From: Neorhizobium sp.
GTDB lineage: Bacteria; Pseudomonadota; Alphaproteobacteria; Rhizobiales; Rhizobiaceae
Reading direction: 5' to 3'
DNA length: 64,000 nucleotides
NCBI GenBank assembly: GCA_028283725.1
Contig: JAPWKC010000004.1
Span: forward strand, 1-64,000
The translations under genes and the position numbers were made by a program. The notes beneath the pieces are model-generated. The model was not told the origin of the DNA and did not search any database. It saw nothing but the letters and a program-made list of their open reading frames with translations. This document shows positions 1 through 64,000 of the stretch, one piece after another. Positions within the stretch are counted from its first letter, which is position 1. Every line of letters begins with the position of its first letter.

Positions 1-1188
1 AAGCTCCAGGCGAAGGGCGAAGAGGACAAGACGGACAAGATCAAGCAGATCGAGGACGTCATGAACGCGCTCAACGTCATGGGCGCGTTTCAGGAATGCG
101 CCGAGCATGACGGCTTCTTCGGCCGCGGCCATCTCTACATCGACCTCGGCTCGCCCGAGGATGAGGACGAGCTGAAGACCCCGATCGGCAATGGCCGAAA
201 TTCCGCCAGCAAGGCGAAGGTGAAAAAATGGGTGCTCCCGCTGGCCCGGCTTGGAACGGTCGAGCCTATGTGGTGTTACCCGCAGGGATATAACACGACT
301 AACCCATTATCGCCGCATTGGTATAAGCCGTCACATTGGTATGTGATGGGCAAACAGGTTCACACCTCCCGTCTCCTTACGTTTGTTGGGCGCGAGGTGC
401 CGGACATGCTCAAGCCGTCGTATTCCTTCGGCGGCCTGTCCATGACGCAGATCGCGCGGCCCTATGTGGAGAACTGGCTTCAGACCCGGCAGGCCGTGGC
501 GAACATAGTCACGAAGTTTTCGACCAACGTCCTGAAAACGGATCTGGCGCTGAAGGCTTCGGCCGGTGGAAATGACACGTCCCTGTTCAACCGGGTCGAG
601 CTGTTCAACATCTTCAAGACCAACGACGGGCTTCTGCTGGTCGACAAGGAAACGGAAGACTTCGAGAACGTCTCGGCGCCTCTGTCCGGTCTCGATGCCC
701 TGCAGGCTCAATCGCAGGAACAAATGGCATCGGTGTCCGGCATCCCGATTGTTGTGTTGCTCGGCATCCAGCCCGCCGGCCTCAACGCCTCGTCTCAGGG
801 CGAGATCGAGACCTACCATAAATGGATCCACTCCAACCAGGAGCGGATCTTCCGGCCAAACCTCGAAAAGGTCATCGACTTCATCCAGCTCTCCGAATTC
901 GGCGAGGTCGATCCCGATATCGTCTTCAAGTTCGAGCTACTCGGCGAGTTGACGGAGAAGGAGGTCGCGGAGGTCCAGAACATCCGGGCCCAGACCGATG
1001 TCATCTATACCGAGAATGGCATCCTCAGCGAGGAAGAGGTCCGAAAGCGCATCGCCAATGACGAAGACAGCCCATATCAGGGCATCGACGTCGAGGACGT
1101 GCCAGACCCGCCACCGCCGGAGGATACTGAAGGCGACGATGATCACCAGCCAGTGACGCAAGGTGAAGTAAAGGTTGACGCAGCGTGA
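1..1188 (+). CDS. Phage portal protein (DUF1073 / Acb1-like N-terminal family), 5' end cut by window
   Basis: Forms the dodecameric portal at the capsid vertex through which DNA is packaged and to which the neck attaches. The frame is open from base 1, so the ATG at 61 is an internal methionine and the true start lies upstream. The visible part carries the middle and C-terminal half of the DUF1073 portal family (residues such as PSHWYVMGKQVHTSRLLTF and GIPIVVLLG) and ends in an acidic, Pro-rich tail. Pfam names this family after Acb1 because many members carry an anti-CBASS domain at their C-terminus; here that domain is absent from the portal and appears in the gene at 2199. The stop overlaps the next start (GTGA), which suggests translational coupling. 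Confidence 0.85.
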   Translation, partial: KLQAKGEEDKTDKIKQIEDVMNALNVMGAFQECAEHDGFFGRGHLYIDLGSPEDEDELKTPIGNGRNSASKAKVKKWVLPLARLGTVEPMWCYPQGYNTTNPLSPHWYKPSHWYVMGKQVHTSRLLTFVGREVPDMLKPSYSFGGLSMTQIARPYVENWLQTRQAVANIVTKFSTNVLKTDLALKASAGGNDTSLFNRVELFNIFKTNDGLLLVDKETEDFENVSAPLSGLDALQAQSQEQMASVSGIPIVVLLGIQPAGLNASSQGEIETYHKWIHSNQERIFRPNLEKVIDFIQLSEFGEVDPDIVFKFELLGELTEKEVAEVQNIRAQTDVIYTENGILSEEEVRKRIANDEDSPYQGIDVEDVPDPPPPEDTEGDDDHQPVTQGEVKVDAA

Positions 1189-1964
1189 CCCAGTTCGTGC
1201 GGATCGGCTCGACGCCTTACATGGCCTTCGATAAGGGCGGATCTGAAAAGTCCGCCTTCCTCCGGGCTCGCAAGGCGGAAGTCCAGTACGGCCGGCAGCT
1301 TCGCAAGGTCGCGCAGCACGTCGGTGACATCGTCCGAGGCCTCTACAATCCGACCGAAGCGACGGTCACAAGTGCCATCGAGCAAGCCCTGACCCGGTAT
1401 AGCTCGACCATTGAGGCTTGGGCCCAATCGGTCGGCAACCGCATGGTGACGGAGGTCGCGGCCCGTGATCGCAAGGCGTGGATGGAAGTCTCGCGCCGGA
1501 TGGGGCAGAGCCTTCGGGAAGAGATCGACAACGCCCCAACCGGTCTCGTCCTTCGGGAACGGCTCGCGGATCAGGTCACGTTGATCAAGTCCATTCCGCT
1601 CGATGCAGCGGAGCGAGTGCATAAGCTGGCGCTGGAAGGGATCACCCAAGGCCGCCGGTCGAACTACATCGCCGAGGAGATCATGCGGTCTGGCCATGTT
1701 TCCCGGTCCAAAGCCGACCTGATCGCCAGAACTGAAGTCAGCCGCACCGCTTCATTGCTGACCGAGGCGAGGGCGGTCCACATCGGCTCGACCGGTTACA
1801 TCTGGCGAACCGCGAAGGATACCGATGTTCGACACTCGCACGCTGAGATGGAAGGCAAGTTTGTGCCCTGGGGTTCGCCCCCAACACTTGATGGGATGCG
1901 CGGCCACGCCGGGCAGTTCCCGCGGTGCAGATGCTACCCAGAGCCGGTCATTCCTCTCGACTGA
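1185..1964 (+). CDS. Phage head morphogenesis / minor head protein (Mu gpF, SPP1 gp7 type)
   Basis: A 259-residue minor capsid protein expected to act in procapsid assembly next to the portal. The C-terminal half matches the phage head-morphogenesis domain: a helical region with an R-T-E-V-S-R motif, then W-R-T-A-x-D-x-D-V-R-x-S-H and a terminal F-P-R-C-R-C-Y-P motif typical of this family. The start is GTG at 1185, overlapping the portal stop by four bases. Its position directly after the portal is the usual order. The alternative name (gp7-like) is the same family. Confidence 0.85.
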   Translation: MTQFVRIGSTPYMAFDKGGSEKSAFLRARKAEVQYGRQLRKVAQHVGDIVRGLYNPTEATVTSAIEQALTRYSSTIEAWAQSVGNRMVTEVAARDRKAWMEVSRRMGQSLREEIDNAPTGLVLRERLADQVTLIKSIPLDAAERVHKLALEGITQGRRSNYIAEEIMRSGHVSRSKADLIARTEVSRTASLLTEARAVHIGSTGYIWRTAKDTDVRHSHAEMEGKFVPWGSPPTLDGMRGHAGQFPRCRCYPEPVIPLD

Positions 1965-2169
1965 GGATAGCTCGGGCCCGATCAGCGAACGGCCCACCGT
2001 CAGAGACGATATCGAGCAACAGCTTCTCGACCTCAACCAGTAGGTCAGCCACTTCGGATTCCGCCATCTCGTCTTGTTCGAGATCCGGGAACGTATCCAC
2101 GAAACTCGCCCGCGCCAGTTCCCGCAGGTCGTCGATCAGATCGGGGATGGATGAGCGTGGGAGCGACAA
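1948..2169 (-). CDS. Possible small acidic protein on the opposite strand
   Basis: A 73-codon frame (TTG start) on the minus strand fills the only sizeable gap in the head operon, between 1964 and 2199. The predicted protein is acidic with amphipathic helical spacing (for example EVADLLVEVEKLLLDI), while the plus-strand frames here give low-complexity Ser/Arg sequence. No convincing ribosome site is seen before the TTG, and I recognise no family. It may be a real small antisense gene or chance. Confidence 0.35.
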   Translation of the reverse strand: MSLPRSSIPDLIDDLRELARASFVDTFPDLEQDEMAESEVADLLVEVEKLLLDIVSDGGPFADRARAILSREE

Positions 2170-2198
2170 GCGAAACCTGACATAGGACGATTGATCTC

Positions 2199-4058
2199 AT
2201 GGCCGATGAAACCGGCCTGCGAACGCTATACGTCAATCGCCCGCTGCTCAATAGCGATGAGGTGATTGCGTGGGCGAAGGCGCAGGGCTTTGCCAAAACG
2301 CTCTCCGGTGACGACCTGCACGTCACCATCGCCTTCAGCAAGGCGCCGGTGGATTGGGCCAAAGCCAAGCCCCGCGAGAATGAGGTAACGGTCGCCGGCG
2401 GCCCGCGCTCCATCGATGCGCTCGGCAAGGCAAAGGATGCCATCGTTCTCCGCTTCGAAAGCGACCGCCTCGATGAGCGCCACGAGCAGTTCGGCGATAT
2501 CGGCGCATCCTGGGACTGGCCGGAATACAAGCCGCATCTGACGATCTCCTATGAGCCGGGCGATATCGATCTCGCCTCGATCGAGCCGTTCGCCGGCGAT
2601 CTCGTCTTCGGTCCCGAGCGTTTTGCAGAGGTCGATGAGGACTGGAAGGAAAAGGCCACGTCCGCGATGGACGAACTCGCCATGGACTGGCACGGCACGA
2701 TCGGGCTGCGCACCGGCGAAACAGAGCGCACCATCATCGCCTTCGACCGCGCATCGGTTCGCCGATACGACACCGACGGTCGGCTGCACCTCGAAACGTC
2801 CAACATCAGCAAGGCCAACGTCTGCCCCTACATGGGCCGCGAGATCCCGAACTGGGAAGATCTCGGGCTCAGTGCCGACCGGACCTATCAGCTCTACCGC
2901 GATCCTGACGAACTGAAGAAGGGCGCGGCGAGCTTCAACAACCTGCCGATCCTCTCACGTCACGTACCGGTGACAGCGGCGGACCATAAGCCTGGCCTCG
3001 TGATCGGCTCGACCGGTTCTCATGCCGACTTCGACGGCACCTATCTGACTAACAGTCTAGTTTTCTGGGCCGCTGATGCGATCAGCGACATCGAGGATGA
3101 GACCAAAAAGGAATTGTCGAGCGGATATCGATACCGCGCCGACATGACGCCTGGCGAGGTGGACGGCGTCCGCTTCGACGGACGAATGACCAACATCGTG
3201 GGCAATCACGTCGCCCTCGTTGAAACAGGCCGTGCGGGGACTGACGTCGTCGTCGGCGATTCTAAGCCAAACCAGGAGATTATCATGGCTAAGACCGTGC
3301 TGACGCGGAAGGCGGCTTTGGTGCATGGAGCGCTTCTTGCTTCCGTGACCCCACTGCTTGCCCAGGACGCGAAAGTGGACCTGAATTCCGTTCTGGCCGG
3401 TGTGACGGCCAAGAACTTCAAGCAGAAGAAATCCGGCATCGCCGACGCGTTCAAGGGCAAGCTCGCTCAGGACGCCGACATCGATGACGTCGTGGAACTG
3501 CTCGACAAGCTCGAAGCGATCGAGCCGGCCGAGATCATCGAGGAAGCCACCGGCGCCTCGGGCAGTGAAGAGGTTGCCGAAGACGATACCGACGATGCCA
3601 TGGCCTACCTCAAGGGCAAGCTCTCGGAAGAAGACTTCGCCAAGTTCTGCGAGCTTCAGTCGGCCGGCGGTGCTGCCGATGAAGGCGATGACGACGACGA
3701 CAAGAAGGACAAAGACATGGTCACGAAGCCGGCCATGGATGCCGCGATCGCGGATGCCGTCCGCAAGGCGACCTCCAACACGATGAAGACCCAGCAGGCG
3801 ATCCGCGAGGCCGAGCGCTTCGTCCGTCCGTGGGTCGGCGAACTCGCCATGGCTCACGACAGTGCCGAAGGCGTCTACCGCACCGCTCTCTCGACGCTCG
3901 GCGTCAGCGCCGAAGGCATCCATGCCGATGCGCTGCGCCCGATCCTCGAAGCCCAGCAGAAGCCGGGCGAAGTCAAGAAGGTGATCCCGATCGCTCAGGA
4001 TGCCGCCGGCGCCAAGGCCTATGCCGAGCGCTTCCCCCACGCCAATCGCCTGAAATAA
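2199..4058 (+). CDS. Fused Acb1-like 2H phosphoesterase + DUF2213 prohead protease + scaffold
   Basis: A 619-residue protein with three parts. Residues about 1-150 form a 2H phosphoesterase with the two signature motifs H41-V-T43 and H113-L-T115, in an arrangement (RTLYV near the start, ASWDWPEYKPHLTIS at the second motif) that I recognise as the Acb1 anti-CBASS family, which degrades cyclic oligonucleotide alarms. Residues about 165-360 are a DUF2213 prohead-protease-like domain, with H255 (SRHVPV) and the Ser pair S307/S308 in KELSSGYRY as probable catalytic residues. The rest (363-619) is acidic and helical, as expected of a scaffold. The ATG at 2199 has AGGACGA upstream. Its place between minor head protein and capsid fits a maturation protease. 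The fusion is read directly; anti-CBASS activity is inferred. Confidence 0.8.
   Translation: MADETGLRTLYVNRPLLNSDEVIAWAKAQGFAKTLSGDDLHVTIAFSKAPVDWAKAKPRENEVTVAGGPRSIDALGKAKDAIVLRFESDRLDERHEQFGDIGASWDWPEYKPHLTISYEPGDIDLASIEPFAGDLVFGPERFAEVDEDWKEKATSAMDELAMDWHGTIGLRTGETERTIIAFDRASVRRYDTDGRLHLETSNISKANVCPYMGREIPNWEDLGLSADRTYQLYRDPDELKKGAASFNNLPILSRHVPVTAADHKPGLVIGSTGSHADFDGTYLTNSLVFWAADAISDIEDETKKELSSGYRYRADMTPGEVDGVRFDGRMTNIVGNHVALVETGRAGTDVVVGDSKPNQEIIMAKTVLTRKAALVHGALLASVTPLLAQDAKVDLNSVLAGVTAKNFKQKKSGIADAFKGKLAQDADIDDVVELLDKLEAIEPAEIIEEATGASGSEEVAEDDTDDAMAYLKGKLSEEDFAKFCELQSAGGAADEGDDDDDKKDKDMVTKPAMDAAIADAVRKATSNTMKTQQAIREAERFVRPWVGELAMAHDSAEGVYRTALSTLGVSAEGIHADALRPILEAQQKPGEVKKVIPIAQDAAGAKAYAERFPHANRLK
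3285..4058 (+). CDS. Internal-start scaffold protein nested in the protease gene
   Basis: An in-frame ATG at 3285 (codon 363 of the larger gene) is preceded by AGGAG at 3274-3278 with six bases of spacing, the best ribosome site in this stretch. The 257-residue product would contain only the C-terminal acidic, helical region with Asp/Glu runs and a Lys-rich C-terminus (ends PHANRLK). Nested protease/scaffold genes with a second in-frame start are well known (lambda C/Nu3). No expression evidence is available, so the separate product is inferred. Confidence 0.55.
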   Translation: MAKTVLTRKAALVHGALLASVTPLLAQDAKVDLNSVLAGVTAKNFKQKKSGIADAFKGKLAQDADIDDVVELLDKLEAIEPAEIIEEATGASGSEEVAEDDTDDAMAYLKGKLSEEDFAKFCELQSAGGAADEGDDDDDKKDKDMVTKPAMDAAIADAVRKATSNTMKTQQAIREAERFVRPWVGELAMAHDSAEGVYRTALSTLGVSAEGIHADALRPILEAQQKPGEVKKVIPIAQDAAGAKAYAERFPHANRLK

Positions 4059-4070
4059 GGAGGCAACGCG

Positions 4071-4571
4071 ATGCCCTTTCAGACACAGGTCCAGTTGACC
4101 CAGGCACCGGCCGTCGCTGGTGATTTCGCCAGCGCCAACCCGCGCCACTCCGTTCTGTCGGTTCCGGGCGGCTTCATCGCCGGCACCAACGGCCTGACCA
4201 TCGGCCTCTTCGCATGGGCCGACACCGCAACCGGTACGATCCTGTCGAACACAGGCACCGGCGCGCCGACCGGCTTCGTCCATCGTGACCTTCAGGCTCT
4301 CATCACCACGTACCTTGCCGAGTTCGGGATGACCATTCCGGCTGGCTTCGGTATCGGCGAGCTGTTCAACGGCGGCGACTTCTGGGTGAAGAACGCCGGC
4401 GCATCGGCGGTCACGATCGGCCAGAAGGCCTTCGCCAACAACACGAACGGCACGGTGAGCTTCGCGGCTGCCGGCGCCACCGTTGCTGGATCAACGGAAA
4501 CCAAATGGATCGCCATGTCGGCAGGTGCTGCCGGCGAACTCATCAAAATGTCCAACGTCGCCCTGGGCTAA
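4071..4571 (+). CDS. Small structural protein, probable capsid decoration/cement protein
   Basis: A 166-residue protein with AAGGAGG before its ATG, sitting directly between the protease/scaffold and the major capsid gene, the usual place of a head decoration or cement protein. The sequence is Gly/Ala/Thr rich and beta-prone (GFIAGTNGLTIGLFAWAD, EFGMTIPAGFGIGELFNGG), as in decoration proteins. No catalytic motif is seen. The role rests on context and composition. Confidence 0.6.
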   Translation: MPFQTQVQLTQAPAVAGDFASANPRHSVLSVPGGFIAGTNGLTIGLFAWADTATGTILSNTGTGAPTGFVHRDLQALITTYLAEFGMTIPAGFGIGELFNGGDFWVKNAGASAVTIGQKAFANNTNGTVSFAAAGATVAGSTETKWIAMSAGAAGELIKMSNVALG

Positions 4572-4582
4572 AGGAGAGCGAA

Positions 4583-5623
4583 ATGAAGCGTAATGTTGAT
4601 CTTGCCCGGCTCGAACGAGACTGGGGCATCATCTCGATGGCCATGGATTTCATGCCATCGGAATACAAGCGGGACTTCGATCTCGCCATGGATGCGCAGC
4701 CTGCGTTGGTGACGACGCCGAGCGGCGGCATCCCGGCATGGTTGACGTCCTACGTCGACCCGGAAGTGATCCATATCCTGCAGGCCCCGAATGCCGGCGC
4801 GGATATCCTCGGCGAGCGCAAGGAAGGCGACTGGACCACCCAGACCGCATTCTTCCAGGTCGTCGAGAACACCGGTGAAGTTTCCAGCTACGGCGACTTC
4901 AACACCAACGGTCGTTCGGACGCCAACACCACCTGGCCGCAGCGCCAGTCCTACCTCTTCCAGACCGTCATCGAATATGGCGATCTGCAGGTCGATCGCG
5001 CCGGCGCGGCTCGTCTGAACTGGGTCTCCGAACTTCAGACCTCCGCGGCTGCCACGCTCGACAAGTTCCAGGACTACTCCTACCACTTCGGTGTTTCCGG
5101 CCTCCAGAACTACGGCATGCTGAATGATCCGTCGCTCTCGGCCGCTCTCACCCCGGCTACCAAGGCCGCCGGTGGCGTGAAGTGGATCAACAACAACGCC
5201 CCGGTGGCCACGGCCAACGAGGTGTATGCCGACGTTCAGGCCCTCTTCGGTCTGCTGGTGGCCCAGACTGCCGGCCGCGTGAAGACGAAGGATGCGATGA
5301 CGCTCGCCATGGCTCCGGGTTCGGAAGTCGCGCTGACCGTCACCAACTCCTTCGGCGTCTCGGTGGAGGATCTTCTGAAGAAGAACTTCCCGAACCTGAC
5401 GGTGAAGACCTCGTACCGGTACGCCACGGCCTCCGGCAACGTCGTCCAGCTCGTCGCCGACAAGTTCGACGGCAAGGACACCGGCTTCTGCGCCTTCAAC
5501 GAAAAGATGCGTGATCATCAGGTGGTCCGCGCGCTCTCGTCGTACCAGCAGAAGAAGACCTCCGGCACCTGGGGCGCGGTGATCCGCTACCCGGTCGCAG
5601 TCACCCAGATGCTCGGCGTCTGA
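4583..5623 (+). CDS. Major capsid protein (DUF2184 family)
   Basis: 346 residues forming the phage head shell. I chose the ATG at 4583 because AAAGGAGAG precedes it at the right distance; an upstream in-frame methionine at 4505 lies inside the preceding gene. The protein shows the DUF2184 pattern: N-terminal ARLERDWG, then GIPAWLTSYVDPEVIHIL, then the GDLQVDRAG region and a C-terminus ending in an RYPVAVTQMLGV-like strand. Length and position after protease/scaffold and decoration genes agree with the family. Confidence 0.85.
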   Translation: MKRNVDLARLERDWGIISMAMDFMPSEYKRDFDLAMDAQPALVTTPSGGIPAWLTSYVDPEVIHILQAPNAGADILGERKEGDWTTQTAFFQVVENTGEVSSYGDFNTNGRSDANTTWPQRQSYLFQTVIEYGDLQVDRAGAARLNWVSELQTSAAATLDKFQDYSYHFGVSGLQNYGMLNDPSLSAALTPATKAAGGVKWINNNAPVATANEVYADVQALFGLLVAQTAGRVKTKDAMTLAMAPGSEVALTVTNSFGVSVEDLLKKNFPNLTVKTSYRYATASGNVVQLVADKFDGKDTGFCAFNEKMRDHQVVRALSSYQQKKTSGTWGAVIRYPVAVTQMLGV

Positions 5624-5741
5624 CACCAACCCACCCCCTCAGTTCGGCGGGCGCGGACGCGCACCTAGACGATCAAGTGGCTCAGTCTCCCTCTGGACGC
5701 TGCTTGCCTCGTGACGCCGACGTTTTAACGGAGAACAGCAA

Positions 5742-6185
5742 ATGTCCGACACAGTCACCGTTGTATCGAAGCTGCCGCACGGTCTGCGGCTCCAGCTTCA
5801 GGAGAAGTTCAAGACGATGGAGCCGGTTCAGGGTGGCTCCCGTCCGGTCGAGCGTTCCCGGTTCACGGGAAAGGTCGTCATTCTGAAAGGTGCCGCTGCG
5901 CCGATTGGTGCACCGTTGGCTCACAAGGTCGACAACGGCTTCGCTTTCACCCACGGCGTGGATGCCGATTTCTGGAAATCGTGGCTCGAGCAGAACAAGG
6001 ATCACCCCGCCGTCGAGCGAGGCATGGTCTATGCGAGCGATAGCGAGAATGTCGCTGCAGATCACACCAAGGAATATCGCAACGAAATGAGCGGCTTCGA
6101 GCCGGTCAACCCGAACAAGATGCCGGCAGAATTCAGCAGCATCAAGACCGCTGATGAGCAGCCGAAACAGCCCGTAGCAGCCTAA
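5742..6185 (+). CDS. Conserved phage protein of unknown function, paralogue A
   Basis: 147 residues after the capsid gene. It contains a D-A-D-F-W-K-S-W-L-E-Q-N block followed by H-P-A-V-x-x-G-M-V, which reappears in the next gene (DADLYHAWIKQN, HAIVTNGML). This points to an ancient tandem duplication. The C-terminus is disordered and Gln/Pro/Ala rich. Between 5624 and 5741 lies a 118-base spacer with no gene. Function unknown; position suggests a head-associated role. Confidence 0.65.
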   Translation: MSDTVTVVSKLPHGLRLQLQEKFKTMEPVQGGSRPVERSRFTGKVVILKGAAAPIGAPLAHKVDNGFAFTHGVDADFWKSWLEQNKDHPAVERGMVYASDSENVAADHTKEYRNEMSGFEPVNPNKMPAEFSSIKTADEQPKQPVAA

Positions 6186-6197
6186 GGAGGAACGATC

Positions 6198-6740
6198 ATG
6201 TCCGACAAACTGCGCATCGCCAGCAAGTCGCCGCTCCCGCTCCGCATGGAAGTGATGAACGACGATGGGACCATCTCGAGCCAAGTCATCAACCCCGCCA
6301 GCGCGCTCCCCGGTGCGCCGGAAGCCGTGACGGAAGACGTCGATGCCGACCTCTACCACGCATGGATCAAGCAGAACCCGGAGCATGCGATCGTCACGAA
6401 CGGTATGCTCCGTGAACTCGGCGACGAGGAACTGACCAACGAGTTCGGCTTCGAAGCTGGTCTCGCTCGCGCTGCCGAAGACACCGACAACGTCTCGGCT
6501 TCGGAAGAGGGATCCACGATCACAGATCCGGCGCCGCTTTCGGCTGAAGCCCTTGCCGTGCCGACCAGCGAACCGGTCGCCGGCGTCGTCGGTCAGGTCC
6601 CGGCCCAGCCGGAAGCCGTGACGGAAACGGTGCCCGTCGCCGAATCGACCGAGACCGCTGCCGAACCGGCGAAGGCTGAAACCGCCGCCGAGACCTCTCC
6701 GGCCGCCGAGCCTGCTGCCGAAGCCAAGACCGCCGAGTAA
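6198..6740 (+). CDS. Conserved phage protein of unknown function, paralogue B with Ala/Glu-rich tail
   Basis: 180 residues, start supported by AAGGAGG. Residues about 40-80 share the D-A-D-x-x-x-x-W-x-x-Q-N and NGML core with the upstream gene. After residue about 95 it has a low-complexity Ala/Glu/Pro/Thr tail (repeated AEPA, AAETS, PAAEPAAE units), probably unfolded. Twelve bases separate it from its paralogue. Function unknown; a head accessory or assembly protein is likely from context. Confidence 0.65.
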   Translation: MSDKLRIASKSPLPLRMEVMNDDGTISSQVINPASALPGAPEAVTEDVDADLYHAWIKQNPEHAIVTNGMLRELGDEELTNEFGFEAGLARAAEDTDNVSASEEGSTITDPAPLSAEALAVPTSEPVAGVVGQVPAQPEAVTETVPVAESTETAAEPAKAETAAETSPAAEPAAEAKTAE

Positions 6741-6761
6741 CCTCCCGGAGCCCATGACGCG

Positions 6762-7160
6762 ATGAAGCGAATTCTCCTTACAGCCGCCATTCTCGTTATG
6801 GGCGCCGGCTTCGGCCTGGCTCAAACCGTTACCGGCAATGAGTTTCAGACCCAGCAGACCGGTAAAGCCGTTCCCGGCATGGTGCAGATGTGCATCAACG
6901 CCTCGAACGTGGCCGTTCCGTGCGGCACCACAACGGCGGAACGCTCCCAGCAGTTGGGATCATCCAGCATCGCCACGTCTCAGGCGACGGCATCCACCAC
7001 GGCAAGCTCCATCGTGGCGGCTCGCACCGGTCGCATGGCGGTGACGATCGAGAACAACGGCACGACGCCGGTCTATCTCGGCGCCACGTCGGCCGTGACC
7101 AGCACGACAGGCTTTCTTCTCCCCGGCGTGGTGGGGGCAAGCATCACCATCCCGACGTAG
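6762..7160 (+). CDS. Small exported protein with in-frame amber; frame continues to 7223
   Basis: 132 residues to a TAG at 7158-7160, with a clear Sec signal peptide (MKRILLTAAILVMGAGFGLA-Q). The same frame stays open for another 20 codons after the TAG (GQLFAIVGTGTQAVSILETY) and ends at TGA 7221-7223, one base before the next ATG (7225). The extension continues the strand pattern and gives a tight gene junction, whereas stopping at TAG would leave 64 bases. So the ancestral product was about 153 residues, and the TAG is either a nonsense mutation, a readthrough site or a sequence error. Function unknown; the C-terminal domain is beta-rich (VTIENNGTTPVYLGAT). Confidence 0.7.
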   Translation: MKRILLTAAILVMGAGFGLAQTVTGNEFQTQQTGKAVPGMVQMCINASNVAVPCGTTTAERSQQLGSSSIATSQATASTTASSIVAARTGRMAVTIENNGTTPVYLGATSAVTSTTGFLLPGVVGASITIPT

Positions 7161-7224
7161 GGCCAGCTCTTTGCCATTGTCGGGACAGGGACACAGGCGG
7201 TATCTATTCTGGAGACCTACTGAC

Positions 7225-7722
7225 ATGAAATCACTTCTGGTCGGCGCGCTGCTTGCATTGCTCCCTGCCGCGGCGATCGCCCAGCAGAGCATGACGGTCC
7301 CCGGCCAGAATGCCGATCTGACCGCCTACAGCACGACGTCGCAGACGCAGCAGATGATCACGTCGCTGTCGCCGGTCCAGTCGGTGAACGGCAATGTGGG
7401 CGTGGTCACCGTCCCGACCTTCCAGAGGTTGGTCGGCTCTATCTCGACCTTCACGACCACGAACGGCTACTCGGTCGGCACTTACACCTTCCCGTCGTCG
7501 TTCCAGACGACCCCGACATGCCTGACGCAGATCCGCTCGGCATCGACGACCTACACCTATTCCTTTCCGGTCGTGACATCGATCTCGACCACCGCGGTAA
7601 CGGTCCAGCTTCGCGCATCTCCGGTATCTCTCACCATTGCGGCGCTCGGATCGGTCTCGCTCTCCACCACCGTTCCCACGGGCACCAGCGTCGATCTTCT
7701 CTGCCTCGCGCCTCTGAACTGA
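7225..7722 (+). CDS. Exported beta-rich phage protein of unknown function
   Basis: 165 residues with a Sec signal peptide (MKSLLVGALLALLPAAAIAQ). I chose the ATG at 7225 because GGAGA lies eleven bases upstream and the signal peptide begins there. The mature part is Thr/Ser rich and includes a V-N-G-N-V-G-V-V-T-V segment like the linkers of tail fibre and decoration proteins. It follows a second exported protein with a similar layout. Two signal-peptide proteins inside a head module are unusual; they could act at the cell surface or periplasm. Confidence 0.65.
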   Translation: MKSLLVGALLALLPAAAIAQQSMTVPGQNADLTAYSTTSQTQQMITSLSPVQSVNGNVGVVTVPTFQRLVGSISTFTTTNGYSVGTYTFPSSFQTTPTCLTQIRSASTTYTYSFPVVTSISTTAVTVQLRASPVSLTIAALGSVSLSTTVPTGTSVDLLCLAPLN

Positions 7723-7730
7723 GGGATGCC

Positions 7731-8156
7731 ATGACCGTCACCTACGACAGTTTCCTGATCGGCTTTCCCGAGTTCTTGAACACCACGACCTATCCGCAGG
7801 CCACGGTCCAGTTCTGGATCGATCAGGGCGCGGCCCAGCTTAGCCCGCGCGTCTTCGGTTCGCAGATCGATATGGCTGTGATGCTGTTCGCGGCTCATAA
7901 CTCGGTCCTGGCAGCGCAGCGTGCCAAGGCAGCGGCCAGCGGCGGGATTGCCGGCTCATCGGGTGGCATTGTTGCGTCGAAGTCGGTGGCCGACGTCTCG
8001 GTCAGCTACGACACAACGCTGACCTCGATAGACGGGGCAGGGCCATACAACGCCACGAGCTATGGCCAGCAGCTCTACATGATGATGAAGGCCAACGCCG
8101 GGCCGTACTACTTCCCCGGCCAGACGCGGAGCTTCGGAGGCTATCGTGGCTTTTAA
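7731..8156 (+). CDS. Head-tail connector protein (DUF4054 family)
   Basis: 141 residues. The start at 7731 is chosen because the protein aligns from MTVTYDSFLIGFPEF; a longer frame begins inside the preceding gene. Family features are the F-x-x-x-F-P-E-F start, V-Q-F-W-I-D-Q-G-A, and a Tyr/Gly-rich C-terminus (AGPYYFPGQTRSFGGYRGF). DUF4054 proteins form the first connector ring under the portal in such phages. It overlaps the next gene by 11 bases. Confidence 0.75.
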   Translation: MTVTYDSFLIGFPEFLNTTTYPQATVQFWIDQGAAQLSPRVFGSQIDMAVMLFAAHNSVLAAQRAKAAASGGIAGSSGGIVASKSVADVSVSYDTTLTSIDGAGPYNATSYGQQLYMMMKANAGPYYFPGQTRSFGGYRGF

Positions 8157-8658
8157 GCCGGGCGTGCTGACCTCCAAGGACAAAGTCGATCAGATCCTGA
8201 AAAGCATCCGGTCCCTGACGAAGACAGAGGTTCTTGTCGGCGTGCCCGACGTCAACGCGGGCCGCGATCCAGAGCCAGGCGAAGAGGACCAGCCGCTATC
8301 GAACGCCGAGATCGGCTATCTGATGGAAACGGGCGTCCCGGAGAAGAACATCCCGGCTCGCCCCTTTCTCGTGCCCGGCGTCCGCGAGGCAGTCGAGCCG
8401 ATCGGAAAGCAGATGGAGGCAGGGGCAAGGAAGTCTCTCTCCGGTGACACTCAGGCCATCGACACGACAATGAACAAGGTCGGGCTGATCGCGCAGAACG
8501 CGGTTCGGATGAAGATCACTGACGGGCCGTTTCAATCCTTGTCCGAACGGACCCTTGCCAAACGAAAGGCGAAGGGCCGCACCGGCGAGAAGCCTTTGCT
8601 CGACACAGGTCAATTACGAGCGAGCATCACATATGTGATCCGCCCGAAGGGGAAATAA
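8146..8658 (+). CDS. Head-tail joining / virion morphogenesis protein (HK97 gp10-like)
   Basis: 170 residues, GTG start at 8146 overlapping the preceding gene. It carries the pattern of the gp10/minor-tail-type neck proteins: a V-L-V-G-V-P segment, P-A-R-P-F-L-V-P-G near residue 67, and a C-terminal K-P-L-L-D-T-G-Q-L-R-A-S-I-T-Y motif. Such proteins complete the neck and tail junction. The call rests on motifs and on position among neck genes. Confidence 0.7.
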   Translation: MAFKPGVLTSKDKVDQILKSIRSLTKTEVLVGVPDVNAGRDPEPGEEDQPLSNAEIGYLMETGVPEKNIPARPFLVPGVREAVEPIGKQMEAGARKSLSGDTQAIDTTMNKVGLIAQNAVRMKITDGPFQSLSERTLAKRKAKGRTGEKPLLDTGQLRASITYVIRPKGK

Positions 8659-9039
8659 ATGCCGCTTTTGGACGTCTCCGAAGTGCTCGACGATCCCGAT
8701 TTCGCCGACAACATCACCGTAACGCGGAGAACCGAGACGGTGGGGAGCAACGGGCGCCCGGTCGTGACGGAACAGCTTTTCCCAATCGTCTCCGCCGTCG
8801 TCACCCAAGGCAACGGCGACACGCTGAAACAGATGCCGGAAGGATCGACCCTTGAGGGCGTGATCGTCGTCCATAGCCGGCTCGGGCTGGTATCGGAGAC
8901 GGAAACGACGCAGCCCGACGTCGTCACCTATCTGGGCCGGGATTACACCGTGACGCAGGTCAACGACTGGAGCCGGTACGGATCGGGCTTCACCATTGGC
9001 ATCTGCCGCCTGAAGAACCTCGTCGGAGCGTCGCCGTGA
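8659..9039 (+). CDS. Probable head-closure / neck protein
   Basis: 126 residues starting one base after the previous stop. The protein is a compact beta-rich polypeptide (V-T-R-R-T-E-T-V-G-S-N-G-R-P and Y-L-G-R-D-Y-T-V-T-Q-V-N-D-W), a pattern common in head-closure and stopper proteins of this phage group. No catalytic motif. It overlaps the next gene by four bases (GTGA). The specific role is inferred from gene order. Confidence 0.6.
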   Translation: MPLLDVSEVLDDPDFADNITVTRRTETVGSNGRPVVTEQLFPIVSAVVTQGNGDTLKQMPEGSTLEGVIVVHSRLGLVSETETTQPDVVTYLGRDYTVTQVNDWSRYGSGFTIGICRLKNLVGASP

Positions 9040-9629
9040 CAGATTCATCCACCGGCGGATATCTCATCCCGACGTCTCCAGCGCCGGCGATGGATACCGA
9101 GCTTGAAGATCAGATCCAGGCGGCGATCGTCGGCATCACCGGGCTTGCCGGCGCGCTGGTTCGGCCCCGCTGGCAACCCACACCGCCGAAGCAACCCGCC
9201 GCCGACGTCAACTGGTGCGCATTCGGCGTCACCAATAACCGGCCCGATAGCTACGGGGCCGTCACCCACGATCCGACGGGGCAGGGATCCGACACGATCC
9301 AGCGCCACGAGATGATCGACGTCATCGCGAGCTTCTACGGCCCGGCGGGGCAGGGCTACGCCACCATGTTCTCGGACGGGCTCCTAATCGAGCAGAACCG
9401 GGAACAGTTGGCCGCCAACGGCCTGAAGGTCTTCGAGGTCAACGGCCCGCTCGCCGCGCCTGACCTGACCAACACCACATGGATACGCCGCTACGACGTG
9501 TCCTTCACGCTGCGTAGGCAGGTCAACCGGACCTACTCCGTCCTCAATGTCTTGTCGGCCTCCGGCGAGATCCAAGCCCAAGACGTCACGCACGTCACCG
9601 CAAACGACTGGACCGTGCAGGAGAACTAA
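9036..9629 (+). CDS. Phage neck terminator protein (LIC_12616 family)
   Basis: 197 residues, GTG start in a GTGA overlap. It contains the block P-R-W-Q-P-x-P-P-K-Q-P, then N-W-C-A-F-G-V, then [13 protein letters not shown], and a final [15 protein letters not shown], all typical of the terminator proteins that cap the tail tube below the head. It lies immediately before the sheath gene, as expected. Confidence 0.75.
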
Positions 9630-9631
9630 TC

Positions 9632-11116
9632 ATGGCGACAGGCCTCAACATGAACAACGTCGTGCAGGTGTCGGTCAATCTCAGCCCGACCGCTGCCGCT
9701 ACGCGGAATTTCGGCGCACTGCTGTTGGTCGGATCGTCCGATATCATCGACACCGGAGAGCGCATCCGCACCTATTCCGACCTCGATGGTGTCGCGTCCG
9801 ACTTCGGCACGACTGCGCCGGAATATCTGGCGGCGAGCCTGTTCTTCTCGCAGTCGCCTCAGCCGTCGCTCCTCTATATCGGCCGATGGGCGCAGACCGC
9901 GACGTCCGCCATCCTCAAGGGCGGCGTGCTGACCGCGGCGCAGCAGTTGATCTCGGCTTGGACCTCGATCACCAATGGGTCGATGAAGATCACGATCGAC
10001 GGCAGCGACAAGACGCTGACCGCTCTGTCCTTCGCGGCCCAGACCAACCTCAACGGCGTGGCTTCCGTCATTACGACGGCGCTCTCCAGCGCGGTTTGCA
10101 AATGGGATGCGACCAACGGTCGGTTCGTCATCGAGAACACCTCGACCGGCACGACCTCGACCATCAGCTTCGCCACCACGACCGGTTCCGGCACGGATAT
10201 CTCGTCCAAGCTGAAGCTGGACAGCGCGTCGGCCTCCGCGCCGGTTGCTGGCATCGCGGCGGAAACCCTGGTGTCTTGCGTCACTGCTCTCGCTGATCAG
10301 TCGACGGATTGGTATGGTCTGGCCGTGGCGACCTCCACCGCTCCGACCGATGCGGCCTATCTCGACGTCGCTGCCTTCATTGAGGGCGCGGCGCAGTCCC
10401 ATCTCCTCGGCATCACGATCACCAGCACCACGGTACTCGACCCGACGAGTACCAGCGATCTGGCGAGCGTGCTGAAGGCGGCCGGATACAAGCGGACCTT
10501 TTCGCAGTATTCGTCCTCGTCGCCCTATGCCGTGGCCTCGCTCTTCGCGCGCGCCTTCACCGTGGATTTCACGGCCAACAACACGACGATCACCCTGAAG
10601 TTCAAGCAGGAGCCCGGCGTCACGGCTGAGTTCCTGACCCAGACACAGGCCAACACCCTCGACGCGAAGAACGTCAACTACTACGTCAACTACGCCAACG
10701 ACACTGCCATCATCCAGCAGGGCGTCATGGCGAGCGGCGTCTTCTTCGACGAGGTTCACGGCACGGACTGGCTTCAGGATTACATCCAGACCGCGGTCTA
10801 CAATCTCCTCTACCAGTCGACCACCAAGATCCCGCAGACGGATTCCGGCGTTCACCGCATCGTCAACGTGATCGACGCCTCGCTGGCACAGGCCGTGACC
10901 AACGGTCTCGTGGCGCCGGGGGTCTGGAACGCTGGCGGCTTTGGTGAGCTGATCGAGGGCGATACGCTCGACACGGGCTATTACATCTACGCCCCGAAGG
11001 TCTCGTCTCAGAGCCAGAGCGAGCGAGAGAGCCGTAAGGCCCCCACGATCCAGGTGGCCGCCAAGCTGGCCGGCGCCGTCCACAGCGTCAACGTCATCCT
11101 GAACGTCAACCGCTGA
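9632..11116 (+). CDS. Tail sheath protein (DUF3383 family)
   Basis: 494 residues, two bases after the previous stop. The DUF3383 family forms the contractile sheath in this type of myovirus. Features: N-terminal [10 protein letters not shown], the early [10 protein letters not shown] strand, a central Y-Y-V-N-Y-A-N-D-T segment, and a C-terminal L-N-V-N-R strand that links sheath subunits. Together with the following tube gene it shows that the prophage had a contractile tail. Confidence 0.85.
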
Positions 11117-11134
11117 TAGCCAAGGAACAGCCAA

Positions 11135-11575
11135 ATGACGACCTATTCCTTCATCGACGTCGCCGCGGCCATCACCGGGCCAGGCGGTTCGATCAACATC
11201 GGCAACGACGCCGGACCTTCGGAAGAAGGCATCACCGTCTCGATGCTCGACAACAAGAACACGATGGTCATCGGCGCCGATGGCTCCGGCATGCACAGCC
11301 TGCACGCCGGTAACGCCGGCACGATCACTGTCCGCCTGCTCAAGACCTCTCCGACGAACAAGCTCCTGCAGGCGATGTATCTCTTCCAGGTGACAAGCTC
11401 GGCCAACCACGGCCAGAACACCATCACGGTGCGCGACACGGCCCGCGGCGACTTCGTCACGGCAACGGGCTGCGGCTTCCGCAAGATGCCCGACAACGCA
11501 TGGGCCAAGGAAGGCAACATGCTCGAATGGTCGTGGGATTGCATCAAGGTCAGCCAGAAGCTGGGGTCTAACTGA
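11135..11575 (+). CDS. Tail tube protein (DUF3277 family)
   Basis: 146 residues. DUF3277 proteins are the inner tail tube of DUF3383-sheathed phages. Visible family features are the start TYSFIDVAAAITGPGGSINI, G-A-D-G-S-G-M-H-S-L-H-A-G-N-A-G, and L-E-W-S-W-D-C near the end. The stop overlaps the next start by one base (TGATG). Confidence 0.85.
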   Translation: MTTYSFIDVAAAITGPGGSINIGNDAGPSEEGITVSMLDNKNTMVIGADGSGMHSLHAGNAGTITVRLLKTSPTNKLLQAMYLFQVTSSANHGQNTITVRDTARGDFVTATGCGFRKMPDNAWAKEGNMLEWSWDCIKVSQKLGSN

Positions 11576-11976
11576 TGTCTGATTTCGAGGTGGGCGGGAA
11601 AAAGTACCGCTCCGGCAAGATGAATGCGATCCAGCAGTTCCAGGTCGCGCGCCGGTTGGCGCCGATCCTCGCAGCGGTCCCCGACGCCCTGAAGAACGTC
11701 AATTCCGGTTTCGAGGCCATGGTCCCGATGCTGGAGATCGTCTCGAAGATGAGCGACGACGAGGTGACCTATGTCATCGGCGAGTGCATGAGCGTCGTCA
11801 GTCGCGAGGACGGCGCAGGCTGGGCCAAGGTCTGGGTCAAGGGCGCCAGCGCCCCGATGTACGATGATATCGACATGATGCAGATGCTCACCATCACGAC
11901 CAACGTCATCATGGACAACCTCTTGCCTTTTATCGGCGCCGTCCCGCAGATTTCCAAAGGCCAGCCAGCGCCCTGA
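11575..11976 (+). CDS. Tail assembly chaperone (upstream reading frame)
   Basis: 133 residues. Position directly between tube and tape-measure genes is that of the tail assembly chaperone. The protein starts with an S-D-F-E-V-G-G-K-K-Y-R-S-G segment and is helical, without membrane segments. The frame ends at TGA 11974-11976, but a conserved-looking sequence continues in the -1 frame and ends at 12167, suggesting a G/GT-like arrangement. I see no canonical slippery heptamer in the last 40 codons, so the frameshift is only a possibility. Confidence 0.75.
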   Translation: MSDFEVGGKKYRSGKMNAIQQFQVARRLAPILAAVPDALKNVNSGFEAMVPMLEIVSKMSDDEVTYVIGECMSVVSREDGAGWAKVWVKGASAPMYDDIDMMQMLTITTNVIMDNLLPFIGAVPQISKGQPAP

Positions 11977-11987
11977 CCTATGAGCCG

Positions 11988-12167
11988 GTGTTCCTGCCGG
12001 ACGGGAAGGACTGGTACATGCGCCCGGTCATTCGGGGCCTTTGCCGATATGAGAGCTTGCTGGACGGCTCGCTCGATCTTCATGACATCGCTGAAATGAA
12101 CGATGCGCTCGACGTCATGGACACGAACTCGCATCTGGCCCACGAGGCGGCTAGGAGTAAGGCCTGA
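11988..12167 (+). CDS. Small DUF6889-like protein, -1 frame to the chaperone
   Basis: A short frame downstream of and in -1 register to the chaperone. It encodes V-F-L-P-D-G-K-D-W-Y-M-R-P-V-I-R-G-L-C-R-Y followed by S-L-L-D-G-S-L-D-L-H-D-I, which I recognise as the small DUF6889-type protein that follows the chaperone in related phages. The start could be GTG 11988, ATG 12018 (GAAGGA upstream) or a frameshift from the chaperone gene. Its stop overlaps the tape-measure start (TGATG). Confidence 0.65.
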   Translation: MFLPDGKDWYMRPVIRGLCRYESLLDGSLDLHDIAEMNDALDVMDTNSHLAHEAARSKA

Positions 12168-14026
12168 TGGCTGAAACCATTCGCGAGTTCCTCGTCAATC
12201 TCGGCTATTCGATCGACGATCGGGGCGAGAAGAAGTTCAAGGATTCTATCCGCTCGGCCACGTTGCAGGCGGAGCTTCTGTCGAAGGCGCTGGTCAGCGC
12301 GGCAAAGACCATTGCTACGGCGATGGAGAGCATTGCTCAGAACTTCGACAATCTCTACTGGACCTCCCAGCGCACGCAGGCGTCGGTCCAGAACATCCGG
12401 GCCCTGTCCTATGCCGTGTCGCAGCTTGGCGGGACGTATCAGGGCGCTATGTCCTCGATCGAGGCGTTCGGGCAGAAGCTTCGGACCAATCCCGGCTATG
12501 AGAGCATGGTCAAAGGGCTGGGGGTGCAAACCCGCGACGCCCGCGGCCAGCTTCGCGATCAGGTCCAGGTCATGGAGGATCTCGGCACTCGCCTGAAGCG
12601 GATGCCGTATTACGTCGCGAACCAGTACGCCGGTGCGCTTGGCATCGACGAAAACACGATGCGGGCGCTCCAGAGCGGCGATCTGCAAAAGCTGATGCGC
12701 GAGCAGGCCGATCGGGAAAAGGCCGTCGGTCTGGACTCGGACAAGGCTGCGAAGGCCTCGCAAGAGTTCATGCGCGGGATGCGCGGGGTCCAAGCCACGA
12801 TCGAGGCTTTGGCCTCCAAGGCGCTCACCGACTACATGCCGCAGATCACGGCATGGCTGGAGAAGTTCCAGAAGTGGGTCGTGGACAATGGCCCGCAGAT
12901 CCAGCGGATATTCGAGGACGTCGCGTCGGCCGTGGCCACGGTTGCCGGTGATTTCGCCGAGCTGATCAAGAAGTTGGAGCCAGCGGCCGAAGCCTTCACC
13001 AAGGTGGCTGAATCCATCACGGGCAGGGACGGGCTCGCGGCGGCGATCGAGCTTCTTGTCGGCGCCGCTGTTCTCGGCAAGCTCGTCACCATGCTCACCA
13101 CTCTTGTGGGGACGGGCGGTGCGACCGGCGGTCTGCTCGGCAGGTTCCTCGGCATCGCGGGTGTCGGGGCGGCTGCCCTCGCTGGGGCCGAGACGATCAC
13201 GAATCCGTCGCAGGGTCTCCAGAACGCGCCGCGCCTCGGTAAATGGGGTGTGGACGATGTTCTGCGTTGGGGAGCAGGTAAGGTTTCTAGCTGGTGGAGC
13301 GGTGCCGGTGATAACAGCTCCGGCGCCGGCAAGCCCATCAGTGGTTCCCAGCGCGATCAGAACGCTTTGCAGATGTATCGGGCGCTACGCCAATCTGGTC
13401 TTTCTCGGGCAGCAGCCATCGGCATCGTCGCCAACGCGGACGCGGAAAGCAGCATGAACCCCGGTTCGGTCGGTGACGGCGGAGCGGCGCGCGGCTACTT
13501 CCAGCACCATGGAGATCGGCGCAAGGCGATCTTCGATGCGACAGGCCTCAACATGGGCGATCCCAAGCTGTCGCCCTCGGATGCGGTGAAGGGATTGCTC
13601 TGGGAGATGCAGAGCAGCGGAGATGGCGGCGCCCGCAAGGCATGGCGGATGTTGCAGAACGTCACGGATCCTCGTGAGGCGGCGGCGATCATGTCGCTCT
13701 ATTACGAGCGGCCGGCGGCACAAAGCCTCGAAGCACGAAAGCGCGCCGGCATCGCATCAGGCTGGGCCAAGCGCCTGAATGATGGCGTGTCCGACACGGC
13801 GGGAAGTGGGAGCAGGTCGGGGGCGTTCAACTTCGCGCATCCGGCTTTCAATCAGGCAACCAGCCCACTGACGAACCCGACTAACATGGGTGTTTCCATG
13901 AGCCAAAATACCAACATCTCGGTAGTCGGCTCATCCAGCCCGATGGACACAGCCAACGCCGTCGCAGCCCGGCAGGATGGGGTCAATTCCCGCCTGCTCC
14001 GAAACACCCAGGGAGCCGTTCGCTAA
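12167..14026 (+). CDS. Tape measure protein with C-terminal phage tail lysozyme domain
   Basis: 619 residues. The N-terminal 350 residues are helical with the I-R-E-F-L-V-N-L-G-Y-S-I-D start common to tape-measure proteins of this group. Hydrophobic helices occur at about 290-345 (ELLVGAAVLGKLVTML). Residues about 398-520 match the phage tail lysozyme domain: A-L-Q-M-Y-R-A-L-R-Q-S-G-L-S, A-N-A-D-A-E-S-S-M-N-P (probable catalytic Glu), then G-Y-F-Q-H-H-G-D-R-R. It would set tail length and open peptidoglycan at entry. It is short for a tape measure, implying a short tail. Confidence 0.8.
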   Translation: MAETIREFLVNLGYSIDDRGEKKFKDSIRSATLQAELLSKALVSAAKTIATAMESIAQNFDNLYWTSQRTQASVQNIRALSYAVSQLGGTYQGAMSSIEAFGQKLRTNPGYESMVKGLGVQTRDARGQLRDQVQVMEDLGTRLKRMPYYVANQYAGALGIDENTMRALQSGDLQKLMREQADREKAVGLDSDKAAKASQEFMRGMRGVQATIEALASKALTDYMPQITAWLEKFQKWVVDNGPQIQRIFEDVASAVATVAGDFAELIKKLEPAAEAFTKVAESITGRDGLAAAIELLVGAAVLGKLVTMLTTLVGTGGATGGLLGRFLGIAGVGAAALAGAETITNPSQGLQNAPRLGKWGVDDVLRWGAGKVSSWWSGAGDNSSGAGKPISGSQRDQNALQMYRALRQSGLSRAAAIGIVANADAESSMNPGSVGDGGAARGYFQHHGDRRKAIFDATGLNMGDPKLSPSDAVKGLLWEMQSSGDGGARKAWRMLQNVTDPREAAAIMSLYYERPAAQSLEARKRAGIASGWAKRLNDGVSDTAGSGSRSGAFNFAHPAFNQATSPLTNPTNMGVSMSQNTNISVVGSSSPMDTANAVAARQDGVNSRLLRNTQGAVR

Positions 14027-14547
14027 TGTCGATCCTCGACGACGCCTATGCTCTGATTTCCTTTTCGACGCGCGCGATCGGGGTCGTGATCCCGAACGTC
14101 GTGGTCGATGAGGTGAACCGGGATCAGCTCGTCATCACGACGCATCCGGTGGAGCAGGGCGCGTCGATCTCGGACCACGCTTTCAAGATGCCGGCACAGG
14201 TCGAGATGCGCTGCGCTTGGTCGGATTCGACGGGCGGGTACGTCGGCTACTCAAAGCAGATTTACCTTGCGCTTCAAACGTTGCAGCAGGTCCGCCAGCC
14301 ATTCTCGGTATTCACCGGCAAGCGGGCCTACTCGAACATGCTGGTCCAGTCGCTGGAAATCACGACGAACGAGCAAAATGAAAACGCTCTGTTCGCGACG
14401 ATAGGTCTCCAGGAGGTGATAATCGTTTCCACCAGCACGACGACGGTCGCCAACGGTAATCAAGCCTCGGCGGCGAAAACCGCTGGCACTGCAACCAGTG
14501 GGACAAAGCAGGCGACTTATGCTACCCCATACGTCGGGCCGCAATAA
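14026..14547 (+). CDS. Dit-like baseplate / distal tail protein
   Basis: 173 residues, start overlapping the tape-measure stop by one base (TAATG). Features include I-G-V-V-I-P-N-V-V-V-D-E-V-N-R-D, E-Q-G-A-S-I-S-D-H, and R-A-Y-S-N-M-L-V-Q-S-L-E-I, the pattern of the Dit-like N-terminal domain that begins the baseplate after the tape measure. The C-terminus is Thr/Ala rich and probably flexible. Confidence 0.7.
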   Translation: MSILDDAYALISFSTRAIGVVIPNVVVDEVNRDQLVITTHPVEQGASISDHAFKMPAQVEMRCAWSDSTGGYVGYSKQIYLALQTLQQVRQPFSVFTGKRAYSNMLVQSLEITTNEQNENALFATIGLQEVIIVSTSTTTVANGNQASAAKTAGTATSGTKQATYATPYVGPQ

Positions 14548-14559
14548 CGTCATGGGGTA

Positions 14560-14880
14560 TTGGAATTGCGTTCGGGTATGTTGTTGGTAGCCGCGGTGGC
14601 GGCTCTTGTTTCTTCCGGGCCAGCATCGGCCGCTTGTACGGCCTTTGTGGTCTCCACGTCTCACGCCCAAGGCAATCCGAAGATTATTCTCCGTCCCGGC
14701 GAGCGGTGGGGTCCACCAACGCAATTGGTCGTCGATACGAAAAAGCACGTTGCCTACCTCTGTGGCCACGGCACGCTTTGCTATGACGCAGAGGGCATCG
14801 CTCTTCGTGGATGCCGAGTTGTCCCGATCGAGCCTCAATGGCGAGGCGACGACGAAATGATCATGTTCTCGCTTGAGTGA
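14560..14880 (+). CDS. Small exported protein in the baseplate operon
   Basis: About 106 residues with a signal peptide (MLLVAAVAALVSSGPASA-A). I use the TTG at 14560, which gives an Arg in the n-region; ATG 14578 is the alternative (100 residues). No good ribosome site is seen for either. The mature part has four cysteines (ACTAF, AYLCGHGTLCYD, RGCRVV), suggesting disulfides in the periplasm. An exported protein between baseplate genes is unexpected and looks like an inserted cargo gene; function unknown. Confidence 0.55.
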   Translation: MELRSGMLLVAAVAALVSSGPASAACTAFVVSTSHAQGNPKIILRPGERWGPPTQLVVDTKKHVAYLCGHGTLCYDAEGIALRGCRVVPIEPQWRGDDEMIMFSLE

Positions 14881-14895
14881 CGCATTGGAGGTCCC

Positions 14896-15207
14896 ATGGC
14901 GACCTATGAAATCCCTTTGTCGGGCGCCCCTGAGACCTTTTCCATCCAGCTCGCAGGCATCACCTACGTCCTGACTTTCACCTACCGCGACAGCGTTATG
15001 GGTGGCTGGATCCTGTCCATCGCCGATGAGGACGAAAACCCAATGGTGAACGGCATCCCGGTCATCACCGGCGCCGATCTGCTTGAACCCTACGGATATC
15101 TCGATTTCGGTGGATCTCTCTATGCCCAGACCGATGCCGACGTCGATGCCGTCCCCACCTTCACGAACTTCGGTTCGTCCAGCCATCTCTACTTCGTGGA
15201 GGCCTGA
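14896..15207 (+). CDS. Baseplate plug protein (Pam3 gp18-like)
   Basis: 103 residues, GGAGG upstream. The sequence M-A-T-Y-E-I-P-L-S-G-A-P-E-T-F-S-I, then Y-V-L-T-F-T-Y-R-D and G-G-W-I-L-S-I, matches the small plug protein that closes the tube at the baseplate in Pam3-like phages. It overlaps the hub gene by one base (TGATGA). Confidence 0.7.
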   Translation: MATYEIPLSGAPETFSIQLAGITYVLTFTYRDSVMGGWILSIADEDENPMVNGIPVITGADLLEPYGYLDFGGSLYAQTDADVDAVPTFTNFGSSSHLYFVEA

Positions 15208-16139
15208 TGAGTGACCAGTGGCTTCGGCACTGCAAGCTGACGATCGAGGGAGGATCGAGTGGCGTCGATCTTTCGGAGCTTCGGATCAGGTTCAACGTCA
15301 GCCAGCACACCCTTCAGAGCCCCAATGTCGCCGATATCACCATCACGAACCCGTCGGCCCAGACGATCCAGACGGTGAAGAAGGAGGGGCTAACGGTCAC
15401 GTTGGAAGCCGGCTACCAGGACAACCCCGGACTGATCTTCAAGGGCCAGATTATCCAGAAGCGATCAGGCCGCGAAAACCCGGTCGACACCTACCTCAAC
15501 GTCATCGCGCAGGGTGGCGATCAGGCCTACAATCACGCCGTGGTCTCAAAGACGCTGGCGGCGGGTCACACCTATAAAGACCAGGTCAATGTCGTCTACG
15601 AGGCAATGAAGCCGTTCGGCATCACGCTCGGATCGATAGCCGACCTCGGATCGAAGAAGATGCCCCGGCCGCGCGTCATGTTCGGAATGGCCCGCGACGT
15701 CATGCGGACCATCTCGATGAGCACCGGCACGAGCTGGTCGATACAGAACAACGAACTGACGGTGACGAAGGACAACGAGCCGAACGCCGGATCGGCGATC
15801 GTGCTCAATTCGCGCACCGGCATGATCGGCCTGCCGACCCAGACCCTCGACGGCATTCAGGTCCGTTGCCTGCTTAATCCGAAGATTGGGCCCGGCTCAA
15901 AGGTCCAGATCGACCAGAGCAGCGTTCAGGAAGCCAAGCTCAGCGCCGATTATACGGCGGCAGTATCAAATGCCATGCTCCCGTCGACCGCCGACGATGG
16001 CATGTACAAAGTTCTCTACGTGACCCACGCCGGCGATACCCGTGACGTGCCTTGGTACACGGATATGATCTGCCTGCGCGCCGACGGTGGCGGCCCTATC
16101 CCGATCGGTTTGGTCTCCAAAGGCATATCGGTGGACTGA
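15207..16139 (+). CDS. Baseplate hub protein
   Basis: 310 residues following the plug gene. The N-terminal part (W-L-R-H-C-K-L-T-I, L-R-I-R-F-N-V, Q-T-I-Q-T-V-K-K-E-G-L-T-V-T-L-E-A-G-Y) is the barrel typical of gp27/gpD-like hubs, and the middle part ends with a long beta-rich C-terminus. The order plug, hub, spike and wedge is the standard baseplate order and supports the call. Confidence 0.75.
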   Translation: MSDQWLRHCKLTIEGGSSGVDLSELRIRFNVSQHTLQSPNVADITITNPSAQTIQTVKKEGLTVTLEAGYQDNPGLIFKGQIIQKRSGRENPVDTYLNVIAQGGDQAYNHAVVSKTLAAGHTYKDQVNVVYEAMKPFGITLGSIADLGSKKMPRPRVMFGMARDVMRTISMSTGTSWSIQNNELTVTKDNEPNAGSAIVLNSRTGMIGLPTQTLDGIQVRCLLNPKIGPGSKVQIDQSSVQEAKLSADYTAAVSNAMLPSTADDGMYKVLYVTHAGDTRDVPWYTDMICLRADGGGPIPIGLVSKGISVD

Positions 16140-16140
16140 C

Positions 16141-16782
16141 ATGGATTTTCGCGAGCGCATAACGGACCACGAAGAGAACCTTCGTGCGATGATCGATGGC
16201 GTCAAGTCATCGATCTGGACCGCACTTCCCTGCACGGTGACAAAGGTCAATGGCCGCTATGCGGACCTCCAGCCGGCGATCAAAGCGCAGCAGCGCATGC
16301 CGGACGGAACGGTGAAGGCGATCGACCTTCCGCTCTTGAGCAATGTACCCCTCCATTTTCCAGGCGGGGGCGGGGTCTCCATGACCTTCGGCGTGAAGGA
16401 GGGGGATGAGGCGCTTGTCGTATTCTCATCTCGTCCAGCGGACACATGGGAGCAATCAGGCGGACAGCAAAGCCAGATCGATGCCAGGACGCACGACCTG
16501 TCGGACGGCTTCGCCTTCGTAGGGTTCCGCTCGCAGCCCACAGGACTGAATGACGTGTCGTCCAGCTCGACCCAGATCCGATCGGATGACGGGGAGCACG
16601 TCATCGATTTCAATCCCGGCTCGGGCATGACCTTCAAGGCCGGCGGGGTGAGCATGGCCATCACCTCCGGAGGCGTAGCCATTACCGGCGGCGAAGTGAC
16701 CCACAACGGCAACAACATCGGCAGCGATCACGTCCACGGGGGCGTGCTGCCGGGCGGATCGAATACGACGGGGCCTCACTGA
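16141..16782 (+). CDS. Baseplate central spike protein (Gp138 N-terminal type)
   Basis: 213 residues. I start at the ATG at 16141, one base after the hub stop; a longer frame begins within the hub gene. Residues about 25-110 are the Gp138 N-terminal OB-fold (P-C-T-V-T-K-V-N-G-R-Y-A-D-L-Q-P). Near the C-terminus the sequence N-N-I-G-S-D-H-V-H-G-G-V places an H-x-H motif that in related spikes binds an iron ion at the tip. It is the membrane-piercing tip under the hub. Confidence 0.8.
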   Translation: MDFRERITDHEENLRAMIDGVKSSIWTALPCTVTKVNGRYADLQPAIKAQQRMPDGTVKAIDLPLLSNVPLHFPGGGGVSMTFGVKEGDEALVVFSSRPADTWEQSGGQQSQIDARTHDLSDGFAFVGFRSQPTGLNDVSSSSTQIRSDDGEHVIDFNPGSGMTFKAGGVSMAITSGGVAITGGEVTHNGNNIGSDHVHGGVLPGGSNTTGPH

Positions 16783-17135
16783 TGCGGTATCGTAAACTTT
16801 CGGCCGACGACGACTATGTCTTCGGGCAGGGACAAGCGAGCTTTTACCGAGACAATCCAGATTCCGTGGCCCAGTCGGTGAAAACCCGGCTGATGCTTGA
16901 AACCGGGACTTGGTTTCTCGACGTCACCGAAGGCATGGACTGGCGCACCAAGGTTCTCGGAAAATACACGGCCGATCTTCGCGACGTGACGATCCGGTCC
17001 CGCATCCTGGGAACGACCGGCGTCACTGCCATCGATGCCTATTCTTCCGCCCTCGATCGGGACAGCCGGCGCTTTTCGGTCAACGCAACGATCGACACGA
17101 CCTATGGCGCGGCCAAAATCACTGAGAGCTTGTAA
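16782..17135 (+). CDS. Baseplate wedge protein (gp25-like)
   Basis: 117 residues, one-base overlap with the spike stop. D-D-D-Y-V-F-G-Q-G at the start and L-E-T-G-T-W-F-L-D-V-T-E-G-M-D-W, followed by a basic R-S-R-I-L segment, are typical of gp25/GpW-like wedge proteins. Its place before baseplate J agrees. Confidence 0.75.
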   Translation: MRYRKLSADDDYVFGQGQASFYRDNPDSVAQSVKTRLMLETGTWFLDVTEGMDWRTKVLGKYTADLRDVTIRSRILGTTGVTAIDAYSSALDRDSRRFSVNATIDTTYGAAKITESL

Positions 17136-17824
17136 TGGCGACACCGGTTTGCACCATTGATGAGAACGGCATTACTGCGCCGACTTATACCGACGTCCAA
17201 TCATATCTGGCGACGCAGTTTCAGGGCATCTATGGCTCGGATATCGTCATCGACCCGGACAGCCAGGACGGCCAGCTTATCGCGATCTTCGCTGCGGCGA
17301 TCCATGACGCCAATTCCATGGCGGTCGCGGTCTACAACGCCTTCTCGCCGACCTATGCTCAAGGGGCAGGCCTTTCGAGCGTGGTGAAGATCAACGGCAT
17401 CTCGCGCGCCGCATCGAGCAACTCGACCGCTGACCTCACCATCATCGGGCAGGCCGGGGCGATCATCACGAACGGCAAGGCGCAGGATCTCGCCGGGAAC
17501 TACTGGTCGCTGCCTGCGACGGTGACGATCCCGAACACTGGGCAGATCGTGGTCACGGCCACCTGCGACACGACCGGGGCAATCTCGGCGACTGCCGGGG
17601 CCATCTCGGATATCGCCACGCCGAGCCTCGGATGGCAGTCCGTGACAAACGCAGCCGTCGCGGTCGAAGGCGCTGCGGTCGAGACAGACGCGGACCTGCG
17701 TCGGCGTCAGAAGACATCGGTGGCTATCCCGTCCCTGACCGTGCTTGAGGGCATCGTCGGTGCAGTGGCCAATCTCGCCGGCGTGGCACGCTACAAGGCC
17801 TATGAGAACGACACGGACATGTGA
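17135..17824 (+). CDS. Baseplate J protein, N-terminal part of a split gene
   Basis: 229 residues covering the N-terminal and central parts of baseplate J (gpJ/gp6-like wedge): I-D-E-N-G-I-T-A-P-T-Y, then D-P-D-S-Q-D-G-Q-L-I-A-I, and E-T-D-A-D-L-R-R-R-Q. It ends abruptly at YENDTDM where homologues continue. The rest is in the -1 frame from 17821 (overlap ATGTGA). Either one frameshift broke a gene of about 390 codons, or the two halves are translated by coupling through the GTGA overlap. Confidence 0.75.
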   Translation: MATPVCTIDENGITAPTYTDVQSYLATQFQGIYGSDIVIDPDSQDGQLIAIFAAAIHDANSMAVAVYNAFSPTYAQGAGLSSVVKINGISRAASSNSTADLTIIGQAGAIITNGKAQDLAGNYWSLPATVTIPNTGQIVVTATCDTTGAISATAGAISDIATPSLGWQSVTNAAVAVEGAAVETDADLRRRQKTSVAIPSLTVLEGIVGAVANLAGVARYKAYENDTDM

Positions 17825-18309
17825 CAGATACGAACGGCATCCCGAGCCATTCGATCTGCATGGTGGTCGAGGGCGGGGATGCGAACTCAATCGCCTCGAC
17901 CATTGCGGCCAAGAAGACACCGGGATGCGGCACCTACGGCAACACGTCGGAAACGATCGTCGACACCTACAACGTGCCGCATGTGATCCGCTTTGCCCGG
18001 CCGGAGAACGTAAACGTCACGGTGCAGATCACGATCCACCCGCTCGCAGGCTATACCTCGCTGATCGGCACGTCGGTGATCAATGCTGTGGTGAGCTACA
18101 TCAACTCCCTTGACATCGGGCAGAGCGTCTATCTCACCCGCCTGTTCGTCCCGGCCAATCTCAGCAACTCGGCCGACGCGGCGACGTTCGAAGTGACCGG
18201 TATCAAGATCGCCCGCGATGGCGGCACGCCTGCCGCTTCTGACGTGGCGATCGCATTCGATGAGGCTGCCTTGACCACATCCACTCTCGTGACAATCACG
18301 ACGGCCTGA
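17821..18309 (+). CDS. Baseplate J protein, C-terminal part of a split gene
   Basis: 162 codons from GTG 17821. The sequence T-D-T-N-G-I-P-S-H-S-I-C-M-V-V-E-G-G is the normal continuation of baseplate J after Y-E-N-D-T-D, so it is the C-terminal wedge-contact domain. There is no ribosome site upstream of the GTG, which favours a frameshifted single gene over a separate gene. If the lesion is real, the baseplate may not assemble. Confidence 0.7.
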   Translation: MTDTNGIPSHSICMVVEGGDANSIASTIAAKKTPGCGTYGNTSETIVDTYNVPHVIRFARPENVNVTVQITIHPLAGYTSLIGTSVINAVVSYINSLDIGQSVYLTRLFVPANLSNSADAATFEVTGIKIARDGGTPAASDVAIAFDEAALTTSTLVTITTA

Positions 18310-18311
18310 TC

Positions 18312-19076
18312 ATGGTAGAGGTAGCATCCGCACCAGCGACGACCGACGATTATGTTGGCCTCGTCCCGCCCTTCAACGCGACCAAGCCGAAGTTCACGGC
18401 CATGCTGCGGGCCTTGGCCGATCCCATGGCCGACCTGCAGGCATTCTTCGAGGGCATGCCGCAAGCGTTCGACGTTGATACCGCGATCGGGGCGCAGCTT
18501 GATGTCGTCGGCCTCTGGGTCGGCTGGTCACGTTACGTAAAGGTGCCGATACCGGGCCTCTACTTTACGTGGGACAGCGACACCCTCGGCTGGGACAAGG
18601 GGCTCTGGAAAGGGCCTTACGACAGCGATACCGGCGTGACCCGGCTCGATGACGATACGTTCAGGGTCTTCATCAAGGCGAAGATCCGCGCGAATAGTTG
18701 GGATGGCACGATGCAGTCGGCCGTCTCGATCATCAACGATATCGCGACCACTGAGCAGCAATCGGTTTTCGGCGTCTTCGATAACCAAGACGGGTCGATG
18801 ACGATCACGATTACAGGTCAGTATCCGACCACGTTGTTCGTGGCCCTAATCGATCAAGGCTACTTTCCGCTAAAGCCCGAAGGCATCCGCATCAATTGGG
18901 CAATCACCTCGGCTCAGAGTGCTCCGCTCTTCGGTTTCGATATCGAGAACGACTTCATCAGCGGCTTTGATGTGGGCGCTTGGGCGATCACTCCCGATTA
19001 CTTCCTGAACGGCTTCGACAACACGGCCTCCGCCAACAGCAGCCGTGGCCATCTAATCCTCCTACAGGTGCTCTAA
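18312..19076 (+). CDS. DUF2612 tail protein (gpI-like baseplate)
   Basis: 254 residues starting two bases after baseplate J. Family features: D-Y-V-G-L-V-P-P-F-N-A-T-K-P-K-F near the start, T-A-I-G-A-Q-L-D-V-V-G-L-W-V-G, and the repeated W-D motifs (F-T-W-D-S-D-T-L-G-W-D-K-G-L-W). DUF2612 proteins sit between baseplate J and fibres and probably tether the fibres. Confidence 0.8.
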   Translation: MVEVASAPATTDDYVGLVPPFNATKPKFTAMLRALADPMADLQAFFEGMPQAFDVDTAIGAQLDVVGLWVGWSRYVKVPIPGLYFTWDSDTLGWDKGLWKGPYDSDTGVTRLDDDTFRVFIKAKIRANSWDGTMQSAVSIINDIATTEQQSVFGVFDNQDGSMTITITGQYPTTLFVALIDQGYFPLKPEGIRINWAITSAQSAPLFGFDIENDFISGFDVGAWAITPDYFLNGFDNTASANSSRGHLILLQVL

Positions 19077-19079
19077 ACC

Positions 19080-20069
19080 ATGGCAACAAATGACTTTCTC
19101 CCGTTCGCGACTGCGACGGGCGCGAACGTGCTCGATCAGACCAGCTATAACGGTCTCGCAGCCCGGAGTTCTGGTTTTCAGGCTGGGGTTGCGTCATCCG
19201 CAAACGCAAACAAGGTTTGGCGGCAGGCATCAACGATCGCAGCCCTGATTGGCCAGTTCATCGTCGAAAATAGCGGTGAGGATGCCGAAGATAACGGCGA
19301 CATCGCCACGCTATTGGCGAACTTCACGGCGGCGCTGGCAGGCTCTGTCGGAGCCGAAAACTTCCTGGAGAAGGCCGGCGGGACCATGACGGGGCCGCTC
19401 ATCCTGGATGAAATCGCGACCAACGCACTTGAGGCTGTCCCTCTCGAACAGGTCCAGGTTCTTTCTCGGCGTTTTGTCGGCTCAACCACAAGCGTCACCG
19501 TACCGCCAGGTGCCACGCGCGCTATCGTCAAGCTCTGGGGCGCCGGCGGCGGCGGCGGCGGGACCGTGAATTCTGGGTCCATTGGCCAAGGTGGCGGAGG
19601 CGGGGAATACCGCGAGGGCACAGTAAGCGTCGTCGCCGGTCAAGCGATGAGCGCGGTTCTCGGAGCTGGTGGTGGTGGTGGAAATGCCGGGGCGGCGAAC
19701 AATGGTACTGCCGGCGGCAACAGTTCGTTTGGCGGCATTACAGCAAATGGCGGCGGAGGTGGTGTCGGATCTTCCTCTGGCTCTGGCTCAACCGTGACCA
19801 ACGGTGGCAGCGGGGGCACCGGCGGAGCCTTCATTCTCTCTGGCATGAGCGGAGAGACGGGCTTCGTAAACGGGACAACCTCGATCCTCCTTCTCGGGGG
19901 CGGCGCATCGTTCGGATGTGGCCACAATAAATTCAGCGCCTCCAATTACGCCACTGCTGTCGGTGGCAATCCGGGGAGCTTCCCAGGGCAGGGCGGTTCT
20001 GCAGGCGGGTCCGGAGGCGCTGGAGGTGGCGGGGCCGGGGGCTTCCTGATCATCGACTGGCTTCCCTAA
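19080..20069 (+). CDS. Tail fibre protein with glycine-rich C-terminus
   Basis: 329 residues. Residues 1-110 contain the fibre-attachment sequence (F-L-P-F-A-T-A-T-G-A-N-V-L, K-A-G-G-T-M-T-G-P-L). From about 155 to the end it is a glycine-rich domain with repeated poly-Gly runs, of the type that forms polyglycine-II sandwiches in receptor-binding tips of other phages, ending G-G-F-L-I-I-D-W-L-P. This may be the receptor-binding tip. Only three bases separate it from the DUF2612 gene. Confidence 0.75.
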   Translation: MATNDFLPFATATGANVLDQTSYNGLAARSSGFQAGVASSANANKVWRQASTIAALIGQFIVENSGEDAEDNGDIATLLANFTAALAGSVGAENFLEKAGGTMTGPLILDEIATNALEAVPLEQVQVLSRRFVGSTTSVTVPPGATRAIVKLWGAGGGGGGTVNSGSIGQGGGGGEYREGTVSVVAGQAMSAVLGAGGGGGNAGAANNGTAGGNSSFGGITANGGGGGVGSSSGSGSTVTNGGSGGTGGAFILSGMSGETGFVNGTTSILLLGGGASFGCGHNKFSASNYATAVGGNPGSFPGQGGSAGGSGGAGGGGAGGFLIIDWLP

Positions 20070-20086
20070 GCTCATTCTTATCGTCC

Positions 20087-20110
20087 AGGCCGCCCACGGA
20101 GGCGGCCTTT
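20087..20110 (+). terminator. Weak Rho-independent terminator after glycine-rich fibre
   Basis: AGGCCGCC (20087-20094) pairs perfectly with GGCGGCCT (20101-20108) around a six-base loop, followed by only TT. The short T-run makes it a weak or leaky terminator, which suits a gradient in the late operon. Confidence 0.5.
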
Positions 20111-20126
20111 CCAATGGAGAGCTTCT

Positions 20127-20528
20127 GTGACGACTACCACTTCCACGCTTGTCTCAAATACCCCCTCAGCCACGGTCCTTGTTGAATCTGAAGTCAACGC
20201 AGACTTGGGAGCGGTTCGCCCTGCAAGCGCCGCGCACCTCTATAACCCGAGTGGTGAAGTCAGTGACATCAACCCTTTGGGGGTCAAGCTGCCGAGCGGG
20301 CAAGAAACGCCGATTTACCTCCTGTCGACAGGGAGCGGTACCACTTCTGCGACTGCGGTGTCGATCACCATCGCCAACATCGGTTCTTCGTCAGGGGCGG
20401 TTGCGGGATCGACCCTGCCAGCCGGCGCCGCCGTGACGTGGCGCGCCTCCCCCGGGAAAACCCTTGCAGGCATCAACTACGACGCCTCCGGCACGACCCT
20501 CATCATATCTGGGACGCAAAATGGCTGA
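20127..20528 (+). CDS. Small tail-associated protein of unknown function
   Basis: 133 residues, GTG start with GGAGA upstream. Ser/Thr rich and beta-prone (V-S-I-T-I-A-N-I-G-S-S-S-G, T-L-I-I-S-G-T-Q-N-G). It sits between two fibre genes and overlaps the next start by eight bases. Function unknown; fibre accessory or decoration is plausible. Confidence 0.6.
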   Translation: MTTTTSTLVSNTPSATVLVESEVNADLGAVRPASAAHLYNPSGEVSDINPLGVKLPSGQETPIYLLSTGSGTTSATAVSITIANIGSSSGAVAGSTLPAGAAVTWRASPGKTLAGINYDASGTTLIISGTQNG

Positions 20529-21920
20529 TATCTCTCTTCTTCCGACACCGGCTCAGATTGGTGCTGCGACCGCTGCGCAAGGCGCTAAGGCAGACGCGGC
20601 CGTCCAGCATTCTGAGCTGGGTGGCGCTGCCGGAATGAATGTTGGCAAAACATCTGGAACGGTGGCTGCTGGCGATGACAGCCGTATTACGGGCGCCGTG
20701 CAGTCGAGCACGAAGGGCGCGGCATCCGGCGTCGCGGCTCTCAATTCGCAGGCCTTGGTCAACGACACACAAAACCGGCTTCGCGACACTGTAGGTAACG
20801 GTCTAAACCCTGTGCTTTCGTGGAGGGGCTACACGGAACTTGTGGCCTGGACAGTTTCTGGTGGTACGCTCTCGAACTCAGACGGCAATATGGCAGTGGC
20901 GGCAAGCGGTGGAACCGGCTACCTACAGTCGCCGCTCTTTTCCGTTTCTGGTCTATCGGTACGATACGTAGCGATCAGGCATAAGCTCGTCGCGGGGTCC
21001 GATCGCGTGCGTGTCTATTGGCGCACAGCGTCGCATGGTTTCACGTCAAGCTACTATATTGATGGCCCATCGGAAGCGGCCGGGATCTGGCGCACTACGG
21101 TTCTTGACCTTTGGAACCCGACTGCAGGCGGAACGGATTGGAAGACCAATTCCATCACCCAGCTTCGATTTGATGGAATTGCTGCAGATGGTGGATCAAT
21201 CGAATGTGCATGGATCGGCATCTGCTCCGACAACCCAGCGCGGGGTGATAGCCAGAACGATATCCGCTATCTCCGGAAATTGTCGTCAGGGGAGCTTTCC
21301 TTGGCAGACAGTTCGGCGATCAAAAGCGATGGAAACTCGGCTGATGCCGCGACGAATACCGCAGAGATTGCAACCTTGCTTGCATCTTTACCGTCTCGTG
21401 GTGGTTCTTTGAAAATCCCAGCAGGATCATTTGCCGTCACTTGCGGTGGTGTTCCTACTGTCACAAACAAGCATATCGCGATCGTGGGTCTCGGCCTCGG
21501 AGTATCTGAGTTCCTTGCAACAGGCAGCAGCGGGTCACTGTTTGCTGTCTCGCAAAACGATCATGCTCTGAACACGACATTTCAAGACTTCTCGGTCCGT
21601 AAGCACAGCGATGCGTCGACTTCCGGAACCATGCTGGACATCACATACCCCGCCAAAACTGCGTCACAGGAGCGAACCGCGCAGGTCCGCAATATTCAGT
21701 GCCGCGGTGATGTCGAGGTCGGGACTACGCAGTTTCAAGGGTTGGTGCGGGTCACAAACGCATGGCATCCATTGTTCGAGAACCTCGATTTCGAAGGAAT
21801 GTATGGGGCGACCACGGCTGCGGCGACTGTTGTGCTTGACCAAAGATGTTCACTCGTCACCGCGATGAATATCAAGGGCACGTGGGCTCACTCTGTGGTG
21901 AAAAACCAAGCGGGCTACGG
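20521..21920 (+). pseudogene. Tail fibre / tailspike gene, 5' part interrupted by IS66
   Basis: The fibre frame starts at ATG 20521 and runs 466 codons to the insertion point (the frame is then read into the element until 22038). The N-terminus (L-L-P-T-P-A-Q-I-G-A-A, G-T-V-A-A-G-D-D-S-R-I) is a phage fibre attachment region; residues about 270-460 have the parallel beta-helix flavour of a tailspike (R-G-G-S-L-K-I-P-A-G-S-F-A-V). Its remaining 3' part lies at 24664-24944. The intact gene would have encoded about 560 residues. Confidence 0.75.
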
Positions 21921-21921
21921 T
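21913..21921. repeat. Left copy of 9-bp direct repeat flanking IS66
   Basis: GGCTACGGT occurs here and at 24656-24664 on the two sides of the element. Eight of these bases match the target-duplication length of IS66 elements. Removing one copy plus the insert lets the fibre frame read on (G-Y-G-R-R-P-N-S-D-A-Y-V-W), which supports these as the true junctions. Confidence 0.6.
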
Positions 21922-21983
21922 TCCGCGTATCCATCCGAGCTGGACCGCGGGACATGTAATTTCGCGCGTGATATCCTGGCGGG

Positions 21984-22217
21984 ATGGAGATCGACGAAGA
22001 CGGGATCGATGACGCGGTTCTGGCGCTGCTCTGGTTGACGCTGCACAACGAGCGCTGCGCGTGGAAGGGCTTTGACTGGAGAACGACCAATCGGCTGCAT
22101 GAGAAGGGCCTGATCTGCGACCCTGTGAACAAGTCGAAGTCGTTGGTCCTGACGGATGAGGGTCTGCGCCGGTCTGAAGAGCTCTTCAGATCGCTTTTTA
22201 TGCGGCAGCCGCAATAG
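21984..22217 (+). CDS. DUF6429 family protein, IS66 passenger
   Basis: 77 residues (start M-E-I-D-E-D-G-I-D-D-A-V-L-A-L-L-W-L, with W-K-G-F-D-W and L-T-D-E-G-L). This small protein accompanies many rhizobial IS66 elements, convergent to tnpC. Its 3' end overlaps the end of tnpC. Function unknown. Confidence 0.75.
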   Translation: MEIDEDGIDDAVLALLWLTLHNERCAWKGFDWRTTNRLHEKGLICDPVNKSKSLVLTDEGLRRSEELFRSLFMRQPQ

Positions 22218-23840
22218 CCTTGTTACGGATGGCCTTCCAATTCCAAGGTAACAGCTCGTGCAAGCGCGTAATGGGCAGGTCGGCGATACGGGTCAAGACG
22301 TCGGCCAGCCATACCTTAGGATCGACGTCGTTCAAGCGAGCTGTCGTGATCAGCGTCAGCATGATGGCAGCCCGGTCGGCGCCGCGCTGCGAACCGGCGA
22401 AGTTCCAGTTCTTTCGTCCGCAGGCCACCCCGCGCAAGGCTCTTTCGGCCGCGTTATTCGTCATGCAAATCCGGCCGTCGTCAGCGTATCTGGCAAAATC
22501 AGCCCAGCGAGACAGCATGTAGTTGATGGGCTCGATCACTGGCGAGGACCGCGACAGGCCCTCAAGTTCAAGCCTGAGCCAAGCCTCCAGTTCGATCAGT
22601 AGCGGCTTGCTCATTTCCTGGCGAACGGCAAGACGCTCTTCGGTACTCCTACCATTGATCTCGCGCTCGATGTCGAACAAAGCGTCAATTCGCTTGACGG
22701 CTTCCAGTGCCGTGGCTGAGACAGGCCTTAAGCTCTTGCCTCTGCGAGCGCTACGCGAGACGTCGGCCAGCTCGAAGAACTTCCTTCGCGCATGGGCAAA
22801 GCAGAAGGCCGGCGTCACCGGGCCAGGCTCTGTCGTTCGATCGAAGAGCAGATTATAGCCACTATAGCAGTCGGCCTGCAGAATGCCGGCGAACTTGGCG
22901 AGATGGTCTTGCGGATGCTTGCCACGCCGATCGGTGGAGGCATAGAAGATGGCGGCCGGTGGCGAGAGCCCCCGAAGGGCCTATCGTCGCAAACGTATGT
23001 CCATATGCGTCCTGTTGTGCATTGGCCTTTCGCCATGATTGGAATGGTGGTGTCGTCGCCATGAAGGCGCCCGGCCGCCAATACATAGGTTTCCACCATG
23101 TCGAAGAGCGGCTTGACGGCGGCGCTGACGTAGCCGACCTGGTCGGCGAGCGTCTGGGTCGAAAGATCAATCCCCTCGCTGCGAAAGCGTCGGCTCTGCC
23201 GGTTGAGCGGCTGATGCTCGGAGAACTTGTCGAAGACGATCGTCGAAAGCAGGTTGGGGCCGAGAAAGCCACGTGGGGTGGCATGGAACGGTGCCGGCGC
23301 TTGGCTAATGCAACCGCATTCACGACAGGTGAACTTTTCCCGCACGGTCTCGATGACCTTGAACCGGCGCGGGATCTCTTCCAGCGTTTCGGTCATGTCT
23401 TCGCCCAGCTTCGACAAACGATCGCTGCCGCAATGAAAGCAGGTGCAGGGCGCTTCGACGATGGCTCGCTCGCGCTCGATATTGCTCGGCCAAGGCTTGC
23501 GCACCGGCCGCTTGCGCGTAAAGGCCCGCACATCCTGAGCTTTGGCGGATGCCTTTTCGGACGCTAGCTCATCCTCAGTCGCATCGGCGACCAGTTCTTC
23601 AAGCTGCAATTCCATCTGATCGATCAGGCGCTGAGTGCGCTCACGGCTTGGGCCGTGCTTATCGCGCTCGAGCTTGGCGATCAGCAATTGCAGATGAGCA
23701 TTCAGGGCTTCGATGCCGGAGAGTTTTGCTTTTGCGCTGCTCGCTTCAGCCTCGGCTCGCAACCGCGCCTCTCGTTCTGCCAAAAGCGCGGCGTGGGCGC
23801 TGGCGAGATCATCAGGCAAAGAGAGAGGCGGCAATGACAT
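22198..23840 (-). pseudogene. tnpC: IS66 transposase tnpC, frameshifted
   Basis: Main transposase of the element. The first 293 codons (from 23840) give the coiled-coil N-terminus, zinc-ribbon-like C-F-H-C ... C-R-E-C-G-C and the first catalytic Asp (G-D-D-T-T-I-P-I). After R-P-F-G-G the frame breaks at a run of five C on the plus strand (22969-22973); one more base would restore L-S-P-P-A-A-I-F-Y-A-S ... A-D-C-Y-S-G-Y-N (second Asp) and the Glu in N-N-A-A-E-R-A-L. The break separates the catalytic residues, so the protein is inactive unless a -1/+2 slip or sequence error is involved. Confidence 0.85.
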
Positions 23841-23887
23841 GCCACCAAGAAAGCATATTTATTCAATAAATTCAATATAAAGTGCGA

Positions 23888-24241
23888 TCAAACTCGTGTC
23901 GGACGCCAGGTCTCTTGCGGATTTCGCCAATCTATTCCCGACAGCAGATAAGAGAGCTGCGCCGCCGAGATGGAAACCGCACCGCCTTCTACATTCGGCC
24001 AAATGAACCGGCCCCGCTCCAGCTTTTTCGTAAAAAGGCAGGCGCCCTGGCCGTCATGCCAAATCAATTTTATCAGGTCACCACGTCGGCCCCTAAAGCA
24101 AAATAGATGGCCGCCCAGCGGCTCATGCTTCAGGACTTCCTGCACACGCAGAGCCAGAGAGGGAAACCCGCACCGCATATCCGTGTGCCCGGTCGCCAGC
24201 CAGACCTTGGCGCCAGATCCCGTCGGCAGCAGGTCCATCAT
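23888..24241 (-). CDS. tnpB: IS66 Orf2 / TnpB accessory protein
   Basis: 117 residues. The start at 24241 overlaps the tnpA stop (ATGA). Typical IS66 Orf2 motifs: K-V-W-L-A-T-G-H-T-D-M-R-C-G-F, then L-F-C-F-R-G-R-R-G-D-L-I-K-L-I-W-H-D-G-Q-G and R-F-I-W-P. Needed for transposition in this family, exact role unknown. Confidence 0.85.
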   Translation of the reverse strand: MMDLLPTGSGAKVWLATGHTDMRCGFPSLALRVQEVLKHEPLGGHLFCFRGRRGDLIKLIWHDGQGACLFTKKLERGRFIWPNVEGGAVSISAAQLSYLLSGIDWRNPQETWRPTRV

Positions 24242-24600
24242 AACATCTCCAGGGCCCGGATAACCCGAAGCATAACCTCCACATCGACGCCGCGATCGAC
24301 GATCAGCCTGCGGCCATTCTTGATCACGACCTCCATCCGGCCAGCACTCGTGCTTGCTATCCTTTCTGGATCGGCAACCACGACAGCCGGGACAAATCCG
24401 CCGAAAGGCACTGCGGTATCGGCTCGCCATGATCGCGCCAGACGGCGCCACTCATACAACTGCGATCGCGATATCCCATGGCGGCGCGCCGTTGTCGCGC
24501 AATGGCCCGGTTCGGAATAGCTCTCCGCGACGATCTGCAGCTTCATTTCCCTGCTGAAGCGCCGACGACGACCGGTGTCGACAATCTCAAGTCGTTCCAT
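24238..24600 (-). CDS. tnpA: IS66 Orf1 / TnpA, HTH protein
   Basis: 120 residues. R-R-R-F-S-R-E-M-K-L-Q-I-V-A-E-S-Y, then A-R-R-H-G-I-S-R-S-Q-L-Y-E-W-R-R, is the helix-turn-helix of IS66 Orf1 (IS3-OrfA-like). First gene of tnpA-tnpB-tnpC, overlapping tnpB by four bases. Confidence 0.85.
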   Translation of the reverse strand: MERLEIVDTGRRRRFSREMKLQIVAESYSEPGHCATTARRHGISRSQLYEWRRLARSWRADTAVPFGGFVPAVVVADPERIASTSAGRMEVVIKNGRRLIVDRGVDVEVMLRVIRALEML

Positions 24601-24603
24601 TCC

Positions 24604-24637
24604 GCACTGTCCTTATTGACGTCAATAAAGACAGTGC
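24604..24637. promoter_or_regulatory. 34-bp palindrome upstream of tnpA
   Basis: GCACTGTC-C-TTATTGAC is mirrored by GTCAATAA-A-GACAGTGC, perfect over 34 bases except one symmetrical pair. It lies just four bases ahead of the tnpA start, so it probably overlaps the transposase promoter as an operator or a transposase-binding dyad, and it could also fold in RNA to block read-through into tnpA. Confidence 0.55.
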
Positions 24638-24655
24638 TCTGCCACATCGGACACT

Positions 24656-24664
24656 GGCTACGGT
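24656..24664. repeat. Right copy of 9-bp direct repeat flanking IS66
   Basis: GGCTACGGT, identical to 21913-21921; probable target duplication of the IS66 insertion. Confidence 0.6.
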
Positions 24665-24944
24665 AGGCGGCCCAACTCGGATGCCTACGTCTGGCCTTCA
24701 GATGACAAATTTCCAGATGTTCGGATTGGCCGGTGCTGCTGGTGGACTGGCGGTCGGAATTTACTCCAGCGGCATGGCCGCCATTCAGGCGGAGGCGAAC
24801 ATTCGAATGAATGGGATGACGAGAGGGGTTGACCTCGCGAACTCGTCTACTGGCCGAATAAGTTTCGGCAAGTACAACGTGACAACCCCAACAGTCAGCA
24901 TTCCCGCCAATGCGACGGTCACGACGTACGATTTCACAGCGTGA
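24664..24944 (+). pseudogene. Tail fibre 3' remnant
   Basis: C-terminal part of the interrupted fibre. Following the excised frame gives R-R-P-N-S-D-A-Y-V-W-P-S-D-D-K-F up to 24712, then one extra base (near 24713) shifts to the frame Q-M-F-G-L-A-G-A-A-G-G-L-A-V-G-I-Y-S-S-G that ends properly at TGA 24942-24944 (tail T-T-Y-D-F-T-A). So the fibre has an IS insertion and also a +1 indel. It converges with the next gene by 11 bases. Confidence 0.6.
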
Positions 24945-25803
24945 CGCTTCGGTTCTCATCTCTGGGCTGGGAAATCAGCCTGGAGATGTGATCCATGTGC
25001 CCGTCTGGGTCATACCACAGATCCCTCAATGTCTCCGCAAATGCCGCCTTATTACTGTGGACGGCGGCATGCGTGGAGGACTGTATCAGGCCTATCTGGA
25101 CGCCTGCCGATCCATGCATGCGGAAAGCATGAAGGTGATCCATCCAGTAAAAATCGGTGATTGGATTTTGCACTTCTGACGCTGAAACCAGAATATGCCT
25201 TATCGCGGCGCTTGAGCCGTCGTCGAGGTGATCCCGAAGGTCAACGACGTCGTCGTCGACAATGTTGACTGCGATATGGGCCGGTCTAAGAAACGAGGTC
25301 TTAACGTCTCTGTCCGCAAAAGTCTGCGGCGACACTGCCAAGGTGACAGCCTCTTCCATGTACTTCGAAGCATAAAGCGCGGCGTATCCGCCAGATGATT
25401 GTCCAAACAAAAGCCGGGTGTTTCCGAACACTCCAGAGGCCAGAAGTTGAGAAATCTCGCTGATCGGCGGCAAAAGCGCAGACCCTGAGTACCAAAAGCG
25501 GTGATTGTCTTGGAAGCACACCACGTTGCATTCAAGATGCCGCGCAATCGTCAGCATCGAGAACTTTTCTAGGCCACCCGCAAAGATCACGCACGTTTCG
25601 TCGTGGCCGGCGTCAAAAAAGGCTGCACCATAATGAAGGCAAGCATTATTCAGACCGGCAATCTCCCCACGTAGATCCTCCGGAGAAAACGACGCCACAG
25701 CGCGCCTTATGATGTGGATGTTGAATGGAAGCTTCAAGACACGACCCCTCGTGTTTGGCAATCCACGGAAGGTATCATCCCGACTTTCGTGATGAAAGAT
25801 CAC
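24934..25803 (-). CDS. Alpha/beta-hydrolase-fold protein, probable lysogenic-conversion gene
   Basis: 289 residues, GTG start. G134-Q-S-S-G-G-Y is the G-x-S-x-G nucleophile elbow (S136 the probable nucleophile) followed by A-A-L-Y-A-S-K, and a late His (S-T-H-A-A-V-H) could complete the triad. No signal peptide. It stands alone on the minus strand behind the tail fibres and converges with them, the typical place for an independently expressed cargo gene; surface acyl or polysaccharide modification is one idea. I do not recognise a closer family. Confidence 0.65.
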   Translation of the reverse strand: MIFHHESRDDTFRGLPNTRGRVLKLPFNIHIIRRAVASFSPEDLRGEIAGLNNACLHYGAAFFDAGHDETCVIFAGGLEKFSMLTIARHLECNVVCFQDNHRFWYSGSALLPPISEISQLLASGVFGNTRLLFGQSSGGYAALYASKYMEEAVTLAVSPQTFADRDVKTSFLRPAHIAVNIVDDDVVDLRDHLDDGSSAAIRHILVSASEVQNPITDFYWMDHLHAFRMHGSAGVQIGLIQSSTHAAVHSNKAAFAETLRDLWYDPDGHMDHISRLISQPRDENRSVTL

Positions 25804-26535
25804 AATCCCGCATTGAGCAAAATCGTCGTGCGCTATCTTTCAACGGAATTTCATTCTGGGTAACCAAAATGAAAAGAGCGCTTCCTATTACGAAATAGGG
25901 CCATTCATATGAATTGGGCGCGCTACGGGTCTGTAGGCATCAGGGGGGGGATGTCTGACTTCACATTTGGGGGAGGCTGAAAGCAGAGTAGCCCATTCAT
26001 CGTCTAATGCCAGACCATGAAGGGCCACCCTAGCCTAGCGGAAGGCTACCAGGCCCTGCCGTTTGTCAGGGTAAAATTACCCTGACAAGTTCACCCGCTC
26101 AACGATTTAAGCGTTTCCGAAAATAGAGATTTGTTGCTGAAGCATCGCGGCTCGACTCTAGCGAGGACGAGAGCCGAGCCGCTTGCCCCCGAGCGTGCGT
26201 CCCCCGGTGACCGAGTACCACACTCGCTGATCTGGTACGTAAATTCAACCTCAGGATGATAACGGCGTCTCTTTGCCTCAGGGCAGGCGCCATACCAACG
26301 AGGATTAGGGCGACCCGGCTCAGGCTTGCAAGTCACAGCACCGGGTCGCTTGCCACTAACGAGTGGAGTGGTCGTGGCGGCTTAGCGTCCCAGAACTGAT
26401 CGTTAAATGCAAGCAGGGGTAGGGGCGACCCGGCGGCATGTCCCCACACGCGCCGGGTCTATAGCCGTCCACCCTCGTAGCAGTCAGCGGCTCACCTTAG
26501 CCATTCAGACACCTTAATCAACCAAGGAACACCTC
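25804..26535. other. 732-bp gap without a convincing gene, rich in hairpins
   Basis: Holds the upstream region of the alpha/beta-hydrolase gene, a small dyad CCTATT/AATAGG at 25884-25899, a 26-bp palindrome at 26063-26088, and two hairpins built on the same sequence: GCGACCCGG (26310-26318) with CCGGGTCGC (26341-26349), and GACCCGGCG (26427-26435) with CGCCGGGTC (26451-26459). A minus-strand frame at 26091-26336 has no family or ribosome site. The repeated stems could belong to a structured RNA. Confidence 0.5.
26063..26088. repeat. 26-bp near-perfect palindrome
   Basis: TTGTCAGGGTAA is exactly mirrored by TTACCCTGACAA around AA. No T-run follows, so it is not a standard terminator; an operator or recombination site is more likely. 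Confidence 0.55.
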
Positions 26536-27274
26536 ATGCGTCTCTCTGCTTCAGGGGCCGCCGACATTCGGCTGCACGAAGGATTCGTCGATCATTGGTA
26601 TCTCGATGCAACCGGAACTCCGACGATCGGGACCGGCTTCACGTGGGGATCGGCTGCGTTCCGCTCCTGGTGGGCGAAATACCGGGCAGGGCAGGCGTTC
26701 GCGAAGGGCGCTGCCATGACCCGCGCTGAATCCGACACCGTGCTTATGCTGGTCAGCGACGAGGAATACGGCGCCAAGGTCAACAAGTTCCTCGGCAAGG
26801 ACGTGCCCCAGAACGTGTTCGACGCCGATGTGTCCGTCGTCTTCAACTGCGGTACCGGCGCGCTGGCGTGGGGCTGGGGACAGAAGATGAAGGCGGGCGA
26901 CTATCCCGGATCGGCGGCGCTTCTTCGGAATACGGCTGTGACGTCGAAGGGGTTCGTCTCGCCGGCCTCGTCGCGCGTCGCAAGGATGAAGCGATCCTTC
27001 TCTCGACCGGCAAGTATGCCAGCGGCGGTCAGGTCTCCATGCCCTCGGTCTACGACGAGGCTATGCGCGACGGCATGCTGGTGCGCAGCGAGCGCGGCGC
27101 ATCCGTCATGGATCTCCAGACCCGCTTCTTGCCGCCGGCTACGCGCCCGGCAAGCCCGACGGCATCTTCGGCTACGGCACGGAAGCCGCTGTCCTCGCGT
27201 TCCAGCGCGATCGGAAAATCACGGCCGACGGGAAGGCGGGTCCTAAGACCTTGGCCCTCCTGAAGGCAGCCTAA
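26536..27274 (+). pseudogene. Endolysin (GH24 muramidase + peptidoglycan-binding domain), two frameshifts
   Basis: The N-terminal catalytic domain has the GH24 triad spacing E15-x8-D24-x5-T30 (L-H-E-G-F, Y-L-D-A-T, T-P-T-I-G-T-G). The frame breaks first after T-S-K-G at about 26949-26952 (four G where five would restore G-V-R-L-A-G-L-V-A-R-R-K-D-E-A), and again after D-L-Q-T-R at about 27126, where the third frame gives L-A-A-G-Y-A-P-G-K-P-D-G-I-F-G-Y-G-T and A-V-L-A-F-Q-R-D, a peptidoglycan-binding domain ending at TAA 27274. Each is a one-base deletion. As read, the 236-residue product keeps the triad but loses half of the enzyme, so lysis is likely defective. Confidence 0.8.
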
Positions 27275-27302
27275 CCTCCACCTCCCAACAAGGACAATTT
27301 CC

Positions 27303-27692
27303 ATGATGAAGAACATGGTGGCAATCGCCGCCGTGGCGCTCTCCCTATCGGCCTGCGCCAAGCTCACCACCGTCTACGAGGCTGCGACATCCTCGAATGT
27401 CCCGGCCAAGACCATCTATGTCGCGGCCAACGCCTTCAACGTCGTGAAGACTACGGCGACTGGCTACATCCAGTATTGCACCCCGAACCCGACGCCGGCC
27501 GGCTGCAACGATGATGCGATCGAGAACAAGATCATCCCGGCCATCGACAAGGGCACGACGGCCCGCAACACGCTCACCGCGTTCATCAAGGATCATCCCG
27601 GCGAGCTTGGCGACAAGGGCGTCTATGACGGCCTCGTGGCTGCGACATCCAGCCTTCAGACCCTCCTCGCCACCTACGACAAGCGCAACTAA
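27303..27692 (+). CDS. Small lipoprotein in the lysis cassette
   Basis: 129 residues with a lipoprotein signal peptide (lipobox L-S-A-C at residues 16-19). The mature protein is helical with two later cysteines (Q-Y-C-T-P, A-G-C-N-D). It sits between the endolysin and the membrane genes; an outer-membrane-linked spanin-like role is possible, but the protein lacks an obvious family. Confidence 0.6.
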   Translation: MMKNMVAIAAVALSLSACAKLTTVYEAATSSNVPAKTIYVAANAFNVVKTTATGYIQYCTPNPTPAGCNDDAIENKIIPAIDKGTTARNTLTAFIKDHPGELGDKGVYDGLVAATSSLQTLLATYDKRN

Positions 27693-27704
27693 GGAGCCGC
27701 CCAG

Positions 27705-28118
27705 ATGGAAAGCGCAATCCTCATCGTTCTTCAGTACGTCCAGACATCGCTCCCGCTGATCGGCGTCAACAGTTCGGCCATCAATCAGATCCTGACGATG
27801 CTGATCTCGCTCATGCCGATCATCGTCAATCTGGGTCCGGTCGTCATCAATTCTGCGAACAACATCATCACGGCGCTTCAATCGAGTTCGGACCTCACCG
27901 ACGATCAGATCTCGACCCTGGCGGCGCTGTCTGCCGAACTCGATACGGCTTATGAGGCTTCGGTGATGGCCTATCTGGCTTCGAAGAAGGTGACGCCTGC
28001 CGCCACAGCCAGCACTACGACTGATACGACCGAGCCTGCCGCCGAAGAGCCGGTAGCGACACAGGTGACTGCCAGTCCAGTCTCTGTCCCTGCCGTCGCT
28101 ATCGACGGAGCCGTCTAA
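27705..28118 (+). CDS. Membrane-associated phage protein of unknown function
   Basis: 137 residues. Hydrophobic stretches at about 2-20 and 25-50 (A-I-N-Q-I-L-T-M-L-I-S-L-M-P-I-I-V-N-L) suggest membrane association, followed by a Thr/Ala/Glu-rich disordered tail. One base before the holin-like gene. Probably part of the lysis unit. Confidence 0.55.
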   Translation: MESAILIVLQYVQTSLPLIGVNSSAINQILTMLISLMPIIVNLGPVVINSANNIITALQSSSDLTDDQISTLAALSAELDTAYEASVMAYLASKKVTPAATASTTTDTTEPAAEEPVATQVTASPVSVPAVAIDGAV

Positions 28119-28119
28119 G

Positions 28120-28473
28120 ATGGCCGCCGATAAGAAGCTCGAGGCGAAGATCTCTTCGGCCGTCGCGACCGCTGTTGCTGATCCCACCGTGCCCGCTCAA
28201 CCCGCCGCCATCCCGGCCATCGTCTCGGCGGTGGTCACGCTGGTGCCGGAAATCCTCAATGCGACCAACAAGGAAGCCTTCTACCAGAGCCGTATCTTCT
28301 GGTCGCAGATCCTCGCGCTGGTCTCGGCCATCCTGATGCTGTTCGGCGTTTCCTTCACCGCCGATACCCAGAGCCAGATCCTGTCGGTCCTCATGCCGAT
28401 GATCCCGCTCGGCTTCAGTATCGGATACGCGCTCTACGGCCGGTTCTTCGCGAAAAAGCCACTGGGCCAGTAA
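28120..28473 (+). CDS. Probable holin
   Basis: 117 residues with a soluble Ala-rich N-terminus, two transmembrane helices (about 66-83, S-Q-I-L-A-L-V-S-A-I-L-M-L-F-G-V; and 90-107, I-L-S-V-L-M-P-M-I-P-L-G-F-S-I) and a short basic end (F-F-A-K-K-P-L-G-Q). Size, topology and place after the endolysin fit a class II holin. Confidence 0.65.
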   Translation: MAADKKLEAKISSAVATAVADPTVPAQPAAIPAIVSAVVTLVPEILNATNKEAFYQSRIFWSQILALVSAILMLFGVSFTADTQSQILSVLMPMIPLGFSIGYALYGRFFAKKPLGQ

Positions 28474-28509
28474 CCACCTCCCACATCTCAATCTGAAAGG
28501 ACGTCGCTC

Positions 28510-28836
28510 ATGGCATTGGCGGCAATGGAAATCTTTGCGTCTGAAGCTGTTCAGGTCAACGGTAACGGCTCGGCGCTTCCCACCAACGTGAAGCTCTCGG
28601 CAAGCATGGCCTCTGCGGGGGCGGCGTTCCAGATCCCGGCCCAGATGACGGGCAGGGTGCTTGTTCGCGCGCTGGCAAAGGCGGATTCGTTCGTGGCCAC
28701 GGGCTCGACCTCGGCGGAGGCCGTAACCAACTCGACGACGGCCGGCAACCCGCGCCAGGCCATCTCGATTTCGGCCTCTCCATACTACGACTTCTACGCC
28801 AATCCCGGCGAGTGGGTTGCCTGGAGCGTCGCATAA
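28510..28836 (+). CDS. Small protein preceding the GDSL esterase
   Basis: 108 residues, AAAGGACG upstream. Ala/Ser-rich, beta-prone sequence ending in a Tyr/Trp cluster (Y-Y-D-F-Y-A-N-P-G-E-W-V-A-W-S-V-A), as in virion decoration or fibre-base proteins. Its stop overlaps the next start by one base (TAATG), so it is coupled to the fibre-like esterase. Function unknown. Confidence 0.6.
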   Translation: MALAAMEIFASEAVQVNGNGSALPTNVKLSASMASAGAAFQIPAQMTGRVLVRALAKADSFVATGSTSAEAVTNSTTAGNPRQAISISASPYYDFYANPGEWVAWSVA

Positions 28837-30389
28837 TGCCGGGTCTTTCTCTGTCGACTACTCGGCTGAAGGGGCTTCGGCGCAGCCTCACCACGCTCGG
28901 AGCCATTAACAAGGGCGGTGGAGTGCCGGGCTTCGTAATCCCCGATGCTGTTTACCTCCCAAGCGTCGGATCGACGCCTGTCGTGGCGGTAGGCGCTCGC
29001 CGTGTCGTCACCGCTTATTCCGGGCCTATCCTTCAGGTCCAGCGCGCCAGCGACAATGCGACCATGGACGTGCCGCAGGATGCCAAGGGGGTGCCCGATA
29101 CGGCGTCTGTCGTCTCATGGGCCGCCGGATCGCAGACGCGCGTCAGGACTTGGTATGACCAGTCTGGCGCGGCTCGGCATCTGACCACCACCATATGGGC
29201 TGAGATGCCAATCTACGACGCTGCCGGCATCCGCGGGCAGGCGGCAGCGCACAATGCGTTCAAGGCCATGATGTTCGACGGCTGGCTCGACGTTCCATCG
29301 GGCAACGTCCGCAGGCCAAAGCGCCTGACGATCCCGACCAGCGTCACGTTCGAACTCCAGAACCATACAATGTTCATGGTGATCGATCCGAAGTCAGCCA
29401 TCTACAACGATGTCTATTATGGCCTGAAGAACTCTTCAGGCGCGCAGAGAACGGCACTCGGCACGGCGACCGCCCTTGCCGGGATCTATGCATCCAATTC
29501 GCCGTCAAACACCGTCGGCAATCTGCGCGCTCGGCAGAACTACCAAGCCCTCGGCGTTGCCTCAGGCGTATCGAGCTTCAAGTTCCACCAGGACGGAACG
29601 ATCTTCACCGCTTCGAACAGCAAGTGGCAGGAGACGATGACGGGCGGCTTGCTCGGGGATGACGTAAGCGGGTCTCTGGATTTTCTGAGCGAGGATAACT
29701 TTCTCGCCTTTGTGATCTATCCGACGGCGCTCACGGACGCGAATGCGTCTCTCGTGCGGGATGCCTTGAACGCCACCTTCGGCTTGCCCACCGCCTTCAC
29801 CTCGGTTGTCGTGCAGGTCGGTGACAGCATCAAATATGGCCCTACGGTCATCGAGAGCTTGGAAGGCAGGACAGATACCCGCCTAATTCGTCCCTCGCTC
29901 AAGGGGACGCCCGCGATCTACAACATGGGCTTGTCCAGCCAGTTGCTTTCAGGTTCCGGGCAGCTTGCCGCTAACGCATCAACGCGGGAAGACCTGCTGA
30001 TCGCAGCCAGCACGGGCTTTTCGAAGCGGGTTCTCGATATCGAGATCGGCACAAACGACATCGGCGCCGGCGCGACTGGAGCGACCGTCTATTCAGCCAT
30101 GGCAACCTATGTCTCCGGCCGTCGATCGGCTGGAGCTACGCATATCATCCTCCGCACGCTTCTACCCCGCAGCGGAAGCTATACGGCCGAAATCAATGCC
30201 TATAATGCGCTGGTACGGGCAAACTCGATTGGTGCTGATGCGATCGCCGACGTGGCCGCGCATCCGGTCATGGGCCTTCAGGCGAGCGTGTCGGACCTGG
30301 CGCTATATCAGGACGGCCTTCATCCAACCGGATACGGCTACTCGCTATTTGCCCCGATAGTCGCTGCTGCGATCAATTCGGTCCTCTGA
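28836..30389 (+). CDS. Fibre-like protein: arabinofuranosidase-B-type lectin domain + GDSL/SGNH esterase
   Basis: 517 residues from ATG 28836 (coupled start; an upstream frame would begin within the previous gene). Residues about 45-290 match the concanavalin-like domain annotated from alpha-L-arabinofuranosidase B and common in phage tail proteins (A-Y-S-G-P-I-L-Q-V-Q-R-A-S-D-N, T-W-Y-D-Q-S-G). Residues about 325-515 are an SGNH esterase: G-D-S331, G-T-N407-D and D493-G-L-H496. A tail protein that removes acyl groups from capsule or exopolysaccharide is the likely role. It lies downstream of the lysis genes, as a second receptor-binding cassette. Confidence 0.75.
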   Translation: MPGLSLSTTRLKGLRRSLTTLGAINKGGGVPGFVIPDAVYLPSVGSTPVVAVGARRVVTAYSGPILQVQRASDNATMDVPQDAKGVPDTASVVSWAAGSQTRVRTWYDQSGAARHLTTTIWAEMPIYDAAGIRGQAAAHNAFKAMMFDGWLDVPSGNVRRPKRLTIPTSVTFELQNHTMFMVIDPKSAIYNDVYYGLKNSSGAQRTALGTATALAGIYASNSPSNTVGNLRARQNYQALGVASGVSSFKFHQDGTIFTASNSKWQETMTGGLLGDDVSGSLDFLSEDNFLAFVIYPTALTDANASLVRDALNATFGLPTAFTSVVVQVGDSIKYGPTVIESLEGRTDTRLIRPSLKGTPAIYNMGLSSQLLSGSGQLAANASTREDLLIAASTGFSKRVLDIEIGTNDIGAGATGATVYSAMATYVSGRRSAGATHIILRTLLPRSGSYTAEINAYNALVRANSIGADAIADVAAHPVMGLQASVSDLALYQDGLHPTGYGYSLFAPIVAAAINSVL

Positions 30390-30538
30390 CACGACACCGC
30401 CTAAAATCTTCTGGCCCGGTGGGTGCGCGCAAACACTATGTGACGCGACATTTCCAGCGCTGCAACATGAAAATTGCTTATATTTCTAAGATATGTTTTA
30501 TAAGTGGAATACGATTGGTGTTCCGAAAGTTTTTAGTC

Positions 30539-30724
30539 ATGGAATTGAGTAAGCTTGCCCTTCATCTTCAGAGGCTTCGCGCAGCCAAACAGAAGACACA
30601 AAATCATAGTTTACCGCGATCAGCGAGGGTTGACGCTACGATCAAACGGCTACTAGAGGCAGGAGAGAAATCCGATCTAGACCAGTTATCGCGTTATTTG
30701 AGAGGTGATATTAGAGATCACTAA
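30539..30724 (+). CDS. Small charged protein of unknown function
   Basis: 61 residues from ATG 30539 (M-E-L-S-K-L-A-L-H-L-Q-R-L-R-A-A-K); a longer frame starts at 30419 with no better site. Lys/Arg/Leu rich and helical. It is in AT-rich DNA unlike the genes before it; TTGCTT (30474-30479) and TATAAG (30499-30504) upstream resemble a promoter with 19-base spacing. Function unknown. Confidence 0.45.
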   Translation: MELSKLALHLQRLRAAKQKTQNHSLPRSARVDATIKRLLEAGEKSDLDQLSRYLRGDIRDH

Positions 30725-30982
30725 AGTTGTTATTTTCACCGCGAACGGTTATAGCACGAATCGCTAATAGATCATTGGTTATACGATTAACCATAAAATC
30801 GGGCGGGTGAATGAAAGTAGAACAAAGTATGATCAGATTTTTACGTAAAGGGACATCGCGCCGCTTCAGTTAGCGCGACGAGAAAGGCTTTGACGAGGCA
30901 ATCTCGGAGGACGACAAGCCACCCTCTGTCCGCAACGGCGGTAAAACATCTGATCGGCAGAAACACAAGCGATACGGCGGAC

Positions 30983-31014
30983 AAAAAAAGACCCTCACTT
31001 ACTTGGGTGAGGGT
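30983..31014 (-). terminator. Rho-independent terminator for a minus-strand transcript
   Basis: ACCCTCAC (30991-30998) pairs with GTGAGGGT (31007-31014), and the A-run at 30983-30989 becomes a seven-U tail for leftward transcription. No minus-strand gene lies immediately to the right, so the transcript it ends is unidentified. Confidence 0.65.
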
Positions 31015-31477
31015 ACTGAGAGGCCACTGGAGTGTGGTCTTCCACGCTACCACATATTAGTGGTTGCGCAACAGGTGCGATATCGACACCAACTGGCAGC
31101 GGTTTTCCTTCGGTGCCGACCACCGCGAACTAACCTAATGGGTAGGCGACCCACAAGCCCCCCACGGTGCCAATGGATCGCCTTCGCCACCGACCTTGTA
31201 ATGGGGGAGGTGGCGATTAACCGATTAATTGTCATTTATTCGCTAACGAAGCAACGCGACGGTTCGTCGCTACCTCGGTTCTTCTGAAGCAGATCGGTTC
31301 ACACCCAGAACTCATTGCTCGACGAGATGTCTCGCCAGTTATCCGGCCTTCTGGACATTACCCAGAAGGCTGATCATCATCTAAACCTCCGTTTTCATGA
31401 CGCTGCGAGTAGGCGTCCATGAAGGCGACGCCGCAAGGTGTGAATCTACACCCCTCCCGGCGGTGGAGAGTTTTATG

Positions 31478-31502
31478 GGCCGTCCGTCTGGGCGGCCTTT
31501 TT
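31478..31502 (+). terminator. Rho-independent terminator, rightward
   Basis: GGCCGTCC (31478-31485) pairs with GGGCGGCC (31490-31497, one G-U) around GTCT, followed by TTTTT. It would end a rightward transcript that has no clear protein gene just upstream. Confidence 0.65.
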
Positions 31503-31581
31503 CATTGGTAGCGCATCACAGCCGACGAAGGGCGACGGGACGAATGGCATCTGAAATTCATCGCAGGGCGGAACGAGGGGA

Positions 31582-31899
31582 ATGAATGCAATGATCCCGA
31601 ACCCGGATATCCCCCAGAGAATGCCTGACTTGCCGGAGGAGACGAGGCGTTTTCTTGCCAGCGTCCGGCCTGAAGAACTCCCCAACCTCGAGCTATGGGT
31701 GACCATGCGCGAGGACGAGCGAAAGGCGATGGAATACATCGTCAAAAACTTCAGCAAGGAAGACTTCGAGATCATCAACGAGAGCCTCGAAAACCTCCGC
31801 ACCATGAAGCGGGCCGGGAAATTTGCGTTCTGGCTCTTCGGCTTTATCGGGGCAGGGGCGGCGGCTGCAGTCTATGTGAAGGGTTGGATCTGGCGATGA
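31582..31899 (+). CDS. Small membrane protein of unknown function
   Basis: 105 residues. An acidic helical N-terminal domain (E-E-T-R-R-F-L-A-S-V-R-P-E-E-L-P, E-Y-I-V-K-N-F-S-K-E-D-F) is followed by one transmembrane helix at about 80-102 (F-A-F-W-L-F-G-F-I-G-A-G-A-A-A-A-V). Coupled to the next gene by ATGA overlap. Pairs like this occur in rhizobial prophages; role unknown. Confidence 0.6.
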   Translation: MNAMIPNPDIPQRMPDLPEETRRFLASVRPEELPNLELWVTMREDERKAMEYIVKNFSKEDFEIINESLENLRTMKRAGKFAFWLFGFIGAGAAAAVYVKGWIWR

Positions 31900-32378
31900 A
31901 GGCAATCAAAAGCATCATCACAGTCGGCGTCCTGCTGGCGGCGTTCTACGGCAGCTTCAGCTTCGTTTCTGCTCTGATCGATCGAGACCCGCCTATTGCC
32001 TATGAGGGCGCAAGGGCTATCGAGGAGAACGTCCAGCGCGGATCGTCGATCGATGTCGAGTTCCGCGTTTTCCGCACCAGGATCTGCGATCAGACCGTGC
32101 GGCGGTACCTGACGGATTCGGAGGGCGTGAAGCACGCCATTCCGAGCTATACCGTCGGCATCCAAATGCTGGCGGGGAGGGAGACCTATCAGCGTTCCAT
32201 CACGATCCCTACGGCGGCCTCGTTGGGACCTGCCAGCTATCAAGTTGTCATCGATTATTCCTGCAATCCGTTGCAGACGATATTCAGCTCGATACGGGTG
32301 GTGTCTCCGCCGATAACCTTCAACATCCTGCCGGAGAGCGGCTTGCTTGTGGTGCCGAAGGAAGACAGTGACGGCTAA
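31896..32378 (+). CDS. Membrane-anchored / exported protein of unknown function
   Basis: 160 residues from ATG 31896 (overlapping the previous stop; a longer frame starts inside the upstream gene). An N-terminal anchor (I-I-T-V-G-V-L-L-A-A-F-Y-G-S-F) precedes a beta-rich domain with two cysteines (R-I-C-D-Q-T, Y-S-C-N-P-L). Partner of the preceding membrane protein. Ends before a bidirectional terminator. Confidence 0.6.
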   Translation: MKAIKSIITVGVLLAAFYGSFSFVSALIDRDPPIAYEGARAIEENVQRGSSIDVEFRVFRTRICDQTVRRYLTDSEGVKHAIPSYTVGIQMLAGRETYQRSITIPTAASLGPASYQVVIDYSCNPLQTIFSSIRVVSPPITFNILPESGLLVVPKEDSDG

Positions 32379-32435
32379 CTCTTCCTCTGGCCCGATTTCT
32401 GGGCGCAATGAACTGTGCCGAGAGTAAAGCGCAAA

Positions 32436-32461
32436 ACAAAGCCCGCCGGAGCGGGCTTTGT
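32436..32461. terminator. Bidirectional terminator
   Basis: ACAAAGCCCGC (32436-32446) pairs with GCGGGCTTTGT (32451-32461) around CGGA. It lies between convergent transcripts: the membrane gene pair on the plus strand and the toxin-antitoxin operon on the minus strand. Confidence 0.7.
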
Positions 32462-32485
32462 TCTAATGTCATCGGGTTGACAGCG

Positions 32486-33001
32486 TCATGCAAAGATCCT
32501 CTGTTTCTCCCAAACATGATTTGTCTGGGCGAACAGGACGTCATCGCTAGGCGGGGCGTCCCTTTCAACCAGTTTCCCAATAGTATCGAGAAGTCTAGAC
32601 AGAACTTTCGCTCCCTCTGGTTGCGCTACGGGGCAGCCAAAGAAAAGAACTCGGAAAGCTACGTCTGCAGCGCCGGAAAGGTTCGTTTTCCCCTTTTCCC
32701 ATCGGGCTACTGTCTGATCTTCAACACGCAAGAGGCTCGCCACCTCTGCCTGCGTCATATCCATTAGGCCGCGCAGGAAGCGCACTTCCTGCGCAGAGAG
32801 AAGTTTCTTGTTGGTGACAAGATTTAGGCCAATGGCTTTCCAGAGTTCATCAACAGAATCTACGGATACGTATTCGTCGCCGTCAACTTCCTCAATTGTG
32901 TAACCATTCATGAGGTAAATGTTATCAAGACCGCATTCTTTGTAGTGGTACGGTCTCGCAGCCGGCGCATCATCACCACAAAAAAAGGTTTCTCGCTTCA
33001 T
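32486..33001 (-). CDS. HTH antitoxin (XRE/MqsA-like)
   Basis: 171 residues from ATG 33001, which overlaps the toxin stop (ATGA). N-terminal part with C-G-D-D and Y-K-E-C-G-L-D-N-I-Y-L-M-N-G-Y, then S-A-Q-E-V-R-F-L-R-G-L-M-D-M-T-Q-A-E-V-A and R-V-E-D-Q-T-V-A-R-W-E-K-G, a classic helix-turn-helix of the MqsA/XRE type. Expected to neutralise the DUF4258 toxin and repress the operon at the tandem palindromes upstream. Toxin-first order is typical of this type. Confidence 0.75.
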   Translation of the reverse strand: MKRETFFCGDDAPAARPYHYKECGLDNIYLMNGYTIEEVDGDEYVSVDSVDELWKAIGLNLVTNKKLLSAQEVRFLRGLMDMTQAEVASLLRVEDQTVARWEKGKTNLSGAADVAFRVLFFGCPVAQPEGAKVLSRLLDTIGKLVERDAPPSDDVLFAQTNHVWEKQRIFA

Positions 33002-33351
33002 AGGTCTTCCCATTCTACAGTTTTGATGAATAAGCGCTGGCAGTTGATCACGACAGTGACAACGCCAACCTCCCTTCTGCCCTTCATCTGTTTAGTCATC
33101 TTCACTTTCCACTCGCCGGGGTTTCTCCCGGCTTCGACTTCCCCTTTAATGAAGCCTGTTCTGAGCACCTCGAACATCATCCGATCGGTGATGTCGCGCC
33201 AGTCCATGCGACTTTCAGCATGGGTCTCGTATGTGATCGCTTTCCACCTAACATTTCGCGAGTCGTTGGCCAAAGATCTCACGACCTTTTCCATTTCTGA
33301 TACGCGCGGTTTAAACGGCACGACGACTGGCTGGGGCTCATCTTTCTTCAT
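32998..33351 (-). CDS. DUF4258-family toxin
   Basis: Start placed at ATG 33351 (117 residues); ATG 33363 would add four residues, but the -10 box ends at 33359, which would put the transcript start at about 33352. The core W-K-A-I-T-Y-E-T-H-A-E-S-R-M-D-W-R-D-I-T-D-R-M and K-V-K-M-T-K ... V-V-T-V-V-I matches the DUF4258 fold (BrnT/RelE-like RNase toxins). It overlaps the antitoxin by four bases. If transcribed as predicted the mRNA is leaderless. Confidence 0.75.
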   Translation of the reverse strand: MKKDEPQPVVVPFKPRVSEMEKVVRSLANDSRNVRWKAITYETHAESRMDWRDITDRMMFEVLRTGFIKGEVEAGRNPGEWKVKMTKQMKGRREVGVVTVVINCQRLFIKTVEWEDL

Positions 33352-33355
33352 AACT

Positions 33356-33395
33356 CCTATCATAGTGATAGGTTCCTGCCTGTCAATATGATAGG
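33356..33395 (-). promoter_or_regulatory. Toxin-antitoxin promoter with two tandem 17-bp operators
   Basis: CCTATCA-TAG-TGATAGG (33356-33372) is a perfect 7-3-7 dyad; a second, CCTGTCA-ATA-TGATAGG (33379-33395), differs at one position. On the minus strand TTGACA (33381-33386) and TATGAT (33359-33364) make a promoter with 16-base spacing. One operator covers the -10, the other the -35, so the HTH antitoxin can block RNA polymerase at both. Centres are 23 bases apart. Confidence 0.75.
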
Positions 33396-33486
33396 CAGAC
33401 GTTAAAAAACAACTTACAAATCGTTAATTATTTGTGACTTCGGCGCAACATGTGGGTGCGCTCATTGTCTACAGCGGCGACGACCG

Positions 33487-33714
33487 TTAACGCGGCTGCC
33501 AGTGCTCCTTCTCCCATCTTTGGTGAGGTAGGAGGCGATTGTTGAAAGCCGAACCGCCAGCGCCTGCCGACCAAAGGAATTCGTTCTCGTGGGTGTGGGT
33601 GGTCAGGTCTCGCATGATTCGGCCGATGTAGAGGTCGCCGTCATAGGCGATGTAATCCTCATGGCCTTCACCGGGCCATGTCAGCGCCCATCGGTATTTC
33701 TTCTGCCAATCCAA
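33487..33714 (-). CDS. Small conserved phage protein
   Basis: 75 residues, TTG start at 33714. Y-R-W-A-L-T-W-P, D-Y-I-A-Y-D-G-D-L-Y-I-G-R-I and H-E-N-E-F-L-W-S-A-G are a pattern I know from small proteins of rhizobial prophages. It overlaps the preceding gene by 47 bases. Function unknown. Confidence 0.55.
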   Translation of the reverse strand: MDWQKKYRWALTWPGEGHEDYIAYDGDLYIGRIMRDLTTHTHENEFLWSAGAGGSAFNNRLLPHQRWEKEHWQPR

Positions 33715-33811
33715 ATGTCAGCGCTCTGACACACCCTTCCGTGCAACAGTAGTGATTGACATGGATGGCCGCGCCAGCGGTCTCGGATCTGCTCTCTGGA
33801 CTGAGGCTCAT
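33668..33811 (-). CDS. Small Cys-containing protein of unknown function
   Basis: 47 residues from ATG 33811, overlapping the upstream stop (ATGA). H-V-N-H-Y-C-C-T-E-G-C contains a possible metal-binding Cys/His cluster. The ATGA overlap is the main support for a real gene. Function unknown. Confidence 0.45.
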   Translation of the reverse strand: MSLSPESRSETAGAAIHVNHYCCTEGCVRALTFGLAEEIPMGADMAR

Positions 33812-34050
33812 CGTGTTGCCTTCTCGATCAGGATGCTTGCCTGCATAAGACAGGGAAACATTGCTTCGCACTTATCGGTACCAGCGTGCTCGCAGCCGAT
33901 GGACAGGCAGCGGCGTATCTCGGCGAATTCAATGTGCGCGCCGAACTTCTTCACCAAGGCCTTTCGCTCATACGATCCGAACCGGTCACAGCGTCGGCAG
34001 GCCATATCGATGGTGTCGCCACGATAGTCGCGTAGGCGGGGCAAGCTCAT
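33808..34050 (-). CDS. Small Cys-rich protein, probable zinc ribbon
   Basis: 80 residues from ATG 34050, overlapping the previous stop by four bases (a longer frame starts at 34080). A-C-R-R-C-D-R-F-G-S, R-C-L-S-I-G-C and K-C-E-A-M-F-P-C give two Cys pairs and may bind zinc. Function unknown; part of the SOS-type operon. Confidence 0.55.
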   Translation of the reverse strand: MSLPRLRDYRGDTIDMACRRCDRFGSYERKALVKKFGAHIEFAEIRRCLSIGCEHAGTDKCEAMFPCLMQASILIEKATR

Positions 34051-34343
34051 GGCGCGCTTCGCTCCCGTCGAAGTGGCCATCCACCCGGCGGCCGCTCTTT
34101 TCCGGCTTTCGCTGCCCGGACGTCCAGCACCCTCGCTGCCTCACGCCGCGCGAGTTCCCGCGTGGGCGCTTTAACTTCCACCGACCACTTGCCGCAGACG
34201 AAGCGGTATTCCTTCTCTTTGGCGGAAAACTCGCAGCCAGCAACAAACACCTCTCGCAGCCTGCGCCGCTCGGCAAAGCCGATGCCCTTGCCGTTATTGT
34301 CCCACCATTTGTCAAAGCCTCTATCGAACGCTGTGTTTGGCAT
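34047..34343 (-). CDS. Small basic protein of unknown function
   Basis: 98 residues from ATG 34343 (M-P-N-T-A-F-D-R-G-F-D-K-W-W-D). A longer upstream frame is an artefact of the preceding gene. Central C-E-F-S-A-K-E-K-E-Y-R-F-V-C and an Arg-rich C-terminus (T-R-E-L-A-R-R-E-A-A-R) suggest a nucleic-acid-binding role. Coupled to its neighbour by ATGA. Confidence 0.55.
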   Translation of the reverse strand: MPNTAFDRGFDKWWDNNGKGIGFAERRRLREVFVAGCEFSAKEKEYRFVCGKWSVEVKAPTRELARREAARVLDVRAAKAGKERPPGGWPLRRERSAP

Positions 34344-34353
34344 GGGACGGCTC

Positions 34354-34590
34354 TTAGGCAGCGAGGTCAGCGATTTCGCCGTGCTTCGAAAGCAGGCGAG
34401 GGGTGCCCATCTCGCCGGATTCTTCATCCACCATGACGGCATAGGCCGCGACGCCGACGAAGCGATCGGCCATGGCGGCTGCGATGCGCTCGGCAGACGC
34501 TGAGTTTGAGGCTTGGCGCATTTCACCTGGCACGATATTCCCGCGGTTCTTCTTGAACGGCAAGACGATGAATTTCTCTGCTGTGGCCAT
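34354..34590 (-). CDS. First gene of the SOS-type operon, unknown function
   Basis: 78 residues from ATG 34590 (AAGGGG upstream). K-F-I-V-L-P-F-K-K-N-R-G-N-I and an Ala-rich helix (A-A-A-M-A-D-R-F-V-G-V-A-A-Y-A-V-M-V-D-E-E-S-G-E). I recognise no family. It is the first gene behind a LexA-type box, so it may be DNA-damage induced. Confidence 0.55.
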   Translation of the reverse strand: MATAEKFIVLPFKKNRGNIVPGEMRQASNSASAERIAAAMADRFVGVAAYAVMVDEESGEMGTPRLLSKHGEIADLAA

Positions 34591-34608
34591 GGTGATATCC
34601 CCTTGTGT

Positions 34609-34643
34609 GTTCTCTTTATGTTCTCGTTTGTCGAGTGAGTCAA
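34609..34643 (-). promoter_or_regulatory. Sigma70-type promoter overlapped by LexA (SOS) box
   Basis: On the minus strand TTGACT (34638-34643) and CATAAA (34615-34620) are 17 bases apart. Overlapping the -10 is GAAC-ATAAAGA-GAAC (34609-34623), an exact GAAC-N7-GAAC, the alphaproteobacterial LexA operator. The ATG at 34590 is about 18 bases past the expected start. LexA would repress this operon until DNA damage. Confidence 0.7.
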
Positions 34644-34851
34644 CCGAGATGGCCGCAGATCGTCTAGGGATGGTTCGATACGCGCTGTGACCGCTATGCC
34701 TTGGGACGGGATATGCTAGCACCCCACCGGTTCATCGAGAGCAGTCCCAAACCCTCGTAATTTTATCAGGTATCGGAACCTTATGTAACTTCAGTCCGTT
34801 AGGGCGGTCCACGGATAAGCGTGGTTAAAAGAAAATACGAGGAGACTACCC

Positions 34852-35325
34852 ATGAAGAAGATTATTGCCGCAGCCGTTTCGTTCGCCGCCCTCACCGGTG
34901 CAGCATACGCGCAACAGCCTGCCGCTCCGGCAACCTCCTCCTCGCAGCCAGCAGCAGCAGGCTCCGATGCCACACTGGTCGGCCCTGGTATCGCCATGGG
35001 CACCGCTGCAACGATGCCGCTGAAGTACGTTGAGATCAAAGATACTGATCTGGTGACATCGAAGCTCGTAGGCGTCGAAATCTACAACAAACAGAACGAT
35101 GACATCGGCAAGATCTCGGACGTCGTCATTGGCAACGGAAAGTCGGTTATCGGCATCGTCGCAAGCGTCGGCGGCTTCCTCGGCATGGGCACGAGCTATG
35201 TAGTGCTGGATCCCGCTTCGGTCGCGCTGAACAACGACAACGGCACCTGGAAGGCCTATGTCGACACGAACAAGGATGCACTGTCGAAGGCACCGAAGCT
35301 CGACTACGACAAGTTCACGAAGTGA
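34852..35325 (+). CDS. Exported PRC-barrel domain protein
   Basis: 157 residues with a Sec signal (M-K-K-I-I-A-A-A-V-S-F-A-A-L-T-G-A-A-Y-A). An Ala/Pro/Ser linker leads to a PRC-barrel (L-V-G-V-E-I-Y-N-K-Q-N-D-D-I-G-K-I-S-D-V-V-I). It has its own upstream space and terminator between the SOS-type operon and the integrase, so it looks like host-type cargo rather than a phage gene. GAGGAG precedes the ATG. Likely periplasmic; function unclear. Confidence 0.75.
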   Translation: MKKIIAAAVSFAALTGAAYAQQPAAPATSSSQPAAAGSDATLVGPGIAMGTAATMPLKYVEIKDTDLVTSKLVGVEIYNKQNDDIGKISDVVIGNGKSVIGIVASVGGFLGMGTSYVVLDPASVALNNDNGTWKAYVDTNKDALSKAPKLDYDKFTK

Positions 35326-35379
35326 CGTTGGGGTAATCACCCCCTCCGCAAGCAAGATCTTCGGCTGAAGTCGAACGAG

Positions 35380-35410
35380 AGGCCGGGGTTTCGCCCCGGC
35401 CTTTCTGGTT
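35380..35410. terminator. Terminator between PRC-barrel gene and integrase
   Basis: AGGCCGGGG (35380-35388) pairs with CCCCGGCCT (35394-35402) around TTTCG, followed by TTCTGGTTTT. Separates two convergent genes. Confidence 0.65.
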
Positions 35411-35432
35411 TTGGTTACCGTCTCGTAGCGAT

Positions 35433-36554
35433 TCAGCCGAACCGAGCGACGTTCCCGCGTGATGGAAGCCACTGCCAGCCTTCATACTTGTCGCCCATCT
35501 GCCGAATGTGGGTGTAGCGTTTCAGGCTCACCCATGATCGATGGCCTGAGACCGTTGCGACATGCGGGATATCCCACCCGAGTTCAAATAGGCGGCTCAC
35601 GCCTTCATGCCGTAGGTCATGGAAATGCAGGTCTTCGACGCCGACTACCGGGCATGCGCGCGTGAAGTTTGTGCTGATGGTCCTGTGGTTGAACGGGAAG
35701 ATCAGATCCCCATCTCTCGGCATCAAATCAATGACGGCCATCGCTGGATCGGGCAGGGTGCACCATACGTTGTTGCCGATTTTCTGACCCGGATGTTTCA
35801 TGTCGCGAACTAGAATACGCGCATTTTTCGGGTCGTAATCGTTCCACTGGAGGCGGGTAATCTCCTCAAGTCTCCGGGTGGAGAAAAGGGCGAACAGGAT
35901 AATCTTGTCCATGGGCATCGGGTTGCCCCGCTCGTTGCGCTCCACGAAGTGAGACAGGATCTTGTCCAGTTCTTCCAATGTAGGGCGCCGATCGCGCGTG
36001 TCGCTTCGGCTTGTGACGCCCATTCTGGATGATACGGTCGTCGCGTCCTTAAACGCCTGCTGATCAAGCTTGAAACCCCACATGGGCCTCGCTACCGCAA
36101 ACACCGACCCAAGGTGCGACAGGTAGTTTCCGACCGTCTGAGGCTTCCTCGGCCTGTTTTCGACGGCATCCCCGTCAGGGGTCCAACCATCAAGCAAATC
36201 CTTGGCGAAGCCTGCTATGTCCGCGCTCGCTATGTCCCGGCAGTTTTTGCCGGCCAAAGGATGCTTTCTGATGGTCTCAAGGCATTGCGCCTTTGTCTTC
36301 CCCATCACCTTCAGCATTCCCTTGCAATATTCGTCGATTGCATCGCCGAGCGTCACGTCTGGTGCGTTCACCTCATCGAGCGCGCCAGGAACCGCCAATT
36401 CGGTTTCTCGCTTCTTCAGCCATGCCGACGCTGCCGGCCGACGGTCGAAGGTCTGGGCTTCCGAGTGGACGATAGCTCCGGCTCGCTTTATCCGAATCTG
36501 TGCGGTATAAGCCCTCGAACCATCCTTGCGCTTCCGTTCTACGATCGTTCCCAT
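35433..36554 (-). CDS. int: Tyrosine site-specific recombinase (phage integrase)
   Basis: 373 residues. Catalytic residues are visible: R227/R228 in F-S-T-R-R-L-E-E-I-T-R-L, the H-D-L-R-H-E-G box, G-H-R-S-W, and the nucleophile Y347 in K-R-Y-T-H-I. The N-terminal half is a SAM-like arm-binding domain. Facing the dusA start from 90 bases away, it marks the right end of the prophage and should recombine at the 5' end of dusA. Confidence 0.9.
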   Translation of the reverse strand: MGTIVERKRKDGSRAYTAQIRIKRAGAIVHSEAQTFDRRPAASAWLKKRETELAVPGALDEVNAPDVTLGDAIDEYCKGMLKVMGKTKAQCLETIRKHPLAGKNCRDIASADIAGFAKDLLDGWTPDGDAVENRPRKPQTVGNYLSHLGSVFAVARPMWGFKLDQQAFKDATTVSSRMGVTSRSDTRDRRPTLEELDKILSHFVERNERGNPMPMDKIILFALFSTRRLEEITRLQWNDYDPKNARILVRDMKHPGQKIGNNVWCTLPDPAMAVIDLMPRDGDLIFPFNHRTISTNFTRACPVVGVEDLHFHDLRHEGVSRLFELGWDIPHVATVSGHRSWVSLKRYTHIRQMGDKYEGWQWLPSRGNVARFG

Positions 36555-36644
36555 GCGGTGCTACAAACCCATGCTGAAGTGCTACGCCGTAGCATTATCA
36601 TCGACAGAACGGGCGTCAACGGGCAGAGATAGAAGATAACCGGC

Positions 36645-37733
36645 ATGAACGAAGAAAAGACGAAACCGGAACAGACCCGGAAATCGCCCTATTCCGCGGG
36701 CAAGGTGTTTGCGGTCGCCCCCATGATTGACTGGACCGATCGCCATTGCCGGTACCTCCACCGGCAGCTTTCGTCGCGCGCGCTTCTCTATACGGAGATG
36801 GTGGTTGCGGATGCGATCATCCATGGGCCGCGCGACCGTCTTCTGGGGTATTCCGATGCCGAACATCCGGTTGCGTTGCAGCTGGGTGGCTCGGATGCGG
36901 CCAAGCTTTCGCAAGCGATCCGGATCGCCGCCGATTACGGCTATGACGAGATCAACCTCAATGTCGGCTGCCCGTCCGACCGGGTGCAGTCCGGCACGTT
37001 CGGCGCCTGCCTGATGCGCGATGCGGCGCATGTGGCCGATCTCATCGCCGCGATGAAACAGGTTTCGCCGGTTCCGGTGACGGTCAAGTGCCGGATCGGC
37101 GTCGACGACCAGGAACCGGGCGAGGTTCTGCCCGATTTTCTGCAAAGAATGATCGGCGCGGGTGCCGATGCGATCTGGATCCATGCCCGCAAGGCCTGGC
37201 TTCAGGGCCTGTCGCCGAAGGAAAACCGCGAGGTCCCGCCACTCGATTACGAGCTGGTGCACCGGATGAAGCGTGAAAACCCGGCGGTCTTCCTCGGCAT
37301 CAATGGCGGTATCAAGGATCTCGACGAGGCCGCACGTCACCTTGCGGTGATGGATGGCGTCATGCTCGGCCGTGCCGCCTACCAGAATACCGGATTGCTT
37401 GCCGGCGTCGATGCGCTGATCGGTGGCTCTGGCTCTGGCTCTGGCCCGGCGACGGGCGAGACGGACTGGATGGCCTTGCGGGATGCGATGATCGCCTATG
37501 CGCAGACGGTGATGGCCTCCGGCGGGCGTCTGCATCATGTGACGCGGCATATGGTCGGCCTGTTCCAGGGCTATGCCGGGGCTCGCCGGTTCCGGCAGAT
37601 CCTGTCGTCGGAGGCGACGAAGCCGGGTGCGGGCGTCGAGATCATCGAAGCAGCCTTTTCGGCCGTCGATTTCGCAAGCGCACCGCGCGACGATGTGCCG
37701 GACCGCGCCGGCGAACAGCGTCTGGCGGGGTAA
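36645..37733 (+). CDS. dusA: tRNA-dihydrouridine(20/20a) synthase DusA
   Basis: 362 residues; FMN-dependent reduction of U20/U20a in tRNA. V-A-P-M-I-D-W-T-D-R-H-C-R at the start, L-N-V-G-C-P-S-D-R-V-Q-S-G-T-F-G-A-C (C122 the likely catalytic acid) and K-C-R-I-G-V-D-D are the family motifs. The 5' end, around V-A-P-M-I-D-W-T-D, is a known attachment site for prophages in many bacteria, and the integrase lies just upstream. The reading frame is intact, so the att exchange restored it. Confidence 0.9.
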   Translation: MNEEKTKPEQTRKSPYSAGKVFAVAPMIDWTDRHCRYLHRQLSSRALLYTEMVVADAIIHGPRDRLLGYSDAEHPVALQLGGSDAAKLSQAIRIAADYGYDEINLNVGCPSDRVQSGTFGACLMRDAAHVADLIAAMKQVSPVPVTVKCRIGVDDQEPGEVLPDFLQRMIGAGADAIWIHARKAWLQGLSPKENREVPPLDYELVHRMKRENPAVFLGINGGIKDLDEAARHLAVMDGVMLGRAAYQNTGLLAGVDALIGGSGSGSGPATGETDWMALRDAMIAYAQTVMASGGRLHHVTRHMVGLFQGYAGARRFRQILSSEATKPGAGVEIIEAAFSAVDFASAPRDDVPDRAGEQRLAG

Positions 37734-37785
37734 GGCTCTGGCCGGTGTCAGGAGCCGGCGGCTGCGAGGCGCTCTGTGCGAACCG

Positions 37786-38112
37786 TCAGTCGCGCTTCAT
37801 CGTCATCAGCATCTGCCACATATCGGCGCCCGTCTCGAAGACGGCGGCGTTGGCGGCAAAGGCCGTGCGGGTTTCGATCACCGTCGTCATCTCGTCGGCA
37901 AGATCGACATTCGAACCGTCCGGTGCGGTTGGTGCGCCGGAAGGCGTCACGGTGGCGGAAACGCCGCCGCCTGCCGTCTCCGACAGACCGGTCGTCTGCC
38001 GGTCATAGCCGGGCGTGGCCGCATTGGCGACATTGCCGGCGGTCGCGGCCAGCCGCTTCGTCTGGGCCTGCATGCCGGACAATGACGTGGCCATGACGGA
38101 TGATATGCCCAT
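37786..38112 (-). CDS. Flagellar basal-body rod protein FlgC-like
   Basis: 108 residues. The FlgB/C/F/G-type N-terminus (M-A-T-S-L-S-G-M-Q-A-Q-T-K-R-L-A-A-T-A-G-N) and a C-terminal helix with A-A-V-F-E-T-G-A-D-M resemble rod proteins, but it is shorter than FlgC (about 135). It stands apart from a flagellar cluster, as in several rhizobia. Upstream are tandem GGGAAC hexamers in the ribosome-site region. Confidence 0.7.
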   Translation of the reverse strand: MGISSVMATSLSGMQAQTKRLAATAGNVANAATPGYDRQTTGLSETAGGGVSATVTPSGAPTAPDGSNVDLADEMTTVIETRTAFAANAAVFETGADMWQMLMTMKRD

Positions 38113-38113
38113 C

Positions 38114-38131
38114 GTTCCCGTTCCCGTTCCC
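38114..38131 (-). repeat. Three tandem hexamers before the FlgC-like gene
   Basis: GGGAAC is repeated three times (38114-38131) right before the ATG. The unit occupies the ribosome-binding position, so changes in copy number could change translation. Confidence 0.5.
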
Positions 38132-38239
38132 GTTTGTGTCGGACCTTCATCTTGCGGCAGGGGCCGTCAAGGAACGGTGAAGGGCGGCGGTTAAGCGATT
38201 GTCGCAGGTCGCGGCCGATCTGTGCCGAAACGGGACCCG

Positions 38240-39163
38240 TTACTTCAGGCTGATCAGCGCCGTGCCGACGATCGCAAGTGCCGCCCCGCCCCAGGCGTGG
38301 GCGCGCGGCCTCTGGCCGCTGCGGATCCAGACCATCGGCAGGATGACGATCGGGGTCATCGACGACAGCGTCGACACGAGCCCGACATTGCCATTGGTCA
38401 GCGCCGCCATCAGGAGAACCATGCCGAGCGCCGTGCCGAAGAAGGAGGCGGTGACGGCAAGGCCGAGATCGCTCACCCTGAACGTCGCCGTGTCGCGGCG
38501 AAGGGAAGGCAGCGCCAGAATGGCCCAGAAGCAGATGACGGCGAAGCCGGAGCGGACGGCCATCGCGGCAAACGGATCGATGCCGGAGGCCATGGCCGGG
38601 CGGGCGGCAAGGCTGCCGAGCGCCTGTCCGAGCGCCGTGACGACGCCGAGCGTGATGCCGAGCATGGAGGTCGGCGGAGACGGTGGTGCCGGCGCCTCGA
38701 TCGGCTTGTCGTCGGCGAGCGGGATCATGGCCGGCGGACGACGGCGCCGCAGGCCGATGGCGATGACGATGCCGGTCAGGATCAGCACGACGCCGAAAGC
38801 CTGGCGGGCGGAGATCGTCTCACCGAAGGCGAGATAGCCGAAGACCAGCGCGAAGGGCGAGGCGAGCGAGAAGAGAAGCGCCGTCACCCGCGGACCTGCG
38901 ATATAGATCGAGGCGAAATAGGTGGTCGAGGCGATCACGATGCCGGCAAGGCTCGACAGCGCCAGAGCCTCGATCTGCCACATCCCGAGGCTGGCCCAGC
39001 CGCCGACCAGCGTGGTCATGACGGCGGTGAACAGAAAGGCGGCCGTCAGCTGCCAGCGCGCCAGCCGCATCAGCGGCACGCGGCCGTTCAATTCGTTGAC
39101 GAACATCGAGCTCAGCGCGATGCAGATGGCGGAACCGATGGCAAGCGCTTCGGAGATGAACAC
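38240..39163 (-). CDS. DMT-family transporter (EamA)
   Basis: 307 residues in two EamA repeats, about ten transmembrane helices. I chose GTG 39163 because AAGGA precedes it; the ATG at 39223 would add 20 polar residues with no ribosome site. A linker with P-A-P-P-S-P-P lies between the two halves. Substrate unknown. Confidence 0.75.
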   Translation of the reverse strand: MFISEALAIGSAICIALSSMFVNELNGRVPLMRLARWQLTAAFLFTAVMTTLVGGWASLGMWQIEALALSSLAGIVIASTTYFASIYIAGPRVTALLFSLASPFALVFGYLAFGETISARQAFGVVLILTGIVIAIGLRRRRPPAMIPLADDKPIEAPAPPSPPTSMLGITLGVVTALGQALGSLAARPAMASGIDPFAAMAVRSGFAVICFWAILALPSLRRDTATFRVSDLGLAVTASFFGTALGMVLLMAALTNGNVGLVSTLSSMTPIVILPMVWIRSGQRPRAHAWGGAALAIVGTALISLK

Positions 39164-39247
39164 GGGCGGGCGATCCTTCAGGGAGAAGGAGCGCTCTATG
39201 GCGCAGGACCGGTTCAAATACAAGCGCCGTCGGGGATCTGACGAGGT

Positions 39248-39802
39248 TCAGACCATGCGCGACAAGGTCTCGTCCTTCTTCACCAGCCGATGCCAGACGA
39301 CCGCTGCCAGATGCAGGCCGAGCACGATGAAGAACAGATAGGCGCCGTATTCGTGGATGGTGCCGACCAGACGGCCGAAATTGCGGTCGTGATCCATCAG
39401 GTTCGGCCAGTTGAACAGGCCGAACCACGGGATATCGCGGCCTTCGGCGCCGGACGTGATGTAGCCCGCCACCGGCATCAGCAGCATCAGCGCATAAAGC
39501 AGACCGTGGCCCACGCGGGCAGCAATCCTGACATGCCGGTGCTGCTCCTTCTGCCAGTAGGGTTCGCCGCGATAGGCGCGCACGGGAATGCGCAGCACGA
39601 GCAGTGCCAGCGCCGTCATGCCGAGCGACTTGTGGATGGTCATCAGGAACTCACGCTCCGGCGTGTGGTCCAGATAGGCGCAGTAGAGACCGATGGCGAG
39701 CGCCAGGACGATGACCACCGCCATGATCCAGTGAAGAGCGCGCTGCATGCGCGAATAGCGGTAATGGGACCTGTTTCGATAGGTCGTCTGCGTCAGGCTC
39801 AA
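39248..39802 (-). CDS. Cytochrome b561
   Basis: About 184 residues from TTG 39802 (GGAG seven bases upstream); ATG 39748 and 39877 are alternatives. Four transmembrane helices with heme-ligand histidines: R-A-L-H-W-I-M-A-V-V, T-I-H-K-S-L-G-M, R-V-G-H-G-L-L-Y and L-G-L-H-L-A-A-V-V-W-H. A di-heme membrane protein that oxidises quinol or passes electrons to periplasmic acceptors such as superoxide. Confidence 0.75.
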   Translation of the reverse strand: MSLTQTTYRNRSHYRYSRMQRALHWIMAVVIVLALAIGLYCAYLDHTPEREFLMTIHKSLGMTALALLVLRIPVRAYRGEPYWQKEQHRHVRIAARVGHGLLYALMLLMPVAGYITSGAEGRDIPWFGLFNWPNLMDHDRNFGRLVGTIHEYGAYLFFIVLGLHLAAVVWHRLVKKDETLSRMV

Positions 39803-39938
39803 AGCGAATCTCCGGTTGTGGCACAGCCGGATTGCGGCAATGCGTGGGCTGGAATTAAGGCCGCGGTGCAGGGTCAAGCGAAGTTGATGCGCCGTGATGA
39901 CGCTTGCGTGACGCCGAGTGATGGTGAAGCTTGTCTGG

Positions 39939-39973
39939 AAAAAGCGATTGAGGGGGCTTTCGCCCCCTCAATC
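39939..39973 (-). terminator. Terminator of the gcvTHP operon
   Basis: GATTGAGGGGG (39946-39956) pairs with CCCCCTCAATC (39963-39973) around CTTTCG. Read leftward it ends in GCTTTTT (39939-39945), a Rho-independent terminator 34 bases after gcvP. Confidence 0.75.
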
Positions 39974-40006
39974 TTTCCTATCCATCGATCTGGTCAAGAC
40001 GCCGCC

Positions 40007-42883
40007 TTACTCGGCGGCTTCCGCATAATCCTCCAGCGGAGGGCAGGTGCAGACCAGATTGCGGTCGCCATAGACATTGTCGATGCGATTGACCGAGGAC
40101 CAGTATTTATCGACGCGGAACGAGCCGGGCGGGAAGCAGGCCTGTTCGCGCGAGTAGGGACGATCCCACTCGCCGACCAAGTCTTCCACCGTGTGCGGCG
40201 CGTTCTTTAGCGGGTTGTTGAGCTTGTCGGAGCGGCCTTCCTCGATGTCGCGGGCTTCCTCGCGGATCGCCAGCATGGCTTCGCAGAAACGGTCGATCTC
40301 GGCCTTGGTTTCGGATTCCGTCGGCTCGATCATCAGCGTGCCGGCAACCGGCCAGCTCATGGTCGGGGCATGGAAGCCGCAGTCGATCAGGCGCTTGGCG
40401 ACATCGTCCACCGTGACGCCGGCAGAGACGTTGAGCGGACGCGTATCGATGATGCATTCATGCGCCACGCGGCCGGCCTCGGACTTGTAGAGCACGTCAT
40501 AGGCGCCCTTCAGGCGGGCTGCGATATAGTTGGCGTTGAGGATCGCAACCTTGGTCGCCTGTGTGAGGCCTTCGCCGCCCATCATCAGGCAGTAGGACCA
40601 GGAGATCGGCAGGATCGAGGGCGAGCCGAACGGGGCTGCCGACACAGCACCTTCACGACCGAGACCCTGACCGTCGAATTCCGGATGGCCCGGCAGGTAG
40701 GGTGCCAGATGCGCCTTGACGCCGATCGGACCCATGCCGGGGCCACCGCCGCCATGCGGAATGCAGAAGGTCTTGTGCAGGTTGAGGTGGCTGACGTCGG
40801 AGCCGATGTCACCGGGGCGGGACAGGCCGACCATGGCGTTCATGTTGGCGCCGTCGAGATAGACCTGACCGCCGTGGCTGTGGGTGATCTCGCAGATCTC
40901 CTTCGCCGTCTCCTCGAACACGCCGTGGGTGGACGGGTAGGTGATCATGCAGCATGACAGGTTTGCCGCATACTGTTCGGCCTTGGCGCGGAAATCGTCG
41001 AGGTCGATATCGCCATTGTCACGCACCTTGACGACCACGACCTTCATGCCGACCATCTGGGCCGAGGCCGGGTTGGTGCCGTGGGCCGAGGTCGGGATGA
41101 GGCAGACGTCGCGATGCGTGTCGCCATTGGCGATGTGGTAGTTGCGGATGGTCAGAAGGCCCGCATATTCGCCCTGCGCACCGGAATTCGGCTGCATGGA
41201 GAAGGCGTCATAGCCCGTGACCTGGCAGAGCTTGGCCGAGAGGTCGTCCAGCATTTCCTTGTAGCCAAGCGCCTGATCGGCGGGAACGAACGGATGGATA
41301 TCCGAAAATTCCGGCCAGGTGATCGGCAGCATTTCCGCCGTGGCGTTCAGTTTCATCGTGCAGGAGCCGAGCGGGATCATCGCGCGGTCGAGCGCAAGGT
41401 CACGGTCCGACAGGCGGCGGATGTAGCGGGTCATCTCGCTTTCGGCGCGGTTCATGTGGAAGATCGGATGGGTCATGTAATCCGATTTTCTCAAGAGCGC
41501 TGCCGGCAGGCGGTAGGAGGGCTCGAAATCCGAGACCTTGAACTGGCCACCGAAGGCACGCCAGACGGCTTCGAGCGTTGCCGGACGGGTGCGCTCGTCG
41601 AGCGACATGCCGATCTTCGTCTCACCGACCTTGCGCAGGTTGACGCCTTCGGCGACGGCCGCGCGCATGATCAGGCCCTGCATGTGGCCGACGTCCACGG
41701 TGATCGTGTCGAAGAAGGTTTCGGGTTCGATCGTGTAGCCGAGCTTTTCGAGGCCCTTGGCCATCAGCACGGCCTTCTTGTGGACCTGCTGGGCGATCGC
41801 CTTCAGACCTTGCGGACCGTGGAAGACGCCGTACATCGAGGCCATGACGGCGAGCAGAACCTGCGCGGTGCAGATGTTCGACGTCGCCTTTTCGCGGCGG
41901 ATATGCTGTTCGCGGGTCTGCAGCGACAGGCGGTAGGCGCGGTTGCCACGGGCATCGACCGAGACGCCGACGAGGCGGCCGGGCATGGCGCGCTTGTGGG
42001 CATCCTTGACGGCCATGTAGGCGGCATGCGGGCCACCATAGCCGACCGGAACGCCGAAGCGCTGCGACGAGCCGATGGCGATGTCGGCGCCCATTTCGCC
42101 GGGCGACTTCAGGAGCGTCAGCGCCAGAAGGTCGGCTGCGACGGCTGCCACCGCACCGGTCTGGTGCAGGCGGGAGATGAGGCCGGTAAAGTCACGGACT
42201 TCGCCATGCGTGCCCGGATACTGGAAGATCGCGCCGAAGACGTCGACCGGATCGAGATCTGTCATCGGATCGCCGACGATCACCGACCAGCCGAGCGGGG
42301 CGGCACGGGTTTCGATCAGCGAAATCGTCTGCGGGTGGCAGGCGCTATCGACGAAGAAGGCGGTCGCCTTCGACTTTGCCTGACGCTGGCAGAGCGCCAT
42401 GGCTTCGGCGGCGGCCGTCGCTTCATCGAGAAGCGAGGCATTGGCGACGTCGAGACCGGTCAGATCCGAGATCATCGTCTGGAAGTTCAGGAGCGCTTCG
42501 AGGCGGCCTTGCGAGATTTCCGGCTGGTAGGGCGTGTAGGCCGTGTACCAGGCCGGATTTTCCAGAATATTGCGCTGGATGACCGGCGGGGTGACGGTGC
42601 CGTAATAGCCCTGGCCGATCAGCGAGGTCAGGACCTGGTTCTTGTTGGCGGTCTCGCGCAGCTTGTCGAGGGCTTCCCGTTCGGAGAGCGCCGCACCCCA
42701 GGTCAGCGGGATCTCCTGACGGATGGAAGCGGGAACCGTGGCGTCGATCAGGGCGTCGAGCGATTTGTAGCCGATGACCTTCAGCATCTCGGCCATTTCG
42801 GCCGGAGACGGGCCGATATGGCGACGGTTGGCGAAATCGTACGGATCGTAATCCGTGAAGTGGAAATCGGTGCTGTCGGTCAT
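40007..42883 (-). CDS. gcvP: Glycine dehydrogenase (decarboxylating), P protein
   Basis: 958 residues; PLP-dependent decarboxylation of glycine, first step of the glycine cleavage complex. I use ATG 42883, which overlaps the gcvH stop (ATGA); a longer frame to 42967 lies within gcvH. The PLP lysine is K704 in [17 protein letters not shown]. Both fused GcvP halves are complete, ending C-P-P-L-E-D-Y. Third gene of gcvT-gcvH-gcvP behind the glycine riboswitch. Confidence 0.9.
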
Positions 42884-43245
42884 CAGGCAATCATGTCCTT
42901 GTAGGCGGCTTCGTCCATGAGGCCGTCCGCGTCGGAGACGTTCTTCAGCTTGAGCTTGAAGAACCATGCGGCACCTTCAGGATCGGAATTGACCAGCGAG
43001 GGGTCGTCGACGATCGCCTGGTTGACTTCGGTGACTTCGCCATCGAGCGGCGCGTAGACGTCGGAGGCGGCCTTGACGCTCTCGACGGTGGCGGCATTGC
43101 CATCCTTCGTCAGTTCGGCGCCGACTTCCGGCAGTTCGACGAAAACGAGGTCGCCCAGCTGTTCTGCGGCGTGGGTGGTGATGCCGACGGTGGCGACATC
43201 GCCTTCAAGCTTCAGCCATTCGTGTTCTGCGGTAAATTTCAGCAT
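42883..43245 (-). CDS. gcvH: Glycine cleavage H protein
   Basis: 120 residues, lipoyl carrier of the complex. Start at ATG 43245 with GGAGAG upstream. The lipoylated lysine is K58 in V-E-S-V-K-A-A-S. Coupled to gcvP. Confidence 0.9.
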
Positions 43246-43331
43246 GGAGAGATCCTCTCTGAAAGGGGAAACTGGGGAAGTGAAAACTGTCTTGTCTGTG
43301 TCGGTGTGATGGCCTTCCGGCCAGCACGAAA

Positions 43332-44480
43332 TCAGCGCTTGTAGGTCGGCGTAATGAAGGGCAGGGCGGCAACCGTCATCGGGAGGTATTTGCCGCGAAC
43401 TTCGGCGAAAACCTGGGTGCCCGGCGTTGCCTGCGCGACCGGCAGATAGCCCATGGCGACCGGGCCCTCGACCGTCGGGCCGAACGTGCCGGAGGTGACT
43501 TCGCCGATTTCGGTTACGCCTTGCGCATCGGCATAGAGTTTCGCATGCGAGCGGACCGGCGCCTTGCCTTCCGGCTTCAGGCCGACGCGGCGGCGGGTGG
43601 TGCCGTTCGACAGTTCGCCGAGGATACGGGTTGCGCCCGGAAAGCCGCCTTCGCGATCGCCGCCCGTCTTGCGGGCCTTCTGGATTGCCCATTCGAGCGA
43701 GGCTTCGATCGGCGAGGTCGTCGTGTCGATATCGTTGCCATAGAGGCAGAGGCCGGCTTCGAGGCGCAAGGAATCACGCGCGCCAAGGCCGATTGCCTGA
43801 CAGTCGGGATGTTCGAGCAGTGCCTTGGCGACGGCGACCGCATGGGCCTGCGGCACCGAGATCTCGAAACCGTCCTCGCCGGAATAGCCCGAACGCGAGA
43901 CGATGCAATCGACGTCGTGCAGCGGTACCTCGCGCACGTCCATGAATTTCATGGCCGAGACACCGGCCCAGAGTTCGGCCAGAACCGCTTCGGCACGCGG
44001 CCCCTGAAGGGCGATCAGCGCGCGGTCTTCGAGAAGGGTGACGTCGCAGCCTTCGAGGTTCGCCTTCATATGGGCGAGGTCCTGATCCTTGCAGGCGGCG
44101 TTGACGACGACGAGAAGGTGATCGCCGCGATTGGTGATCATCAGGTCGTCGAGGATGCAGCCGTTGTCGTCGGTGAAGAAGCCGTAGCGCTGGCGGCCTT
44201 CCTTCAGCGAGAGGATATCGACCGGAACGAGCTTTTCGAGGGCAAGGGCGGCGTCGGCGTAAGAGCCGGATTTTGCCTTCACGATGACCTGGCCCATGTG
44301 GGAAACGTCGAACAGGCCGGCGGCGGCGCGGGTGTGGAGGTGTTCCTTCATCACGCCGAGCGGGTATTGCACCGGCATGTCGTAACCGGCGAACGGAACC
44401 ATCTTGGCGCCGAGTTCGAGGTGAAGCGCGTGAAGCGGGGTGATCTTCAGAGCGGTCTGATCGTTCGTTTGGTCGTCCAA
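43332..44480 (-). CDS. gcvT: Aminomethyltransferase (T protein)
   Basis: 382 residues from TTG 44480 (GGAGG six bases upstream); the ATG at 44552 would be very near the riboswitch. T-protein features: [21 protein letters not shown], and the C-terminal barrel. Transfers the methylene group to tetrahydrofolate and releases ammonia. First gene of the operon. Confidence 0.85.
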
Positions 44481-44573
44481 GGACGCCTCCAGGTTTGGCG
44501 GGCCCGTTGTCGGGCGGCACGCCGGCTCAGATAAGGGTGCAGCCGATACCATGATCGGTGCGCCGGTTTTCGA

Positions 44574-44742
44574 GCCCCCTCTGTCCTTGTCGCCTGAGAT
44601 TGTTATCCCTTCGGCGAGCCCTCTTTTGCGGAAGGCTTCTCTCCAGAGTCCTGTCGTCTCCCGATGGTCCTTTTGCCTGAGAGTTTCCGGGGCGGTTGCT
44701 CCTTCGGCACCGCATCAAAGCGGCTTCTCCCATCGAGTGAGC
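44574..44742 (-). ncRNA. Tandem glycine riboswitch
   Basis: Read leftward, GGGAGAAGCCGC ... GGTGCCGAAGGAGCAACCGCCCC ... CTCTCAGGCAAAAGGACC forms the first aptamer, and GGAGAGAAGC ... CGCCGAAGGGATAACAATC-TCAGGCGACAAGGAC the second, the classic double glycine aptamer with conserved GGAGA and CTCTCAGG-type cores. It lies in the gcvT leader, 94 bases from the TTG, and should turn the operon on when glycine is abundant. Confidence 0.9.
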
Positions 44743-44904
44743 GCCCATTATCGGGGAGAGGCCTGCCTTGGCAAGAGGCAAATGTCGCGGCTGCCAATAT
44801 TTTTGTCGCCCGCCATGCGTCATCCCCAGAAGCGGCTTTCGCGGGCATCGATAAAATGGGATATCGGAGATGATAAAGCGCAATGAAATCGCGGGAGACA
44901 GGCG

Positions 44905-45564
44905 ATGACCGTCAGGGCTGGAATGCTCACGGCCGGGTGGGCGGCGAGACAGGCCGGAATGGCCTTTGTCATGACGCTCTGGCTCGGCGCCGGACCGGGG
45001 CAAGCCGCATCCGACACGGCAACATCCGGCACCGCGACACCGGGAGTGACCACACCTGGAATGACCAAACCGGGAATGACCAAACCGGGAATGACGACAC
45101 CCGATATGGCGACGATGCCGGGGATGAGCGCGCCGAATACCGATGCCGCATCAGCGGCCCCACAGGCAAGCGCGCATGTGGGCGATCTCACCGTCAGCGG
45201 CGGGTTCGTGCGCGCGATGCTGCCGGGCCAGCCGGTGGGCGGCGGCTATCTGACGATCCGCAACGACGGCGCCACCGACGACCGGCTCGTCTCGATCTCC
45301 TCGCCTGTCGCGGGGCGTGTCGAACTGCATGACATGGCGATGCAGGGGGCGGTAATGCGGATGCGCCGTCTCGATGACGGGCTTGCCGTGCCGGCGCGAC
45401 AGACGATCAGCCTGCAACCCGGCGGAACGCATATGATGTTTCTGAAGGTGAAGACGCCGTTCCGACAGGGCAATAGCGTGATCGTCCACCTGCGGTTCGA
45501 AAAGGCGGGCGAGGTCGATATGATATTGCCGGTGTTTTCCGCCGGGATGTCCGGGCAGGAATAG
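44905..45564 (+). CDS. PCu(A)C copper chaperone with Met-rich repeat linker
   Basis: 219 residues. After a signal peptide (ending A-G-P-G-Q-A-A) comes a Thr/Pro/Gly/Met linker with repeated T-P-G-M-T-K-P-G-M units, then the PCu(A)C domain: V-E-L-H-D-M-A-M-Q-G-A-V-M-R-M-R and G-G-T-H-M-M-F, the H/M copper-binding motif. Delivers Cu(I) to cytochrome c oxidase in the periplasm. The methionines of the linker may bind more copper. The linker repeat is visible in the DNA as tandem near-identical 15-mers. Confidence 0.8.
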   Translation: MTVRAGMLTAGWAARQAGMAFVMTLWLGAGPGQAASDTATSGTATPGVTTPGMTKPGMTKPGMTTPDMATMPGMSAPNTDAASAAPQASAHVGDLTVSGGFVRAMLPGQPVGGGYLTIRNDGATDDRLVSISSPVAGRVELHDMAMQGAVMRMRRLDDGLAVPARQTISLQPGGTHMMFLKVKTPFRQGNSVIVHLRFEKAGEVDMILPVFSAGMSGQE

Positions 45565-45763
45565 AAGACCGTCTCGAAAACCCTGCCGTGACGCGCATCG
45601 GACCCTTGCAAGGGGGCCCCGCGCGGCGAAAATCGTGAAAAAATGTGGTCGCTTGCTCGAAGCCTACCGACCGGTCTCAGCGTCTGTTAACGGAAAACAT
45701 GCAGAGATGCACAGAGAACAGAGAGGGTTCTCTGTGCCGGCAGAATTCGAGAAAGGCTCGGCG

Positions 45764-47377
45764 ATGAATAGACGACGTTCGCGGGTCATCGCGACAGCCG
45801 TGCTGCTCGGCCTGTTCGGCGCTGCCATTCCGCTTGTCGCCGTCAGCTGGGTATCGTGGCATCTGGCGCTGCGGCACGAGCAGGCCAAGCTCCAGGATGT
45901 CGCGACGCTTATCCTGCGTCGCACGGAGCGGACGTTCGGCGATGCCAAGCTCGCACTCGATTCGCTCACCTATCCGCCGATGCCGCCATGCTCGCAGAAG
46001 CATATCGCCAGAATGCGGGTGATCGCCTTCAATACGCCGTCGGTCTCCGAAGTCGGCTATTTCGAAAATGGCATTCTGCGCTGCACGTCCTGGGGTGAGG
46101 ACACGCATGCCATCCACAAGGCGCCGGTCGACTATGTCACCCGTGAGAAGCTTGAAGTGGCCACGCATGTCCGGCCGCAGTTCGGCATGGGCCGTCAGGC
46201 GCTGGCGCTTTACTACGGGCTCTACAGCGTGCTCATCGATCCCGAACGGCTGATCGATATCCTGAACGACGGCAGCGTGTCGATGTCGGTCTCCAGTCCG
46301 AAAGGCGTGATCGTCGATACCGGCGATGCGGAGGCGGCGGCTGCGCGCATGCTGGAGCCGGATGCGGGTGCGAAGGGGCTGACGGAGACTGTCGTCTATG
46401 CAACCGCCAGCGACGCCGATTTCAGGGCGATCGCCTCCGAGCCCCGCTCGGTGCTGGCAAAGACCGTGAGAGACCAGCAGCTGCTGCTCCTTCCCTTCGG
46501 AATTCTGGCCGCGCTCCTGATCATTGCGGGCGTCGTCTGGATATCGCGAAGACGCCTGTCTCCGCTTGGTGAATTGCGGGCCGCCGTGCAGGCGCGCGCG
46601 TTCGTCGTCCACTACCAGCCGATCGTCTCGCTCGAAAGCGGGGTCTGTATCGGGGCCGAGGCGCTGGTGCGGTGGCGCCGGCCCGATGGCTCCATGGTGC
46701 GGCCGGATCTCTTCATCCCGCTGGCGGAGGAGAGCGGGCTCATCCAGCCGATCACCGATCAGGTCGCCGCGCGGGTGATCGACGAGATGGGCTCACTGCT
46801 GCGCATGGATCGCCAGCTGCATATCTCGATCAACCTCAGCGCCGGCGATATCGAGACCGGCCGGGCTCTCGACGTGATCGACAGGTTGCTGGCCCGAACC
46901 GAGATCCTGCCGGCGCAGATCTCGCTGGAAGCGACCGAACGCGGCTTCATGCATATCGGAGCCGCGCAGGAAACCTTGACGAAGGCGCGCGCACGCGGCC
47001 ATGCGGTGGCGATCGACGATTTCGGCACCGGATATTCCAGCCTGCAATATCTCGAGGGGCTTTCGGTCGATACGCTGAAGATCGACAAGTCTTTCATCGA
47101 CACGATCGGGCGCAATACGGTGAAAAGCCCTGTGACCGGCCATATCATCGATCTCGCCAGGACGCTTGGCCTGTCCACCGTTGCCGAAGGGGTAGAGACG
47201 GAAGAGCAGGTGGAATACCTGCGCCGTCACGGCGTGGATTTCGCCCAGGGCTGGTATTTTTCCAAGGCGCTGCCGCCGGAAGAGTTTCTTCGCTATTGCC
47301 GGCAAAGCCGGTCTGCCGGGAAAGGTGCCGACGGCTCGGATGGTGCCGGCGGCAAGGGGCGTTTCGTCGCCGCCTGA
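45764..47377 (+). CDS. CSS-motif / EAL cyclic-di-GMP phosphodiesterase
   Basis: 537 residues from ATG 45764; an ATG at 45635 is possible. Two transmembrane helices (about 12-34 and 243-263) flank a periplasmic CSS-motif domain with P-P-C-S-Q and L-R-C-T-S-W. The EAL domain is complete: G-A-E-A-L-V-R-W, N-L-S-A-G-D, L-E-A-T-E, D-D-F-G-T-G-Y-S-S-L and A-E-G-V-E-T. Redox-sensing of the cysteine pair is proposed for this family. It would lower cyclic-di-GMP. Confidence 0.85.
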   Translation: MNRRRSRVIATAVLLGLFGAAIPLVAVSWVSWHLALRHEQAKLQDVATLILRRTERTFGDAKLALDSLTYPPMPPCSQKHIARMRVIAFNTPSVSEVGYFENGILRCTSWGEDTHAIHKAPVDYVTREKLEVATHVRPQFGMGRQALALYYGLYSVLIDPERLIDILNDGSVSMSVSSPKGVIVDTGDAEAAAARMLEPDAGAKGLTETVVYATASDADFRAIASEPRSVLAKTVRDQQLLLLPFGILAALLIIAGVVWISRRRLSPLGELRAAVQARAFVVHYQPIVSLESGVCIGAEALVRWRRPDGSMVRPDLFIPLAEESGLIQPITDQVAARVIDEMGSLLRMDRQLHISINLSAGDIETGRALDVIDRLLARTEILPAQISLEATERGFMHIGAAQETLTKARARGHAVAIDDFGTGYSSLQYLEGLSVDTLKIDKSFIDTIGRNTVKSPVTGHIIDLARTLGLSTVAEGVETEEQVEYLRRHGVDFAQGWYFSKALPPEEFLRYCRQSRSAGKGADGSDGAGGKGRFVAA

Positions 47378-47425
47378 AAATGGCGTGAGGACCGCGTCGC
47401 AGCGGCTCTGGAGCGCTCGCGCTCG

Positions 47426-47707
47426 TCAGTCGTCGTCCAGTTCGCGATAGGCGGCTTCCACCTGGCTGAGGCTTGCCTGCTGCTGCGGGTGATGGCCACC
47501 GGCAAGAAGATCGAGCGCGACGCTCGATGCGGCAACCGTCATCTCCACCGCGTCGGGATCGCTGACGCCTTCGGTCATCCTGGCATTTCTGTCGGCCTCT
47601 ATGCGGGCATCTTTCACCTTGTCCTTCACCGAAACACGGCGCTGGAGCTTGAGGCTCTCGATGTTCAAGGCGGCGGCATCTGCCGAGACTGCTACGATCT
47701 GCGTCAT
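47426..47707 (-). CDS. Conserved hypothetical protein
   Basis: 93 residues, AGGGGAAAAG before the ATG. Ala-rich helical protein (V-A-V-S-A-D-A-A-A-L-N-I-E-S-L-K-L) with a His/Gln-rich patch (G-G-H-H-P-Q-Q-Q). No family recognised. Confidence 0.55.
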   Translation of the reverse strand: MTQIVAVSADAAALNIESLKLQRRVSVKDKVKDARIEADRNARMTEGVSDPDAVEMTVAASSVALDLLAGGHHPQQQASLSQVEAAYRELDDD

Positions 47708-47911
47708 CTTTTCCCCTAAGCGTTGGAGGCAATCAGGTTAGCCGGCGGGATTTCGAGACGCTTTAACAAAACCGGCGGGATTTTACCCTTCCTGCACTTA
47801 ACTCAGCCACACGCTGCCAATGGCGCGTGAAGGTCATGATCGAAATCTGCATTTCCAGATCAACACTTCCCGAATGCGGCAAAGGCCGATCATGTGCTAT
47901 GCCGCAGGGAA

Positions 47912-49090
47912 TCAATGCTTATCCGGTCGAGTGTAGAGCATTGTCATCCTCCCGCCAAGGTTGGCGGAGGAGAGGCGTTTTTCGGCAAGTGCGGCGTAGC
48001 GGGCCCGATCTGCGGGAACAAGCGCCAGATAGGCAGGGAGCCAGGCGATCCGGTCGCCGCGGATGAGGCCATCGTCACCCTGGGGTAAACCGAGCTGCGG
48101 GGTGCCCGCAAGATGATCGATGCGCGACGGATCATGGAGGGAAGCCAGCGTGAAGCGGACGAGCCGTTGCAGTGCGCCATTGCCTTGGCTCAGGGGATGA
48201 TAGCCATTGGCTTCACCAAGCGAGGCCAGCATGACGAGCGGTGCGAGTGCGACCAGATGGTAATCCCGTGCCTTTTTGGCGCGGGCCAGTTCGAGCGGCA
48301 GCGCACCGTCTGCCGTCACCTGATCGATGCCGAGCGTGTAGCTGTCCATGCCGAATTTCAGAAAGTCAGGCCGGTCGACGGCGACGCCCACCGCTGCCAC
48401 GGCAAAGCCACCCCAGTACCGGTGGTTCTGACGATCGGACGTGCGGTCCTTGCCGTCGGTGTAGACAGGGATGGTCGCGTCTGCCAGCGTGGTCAGCCAG
48501 GCGTCGATCGGACCGGTGTCGAGATGGAGGAGCGGGGCGGCAGAGCGCGTCTGCATATAGGCCATCGCGGTGCCGGCGATGATGCGGGTGGCGCTCAGAT
48601 GGCTCTGGCGGGTTTTCAGATCCGAGAGGGCTTGGCCCTTTGCCCAGACGTCCATGGCTTTCAGCGCACAGGCGGCCGCGTCGAGCCGCTTTCCGTCGGA
48701 CAGCGTGTAGATGCTCGCCTGGCTTGCGACGAGGCTTTCGAAGGTGCGGGTCGCTTTCAGAGCTGCATCGTAGCGGTTCTTGTGGTCCGCATCGATGGTC
48801 GAATGGGTGGCGTCGCCATCTTCGTAAATGCTCGACAGGTCGAGCGTGACGACCGGCGCCGGGATGGCGATATCGCAGGCGGTCTTGCCGTTGTTGCGTT
48901 CGGGATGCGAGGCGAGCGGGAAGGGAGCGACGAGCTGTTGCCGATCCGGCGTTGCTGCGGCCGCTGCCGAGACGATCGCATCGGCGCCGATCGCTACCAG
49001 CGTCAGGAGCGGTATCGCGGCCATCATGCTTTTCATCGTCATCGTCATCGTCATTGCCATCGCCAGAATCGCCTTTGCTGCCATTCGCAT
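47912..49090 (-). CDS. Alginate-lyase-family protein (PL5-like)
   Basis: 392 residues from ATG 49090 (another start at 49174 is possible). The signal peptide starts with a Met-Thr-Met-Thr repeat (M-A-M-T-M-T-M-T-M-K) coded by tandem trinucleotide-like DNA. The PL5 catalytic pattern Q-N-H-R-Y-W-G-G is present (the usual N-N-H-R-Y-W with Q in the first place), so activity is not certain. A periplasmic polysaccharide lyase is likely; AlgL-type enzymes cut polymannuronate-like chains. Confidence 0.7.
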   Translation of the reverse strand: MRMAAKAILAMAMTMTMTMKSMMAAIPLLTLVAIGADAIVSAAAAATPDRQQLVAPFPLASHPERNNGKTACDIAIPAPVVTLDLSSIYEDGDATHSTIDADHKNRYDAALKATRTFESLVASQASIYTLSDGKRLDAAACALKAMDVWAKGQALSDLKTRQSHLSATRIIAGTAMAYMQTRSAAPLLHLDTGPIDAWLTTLADATIPVYTDGKDRTSDRQNHRYWGGFAVAAVGVAVDRPDFLKFGMDSYTLGIDQVTADGALPLELARAKKARDYHLVALAPLVMLASLGEANGYHPLSQGNGALQRLVRFTLASLHDPSRIDHLAGTPQLGLPQGDDGLIRGDRIAWLPAYLALVPADRARYAALAEKRLSSANLGGRMTMLYTRPDKH

Positions 49091-49265
49091 CGTTTCTCTG
49101 TGTTTGCGGCGAAAACGGCTTTTTGTGGAGCGGGCCTGCAGCCGGTCGTCGCCGCCTTTGTCGAGACTTTCCACAAAGACGGTGATGCGAAAAGCGGCAG
49201 GCTGGCGCTTTGGCGCCCTTTGCTCTAAAGGGCAGGGCTGATCCTAGATTTTAGAAAGAGCTTTG

Positions 49266-50255
49266 ATGGCAGGCATCGAGCATATCGCCGTTGAGCCGGA
49301 TGAAGCGGGCATGCGCCTCGACCGGTGGTTCAAGATCCACTATCCCGGTCTTGGCTTTGGACCGTTGCAGAAATTGTTGCGCTCCGGCCAGGTGCGCATA
49401 GATGGCGGACGGGTGAAGAGCGACAGCCGCGTCCAGCCCGGCCAGGTCGTGCGCATTCCGCCGATGGAGACGGACGCCAAGAAGGCCGGTCCGATCGCAT
49501 CCAAGGACCTGAAGCATGCCGGCGATTACGAATTGCTGCAGCGGATGGTGCTGCATGAGGACGACAAGGTGATCGTGCTCAACAAGCCGGCCGGCCTTGC
49601 CGTGCAGGGCGGTTCGGGCGTGGCGCGCCATATCGACCAGATGCTCGAAGCCTGGGTGAGCCCGAAGGGCGAAAAGCCGCGCCTCGTGCACCGCCTCGAC
49701 CGCGACACGTCGGGCGTGCTGGTGATTGCCCGTACCCGCGGTGCCGCACAGAAGCTGACGGCAGCATTTCGCGAACGCGACACCAAGAAGACCTACTGGT
49801 CGCTGGTGAAGGGCGTGCCGCGCAAGCGCGAGGACAAGATTTCGAGCTGGCTCGTCAAGGAACAGACGCCAGACGGAGACCGGATGCGGATCTGCCGGCA
49901 TGGGGAAGAGGGTGCCGATCATGCGGTGTCCTTCTACCGCGTGCTGGAGACGGCGGCGCAGAATCTCGCCTGGCTGGAGATGGAGCCCTATACGGGCCGC
50001 ACGCACCAGCTGCGCGTGCATGCGCTGCATATCGGCCACCCGATCATCGGCGACCCGAAATATTACGACGACGACGTCAACTGGCCGTTCCCCGGCGGCA
50101 TCCAGAAGCGGCTGCATCTTCATGCGCGGCGTATCGATATTCCGCACCCGTCCGGCGGGCGGCTTCGGATCACCGCGCCGCTGCCGCCGCATATGGTGCA
50201 GACCTGGAACCTGCTCGGCTTCGATATGGAAAACGGCCGTACCGACGACGAATGA
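49266..50255 (+). CDS. RluA/RluC-family pseudouridine synthase
   Basis: 329 residues from ATG 49266. S4 domain (M-R-L-D-R-W-F ... G-Q-V-R-I-D-G-G-R-V) followed by the catalytic domain with H-R-L-D145-R-D-T-S-G, in which the Asp is catalytic. 23S rRNA positions 955/2504/2580 would be the targets if RluC-like. Coupled to the next gene by ATGA. Confidence 0.85.
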   Translation: MAGIEHIAVEPDEAGMRLDRWFKIHYPGLGFGPLQKLLRSGQVRIDGGRVKSDSRVQPGQVVRIPPMETDAKKAGPIASKDLKHAGDYELLQRMVLHEDDKVIVLNKPAGLAVQGGSGVARHIDQMLEAWVSPKGEKPRLVHRLDRDTSGVLVIARTRGAAQKLTAAFRERDTKKTYWSLVKGVPRKREDKISSWLVKEQTPDGDRMRICRHGEEGADHAVSFYRVLETAAQNLAWLEMEPYTGRTHQLRVHALHIGHPIIGDPKYYDDDVNWPFPGGIQKRLHLHARRIDIPHPSGGRLRITAPLPPHMVQTWNLLGFDMENGRTDDE

Positions 50256-50938
50256 TGGCAGATAGCGAGAAAAAATCGATGAAGCTGGTCCTGTTCGACT
50301 GCGACGGCACGCTGGTGGACAGCGCAGCGCTGATCCACGAAACCATGCGTCGCACCTTCGTCCATTTCGGCAAGCGCGAGCCGACGGAGGCCGAGACCAA
50401 GGCGATCATCGGTCTGACGCTCGACATCGCCATCGCCCGCATGGACGGCAAGCCGCATGTGGATGCGGAGGCGACCGAGATGATGGCCTATTACAAGTCG
50501 CTGTTTTCGGTGGTGCGGCAGGATCTGGATTTTCAGGAGCCGCTGTTCGACGGTATTCGCGAGGTGGTCGATGCGATCGGTGCGCGCGAGGACCTGCTGG
50601 TCGGCGCCGTCACCGGCAAGTCGCGGCGCGGGCTCAAGCTGGTGATGGAGACGCACGGGTTCGACGCGTATTTCATCGTCGGCCGCACGGCGGATGATTG
50701 CCCGTCAAAGCCGCATCCGGCCATGGTGACGGAGTGCTGCGACGAGACCGGCATGGATGCCAAGGACACGCTCGTCATCGGCGATGCGATCTACGACATG
50801 CAGATGGCAAAGGCTGCCGGTGCCACCGCCATCGGCGTTGCCTGGGGCTATGCCTCCGTCGAAGACCTGAACCGCGCGGGGGCGGACCATATCGTCCACC
50901 ATCCCCGCGAACTTCTGCCGCTGATCGGAGGTTTCTGA
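50252..50938 (+). CDS. HAD-family hydrolase
   Basis: 228 residues. F-D-C-D-G-T-L-V-D (nucleophile Asp), V-T-G-K-S, K-P-H-P and G-D-A-I-Y-D-M are the four HAD motifs; helical cap of the phosphoglycolate-phosphatase type. Coupled with the pseudouridine synthase upstream and one base from the ATP12 gene downstream. Substrate unknown. Confidence 0.85.
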   Translation: MMADSEKKSMKLVLFDCDGTLVDSAALIHETMRRTFVHFGKREPTEAETKAIIGLTLDIAIARMDGKPHVDAEATEMMAYYKSLFSVVRQDLDFQEPLFDGIREVVDAIGAREDLLVGAVTGKSRRGLKLVMETHGFDAYFIVGRTADDCPSKPHPAMVTECCDETGMDAKDTLVIGDAIYDMQMAKAAGATAIGVAWGYASVEDLNRAGADHIVHHPRELLPLIGGF

Positions 50939-50939
50939 C

Positions 50940-51731
50940 ATGCGCGATATTTTCCCCGACCCCAATGAGGCGCTCAGCCATCCCGACCCGACGCGCCGTG
51001 CGCAGATCCAGATGCACCGGCCGCTGCCGAAGCGCTTCTATACAGAGGTCTGCGTCGCCGAGGTCGAGGACGGCCATACGATCCTGCTCGACGGCAAGGC
51101 CGTGAAGACGCCGGCCAAGAATGCGCTGGTTGCCCAGACGGCACGTCTGGCGGAATTGCTGCGCCGCGAATGGGCCGATCAGGTGGATGTCATCGATCCG
51201 CGCCGCATGCCGGTAACGCGGCTCGTCAATACCGCGATCGACGGCGTGTCCGTCGAGCCGCAGGCGGTGTTCGAGGATCTGCTGCGGTTCTCGACCAGCG
51301 ACATGCTGTGCTACCGCGCAGAGGGCCCGGAAAACCTCGTGGCCCGGCAGATCGACCAGTGGGACCCGATCCTCGACTGGGCCAGCGATGTGCTCGGCGC
51401 GCGCTTTGTGCTGATCGAAGGGATCATGCCCGCCGACCAGCCGAAAGAGGCGATCGCGGCCTTCGGTCAGGCCTTGCGGAAATACCAGACGCCGATCGAG
51501 CTTGCGGCGCTGCACACGATTACGACGCTCACCGGTTCAGCGCTTCTGGCGCTCGCCTTTGCGGAAGGTCGGATCAGCGCCGACGAGGCGTGGGCGCTTG
51601 CCCATCTCGACGAGGACTGGACCAACGAGCATTGGGGCGCCGATGCCGAGGCCGAGCACCGGCGCAAGCAGCGCCTCGAAGAGATGCAGGCGGCCTCTGC
51701 TGTTTTTGAGGCGCTGAGGCAGCGGACTTAA
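50940..51731 (+). CDS. ATP12-family F1-ATPase assembly chaperone
   Basis: 263 residues: K-R-F-Y-T-E-V, L-L-D-G-K-A-V-K-T-P, E-W-A-D-Q, D-M-L-C-Y-R-A and H-L-D-E-D-W are ATP12 motifs. Binds the F1 alpha subunit. This gene is largely restricted to alphaproteobacteria and mitochondria. Confidence 0.85.
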   Translation: MRDIFPDPNEALSHPDPTRRAQIQMHRPLPKRFYTEVCVAEVEDGHTILLDGKAVKTPAKNALVAQTARLAELLRREWADQVDVIDPRRMPVTRLVNTAIDGVSVEPQAVFEDLLRFSTSDMLCYRAEGPENLVARQIDQWDPILDWASDVLGARFVLIEGIMPADQPKEAIAAFGQALRKYQTPIELAALHTITTLTGSALLALAFAEGRISADEAWALAHLDEDWTNEHWGADAEAEHRRKQRLEEMQAASAVFEALRQRT

Positions 51732-51816
51732 TCCTTCCCTAACCCTGTTCGGCGAAACTTGCGGGCGTTCCTTCGTGTGAAAAGGTTCGGCCCGGCAAGG
51801 GCCGCAGGGTCGGTTC

Positions 51817-52305
51817 ATGTTTCGCGTTTGTATTCGTCTTGCCCTGGTGGCTGCCGCCACCCTTCCGTTGATGTCCTTCCGCATGCCGGCTGCCGACAAG
51901 GGCATTCCGAAGCTTCTCTATGACGTGCGCGGTGCAGTCGTGATGGGCGACGACGACAGTATCCCGAAGGCACTGGTTTCCTCGGCCGACAGGCAGATCG
52001 ACCAGGCCATCCGGCAGACGATGCGTTCGCTCATTCTGCCAAGGACGATCATTTCGGTGAGGATCGGCAAAATCGCGCAGGAGCCGCTGTTGATCGGCAG
52101 GCGTTACGTCACGACCGTCAATGTCCAGGCGATCTCCGTCGACAGCGGCGAGCCGGTGGCGGAAGGCTCGTTCAAGGCCTCGGCCTTCCTGTTCAGTTCG
52201 GAAGCGGCGGAAGCCGCACTGGCGGGCAAGATCTCGGAGCGGATCGCCAGCGAATTCAGGCTCGGACAGCGTCAGGATGTGCTGGCGACGGCGTTTGCAA
52301 ACTGA
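51817..52305 (+). CDS. Hypothetical exported protein
   Basis: 162 residues. N-terminal hydrophobic segment (V-C-I-R-L-A-L-V-A-A-A-T-L-P-L) is a likely signal peptide. The rest is a compact alpha/beta domain (I-D-Q-A-I-R-Q-T-M-R, V-N-V-Q-A-I-S-V-D-S-G-E-P). Often follows ATP12 in related genomes. Function unknown. Confidence 0.6.
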   Translation: MFRVCIRLALVAAATLPLMSFRMPAADKGIPKLLYDVRGAVVMGDDDSIPKALVSSADRQIDQAIRQTMRSLILPRTIISVRIGKIAQEPLLIGRRYVTTVNVQAISVDSGEPVAEGSFKASAFLFSSEAAEAALAGKISERIASEFRLGQRQDVLATAFAN

Positions 52306-52436
52306 CGTTGCAGTTATCGACGGGTCGACGTCGTCATCAAGTAAATGTGAAAACTTGACCTGACATGTTGAGTTTACGGCCTCGTCGCGCGGCCCTACCG
52401 CTTCGTGCGTCATTTTGACCCGGAGAGGTTTTCCCA

Positions 52437-52832
52437 ATGCATATATTCGAGCGATTCAGCGCCTACCGCCCCCAGTTCCTCGGGATTTTGAGGATCATTA
52501 CCGCCCTGCTTTTCGTCGAGCATGGCACGATGAAGCTGTTCGGCTTTCCCGGCGGCGGCGCCGGCATGGGCGCTCTGCCGCCGCTCTTCGTCTTCGCCGG
52601 CCTTCTGGAAGTCCTTGGCGGCCTTCTGGTGGCTGTCGGCTTCCTGACCCGGCCGATCGCCTTCCTGCTCTCGGGCGAAATGGCATTCGCCTATTTCATG
52701 TCGCATTTCCCGAAGTCGTTCTTCCCGGCAATCAACGCCGGCGATGCCGCCATCCTGTTCTGCTTCGTCTTCCTCTACCTATTCTTTGCAGGGGCTGGCG
52801 CGTTTTCGATCGATGAGCGCAAAAAGGTCTGA
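52437..52832 (+). CDS. DoxX-family membrane protein
   Basis: 131 residues, four transmembrane helices, with R-I-I-T-A-L-L-F-V-E-H-G and L-E-V-L-G-G-L-L-V-A-V-G-F. Related proteins act in redox or sulfur processes; role not clear. Followed by a strong terminator. Confidence 0.8.
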   Translation: MHIFERFSAYRPQFLGILRIITALLFVEHGTMKLFGFPGGGAGMGALPPLFVFAGLLEVLGGLLVAVGFLTRPIAFLLSGEMAFAYFMSHFPKSFFPAINAGDAAILFCFVFLYLFFAGAGAFSIDERKKV

Positions 52833-52850
52833 TCAGAGACCTTCGAGCGA

Positions 52851-52884
52851 AAAAAATGCCGGCGGTGATCCCGCCGGCATTTTT
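52851..52884. terminator. Strong bidirectional terminator
   Basis: AAAAATGCCGGCGG (52852-52865) pairs with CCGCCGGCATTTTT (52871-52884) around TGATC, T-runs on both sides. Separates doxX and the nickel transporter. Confidence 0.8.
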
Positions 52885-52936
52885 GTTCGCAAGATCCTGC
52901 CGCAACAAACAGGTTCCGGCGCCTGCCGGACGCGGC

Positions 52937-53983
52937 CTAGGCGCTTTTGACCTCGATACGGTCATAGCCTCTGGCACGGTAGATCACCGTCGAGGCGATC
53001 CAGCTGAGGATGAATATAGCGACGACGGCAAAGCCGAAATTCCCAAGATTATCGTTGAAGCCGCCGATCACATCCCACACACCGCCGGTCAGACCGAGCT
53101 TGTCGGAGATCAGACCGAGCGCTTCGAGGCCGCCGATGAAGATGGCGACGACGACCGAGGCGGCGGTGATCGTCAGGTTATACCAGAGCTTGCGCATCGG
53201 ATTGACAAAGGCCCAGCCATAGGCGCGCGTCATCAGCACGCTGTCGAGCGTATCCATCAGCGACATGCCGGCGGTGAAGAGCGCCGGGAAGACGAGGATC
53301 GTCCAGACGGACATGCCTTGCGCCGCCTGCGCGGCCGAAATCCCCAGAAGGCCGATCTCGGTTGCCGTATCGAAACCGAGGCCGAAGAGGAAGCCGATCG
53401 GATACATGTGCCAGGAGCGCCTGACACCGCGGAAGGTCTTCTTGAAGATACGCGCAAACAGGCCGCGGCCCGCCAGAAGCGCGTCGAGATCCTCATCGAC
53501 GATCCGTTCGCCGCGCTTGGCGCGCGAAAACGCCTGCCAGACGCCGCGCAGGATGAAAAGATTGGCGATGCCGATCAGAAGTAGAAAGCCGGCCGAGACT
53601 GTCGTGCCGATCAGTCCGCCGATCTGATGGAATTCCTCCAGCCGGTCCTGCATGGTCGCGGCCGTTGCGGCAATCGCGATCGTGGCGAGAACGACGATGC
53701 TGGAATGGCCGAGCGAGAAGAAGAAGCCGACCGAAAACGGCCGCTTGCCCTCCTGCATCAGCTTGCGCACGACATTGTCGATCGCAGCGATATGATCGGC
53801 GTCGAAGGCATGGCGCAGGCCGAACATATAGGCGATCAGCGCCGTGCCGAGGAGGGCCGGGTGATCGGCGAAGGCGCAGAACGCCCAGATCCAGGCGGCA
53901 ACATTGGCAATGACCAGAAAAGCAAGGACGCCCGCCACTTTTGCTTTGACCAGCAACGGCCGGTCGTCGAAAGGATTGATCAT
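52937..53983 (-). CDS. Nickel/cobalt transporter of the NiCoT family
   Basis: 348 residues from ATG 53983 (a longer frame crosses the NikR operator). The NiCoT signature R-H-A-F-D-A-D-H-I-A-A-I-D-N, plus L-G-H-S-S-I-V-V-L, G-F-D-T-A-T-E-I and L-F-T-A-G-M-S-L-M-D-T, with eight helices. High-affinity Ni or Co uptake. Divergent from nikR with a dyad between them. Confidence 0.85.
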   Translation of the reverse strand: MINPFDDRPLLVKAKVAGVLAFLVIANVAAWIWAFCAFADHPALLGTALIAYMFGLRHAFDADHIAAIDNVVRKLMQEGKRPFSVGFFFSLGHSSIVVLATIAIAATAATMQDRLEEFHQIGGLIGTTVSAGFLLLIGIANLFILRGVWQAFSRAKRGERIVDEDLDALLAGRGLFARIFKKTFRGVRRSWHMYPIGFLFGLGFDTATEIGLLGISAAQAAQGMSVWTILVFPALFTAGMSLMDTLDSVLMTRAYGWAFVNPMRKLWYNLTITAASVVVAIFIGGLEALGLISDKLGLTGGVWDVIGGFNDNLGNFGFAVVAIFILSWIASTVIYRARGYDRIEVKSA

Positions 53984-54006
53984 GATCCGGCATTCCCCTG
54001 ATTTTC

Positions 54007-54036
54007 CGTAAGCACAATTCCATAGAAATGCATACG
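54007..54036. promoter_or_regulatory. Probable NikR operator between nixA-like gene and nikR
   Basis: CGTAAGCA-N14-TGCATACG, that is GTAAGC-N16-GCATAC. The N16 spacing is that of the E. coli NikR operator (GTATGA-N16-TCATAC). It sits in the 103-base spacer shared by both divergent genes. Confidence 0.7.
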
Positions 54037-54086
54037 GCGCGACAGGCAAATGACGGTATCCGGCACGTTTTCCAGCGGAGAGCAAC

Positions 54087-54554
54087 ATGCAGCGTATTTC
54101 CATCACCATCGACGAGGATCTGCTGTCGGCGATCGATGCGCTGAGCCAGAAGCGCGGCTATGCCAGCCGTTCGGAAGCGGTGCGGGATATCGTGCGCGAA
54201 ACTCTGGCGCAGGAGGCAGAGGCCGAGGCCGAAGACGGGCCTTGCGTTGCGGCTCTCTCCTATGTCTACCAGCATGAAACACGCGAGCTTTCCAAGCGGC
54301 TGACATCCGTGCAGCACGATCATCATGACCTGTCGGTCTCGACGCTGCATGTGCATCTGTCGAATGCCGATTGTCTGGAGGTGACGGTCTTGAAGGGCAA
54401 TGCCGGCGCGGTGAGGGCCTTTGCCGATGCTGTCACGTCACAGCGCGGCGTGCGTCACGGGCATCTCAACGTCATCCCGGCCGGCGATGGCGGCGGGCAT
54501 GGTCACGGAGACGATCATGGTCATGATCACGCGCACCCGCATCGCGCAGACTGA
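54087..54554 (+). CDS. nikR: Nickel-responsive repressor NikR with His-rich tail
   Basis: 155 residues. Ribbon-helix-helix N-terminus ([22 protein letters not shown]) and a nickel-binding ACT-like domain with H-D-H-H-D, T-L-H-V-H-L and D-C-L-E. An added C-terminal tail (about residues 133-155) has [16 protein letters not shown], with eight His, which may store or sense more metal. Divergent from the NiCoT gene. Confidence 0.85.
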
Positions 54555-54571
54555 GGTCGGCGGGGATGCGC

Positions 54572-55438
54572 TCAGTTGCCGCCCAGCGAAACGGCGGCGT
54601 TGACGGCGGCGGCGATCAGCACGGCATTGAAGAAGAACGAGACGACCGCGTGCACGAGGTTCAATTTGCGCATTCCGGTCGTGGTGATCGCGACGTCCGA
54701 GGTCTGGGCGGTCATGCCGATAACGAAGGAAAAGTAGAGAAAATCGTAGCCGCCGGGGGCGCTGGTCTGTGGAAAGTCGAGGCCGCCATGCCATTTCGGC
54801 CGGTTTTCCTGTTTCTGGCCAGGCTTCTGGTCAGGCTTCTGGTCCTGTCTGACGAGTTCCGTTGTTTTCAGCGGTTTTTCGCTCGATGCAGGCTTTGCCG
54901 TCTGTGTTCCTGCGCCCTTGGAAGACTTGCCGGCCTGCGCCTGTTTTGCGTCTCGGGGCCTGGTTGCCGCCTTGCCCTGTTTGGCCAGTTTGGCGGATGA
55001 CGGTTCATCCTCCGGCATATCCGTCGGGCGCCAGAAGCGGTGGGCATAGTGCATGGCAAACATCGTATGGATGGTGAGCCAGCCAAGCACGACGGAGGCG
55101 AAGGCAAGCGCGATCTCGCCAATACCGGCCTGAGCGCTGCCGTTCAGGACCTGAAACAGCAGGGCGACGGCTGTGACGGCGGCCAGAAGCGTGACGATCA
55201 GGATCACCGGTTCCGGCTCGTCGTTCGGCGGCGCGCGGCGGCGCAGAACCTGCCCGTCGAGCGCGGGGATGCGAAACGCCATCATGACGAGGTAGAGCGC
55301 AAAGAAGATCACCGCCGAGATCGCCGGAGCCAGGCCGCGCAGAAAGGCGATCAGGATCGGCAGGGCGACGAGCGCGACGACGGCTGCAATGAGGAACGGG
55401 CCGTGACGGTGATGCAGCAGTTTCTTCCAGTGCTCCAT
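54572..55438 (-). CDS. DUF1345 membrane protein with long polar insert
   Basis: 288 residues, five or so transmembrane helices and the DUF1345 motif D-F-L-Y-F-S-F-V-I-G-M-T-A-Q-T-S-D-V. Between helices (about 145-220) is a Lys/Gln/Pro/Ser-rich insert of some 70 residues that most family members lack. Function unknown. Confidence 0.75.
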   Translation of the reverse strand: MEHWKKLLHHRHGPFLIAAVVALVALPILIAFLRGLAPAISAVIFFALYLVMMAFRIPALDGQVLRRRAPPNDEPEPVILIVTLLAAVTAVALLFQVLNGSAQAGIGEIALAFASVVLGWLTIHTMFAMHYAHRFWRPTDMPEDEPSSAKLAKQGKAATRPRDAKQAQAGKSSKGAGTQTAKPASSEKPLKTTELVRQDQKPDQKPGQKQENRPKWHGGLDFPQTSAPGGYDFLYFSFVIGMTAQTSDVAITTTGMRKLNLVHAVVSFFFNAVLIAAAVNAAVSLGGN

Positions 55439-55479
55439 GCGCGTCGCTGTCCTTCACGATGAATGGGGGTTCCTATGCT

Positions 55480-55923
55480 TCAGGCCGCCATCGCTCTTCG
55501 GCAGAGTCGGTCGAAGGTTTGCAGGAATGCGGAGCGGTCGCGCGGCGAGAAGGAGGGATTGTAGCCCTTGCTCTCGCCAGTCTCGCGCAGATGCTGGCCG
55601 AGGTCGCGCATGGCGCTGGCCATGCCGATATTGGCCTCGTCGAAGACGCGGCCGGTCGGGCCGGTGACGAAGGCGCCGGTTGCCACGCAGCGGACGGCAA
55701 GCGGCACGTCGGCAGTGACGACCACGTCGCCCGATGTGGCGCGTTCGGCGATCCAGTCATCGGCGGCATCGAAGCTTGCCGAGACGATGACGTTCTTCAC
55801 CATCGGGTCGCGGGAGGGGCGCAGGCCGGAATTGGCAACGAAGGTGACTTCGAGCCCGAGGCGTTCGGCGACTTTCAAAATTTCCGGCTTGACCGGGCAG
55901 GCGTCGGCATCGACATAGATCAC
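55480..55923 (-). CDS. UPF0178 (YaiI/YqxD) family protein
   Basis: 147 residues, GTG start. I-Y-V-D-A-D-A-C-P-V-K, V-V-T-A-D-V-P-L-A and G-M-A-S-A-M-R-D-L identify this PIN-like family. Biochemical role unknown. Confidence 0.85.
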   Translation of the reverse strand: MIYVDADACPVKPEILKVAERLGLEVTFVANSGLRPSRDPMVKNVIVSASFDAADDWIAERATSGDVVVTADVPLAVRCVATGAFVTGPTGRVFDEANIGMASAMRDLGQHLRETGESKGYNPSFSPRDRSAFLQTFDRLCRRAMAA

Positions 55924-55979
55924 GGCATCACCGATCGCATTTCATCAACGTCATTATCAGCCGACAATGCGGCCATCGG

Positions 55980-56010
55980 GCGATACGCTTTGTCCAGCAA
56001 AGCGTATCGC
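55980..56010. repeat. 13-bp perfect hairpin
   Basis: GCGATACGCTTTG (55980-55992) pairs with CAAAGCGTATCGC (55998-56010) around TCCAG. No T-run follows, so it may be a REP-like element or an mRNA 3' stabiliser of the yegP-like gene. Confidence 0.55.
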
Positions 56011-56024
56011 GTTTGCAGCACTGG

Positions 56025-56213
56025 TCAGACGGTCGCCGTCGTCTGGTCGACGGTTGCAGCCTCGGGAACGTGTTTCTTGATCGATTCGATCGCGCTTACG
56101 GCCGAAGCCTTGGCCTTGTAGCCTTCCGACGAGAACATGGTTTCGCCGTTCGACGCCTTGAAGCGAAAGCGGAATTCGCCGGCCTTGTCCTTGTAGATCT
56201 CGAACTTGTACAT
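56025..56213 (-). CDS. DUF1508 (YegP-like) protein
   Basis: 62 residues from ATG 56213 (GGAG upstream; frame opens earlier at 56285). Y-K-F-E-I-Y-K-D-K-A-G-E-F-R-F-R-F-K-A-S-N-G-E and a Y-K-x-K-A-S-A motif are YegP repeats. Function unknown. Confidence 0.8.
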   Translation of the reverse strand: MYKFEIYKDKAGEFRFRFKASNGETMFSSEGYKAKASAVSAIESIKKHVPEAATVDQTTATV

Positions 56214-56365
56214 CGCGGGTGCTCCGGTTGTTTTAGCGTTAGCGAGAATAGTTGGCCGGCCGTGAATTGCAAGCATCTGGAACATTGCGGTTTGACGCAG
56301 GCAATGCGCTGCGTCTCAAGACGAAGCCGGCCGCGCGATGGCGGCCGGTCCCGTGCTTCTTGTCT

Positions 56366-57493
<1,128 letters not shown>

Positions 57494-57673
57494 GGTGCTT
57501 CTCCTTCAAAGAGTTCCTGGAAATAGTCTTTTTGAACGCATCGACAATATCCAAGCCGTTGCGTCTTATTTGCAGTTGATTCTGGCGGACTTTTGCACGG
57601 GCGGGGGCCGCGCCTCAAGCGTCAAGAGCGATGGATTGTTGTCGCAGCCCGACCTGTGCGCCGACGCTGTCCG

Positions 57674-58312
57674 TCACTTTGCCGTGACGGGCTCGATGAT
57701 CGGGACATGCGGGGAGGCAGAGACCGGAACGGTGCCGTCAAGGCGCGGATCATCGAGGACCTCGACCATCATCGCATAAGGCGTGAAGCCGGACCGCTGA
57801 TAGAAATGCACTGCCGCGGGATGATCCAGATGGCAGGTATGGACCCATAGGCGCGAGATCGGGGGCCGGGAGATCGGGTGCGACCATGCCGTCTCGATCG
57901 CGTGGTTCATCAGCTGGCGTCCGGCGCCGCCGCCGATCGCCTCCTCGACGAGGCCGAAATAGACGATCTCGCATTCGCCCTCGGTGCGGAAATCCATCTC
58001 CAGCAGGCCGAGCCTGCGCGTGCCGTCCGTCAGGACATAGACCTCGACAGCCTGGTGCTGGACCGTCGCTGCCAGATCGTCGTCGGTCTTGATCAGGCGC
58101 GAGACCCACATCCACTGCTGGCCGACCGTGCGATAGAGATCGCGATAATCCTGTGGCAACGGCTTGTCCCAGCGCTCTACGGTGAGGCCAGTCTCCGGCG
58201 ATGGCCGCAGCGCGGGCGCCTCACGCATTTCGAGGCAAGTCACGACAGTCGCGACCTTGCCCGGTGCGACGGGAGAATAGCCTGACGGCAGGATGGGGTT
58301 TTCTGTCTGCAT
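57674..58312 (-). CDS. GNAT-family acetyltransferase
   Basis: 212 residues from ATG 58312; a longer frame to 58531 looks unreal. E-I-V-Y-F-G-L-V-E-E-A-I-G-G-G-A-G-R-Q-L is the acetyl-CoA-binding motif A; F-Y-Q-R-S-G-F is motif B. Substrate unknown. Confidence 0.75.
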   Translation of the reverse strand: MQTENPILPSGYSPVAPGKVATVVTCLEMREAPALRPSPETGLTVERWDKPLPQDYRDLYRTVGQQWMWVSRLIKTDDDLAATVQHQAVEVYVLTDGTRRLGLLEMDFRTEGECEIVYFGLVEEAIGGGAGRQLMNHAIETAWSHPISRPPISRLWVHTCHLDHPAAVHFYQRSGFTPYAMMVEVLDDPRLDGTVPVSASPHVPIIEPVTAK

Positions 58313-58416
58313 CTCGCCTTTGGAGCGTGCCGGGGCCGGAAAGTCAATCGCCGATAGCGATGGTTTTCGGCCCCTTTCGTCACGAGATTTTCCGCGGGCG
58401 GCAGGCATGAAGCCCG

Positions 58417-59169
58417 TCAGGCGGCCTGCTGGTCGTCCTTGTCGCGACCGCCCTCGATGACCAGCCAGCCGGATCGGCGCGATGCTGCCGCAACGGCAGT
58501 TACCGGCATGTCGCCATCCGGTGATCCGCACAGGTCGGCCACGACCTGCTGCCAGCCGCTATGGCTGTCGTCGAAGGCCGCAAGCGCTGCGATCTCGGCC
58601 AGGATCATCGCCTCCGCCGGCGAGGGGTCGAGGCGGCCCTGATCGACGGCGCTTTTTAGAATGCGCCAGACATAGGCGAGGTCGAAGCCGGTCATGCCGC
58701 GCGAGGCCGGGCGCTGCAGCGCATAGGCGCCGGATGCACCGGGGCGGAAGGCAAGCCGGAGCTGATCGAGCGCGAAGGCGCGCAAGCTGTCGGGCGTTGC
58801 GCTTGCCATCTCGATGATATGGAGGACCAGTTCGATTTCCGGCCAGGTTGCAATGACTTCCTCATCGCCGGCCAGAACGCGGATGAGCCAGCCGCAGGTC
58901 GCCTCGTCGACGCTGCCATCATGGCCGCGATCGATGACGAAGGCTGCGAGGCTTTCGACGAAATAGGTCTCCCAGGCTCTGGCCTGGTCCGGGCATGCGC
59001 GGTGGATGGCAAGCAGCGTATGCGCGTCGGCGATCGTCGCGATGCCCTTGGGGAACATCTGCGTGCGCAAACGTAAAACGTCGTCGGACGTGATCCGACG
59101 CCGACCGGCTATGGAACATGCCGGTTCAGACAGGTTTGGGGTCTTCATCCCTCTACTCCGTTTCATCAT
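58417..59169 (-). CDS. Conserved hypothetical protein
   Basis: 250 residues, helical, no signal peptide, no catalytic motifs noticed (R-R-I-T-S-D-D-V-L-R-L-R ... A-Y-V-W-R-I-L-K-S-A-V). Present in rhizobial genomes as far as I can tell; function unknown. Confidence 0.6.
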   Translation of the reverse strand: MMKRSRGMKTPNLSEPACSIAGRRRITSDDVLRLRTQMFPKGIATIADAHTLLAIHRACPDQARAWETYFVESLAAFVIDRGHDGSVDEATCGWLIRVLAGDEEVIATWPEIELVLHIIEMASATPDSLRAFALDQLRLAFRPGASGAYALQRPASRGMTGFDLAYVWRILKSAVDQGRLDPSPAEAMILAEIAALAAFDDSHSGWQQVVADLCGSPDGDMPVTAVAAASRRSGWLVIEGGRDKDDQQAA

Positions 59170-59246
59170 GAAACTGGGAAAGACCCTAACGGAGAGAAGT
59201 TTAGGACGGCCGAATAAGGGCGGTTAACGGGTTCTCACGAAAATCG

Positions 59247-60218
59247 CTAAACCACCTTTGCGTCCATCTGGGCCTGTCTCGTTCTGACGCGTTCGCGCCA
59301 GATGATGAACAGGCCGGAGCCGACGATGATGGCGATGCCGAGCCATTTGGAGGCGGTCGGGAAATCACCGAACAGCGCATAGCCGAGGACGGTTGCCGAG
59401 ATGATCTCGAAATACTGGAAGGGTGCCAGCAGCGAAAGCGGCGCCATGCGGAAGGCGCGCACGACGAGAAGGTGCATGTAGCCGGAAATCGAGCCGAGCA
59501 TGACGAGAAGCACGAGCCCCGTTAGCGAGGCGGGCAGGGAGGCCTCGAAATTGGGCTCGCCTGCGGCATTGCCGATCGCCAGCACGACAGCGGTGAAGAG
59601 AGTGCCGCCGAGGCCGGCCATGACCTGCATGACGAGCGGGCTGTCGCCTTCGCCGATGGCGCGGTTCAAAAACAGATAGAGCGTATAGAGAAAGGCGCAG
59701 ACGACCGGCAGAAGTGCGGTCCAGCCAAAAATCTCGTAGCTCGGCTGGATGACGATCATCGCGCCGCCGAAGCCGACGGCGATCGCCAGCCAGCGCCGCC
59801 AGCCGACCCGGTCGCCGAGAAACAGCGCCGACATCATCGTCAGCATGAAGGGCTCGACGAAATAGATGGCAAAGACATCCGCCAGCGGCATGTATTTGAC
59901 CGCCATGAAGAACATCAGGCTGGCTGCGGCGTGGAGCGCGCCCCGCAGCAGGTTCATCCACGGGCGCTTTGCTTCAAACAGCGCCCGGCCGTGGAGAAGT
60001 GCGAGCGGCAGGACGCAGACGAACTGGAAGAAAAACCGGTAGAAAGTCACCTGGCCCGGCGACATGGCCTCGAAGGTCGCCATGTATTTGGCGATCGCGT
60101 CCATGGTCGGCAGGATGATCATGCACAATGCCATGATCGCCATGCCCTTCATCGGGTTTTCGGGCGTGGGTGACGATTGGCTCGGAGATGTCATTCTGCG
60201 GGTTCCGGTGAACGCCAT
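59247..60218 (-). CDS. DMT-family transporter (EamA/RarD-like)
   Basis: About 323 residues from ATG 60218; TTG 60224 and internal ATG 60194 are alternatives. Ten helices in two EamA repeats (M-A-L-C-M-I-I-L-P-T-M-D-A-I-A-K-Y, Y-F-V-E-P-F). Substrate unknown. Confidence 0.75.
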   Translation of the reverse strand: MAFTGTRRMTSPSQSSPTPENPMKGMAIMALCMIILPTMDAIAKYMATFEAMSPGQVTFYRFFFQFVCVLPLALLHGRALFEAKRPWMNLLRGALHAAASLMFFMAVKYMPLADVFAIYFVEPFMLTMMSALFLGDRVGWRRWLAIAVGFGGAMIVIQPSYEIFGWTALLPVVCAFLYTLYLFLNRAIGEGDSPLVMQVMAGLGGTLFTAVVLAIGNAAGEPNFEASLPASLTGLVLLVMLGSISGYMHLLVVRAFRMAPLSLLAPFQYFEIISATVLGYALFGDFPTASKWLGIAIIVGSGLFIIWRERVRTRQAQMDAKVV

Positions 60219-60367
60219 GTTCAATCACGGCGCCGGGCGATGTTCAAGGGCATCAACGAGAGACACTTTCCCGGATGATGCCGGCCGCGTGAAGCCGGTT
60301 CCGGCAGCCCGGCTCGCGGTGGCGGCCTCGCTATGCCGACTTCGCGACGCCAGCCTCTCGATGCGGC

Positions 60368-60589
60368 TCAGTGCTGGCGAAGCCCGCCCGCATCTTCCTT
60401 TGCCGCATTGCCTGCGAGCATCATGACATAATCGTCGGCTGCATCGGCAAGCGCCAACGCGATCTCCTCCCGCGACAGGCCGTGGCGGGTGAGGACATCG
60501 ATCAACTTGAACATGGCTGCCTCGACCTTGAAACGGGTCTCGGCTGTCGGACCGGTGGGTTCACCGGCGATTATCGTTTGAATACCCAT
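60368..60589 (-). CDS. Small hypothetical protein
   Basis: 73 residues from ATG 60589. Helical (F-K-L-I-D-V-L-T-R-H-G-L-S-R-E-E-I-A-L), no known family. A longer frame to 60643 lacks support. Confidence 0.5.
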   Translation of the reverse strand: MGIQTIIAGEPTGPTAETRFKVEAAMFKLIDVLTRHGLSREEIALALADAADDYVMMLAGNAAKEDAGGLRQH

Positions 60590-60694
60590 CCCGTTTCCCC
60601 CGGTTCGGTAGGCGGACAATGACACAGATTTTGCGCCGCACAACAGGCGTCTAATTTAGCGGTTAATTGCAATGGTGAATCGCCATGCAGGCGG

Positions 60695-60895
60695 TTAACG
60701 CCTCTGGATGAGCGAGAGGACGGCCTCGACGACCGATGACCCGCAGAACGGTCCGAGGACAAGCATGAGAACATTGAAGCCGAGGACCCAGACCACGAGA
60801 CGTTCCTGCGCCGGCGTCAGTCGCCGCGCCGGCGGCTCGGGCTTCTGGGGACGTGGATGATAGCTGCCGAGATCACGAAACATCATGGGCTCCAT
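60695..60895 (-). CDS. Small single-helix membrane protein
   Basis: 66 residues from ATG 60895 (the ATGs at 60886 and 60883 are also possible; the longer frame runs through the tRNA gene). R-R-L-T-P-A-Q-E-R-L then helix W-V-L-G-F-N-V-L-M-L-V-L-G-P. Function unknown. Confidence 0.5.
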   Translation of the reverse strand: MEPMMFRDLGSYHPRPQKPEPPARRLTPAQERLVVWVLGFNVLMLVLGPFCGSSVVEAVLSLIQRR

Positions 60896-61003
60896 CGGGT
60901 GTGAAGCAGATCCTAGCATGTCTTGAAGGCTTTGGGGATGATATCGCGAACGGTGTGGCTCAGGACCTGCGCTCTTCGGCTGGCGTATTGCCATAAAACA
61001 AAA

Positions 61004-61023
61004 AACCCGGCCGAAGCCGGGTT
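61004..61023 (-). terminator. Terminator of tRNA-Leu copy 1
   Basis: AACCCGGC/GCCGGGTT stem with a TTCG loop on the minus strand, followed by a T-run (TTTTGTTTT). Confidence 0.8.
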
Positions 61024-61027
61024 GATT

Positions 61028-61112
61028 TGGTGCGGTCGAGAAGACTCGAACTTCCACGGGTTGCCCCACAGCGACCTCAACGCTGCGCGTCTACCAATTC
61101 CGCCACGACCGC
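61028..61112 (-). tRNA. tRNA-Leu (GAG), copy 1
   Basis: Acceptor stem GCGGTCG pairs with CGACCGC, anticodon loop with GAG (CAGCGTT-GAG-GTCGCTG), long variable arm and T-arm AGTTCGAGTCTTCT; CCA is encoded. Confidence 0.9.
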
Positions 61113-61363
61113 ATCGTGGTAGGCCGAATTGCTTCGGCGAGCGGGGATGTAGCAAAAGGATTTCGGCTGCACAAGTGTGCCCTGGGGCGCAATACCAGTG
61201 TTTTTTTACGGGTGAGGCTAATCCCTGCCGCGATAGCCTGAACTCATAGGCGCGATCGCCGATGACCTGGACAGTGAAGCGGACGAAGGCTGGTGTGATC
61301 GGGTCCGGCGGCCTGTTGCGCGTGGCTGCCTCGAAGGGCTAAGGCATTGCCGAAAAAACAAAA

Positions 61364-61383
61364 AACCCGGCCGAAGCCGGGTT
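61364..61383 (-). terminator. Terminator of tRNA-Leu copy 2
   Basis: Same hairpin as copy 1, followed by the T-run TTTTTTGTTTTTT. Confidence 0.8.
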
Positions 61384-61387
61384 GATT

Positions 61388-61472
61388 TGGTGCGGTCGAG
61401 AAGACTCGAACTTCCACGGGTTGCCCCACAGCGACCTCAACGCTGCGCGTCTACCAATTCCGCCACGACCGC
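61388..61472 (-). tRNA. tRNA-Leu (GAG), copy 2
   Basis: Identical to the copy at 61028-61112. The upstream half of the repeat differs by a one-base insertion, so promoters may differ. Confidence 0.9.
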
Positions 61473-61681
61473 ATCCGTGGTAGGCCGAATTGCTTCGGCG
61501 AGCGGGGATGTAGCAAAAGGATTCTCACTGCACAAGTGTAGGGTGACAGTTTTTTGAACGATAGTTTCCGCAGCGCGAAATGAGCCCGGATTTCCAGGCT
61601 TCCAGCAGTGGAAAACTTTTATCCGATGGCTTATCTGCGGGTTGACTGTATCCGTCCCAGGACGAAAAAGGCAGAGAAATC

Positions 61682-62440
61682 ATGCAGACCCGCACCGACC
61701 TCGATCTTTCCATGCTGCCTTTTCCAGAATCTGCGCCCGTTCGCTGGAGAATCTCCGACGACCTCGTCTCTTATGAAGAGGCGATCGAGACGATGGAACG
61801 CGAGGTGGCCGATATCGCCGATGGAAAAGCCGACGAACTCGTGTGGCTGCTCGAACATCCGCCGCTCTACACGGCGGGGACCAGCGCCAATGCCGCCGAT
61901 CTGATCGAGCCCAATCGCTTTCCCGTGCATCAGACGGGCAGGGGCGGTGAATATACCTATCATGGTCCCGGTCAAAGGGTGGCCTATGTGATGCTCGATC
62001 TCAAACGCCGCCGGCAGGACGTGCGCGCCTACGTGGCGGCGCTCGAGGAACTGGTGATCCGCACGCTCGACATGATGAACGTCAAGGGGGAACGGCGCGA
62101 GGACCGGGTGGGCGTGTGGGTCAGGCGCCCGGAAAAGCCGCTGCTCTTGGATGGCAGGATGGCGGAGGACAAGATCGCAGCGCTCGGCATCCGCCTGCGC
62201 CGCTGGGTGAGCTTTCACGGATTGTCGCTCAACGTCGATCCCGACCTGTCGCATTTTTCCGGCATCGTGCCGTGCGGCATTAGTTCCTACGGGGTGACCA
62301 GCCTCGTCGATCTCGGGCTGCCGGTGATGATGGCGGATGTCGATATCCGGCTGCGGGAGGCTTTCGAGGAGATTTTCGGGCCGACGGCCAATGATACGCA
62401 AGGCACGCTCTGTCCGGCCGAGACGGCCGTTCAGGAATGA
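61682..62440 (+). CDS. lipB: Octanoyltransferase LipB
   Basis: 252 residues. Transfers octanoyl from ACP to lipoyl domains. [14 protein letters not shown]164 in E-D-K-I-A-A-L-G-I, and C198 in G-I-V-P-C-G-I are the catalytic set. Provides the lipoyl group needed by GcvH encoded in this window. Confidence 0.9.
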
Positions 62441-62592
62441 CATCGGTAGAAGGTTTGCGGCTCGCCTAAAGCATGTCGGGAACTTGCCGTTTTGCCTGAC
62501 GCGCCTTGGCGTCTTCTTTTTTACGCATGTCTTACCCGAAACCGCAGGCCGCTTTCGGATCAAGACATGTTTTGACGATAACGGATGATATC

Positions 62593-63012
62593 ATGGGATT
62601 GAAGGTCAAACATCGGCCGAACGGGGCCATTGCAAGCGTCGGTCGCGCAGGTCGGCCCGTCGTCAGCAGTGCGACCGGCGGGAGGATCGATATCGTCACC
62701 GGCGCTTCCGAGCCAGGCTATAATCCCGTCGACCTGCTTTATGCGTCGCTTGCCTCGTGTCTGGCGCTCAGTGCACGGATTGCGGCAAGCCGCCTGTCGC
62801 TGCTGGACCGGTTCGTCGGTGTCGTTGTCTCTGTTTCCGGGGAAAAGACGGAGGAAGAGCCGATGCGTGTGGTGCGGATGTCGGTGCATATCGCCGTCGA
62901 GGGTAATTTGACCGAAGCCGAGCGCGCAGGCATCGTCCATATGGCCGAAGAGATCTGCACGGTCAGCAACACGCTTAAAACGTCGCCTTCGATGATGCTG
63001 AGTTTCGATTGA
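62593..63012 (+). CDS. OsmC-family protein
   Basis: 139 residues from ATG 62593 (frame opens at 62506). Has the two-domain OsmC fold with C in L-A-S-C-L-A-L and a second C in E-E-I-C-T-V-S-N-T-L. Probable peroxide-detoxifying thiol protein of the YhfA-like branch. Confidence 0.75.
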   Translation: MGLKVKHRPNGAIASVGRAGRPVVSSATGGRIDIVTGASEPGYNPVDLLYASLASCLALSARIAASRLSLLDRFVGVVVSVSGEKTEEEPMRVVRMSVHIAVEGNLTEAERAGIVHMAEEICTVSNTLKTSPSMMLSFD

Positions 63013-63072
63013 AATCCGCTCACATCGTCATCGCAGGACGCTGTCTCCAGCAGGAGACAGCGCGCGCCATCG

Positions 63073-63570
63073 TCAGTCGCTATCGGGTATTCGGGAATCC
63101 ACGCCTGCAAGGCGCAGGTGGTTGACGACCAGACGTACGCCGGCCACGCGCTCGACGGCAGTTTCGATGCGCCTTGAAGTGGACTGGTCATCGACGACGC
63201 CGCTGATCGTCACCTCACCGTCGATAACGTGGAGATCGAGGCCATTCATGTCGGCAATGTCGAGTGCATCGAGAGCGTCGGTGATGCGTTCCTCCAGATC
63301 GTCGGCGTTTTCGACACCTTTGGTGACGGGGCGGATATCGTCGACGAGCCGTTCCTCTTGTCCGTCGAAATCGGCGCCATCCACCTGATAGCCGCCGTTG
63401 CGGCCTTCGTCGAAATTGGCTTGCGGCTGGCCGTAGGCCATATTGTCGACCGGGCGGCTGCCGGCGCCTGCCGCATCGTCATAGGGCCAGCCTTCGTCGA
63501 TGTCGCGTTCTTCGTAGTCGCGAAAATCCTCCTCGCGGGAGATGTCGTCGACCTTGCGTTTGAGAGCCAT
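63073..63570 (-). CDS. BON-domain protein
   Basis: 165 residues, AAGGAG upstream. N-terminal 85 residues are acidic and disordered; the C-terminus is a BON domain (L-E-E-R-I-T-D-A-L, D-G-E-V-T-I-S-G-V-V, R-V-A-G-V-R-L-V-V-N-H). No signal peptide. Possibly membrane or lipid interaction. Confidence 0.75.
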   Translation of the reverse strand: MALKRKVDDISREEDFRDYEERDIDEGWPYDDAAGAGSRPVDNMAYGQPQANFDEGRNGGYQVDGADFDGQEERLVDDIRPVTKGVENADDLEERITDALDALDIADMNGLDLHVIDGEVTISGVVDDQSTSRRIETAVERVAGVRLVVNHLRLAGVDSRIPDSD

Positions 63571-63691
63571 GATCGTCTCCTTTCAAGCTTTCCTGCGTCG
63601 GCCCGAATGGCGACCGCGCTTCAGAGACAAAACCCGACGGCATCCCGATTGGTTCCCTTTATCGGGACGGAAGGTCTCAGAGAGATGCCGG

Positions 63692-64000
63692 CTACTGGCT
63701 CTTCTGCCAGCGTTTGACCAGCCGGTCGCGCTTCAGGCGCGTCAGGCGGCGCAGCCAGAACATGCCGTCCAGCTGGTCGATCTCGTGCTGGACGCAGACG
63801 GCGTGAAAGCCGCTTGTCTCCATCTCGTGACATTCCCCCTCAAGATCCTGATAGCGGAAGCGTATCTGGAACGGGCGCTCGATCTCGTCGGTCGCGCCCG
63901 GCATGGAGACGCTTCCCTCCGTGTGAACGATCGTCTTTTCGCCGACCTCTAAGATCTCCGGGTTGACGTAGATCTCGGCCGGCTTGTCCTTGGATAATTC
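63692..64000 (-). CDS. Peptide deformylase-like protein, C-terminal part, likely inactive
   Basis: The frame is open to the window end, so the gene's 5' part lies beyond 64000 (102 residues visible). Y-V-N-P-E-I-L, E-G-S-V-S-M-P-G and H-E-I-D-Q-L-D-G correspond to the PDF motifs, but the metal-ligand Cys of motif 2 (E-G-C-L-S) is Ser, and the second His of H-E-x-x-H is Gln. A degenerate paralogue, not the housekeeping deformylase. Confidence 0.8.
   Translation of the reverse strand, partial: ELSKDKPAEIYVNPEILEVGEKTIVHTEGSVSMPGATDEIERPFQIRFRYQDLEGECHEMETSGFHAVCVQHEIDQLDGMFWLRRLTRLKRDRLVKRWQKSQ

Follow-up and report, generated by a model that had tools for sequence, protein, structure and literature searches.

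A predicted Acb1-type 2H enzyme in one reading frame with a predicted phage head maturation protease in Neorhizobium sp.

The best described relatives of the protein analysed here are the Acb1 enzymes of phages T4 (57B) and FBB1. In T4 Acb1 the nucleobases are contacted by Y12, W74, F107, E141 and W147, its activity appears from about 15 min after infection in step with the late onset of CBASS, and nine further Acb1 proteins all cleaved 3'3'-cGAMP and cAAA (Hobbs et al. 2022, PMC9117128). Enzymes of the 2H type have also been described as fusions with phage head proteins. Where the partner of the 2H domain is MuF or a portal protein, Iyer et al. (2017, PMC5512222) considered an RNase role fitting and put the breakdown of defence nucleotides in second place. 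A 2022 survey (PMC9503650) holds that such fusions probably enter the particle and are injected to counter nucleotide signalling, SMODS included; it also reports Nudix domains on MuF, portal and a capsid-processing serine peptidase. In the covered parts of these two texts, figures aside, no 2H domain is named on a head peptidase, and a literature search mostly at the level of titles and the beginnings of abstracts, with supplements outside it, found no Acb1 on a head protease. Packaged 2H anti-signalling cargo has thus already been predicted for portal and MuF, and what is new here, within the texts covered, is an Acb1/2H domain on a protease. On the protease side, a described relative is the scaffolding protein gp24 of phage Pa193, which was detected in mature virions by LC-MS and whose residues 286-326 were modelled inside the capsid under the five-fold vertices; its authors cannot tell if gp24 is cleaved and report seeing no such protein in the related phage E217 (PMC11042391).

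The window, by which we mean the whole 64,000-nucleotide stretch analysed, occupies the first 64 kb of a contig of 2.04 Mb from Neorhizobium sp. (JAPWKC010000004.1, assembly GCA_028283725.1), and from the size of this contig the fused gene reads as part of a prophage in the chromosome. An Acb1 domain and a head protease are fused there in one frame, which runs from an ATG at 2199 to a stop codon at 4056-4058 (619 aa) and is flanked by the MuF gene upstream and by the genes for the cement and major capsid proteins downstream. The features are as follows.

1..1188, + strand: portal, truncated 5' at the contig boundary (PF06381)
1185..1964, + strand: MuF-like minor head protein (PF04233, E 4e-16)
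2199..4058, + strand: fused gene, 619 aa; Acb1 domain, linker, DUF2213 head protease and scaffold-like C-terminal region
2220..2654, + strand: Acb1 domain, residues 8-152 (PF23474; FBB1 Acb1 structures 7t26/7t27)
2319..2327, + strand: first HxT motif, H41-V42-T43 (aligned to T4 H44/T46)
2535..2543, + strand: second HxT motif, H113-L114-T115 (aligned to T4 H113/T115)
2655..2759, + strand: Acb1/DUF2213 join, with in-frame M157 (2667) and M162 (2682)
2760..3263, + strand: DUF2213 head maturation protease domain, residues 188-355 (PF09979; T4 gp21 fold match)
2961..2963, + strand: H255, candidate catalytic residue of the protease (invariant, 56 sequences)
3117..3119, + strand: S307, candidate nucleophile of the protease (invariant, 56 sequences)
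3207..3209, + strand: H337, candidate catalytic residue of the protease (invariant, 56 sequences)
3264..4055, + strand: C-terminal region, scaffold-like by position, a putative role (phrog_2229 spans 178-619)
4071..4571, + strand: cement / minor capsid protein (PF23982, E 1e-34)
4583..5623, + strand: major capsid protein (phrog_264, E 1e-65; start picked by eye, open frame from 4505)

The locus thus holds an effector fused to a head protein inside a head gene cluster, which is the arrangement that marks polyvalent or packaged effectors. Chance or a frameshift artefact can be ruled out because the reading frame is uninterrupted, the scores of the two domains far exceed their cut-offs and the fusion recurs in three viral contigs; an assembly artefact is likewise ruled out, since the three contigs (L002, L215 and L226) are independent and each carries Acb1-DUF2213 in one frame. 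The two methionines in the join are possible former starts of the protease. PADLOC and NCBIfam gave no match for the fused protein, and a Pfam scan found no Acb1 domain in the window's own, 5'-incomplete portal gene.

The initial annotation, made from the letters of the DNA, had placed the two H-x-T pairs in an Acb1-like 2H fold. Both motifs are exact, and the first 164 residues match Pfam Acb1 (PF23474) with E 1.3e-42 and 145.4 bits against a cut-off of 27; compared by sequence with the PDB, the domain matched 7t26 (E 2.1e-12). Structure prediction led to the same 2H fold: the AlphaFold2 model of the Acb1 part, built from 16 sequences (pLDDT 90.4), had FBB1 Acb1 as its closest solved fold (Foldseek E 2.7e-9 for 7t26; VIA Z 17.4, rmsd 1.9 Å and 136 residues aligned for 7t27), followed in VIA by the phosphodiesterase of Burkholderia phage BCSR5, which the PDB also calls Acb1 (Z 13.8), and by LigT (about 10.5). 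The LigT family PF02834 gave the domain alone 22.9 bits, under the Pfam cut-off of 23.3, and gave the relative L002 30.3 bits, above it. Pfam scores and fold ranking rule out an ordinary member of the LigT / RNA ligase family, which we retain below as a low-ranking rival concerning the substrate. It is very likely from the model and the alignments that the N-terminal part is an Acb1-type 2H enzyme, with its activity being predicted.

In the sequence alignment the HxT/HxT tetrad (H41, T43, H113, T115) is complete, and Y11, H41, T43, W107, H113, T115 and W149 correspond to T4 Y12, H44, T46, F107, H113, T115 and W147. Among 78 Acb1 domains (T4 numbering), H44, T46 and H113 are each kept in all 78, T115 in 72 with Ser in the other 6, Y12 in 75 with Phe in 3, and W147 in 70. 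As judged by alignment, the catalytic residues of the Acb1 part are intact. On the other hand, the T4 base-contact residues W74 and E141 align, in sequence and not in structure, with D73 and A143, the latter set as the E141 equivalent by counting back from the lid Trp; W74 is present in none of the 78 domains and E141 in 32. Base recognition may differ from that of T4 Acb1, and with it the signal that the window's Acb1-type domain would cut. The domain resembles the T4 and FBB1 enzymes (PMC9117128) in the 2H fold, the tetrad, Y12, the aromatic residue at 107 and the lid W147, and differs from T4 Acb1, a separate protein, in forming the N-terminus of a head protease and in the replacement of W74 and E141.

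The further claim that this Acb1 is joined to a DUF2213 prohead protease was confirmed by the single 619-aa frame and by the properties of its second part. Pfam DUF2213 (PF09979) matched residues 188-355 of the whole protein with E 1.3e-47, and the PHROG head maturation protease family (phrog_2229) matched residues 178-619 with E 1.3e-129. The AlphaFold2 model of the DUF2213 part, made from 56 sequences (pLDDT 91.2), had the T4 gp21 capsid protease as its best VIA match (5jbl, Z 10.6, 2.8 Å, 130 residues), with herpesvirus proteases next (Z <=8.5). Foldseek matches were weak, a single one lying below 0.001 (EBV protease, E 9.9e-4) and gp21 at E 0.034. H255, S307 and H337 are invariant in 56/56 DUF2213 sequences, and a His-Ser-His triad is the pattern of assemblins. 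On the basis of the fold match and the conserved triad, the DUF2213 part is very likely a head maturation protease, for which cleavage is predicted. Searched against PDB sequences, the DUF2213 profile gave one match, the Pa193 gp24 scaffolding protein (9b40, E 7e-26). The EMSGE motif quoted for Pa193 (PMC11042391) corresponds to residues 301-305 of a 478-residue DUF2213 protein in NC_050148, and the modelled stretch of gp24 is its C-terminal part, behind DUF2213. Like the DUF2213 protease/scaffold proteins already known (PF09979; Pa193 gp24, 9b40; Pam3 gp5), the window's protein has the protease domain and its gene precedes the cement and capsid genes, whereas the DUF2213 proteins of Pam3, PB1 and Pa193 are without Acb1.

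The viral-contig scans favour the nearest relatives, three of them giving the best 80 loci, so that the at least 126 sequence-distinct Acb1 ORFs among the matches listed (own profiles and Pfam) are not natural frequencies. A recognised head domain is present on 108 of these at least 126 ORFs: a portal, with or without MuF, on 100, MuF on 2 and a protease on 6. The portal-Acb1 ORFs, most of them assigned by our own profile alone, comprise 92 PF06381-like, 3 PF04860-like and 3 Mu-like ones and 2 with portal plus MuF, in agreement with the initial annotation, according to which Acb1 is usually free or attached to a DUF1073 portal. The six protease-joined ORFs involve three Pfam families, namely DUF2213 (L002, L215, L226), Peptidase_S78 (L210, L229) and Peptidase_S78_2 (L003), and Acb1 is N-terminal to the protease in all seven protease fusions when the window is included. 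A jumbo-phage survey holds the XkdF peptidase to be unrelated to other prohead peptidases (PMC7824862). The rest are one ORF with ADP-ribosyltransferases (L251), 14 short separate genes, which in L042 and L096 adjoin head genes, and three long ORFs with no assigned partner (L009, L037, L219), the partner in L219 having no match among PDB sequences.

Looked for elsewhere, the same fusion was found in the three Acb1-DUF2213 viral contigs and not in named phages and plasmids, where 0/415 phage and 0/49 plasmid matching records, some of which were inspected, had one place covering >=80% of the 619 aa. A gene of Roseobacter phage DSS3P8 called 'prohead protease' and two Rhizobium rhizogenes plasmid genes called phage prohead protease or protein are of Acb1 length only, and a genome-contig search with the Acb1 part yielded at least 46 pattern-matching stretches, with no relative among them. 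In host genomes, sampled as overlapping sets that each include the window's genome, PF23474 matched in 5/100 relatives, 5/57 genomes of the genus, 8/397 of the order, 5/385 of the class and 4/398 of the phylum (over the cut-off in 5, 5, 6, 2 and 2, respectively), and in 0/14 control genomes. Portal-Acb1 occurs in three same-genus genomes, G010 and G020 among them, and a fourth (G049) has a stop within its PF23474 match. Own profiles found in the host genomes no above-cut-off PF23474 match on DUF2213 beyond the window; G414 (L033) has a diverged 2H domain (HxT, HxS) at the same place on DUF2213, left out of the Acb1 counts as its score is below the Acb1 cut-off. The portal-Acb1 fusions of Pam3 (portal 8hds), psageK9 and RHph_I36 share with the window an Acb1 domain (36-55% identical) and the location in a head gene cluster, but their Acb1 is C-terminal on a portal, and in the Acb1 tree most such domains fall on the side opposite to that of the window. 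The Pam3 portal 8hds was not among the 50 best matches listed of either fold search with the Acb1 model, which is silent on its order in the Pam3 particle.

This tree was built from 78 Acb1 domains, its bootstrap had not settled, and it superseded a quick 98-row tree (without L015, L016, L022, L031, L032 and L118). Repeats (L036, L208, L209, L249), distant or odd rows (L013-L016, L018, L023, L031-L033, L035, which is T4 Acb1, L118 and L259-L265), the diverged portal-Acb1 L162 and L188, short matches and near-identical rows were left out. It splits into sides of 24 and 54 rows with support 100/99. The larger side consists of one free gene and 53 portals, 48 of them PF06381-like (out of 51 such rows in the tree) and 5 of other kinds. 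The smaller side holds all seven protease fusions (4 DUF2213, 2 S78, 1 S78_2) together with L219, 2 MuF, 2 rows labelled ART (the label of L009 being given by eye and not by Pfam), 5 free genes, 6 portals (one with MuF) and 1 other. For the seven protease-joined domains the AU test speaks against a common origin (p 0.0205), a post hoc result obtained after the tree had been seen and to be taken lightly; a single origin of the four Acb1-DUF2213 fusions is not rejected on the Acb1 tree (AU p 0.054).

Other enzymes occupy the place that Acb1 has in the window. Among the 66 distinct DUF2213 cores of 80 loci, an open frame of >=150 residues lies upstream of DUF2213 in 13, measured from stop to stop so that some may be chance; by eye, the frame in L185, and perhaps others, looks like chance. 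Ten extensions were scanned, of which four are NUDIX (L124, L149, L172, L200) and six have no Pfam family; L180 has a NUDIX box before DUF2213 by pattern only. A peptide of about 35 residues (PVSEKQRRAM...GHSTLGIP..VGKEFV) precedes DUF2213 in nine ORFs and ends the portal of L193, and before DUF2213 it is present in L215 too. The order is peptide-Acb1-DUF2213 in L002 and L215 and peptide-NUDIX-DUF2213 in L124, L149, L172 and L180; the window's protein is without the peptide. By these sequence patterns there is a single slot before DUF2213 in which the enzyme is exchanged. PBECR3 stands behind portal-Acb1 in L091, an inorganic pyrophosphatase is carried on the PB1 portal, and an ADP-ribosyltransferase occurs together with Acb1 in L008, L047 and L251. 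The NUDIX domain reported on a capsid-processing serine peptidase (PMC9503650) follows the same idea as the N-terminal slot of L124, L149, L172 and L200, which may or may not be the survey's own cases; such fusions differ from the window in the enzyme and its likely substrate.

The fusion itself, the two folds, the residues conserved at each site and the recurrence are computed results, and the reading that we favour, tentatively and at a little short of an even chance, is that of a bifunctional head protein whose Acb1 enzyme is packaged, delivered by the virion and removes CBASS-type signals. The N-terminal domain would be an Acb1-type, metal-independent cyclic oligonucleotide phosphodiesterase, the middle would be the head maturation protease and the tail would be scaffold-like. 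Copies of the enzyme would be made with the assembling head and carried inside, because protease and scaffold work within the procapsid, where the Acb1 part would remain tethered or be trimmed off. Some enzyme would then be retained in the virion and enter the next cell alongside the DNA, so that CBASS-type signals are removed before phage gene expression. Entry into the capsid is likely by analogy with protease/scaffold proteins and Pa193 gp24; that the enzyme is retained, delivered and acts on CBASS signals we infer.

Packaging is favoured by the 108 of at least 126 listed Acb1 ORFs with a recognised head domain, and by the presence of other effector-like enzymes (NUDIX, PBECR3, pyrophosphatase, ADP-ribosyltransferase) in the same slots. 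By analogy, the reported presence of a DUF2213 protein in Pa193 virions gives the virion idea partial support, and the packaging and injection predicted for 2H on MuF/portal (PMC9503650) point the same way. Against it count the RNase role set first for 2H on MuF/portal (PMC5512222), the replacement of W74 and E141 in the alignment, and the 14 of at least 126 listed Acb1 ORFs that are short separate genes. T4 Acb1 acts late, like CBASS, so early delivery is not obviously needed (PMC9117128). We found no virion proteomics for the window's phage or any Acb1-protease phage and identified no cleavage site that would release Acb1. Scaffold and protease are often lost during maturation. Portals stay in the particle, and a portal-tethered Acb1 would therefore need release for delivery.

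Alternatively, some CBASS cyclases may sense the head protease late in infection, and the fused Acb1 would then sit one to one on the very molecule that raises the alarm, with virion delivery unneeded. One review describes an interaction between a phage prohead protease and a sensor of CBASS (PMC12409349), which would make the head protease an apt site for Acb1, and according to another, prohead protease mutations can subvert CBASS (PMC12072042); by analogy, the fusion may couple the antidote against CBASS to its trigger. The joining of three Pfam head-protease families to Acb1, the post hoc AU test against a single origin and the late action of both T4 Acb1 and CBASS (PMC9117128) fit this explanation. 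So do SMODS cyclase-like matches in 12/57 same-genus genomes (10 over the cut-off), including the portal-Acb1 carriers G010 and G020. However, none was found in the window's own genome (78% complete), and matches in 3/14 control genomes (2 over the cut-off; two of the 3 are archaea) mean that a SMODS match is not proof of CBASS, nor is SMODS alone a CBASS operon. Moreover, most listed Acb1 ORFs are on portals and not on proteases, the reported trigger is a prohead protease that stands for DUF2213 by analogy, NUDIX in the same slot is what general cargo would look like, and the Acb1 signal is diffusible so that tethering need not help. We regard this explanation as rather unlikely, and equally so its wider form, in which phages would have repeatedly welded the antidote onto the trigger in at least three protease families and never show the trigger without it.

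An accident of position is unlikely too, and slightly more so. Cargo genes would insert between portal and protease, loss of a stop codon would join Acb1 to either side, Acb1 would act late in the cytosol, and an internal start or proteolysis would free the protease. This matches the gene order, in which Acb1 stands behind the portal and ahead of the protease in the rows listed, as well as the portal-Acb1 of L206 that stops 11 bases before DUF2213, the short separate Acb1 genes beside head genes in L042 and L096, and the in-frame Met near the protease start in 5/7 fusions (window, L002, L003, L210, L229). But L215 and L226 (2/7) have no Met in the join, with links of about 10-12 residues and GTG/TTG starts left aside, and the use of this slot by NUDIX too, which in four ORFs follows the peptide of L002 and L215, looks like selection for cargo.

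A 2H enzyme acting on RNA ends, 2'-5' oligoadenylate or an ADP-ribose derivative is quite improbable: the alignment of T4 W74 and E141 with D73 and A143, the weak Pfam matches to LigT and 2'-5' RNA ligase, the NUDIX and ADP-ribosyltransferase cargo that may act on NAD-type molecules and the RNase role considered for 2H on MuF/portal (Iyer 2017, PMC5512222) would suit it, but among Pfam families Acb1 leads by some 38 orders of magnitude, it is also the best fold (Z 17.4 against about 10.5 for LigT), Y12, the HxT pairs, the aromatic 107 and the lid W147 are retained, and the nine more Acb1 proteins that cut 3'3'-cGAMP and cAAA, which may or may not be head-borne, argue against it (PMC9117128).

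If it is active, the fusion would be counter-defence built into capsid assembly and not added as a separate gene, and head building and host disarming may be linked. The recurrence on three protease families makes virion carriage, and protection by tethered against free enzyme, testable, and the slot before DUF2213, with Acb1, NUDIX and unassigned domains, is a place to seek undiscovered counter-defence enzymes.

The relative L002 allows the history of the window's join to be considered. On the DUF2213 tree, window and L002 as sisters are not rejected (AU p 0.70; the free quick search missed a better tree), which leaves independent joins in the two unsupported, and one join may serve both. The identity of the two falls from 75% in Acb1 to 58% in the portal, 50% in the capsid protein and 44% in DUF2213. 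Between their Acb1 parts Ka is 0.20 and Ks 1.49, the latter near saturation, a comparison that suggests purifying selection on the Acb1 part.

In the window's fused gene, Acb1 fills the slot N-terminal to the DUF2213 head maturation protease; a NUDIX domain takes this place in the DUF2213 reading frames of four other loci (L124, L149, L172 and L200), and also in that of L180, where the NUDIX was recognised by pattern. A conserved peptide of ~35 residues, PVSEKQRRAM...STLGIP..VGKEF, precedes DUF2213 in L002 and L215, two of the viral contigs carrying the same Acb1-DUF2213 fusion as the window, and in L124, L135, L146, L148, L149, L150, L172 and L180; a recognised enzyme lies between this peptide and DUF2213 in some of these frames and none in others. 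The same peptide forms the end of the portal in L193, and it possibly serves in head targeting. The stretch ahead of DUF2213 in L127, L129, L146, L149, L173 and L180 also carries KYPVK and LLLAAAREARMHG-like motifs, and a Pfam scan of this stretch in the four loci lacking NUDIX (L127, L129, L146 and L173) gave no match.

One more 2H-protease join is found at L033 (1345-3003), where a distant DUF2213 is fused to a diverged 2H domain (HxT, HxS) scoring below the Acb1 cut-off. In L008, L047, L251 and L091, Acb1 itself is joined in a single polypeptide to ADP-ribosyltransferase, NUDIX or PBECR3 nuclease domains, together with portal or MuF parts in L008, L047 and L091. A 1921-residue open frame at L037 (624-6386) contains an oxidoreductase-like region and Acb1.

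Beside the fused gene in the window lies one further frame:

1948-2169, minus strand, a 73-aa frame filling the gap between the MuF gene and the fused gene

It matched nothing in a PHROG search, and its G+C by codon position is coding-like.

Free Acb1 genes were also seen on Rhizobium rhizogenes plasmids (L204, 5001-5438; L205, 2021-2437), annotated as phage prohead protease/protein, apparently a misnomer; in K84, the plasmid-borne free Acb1 lies close to repA/repB.
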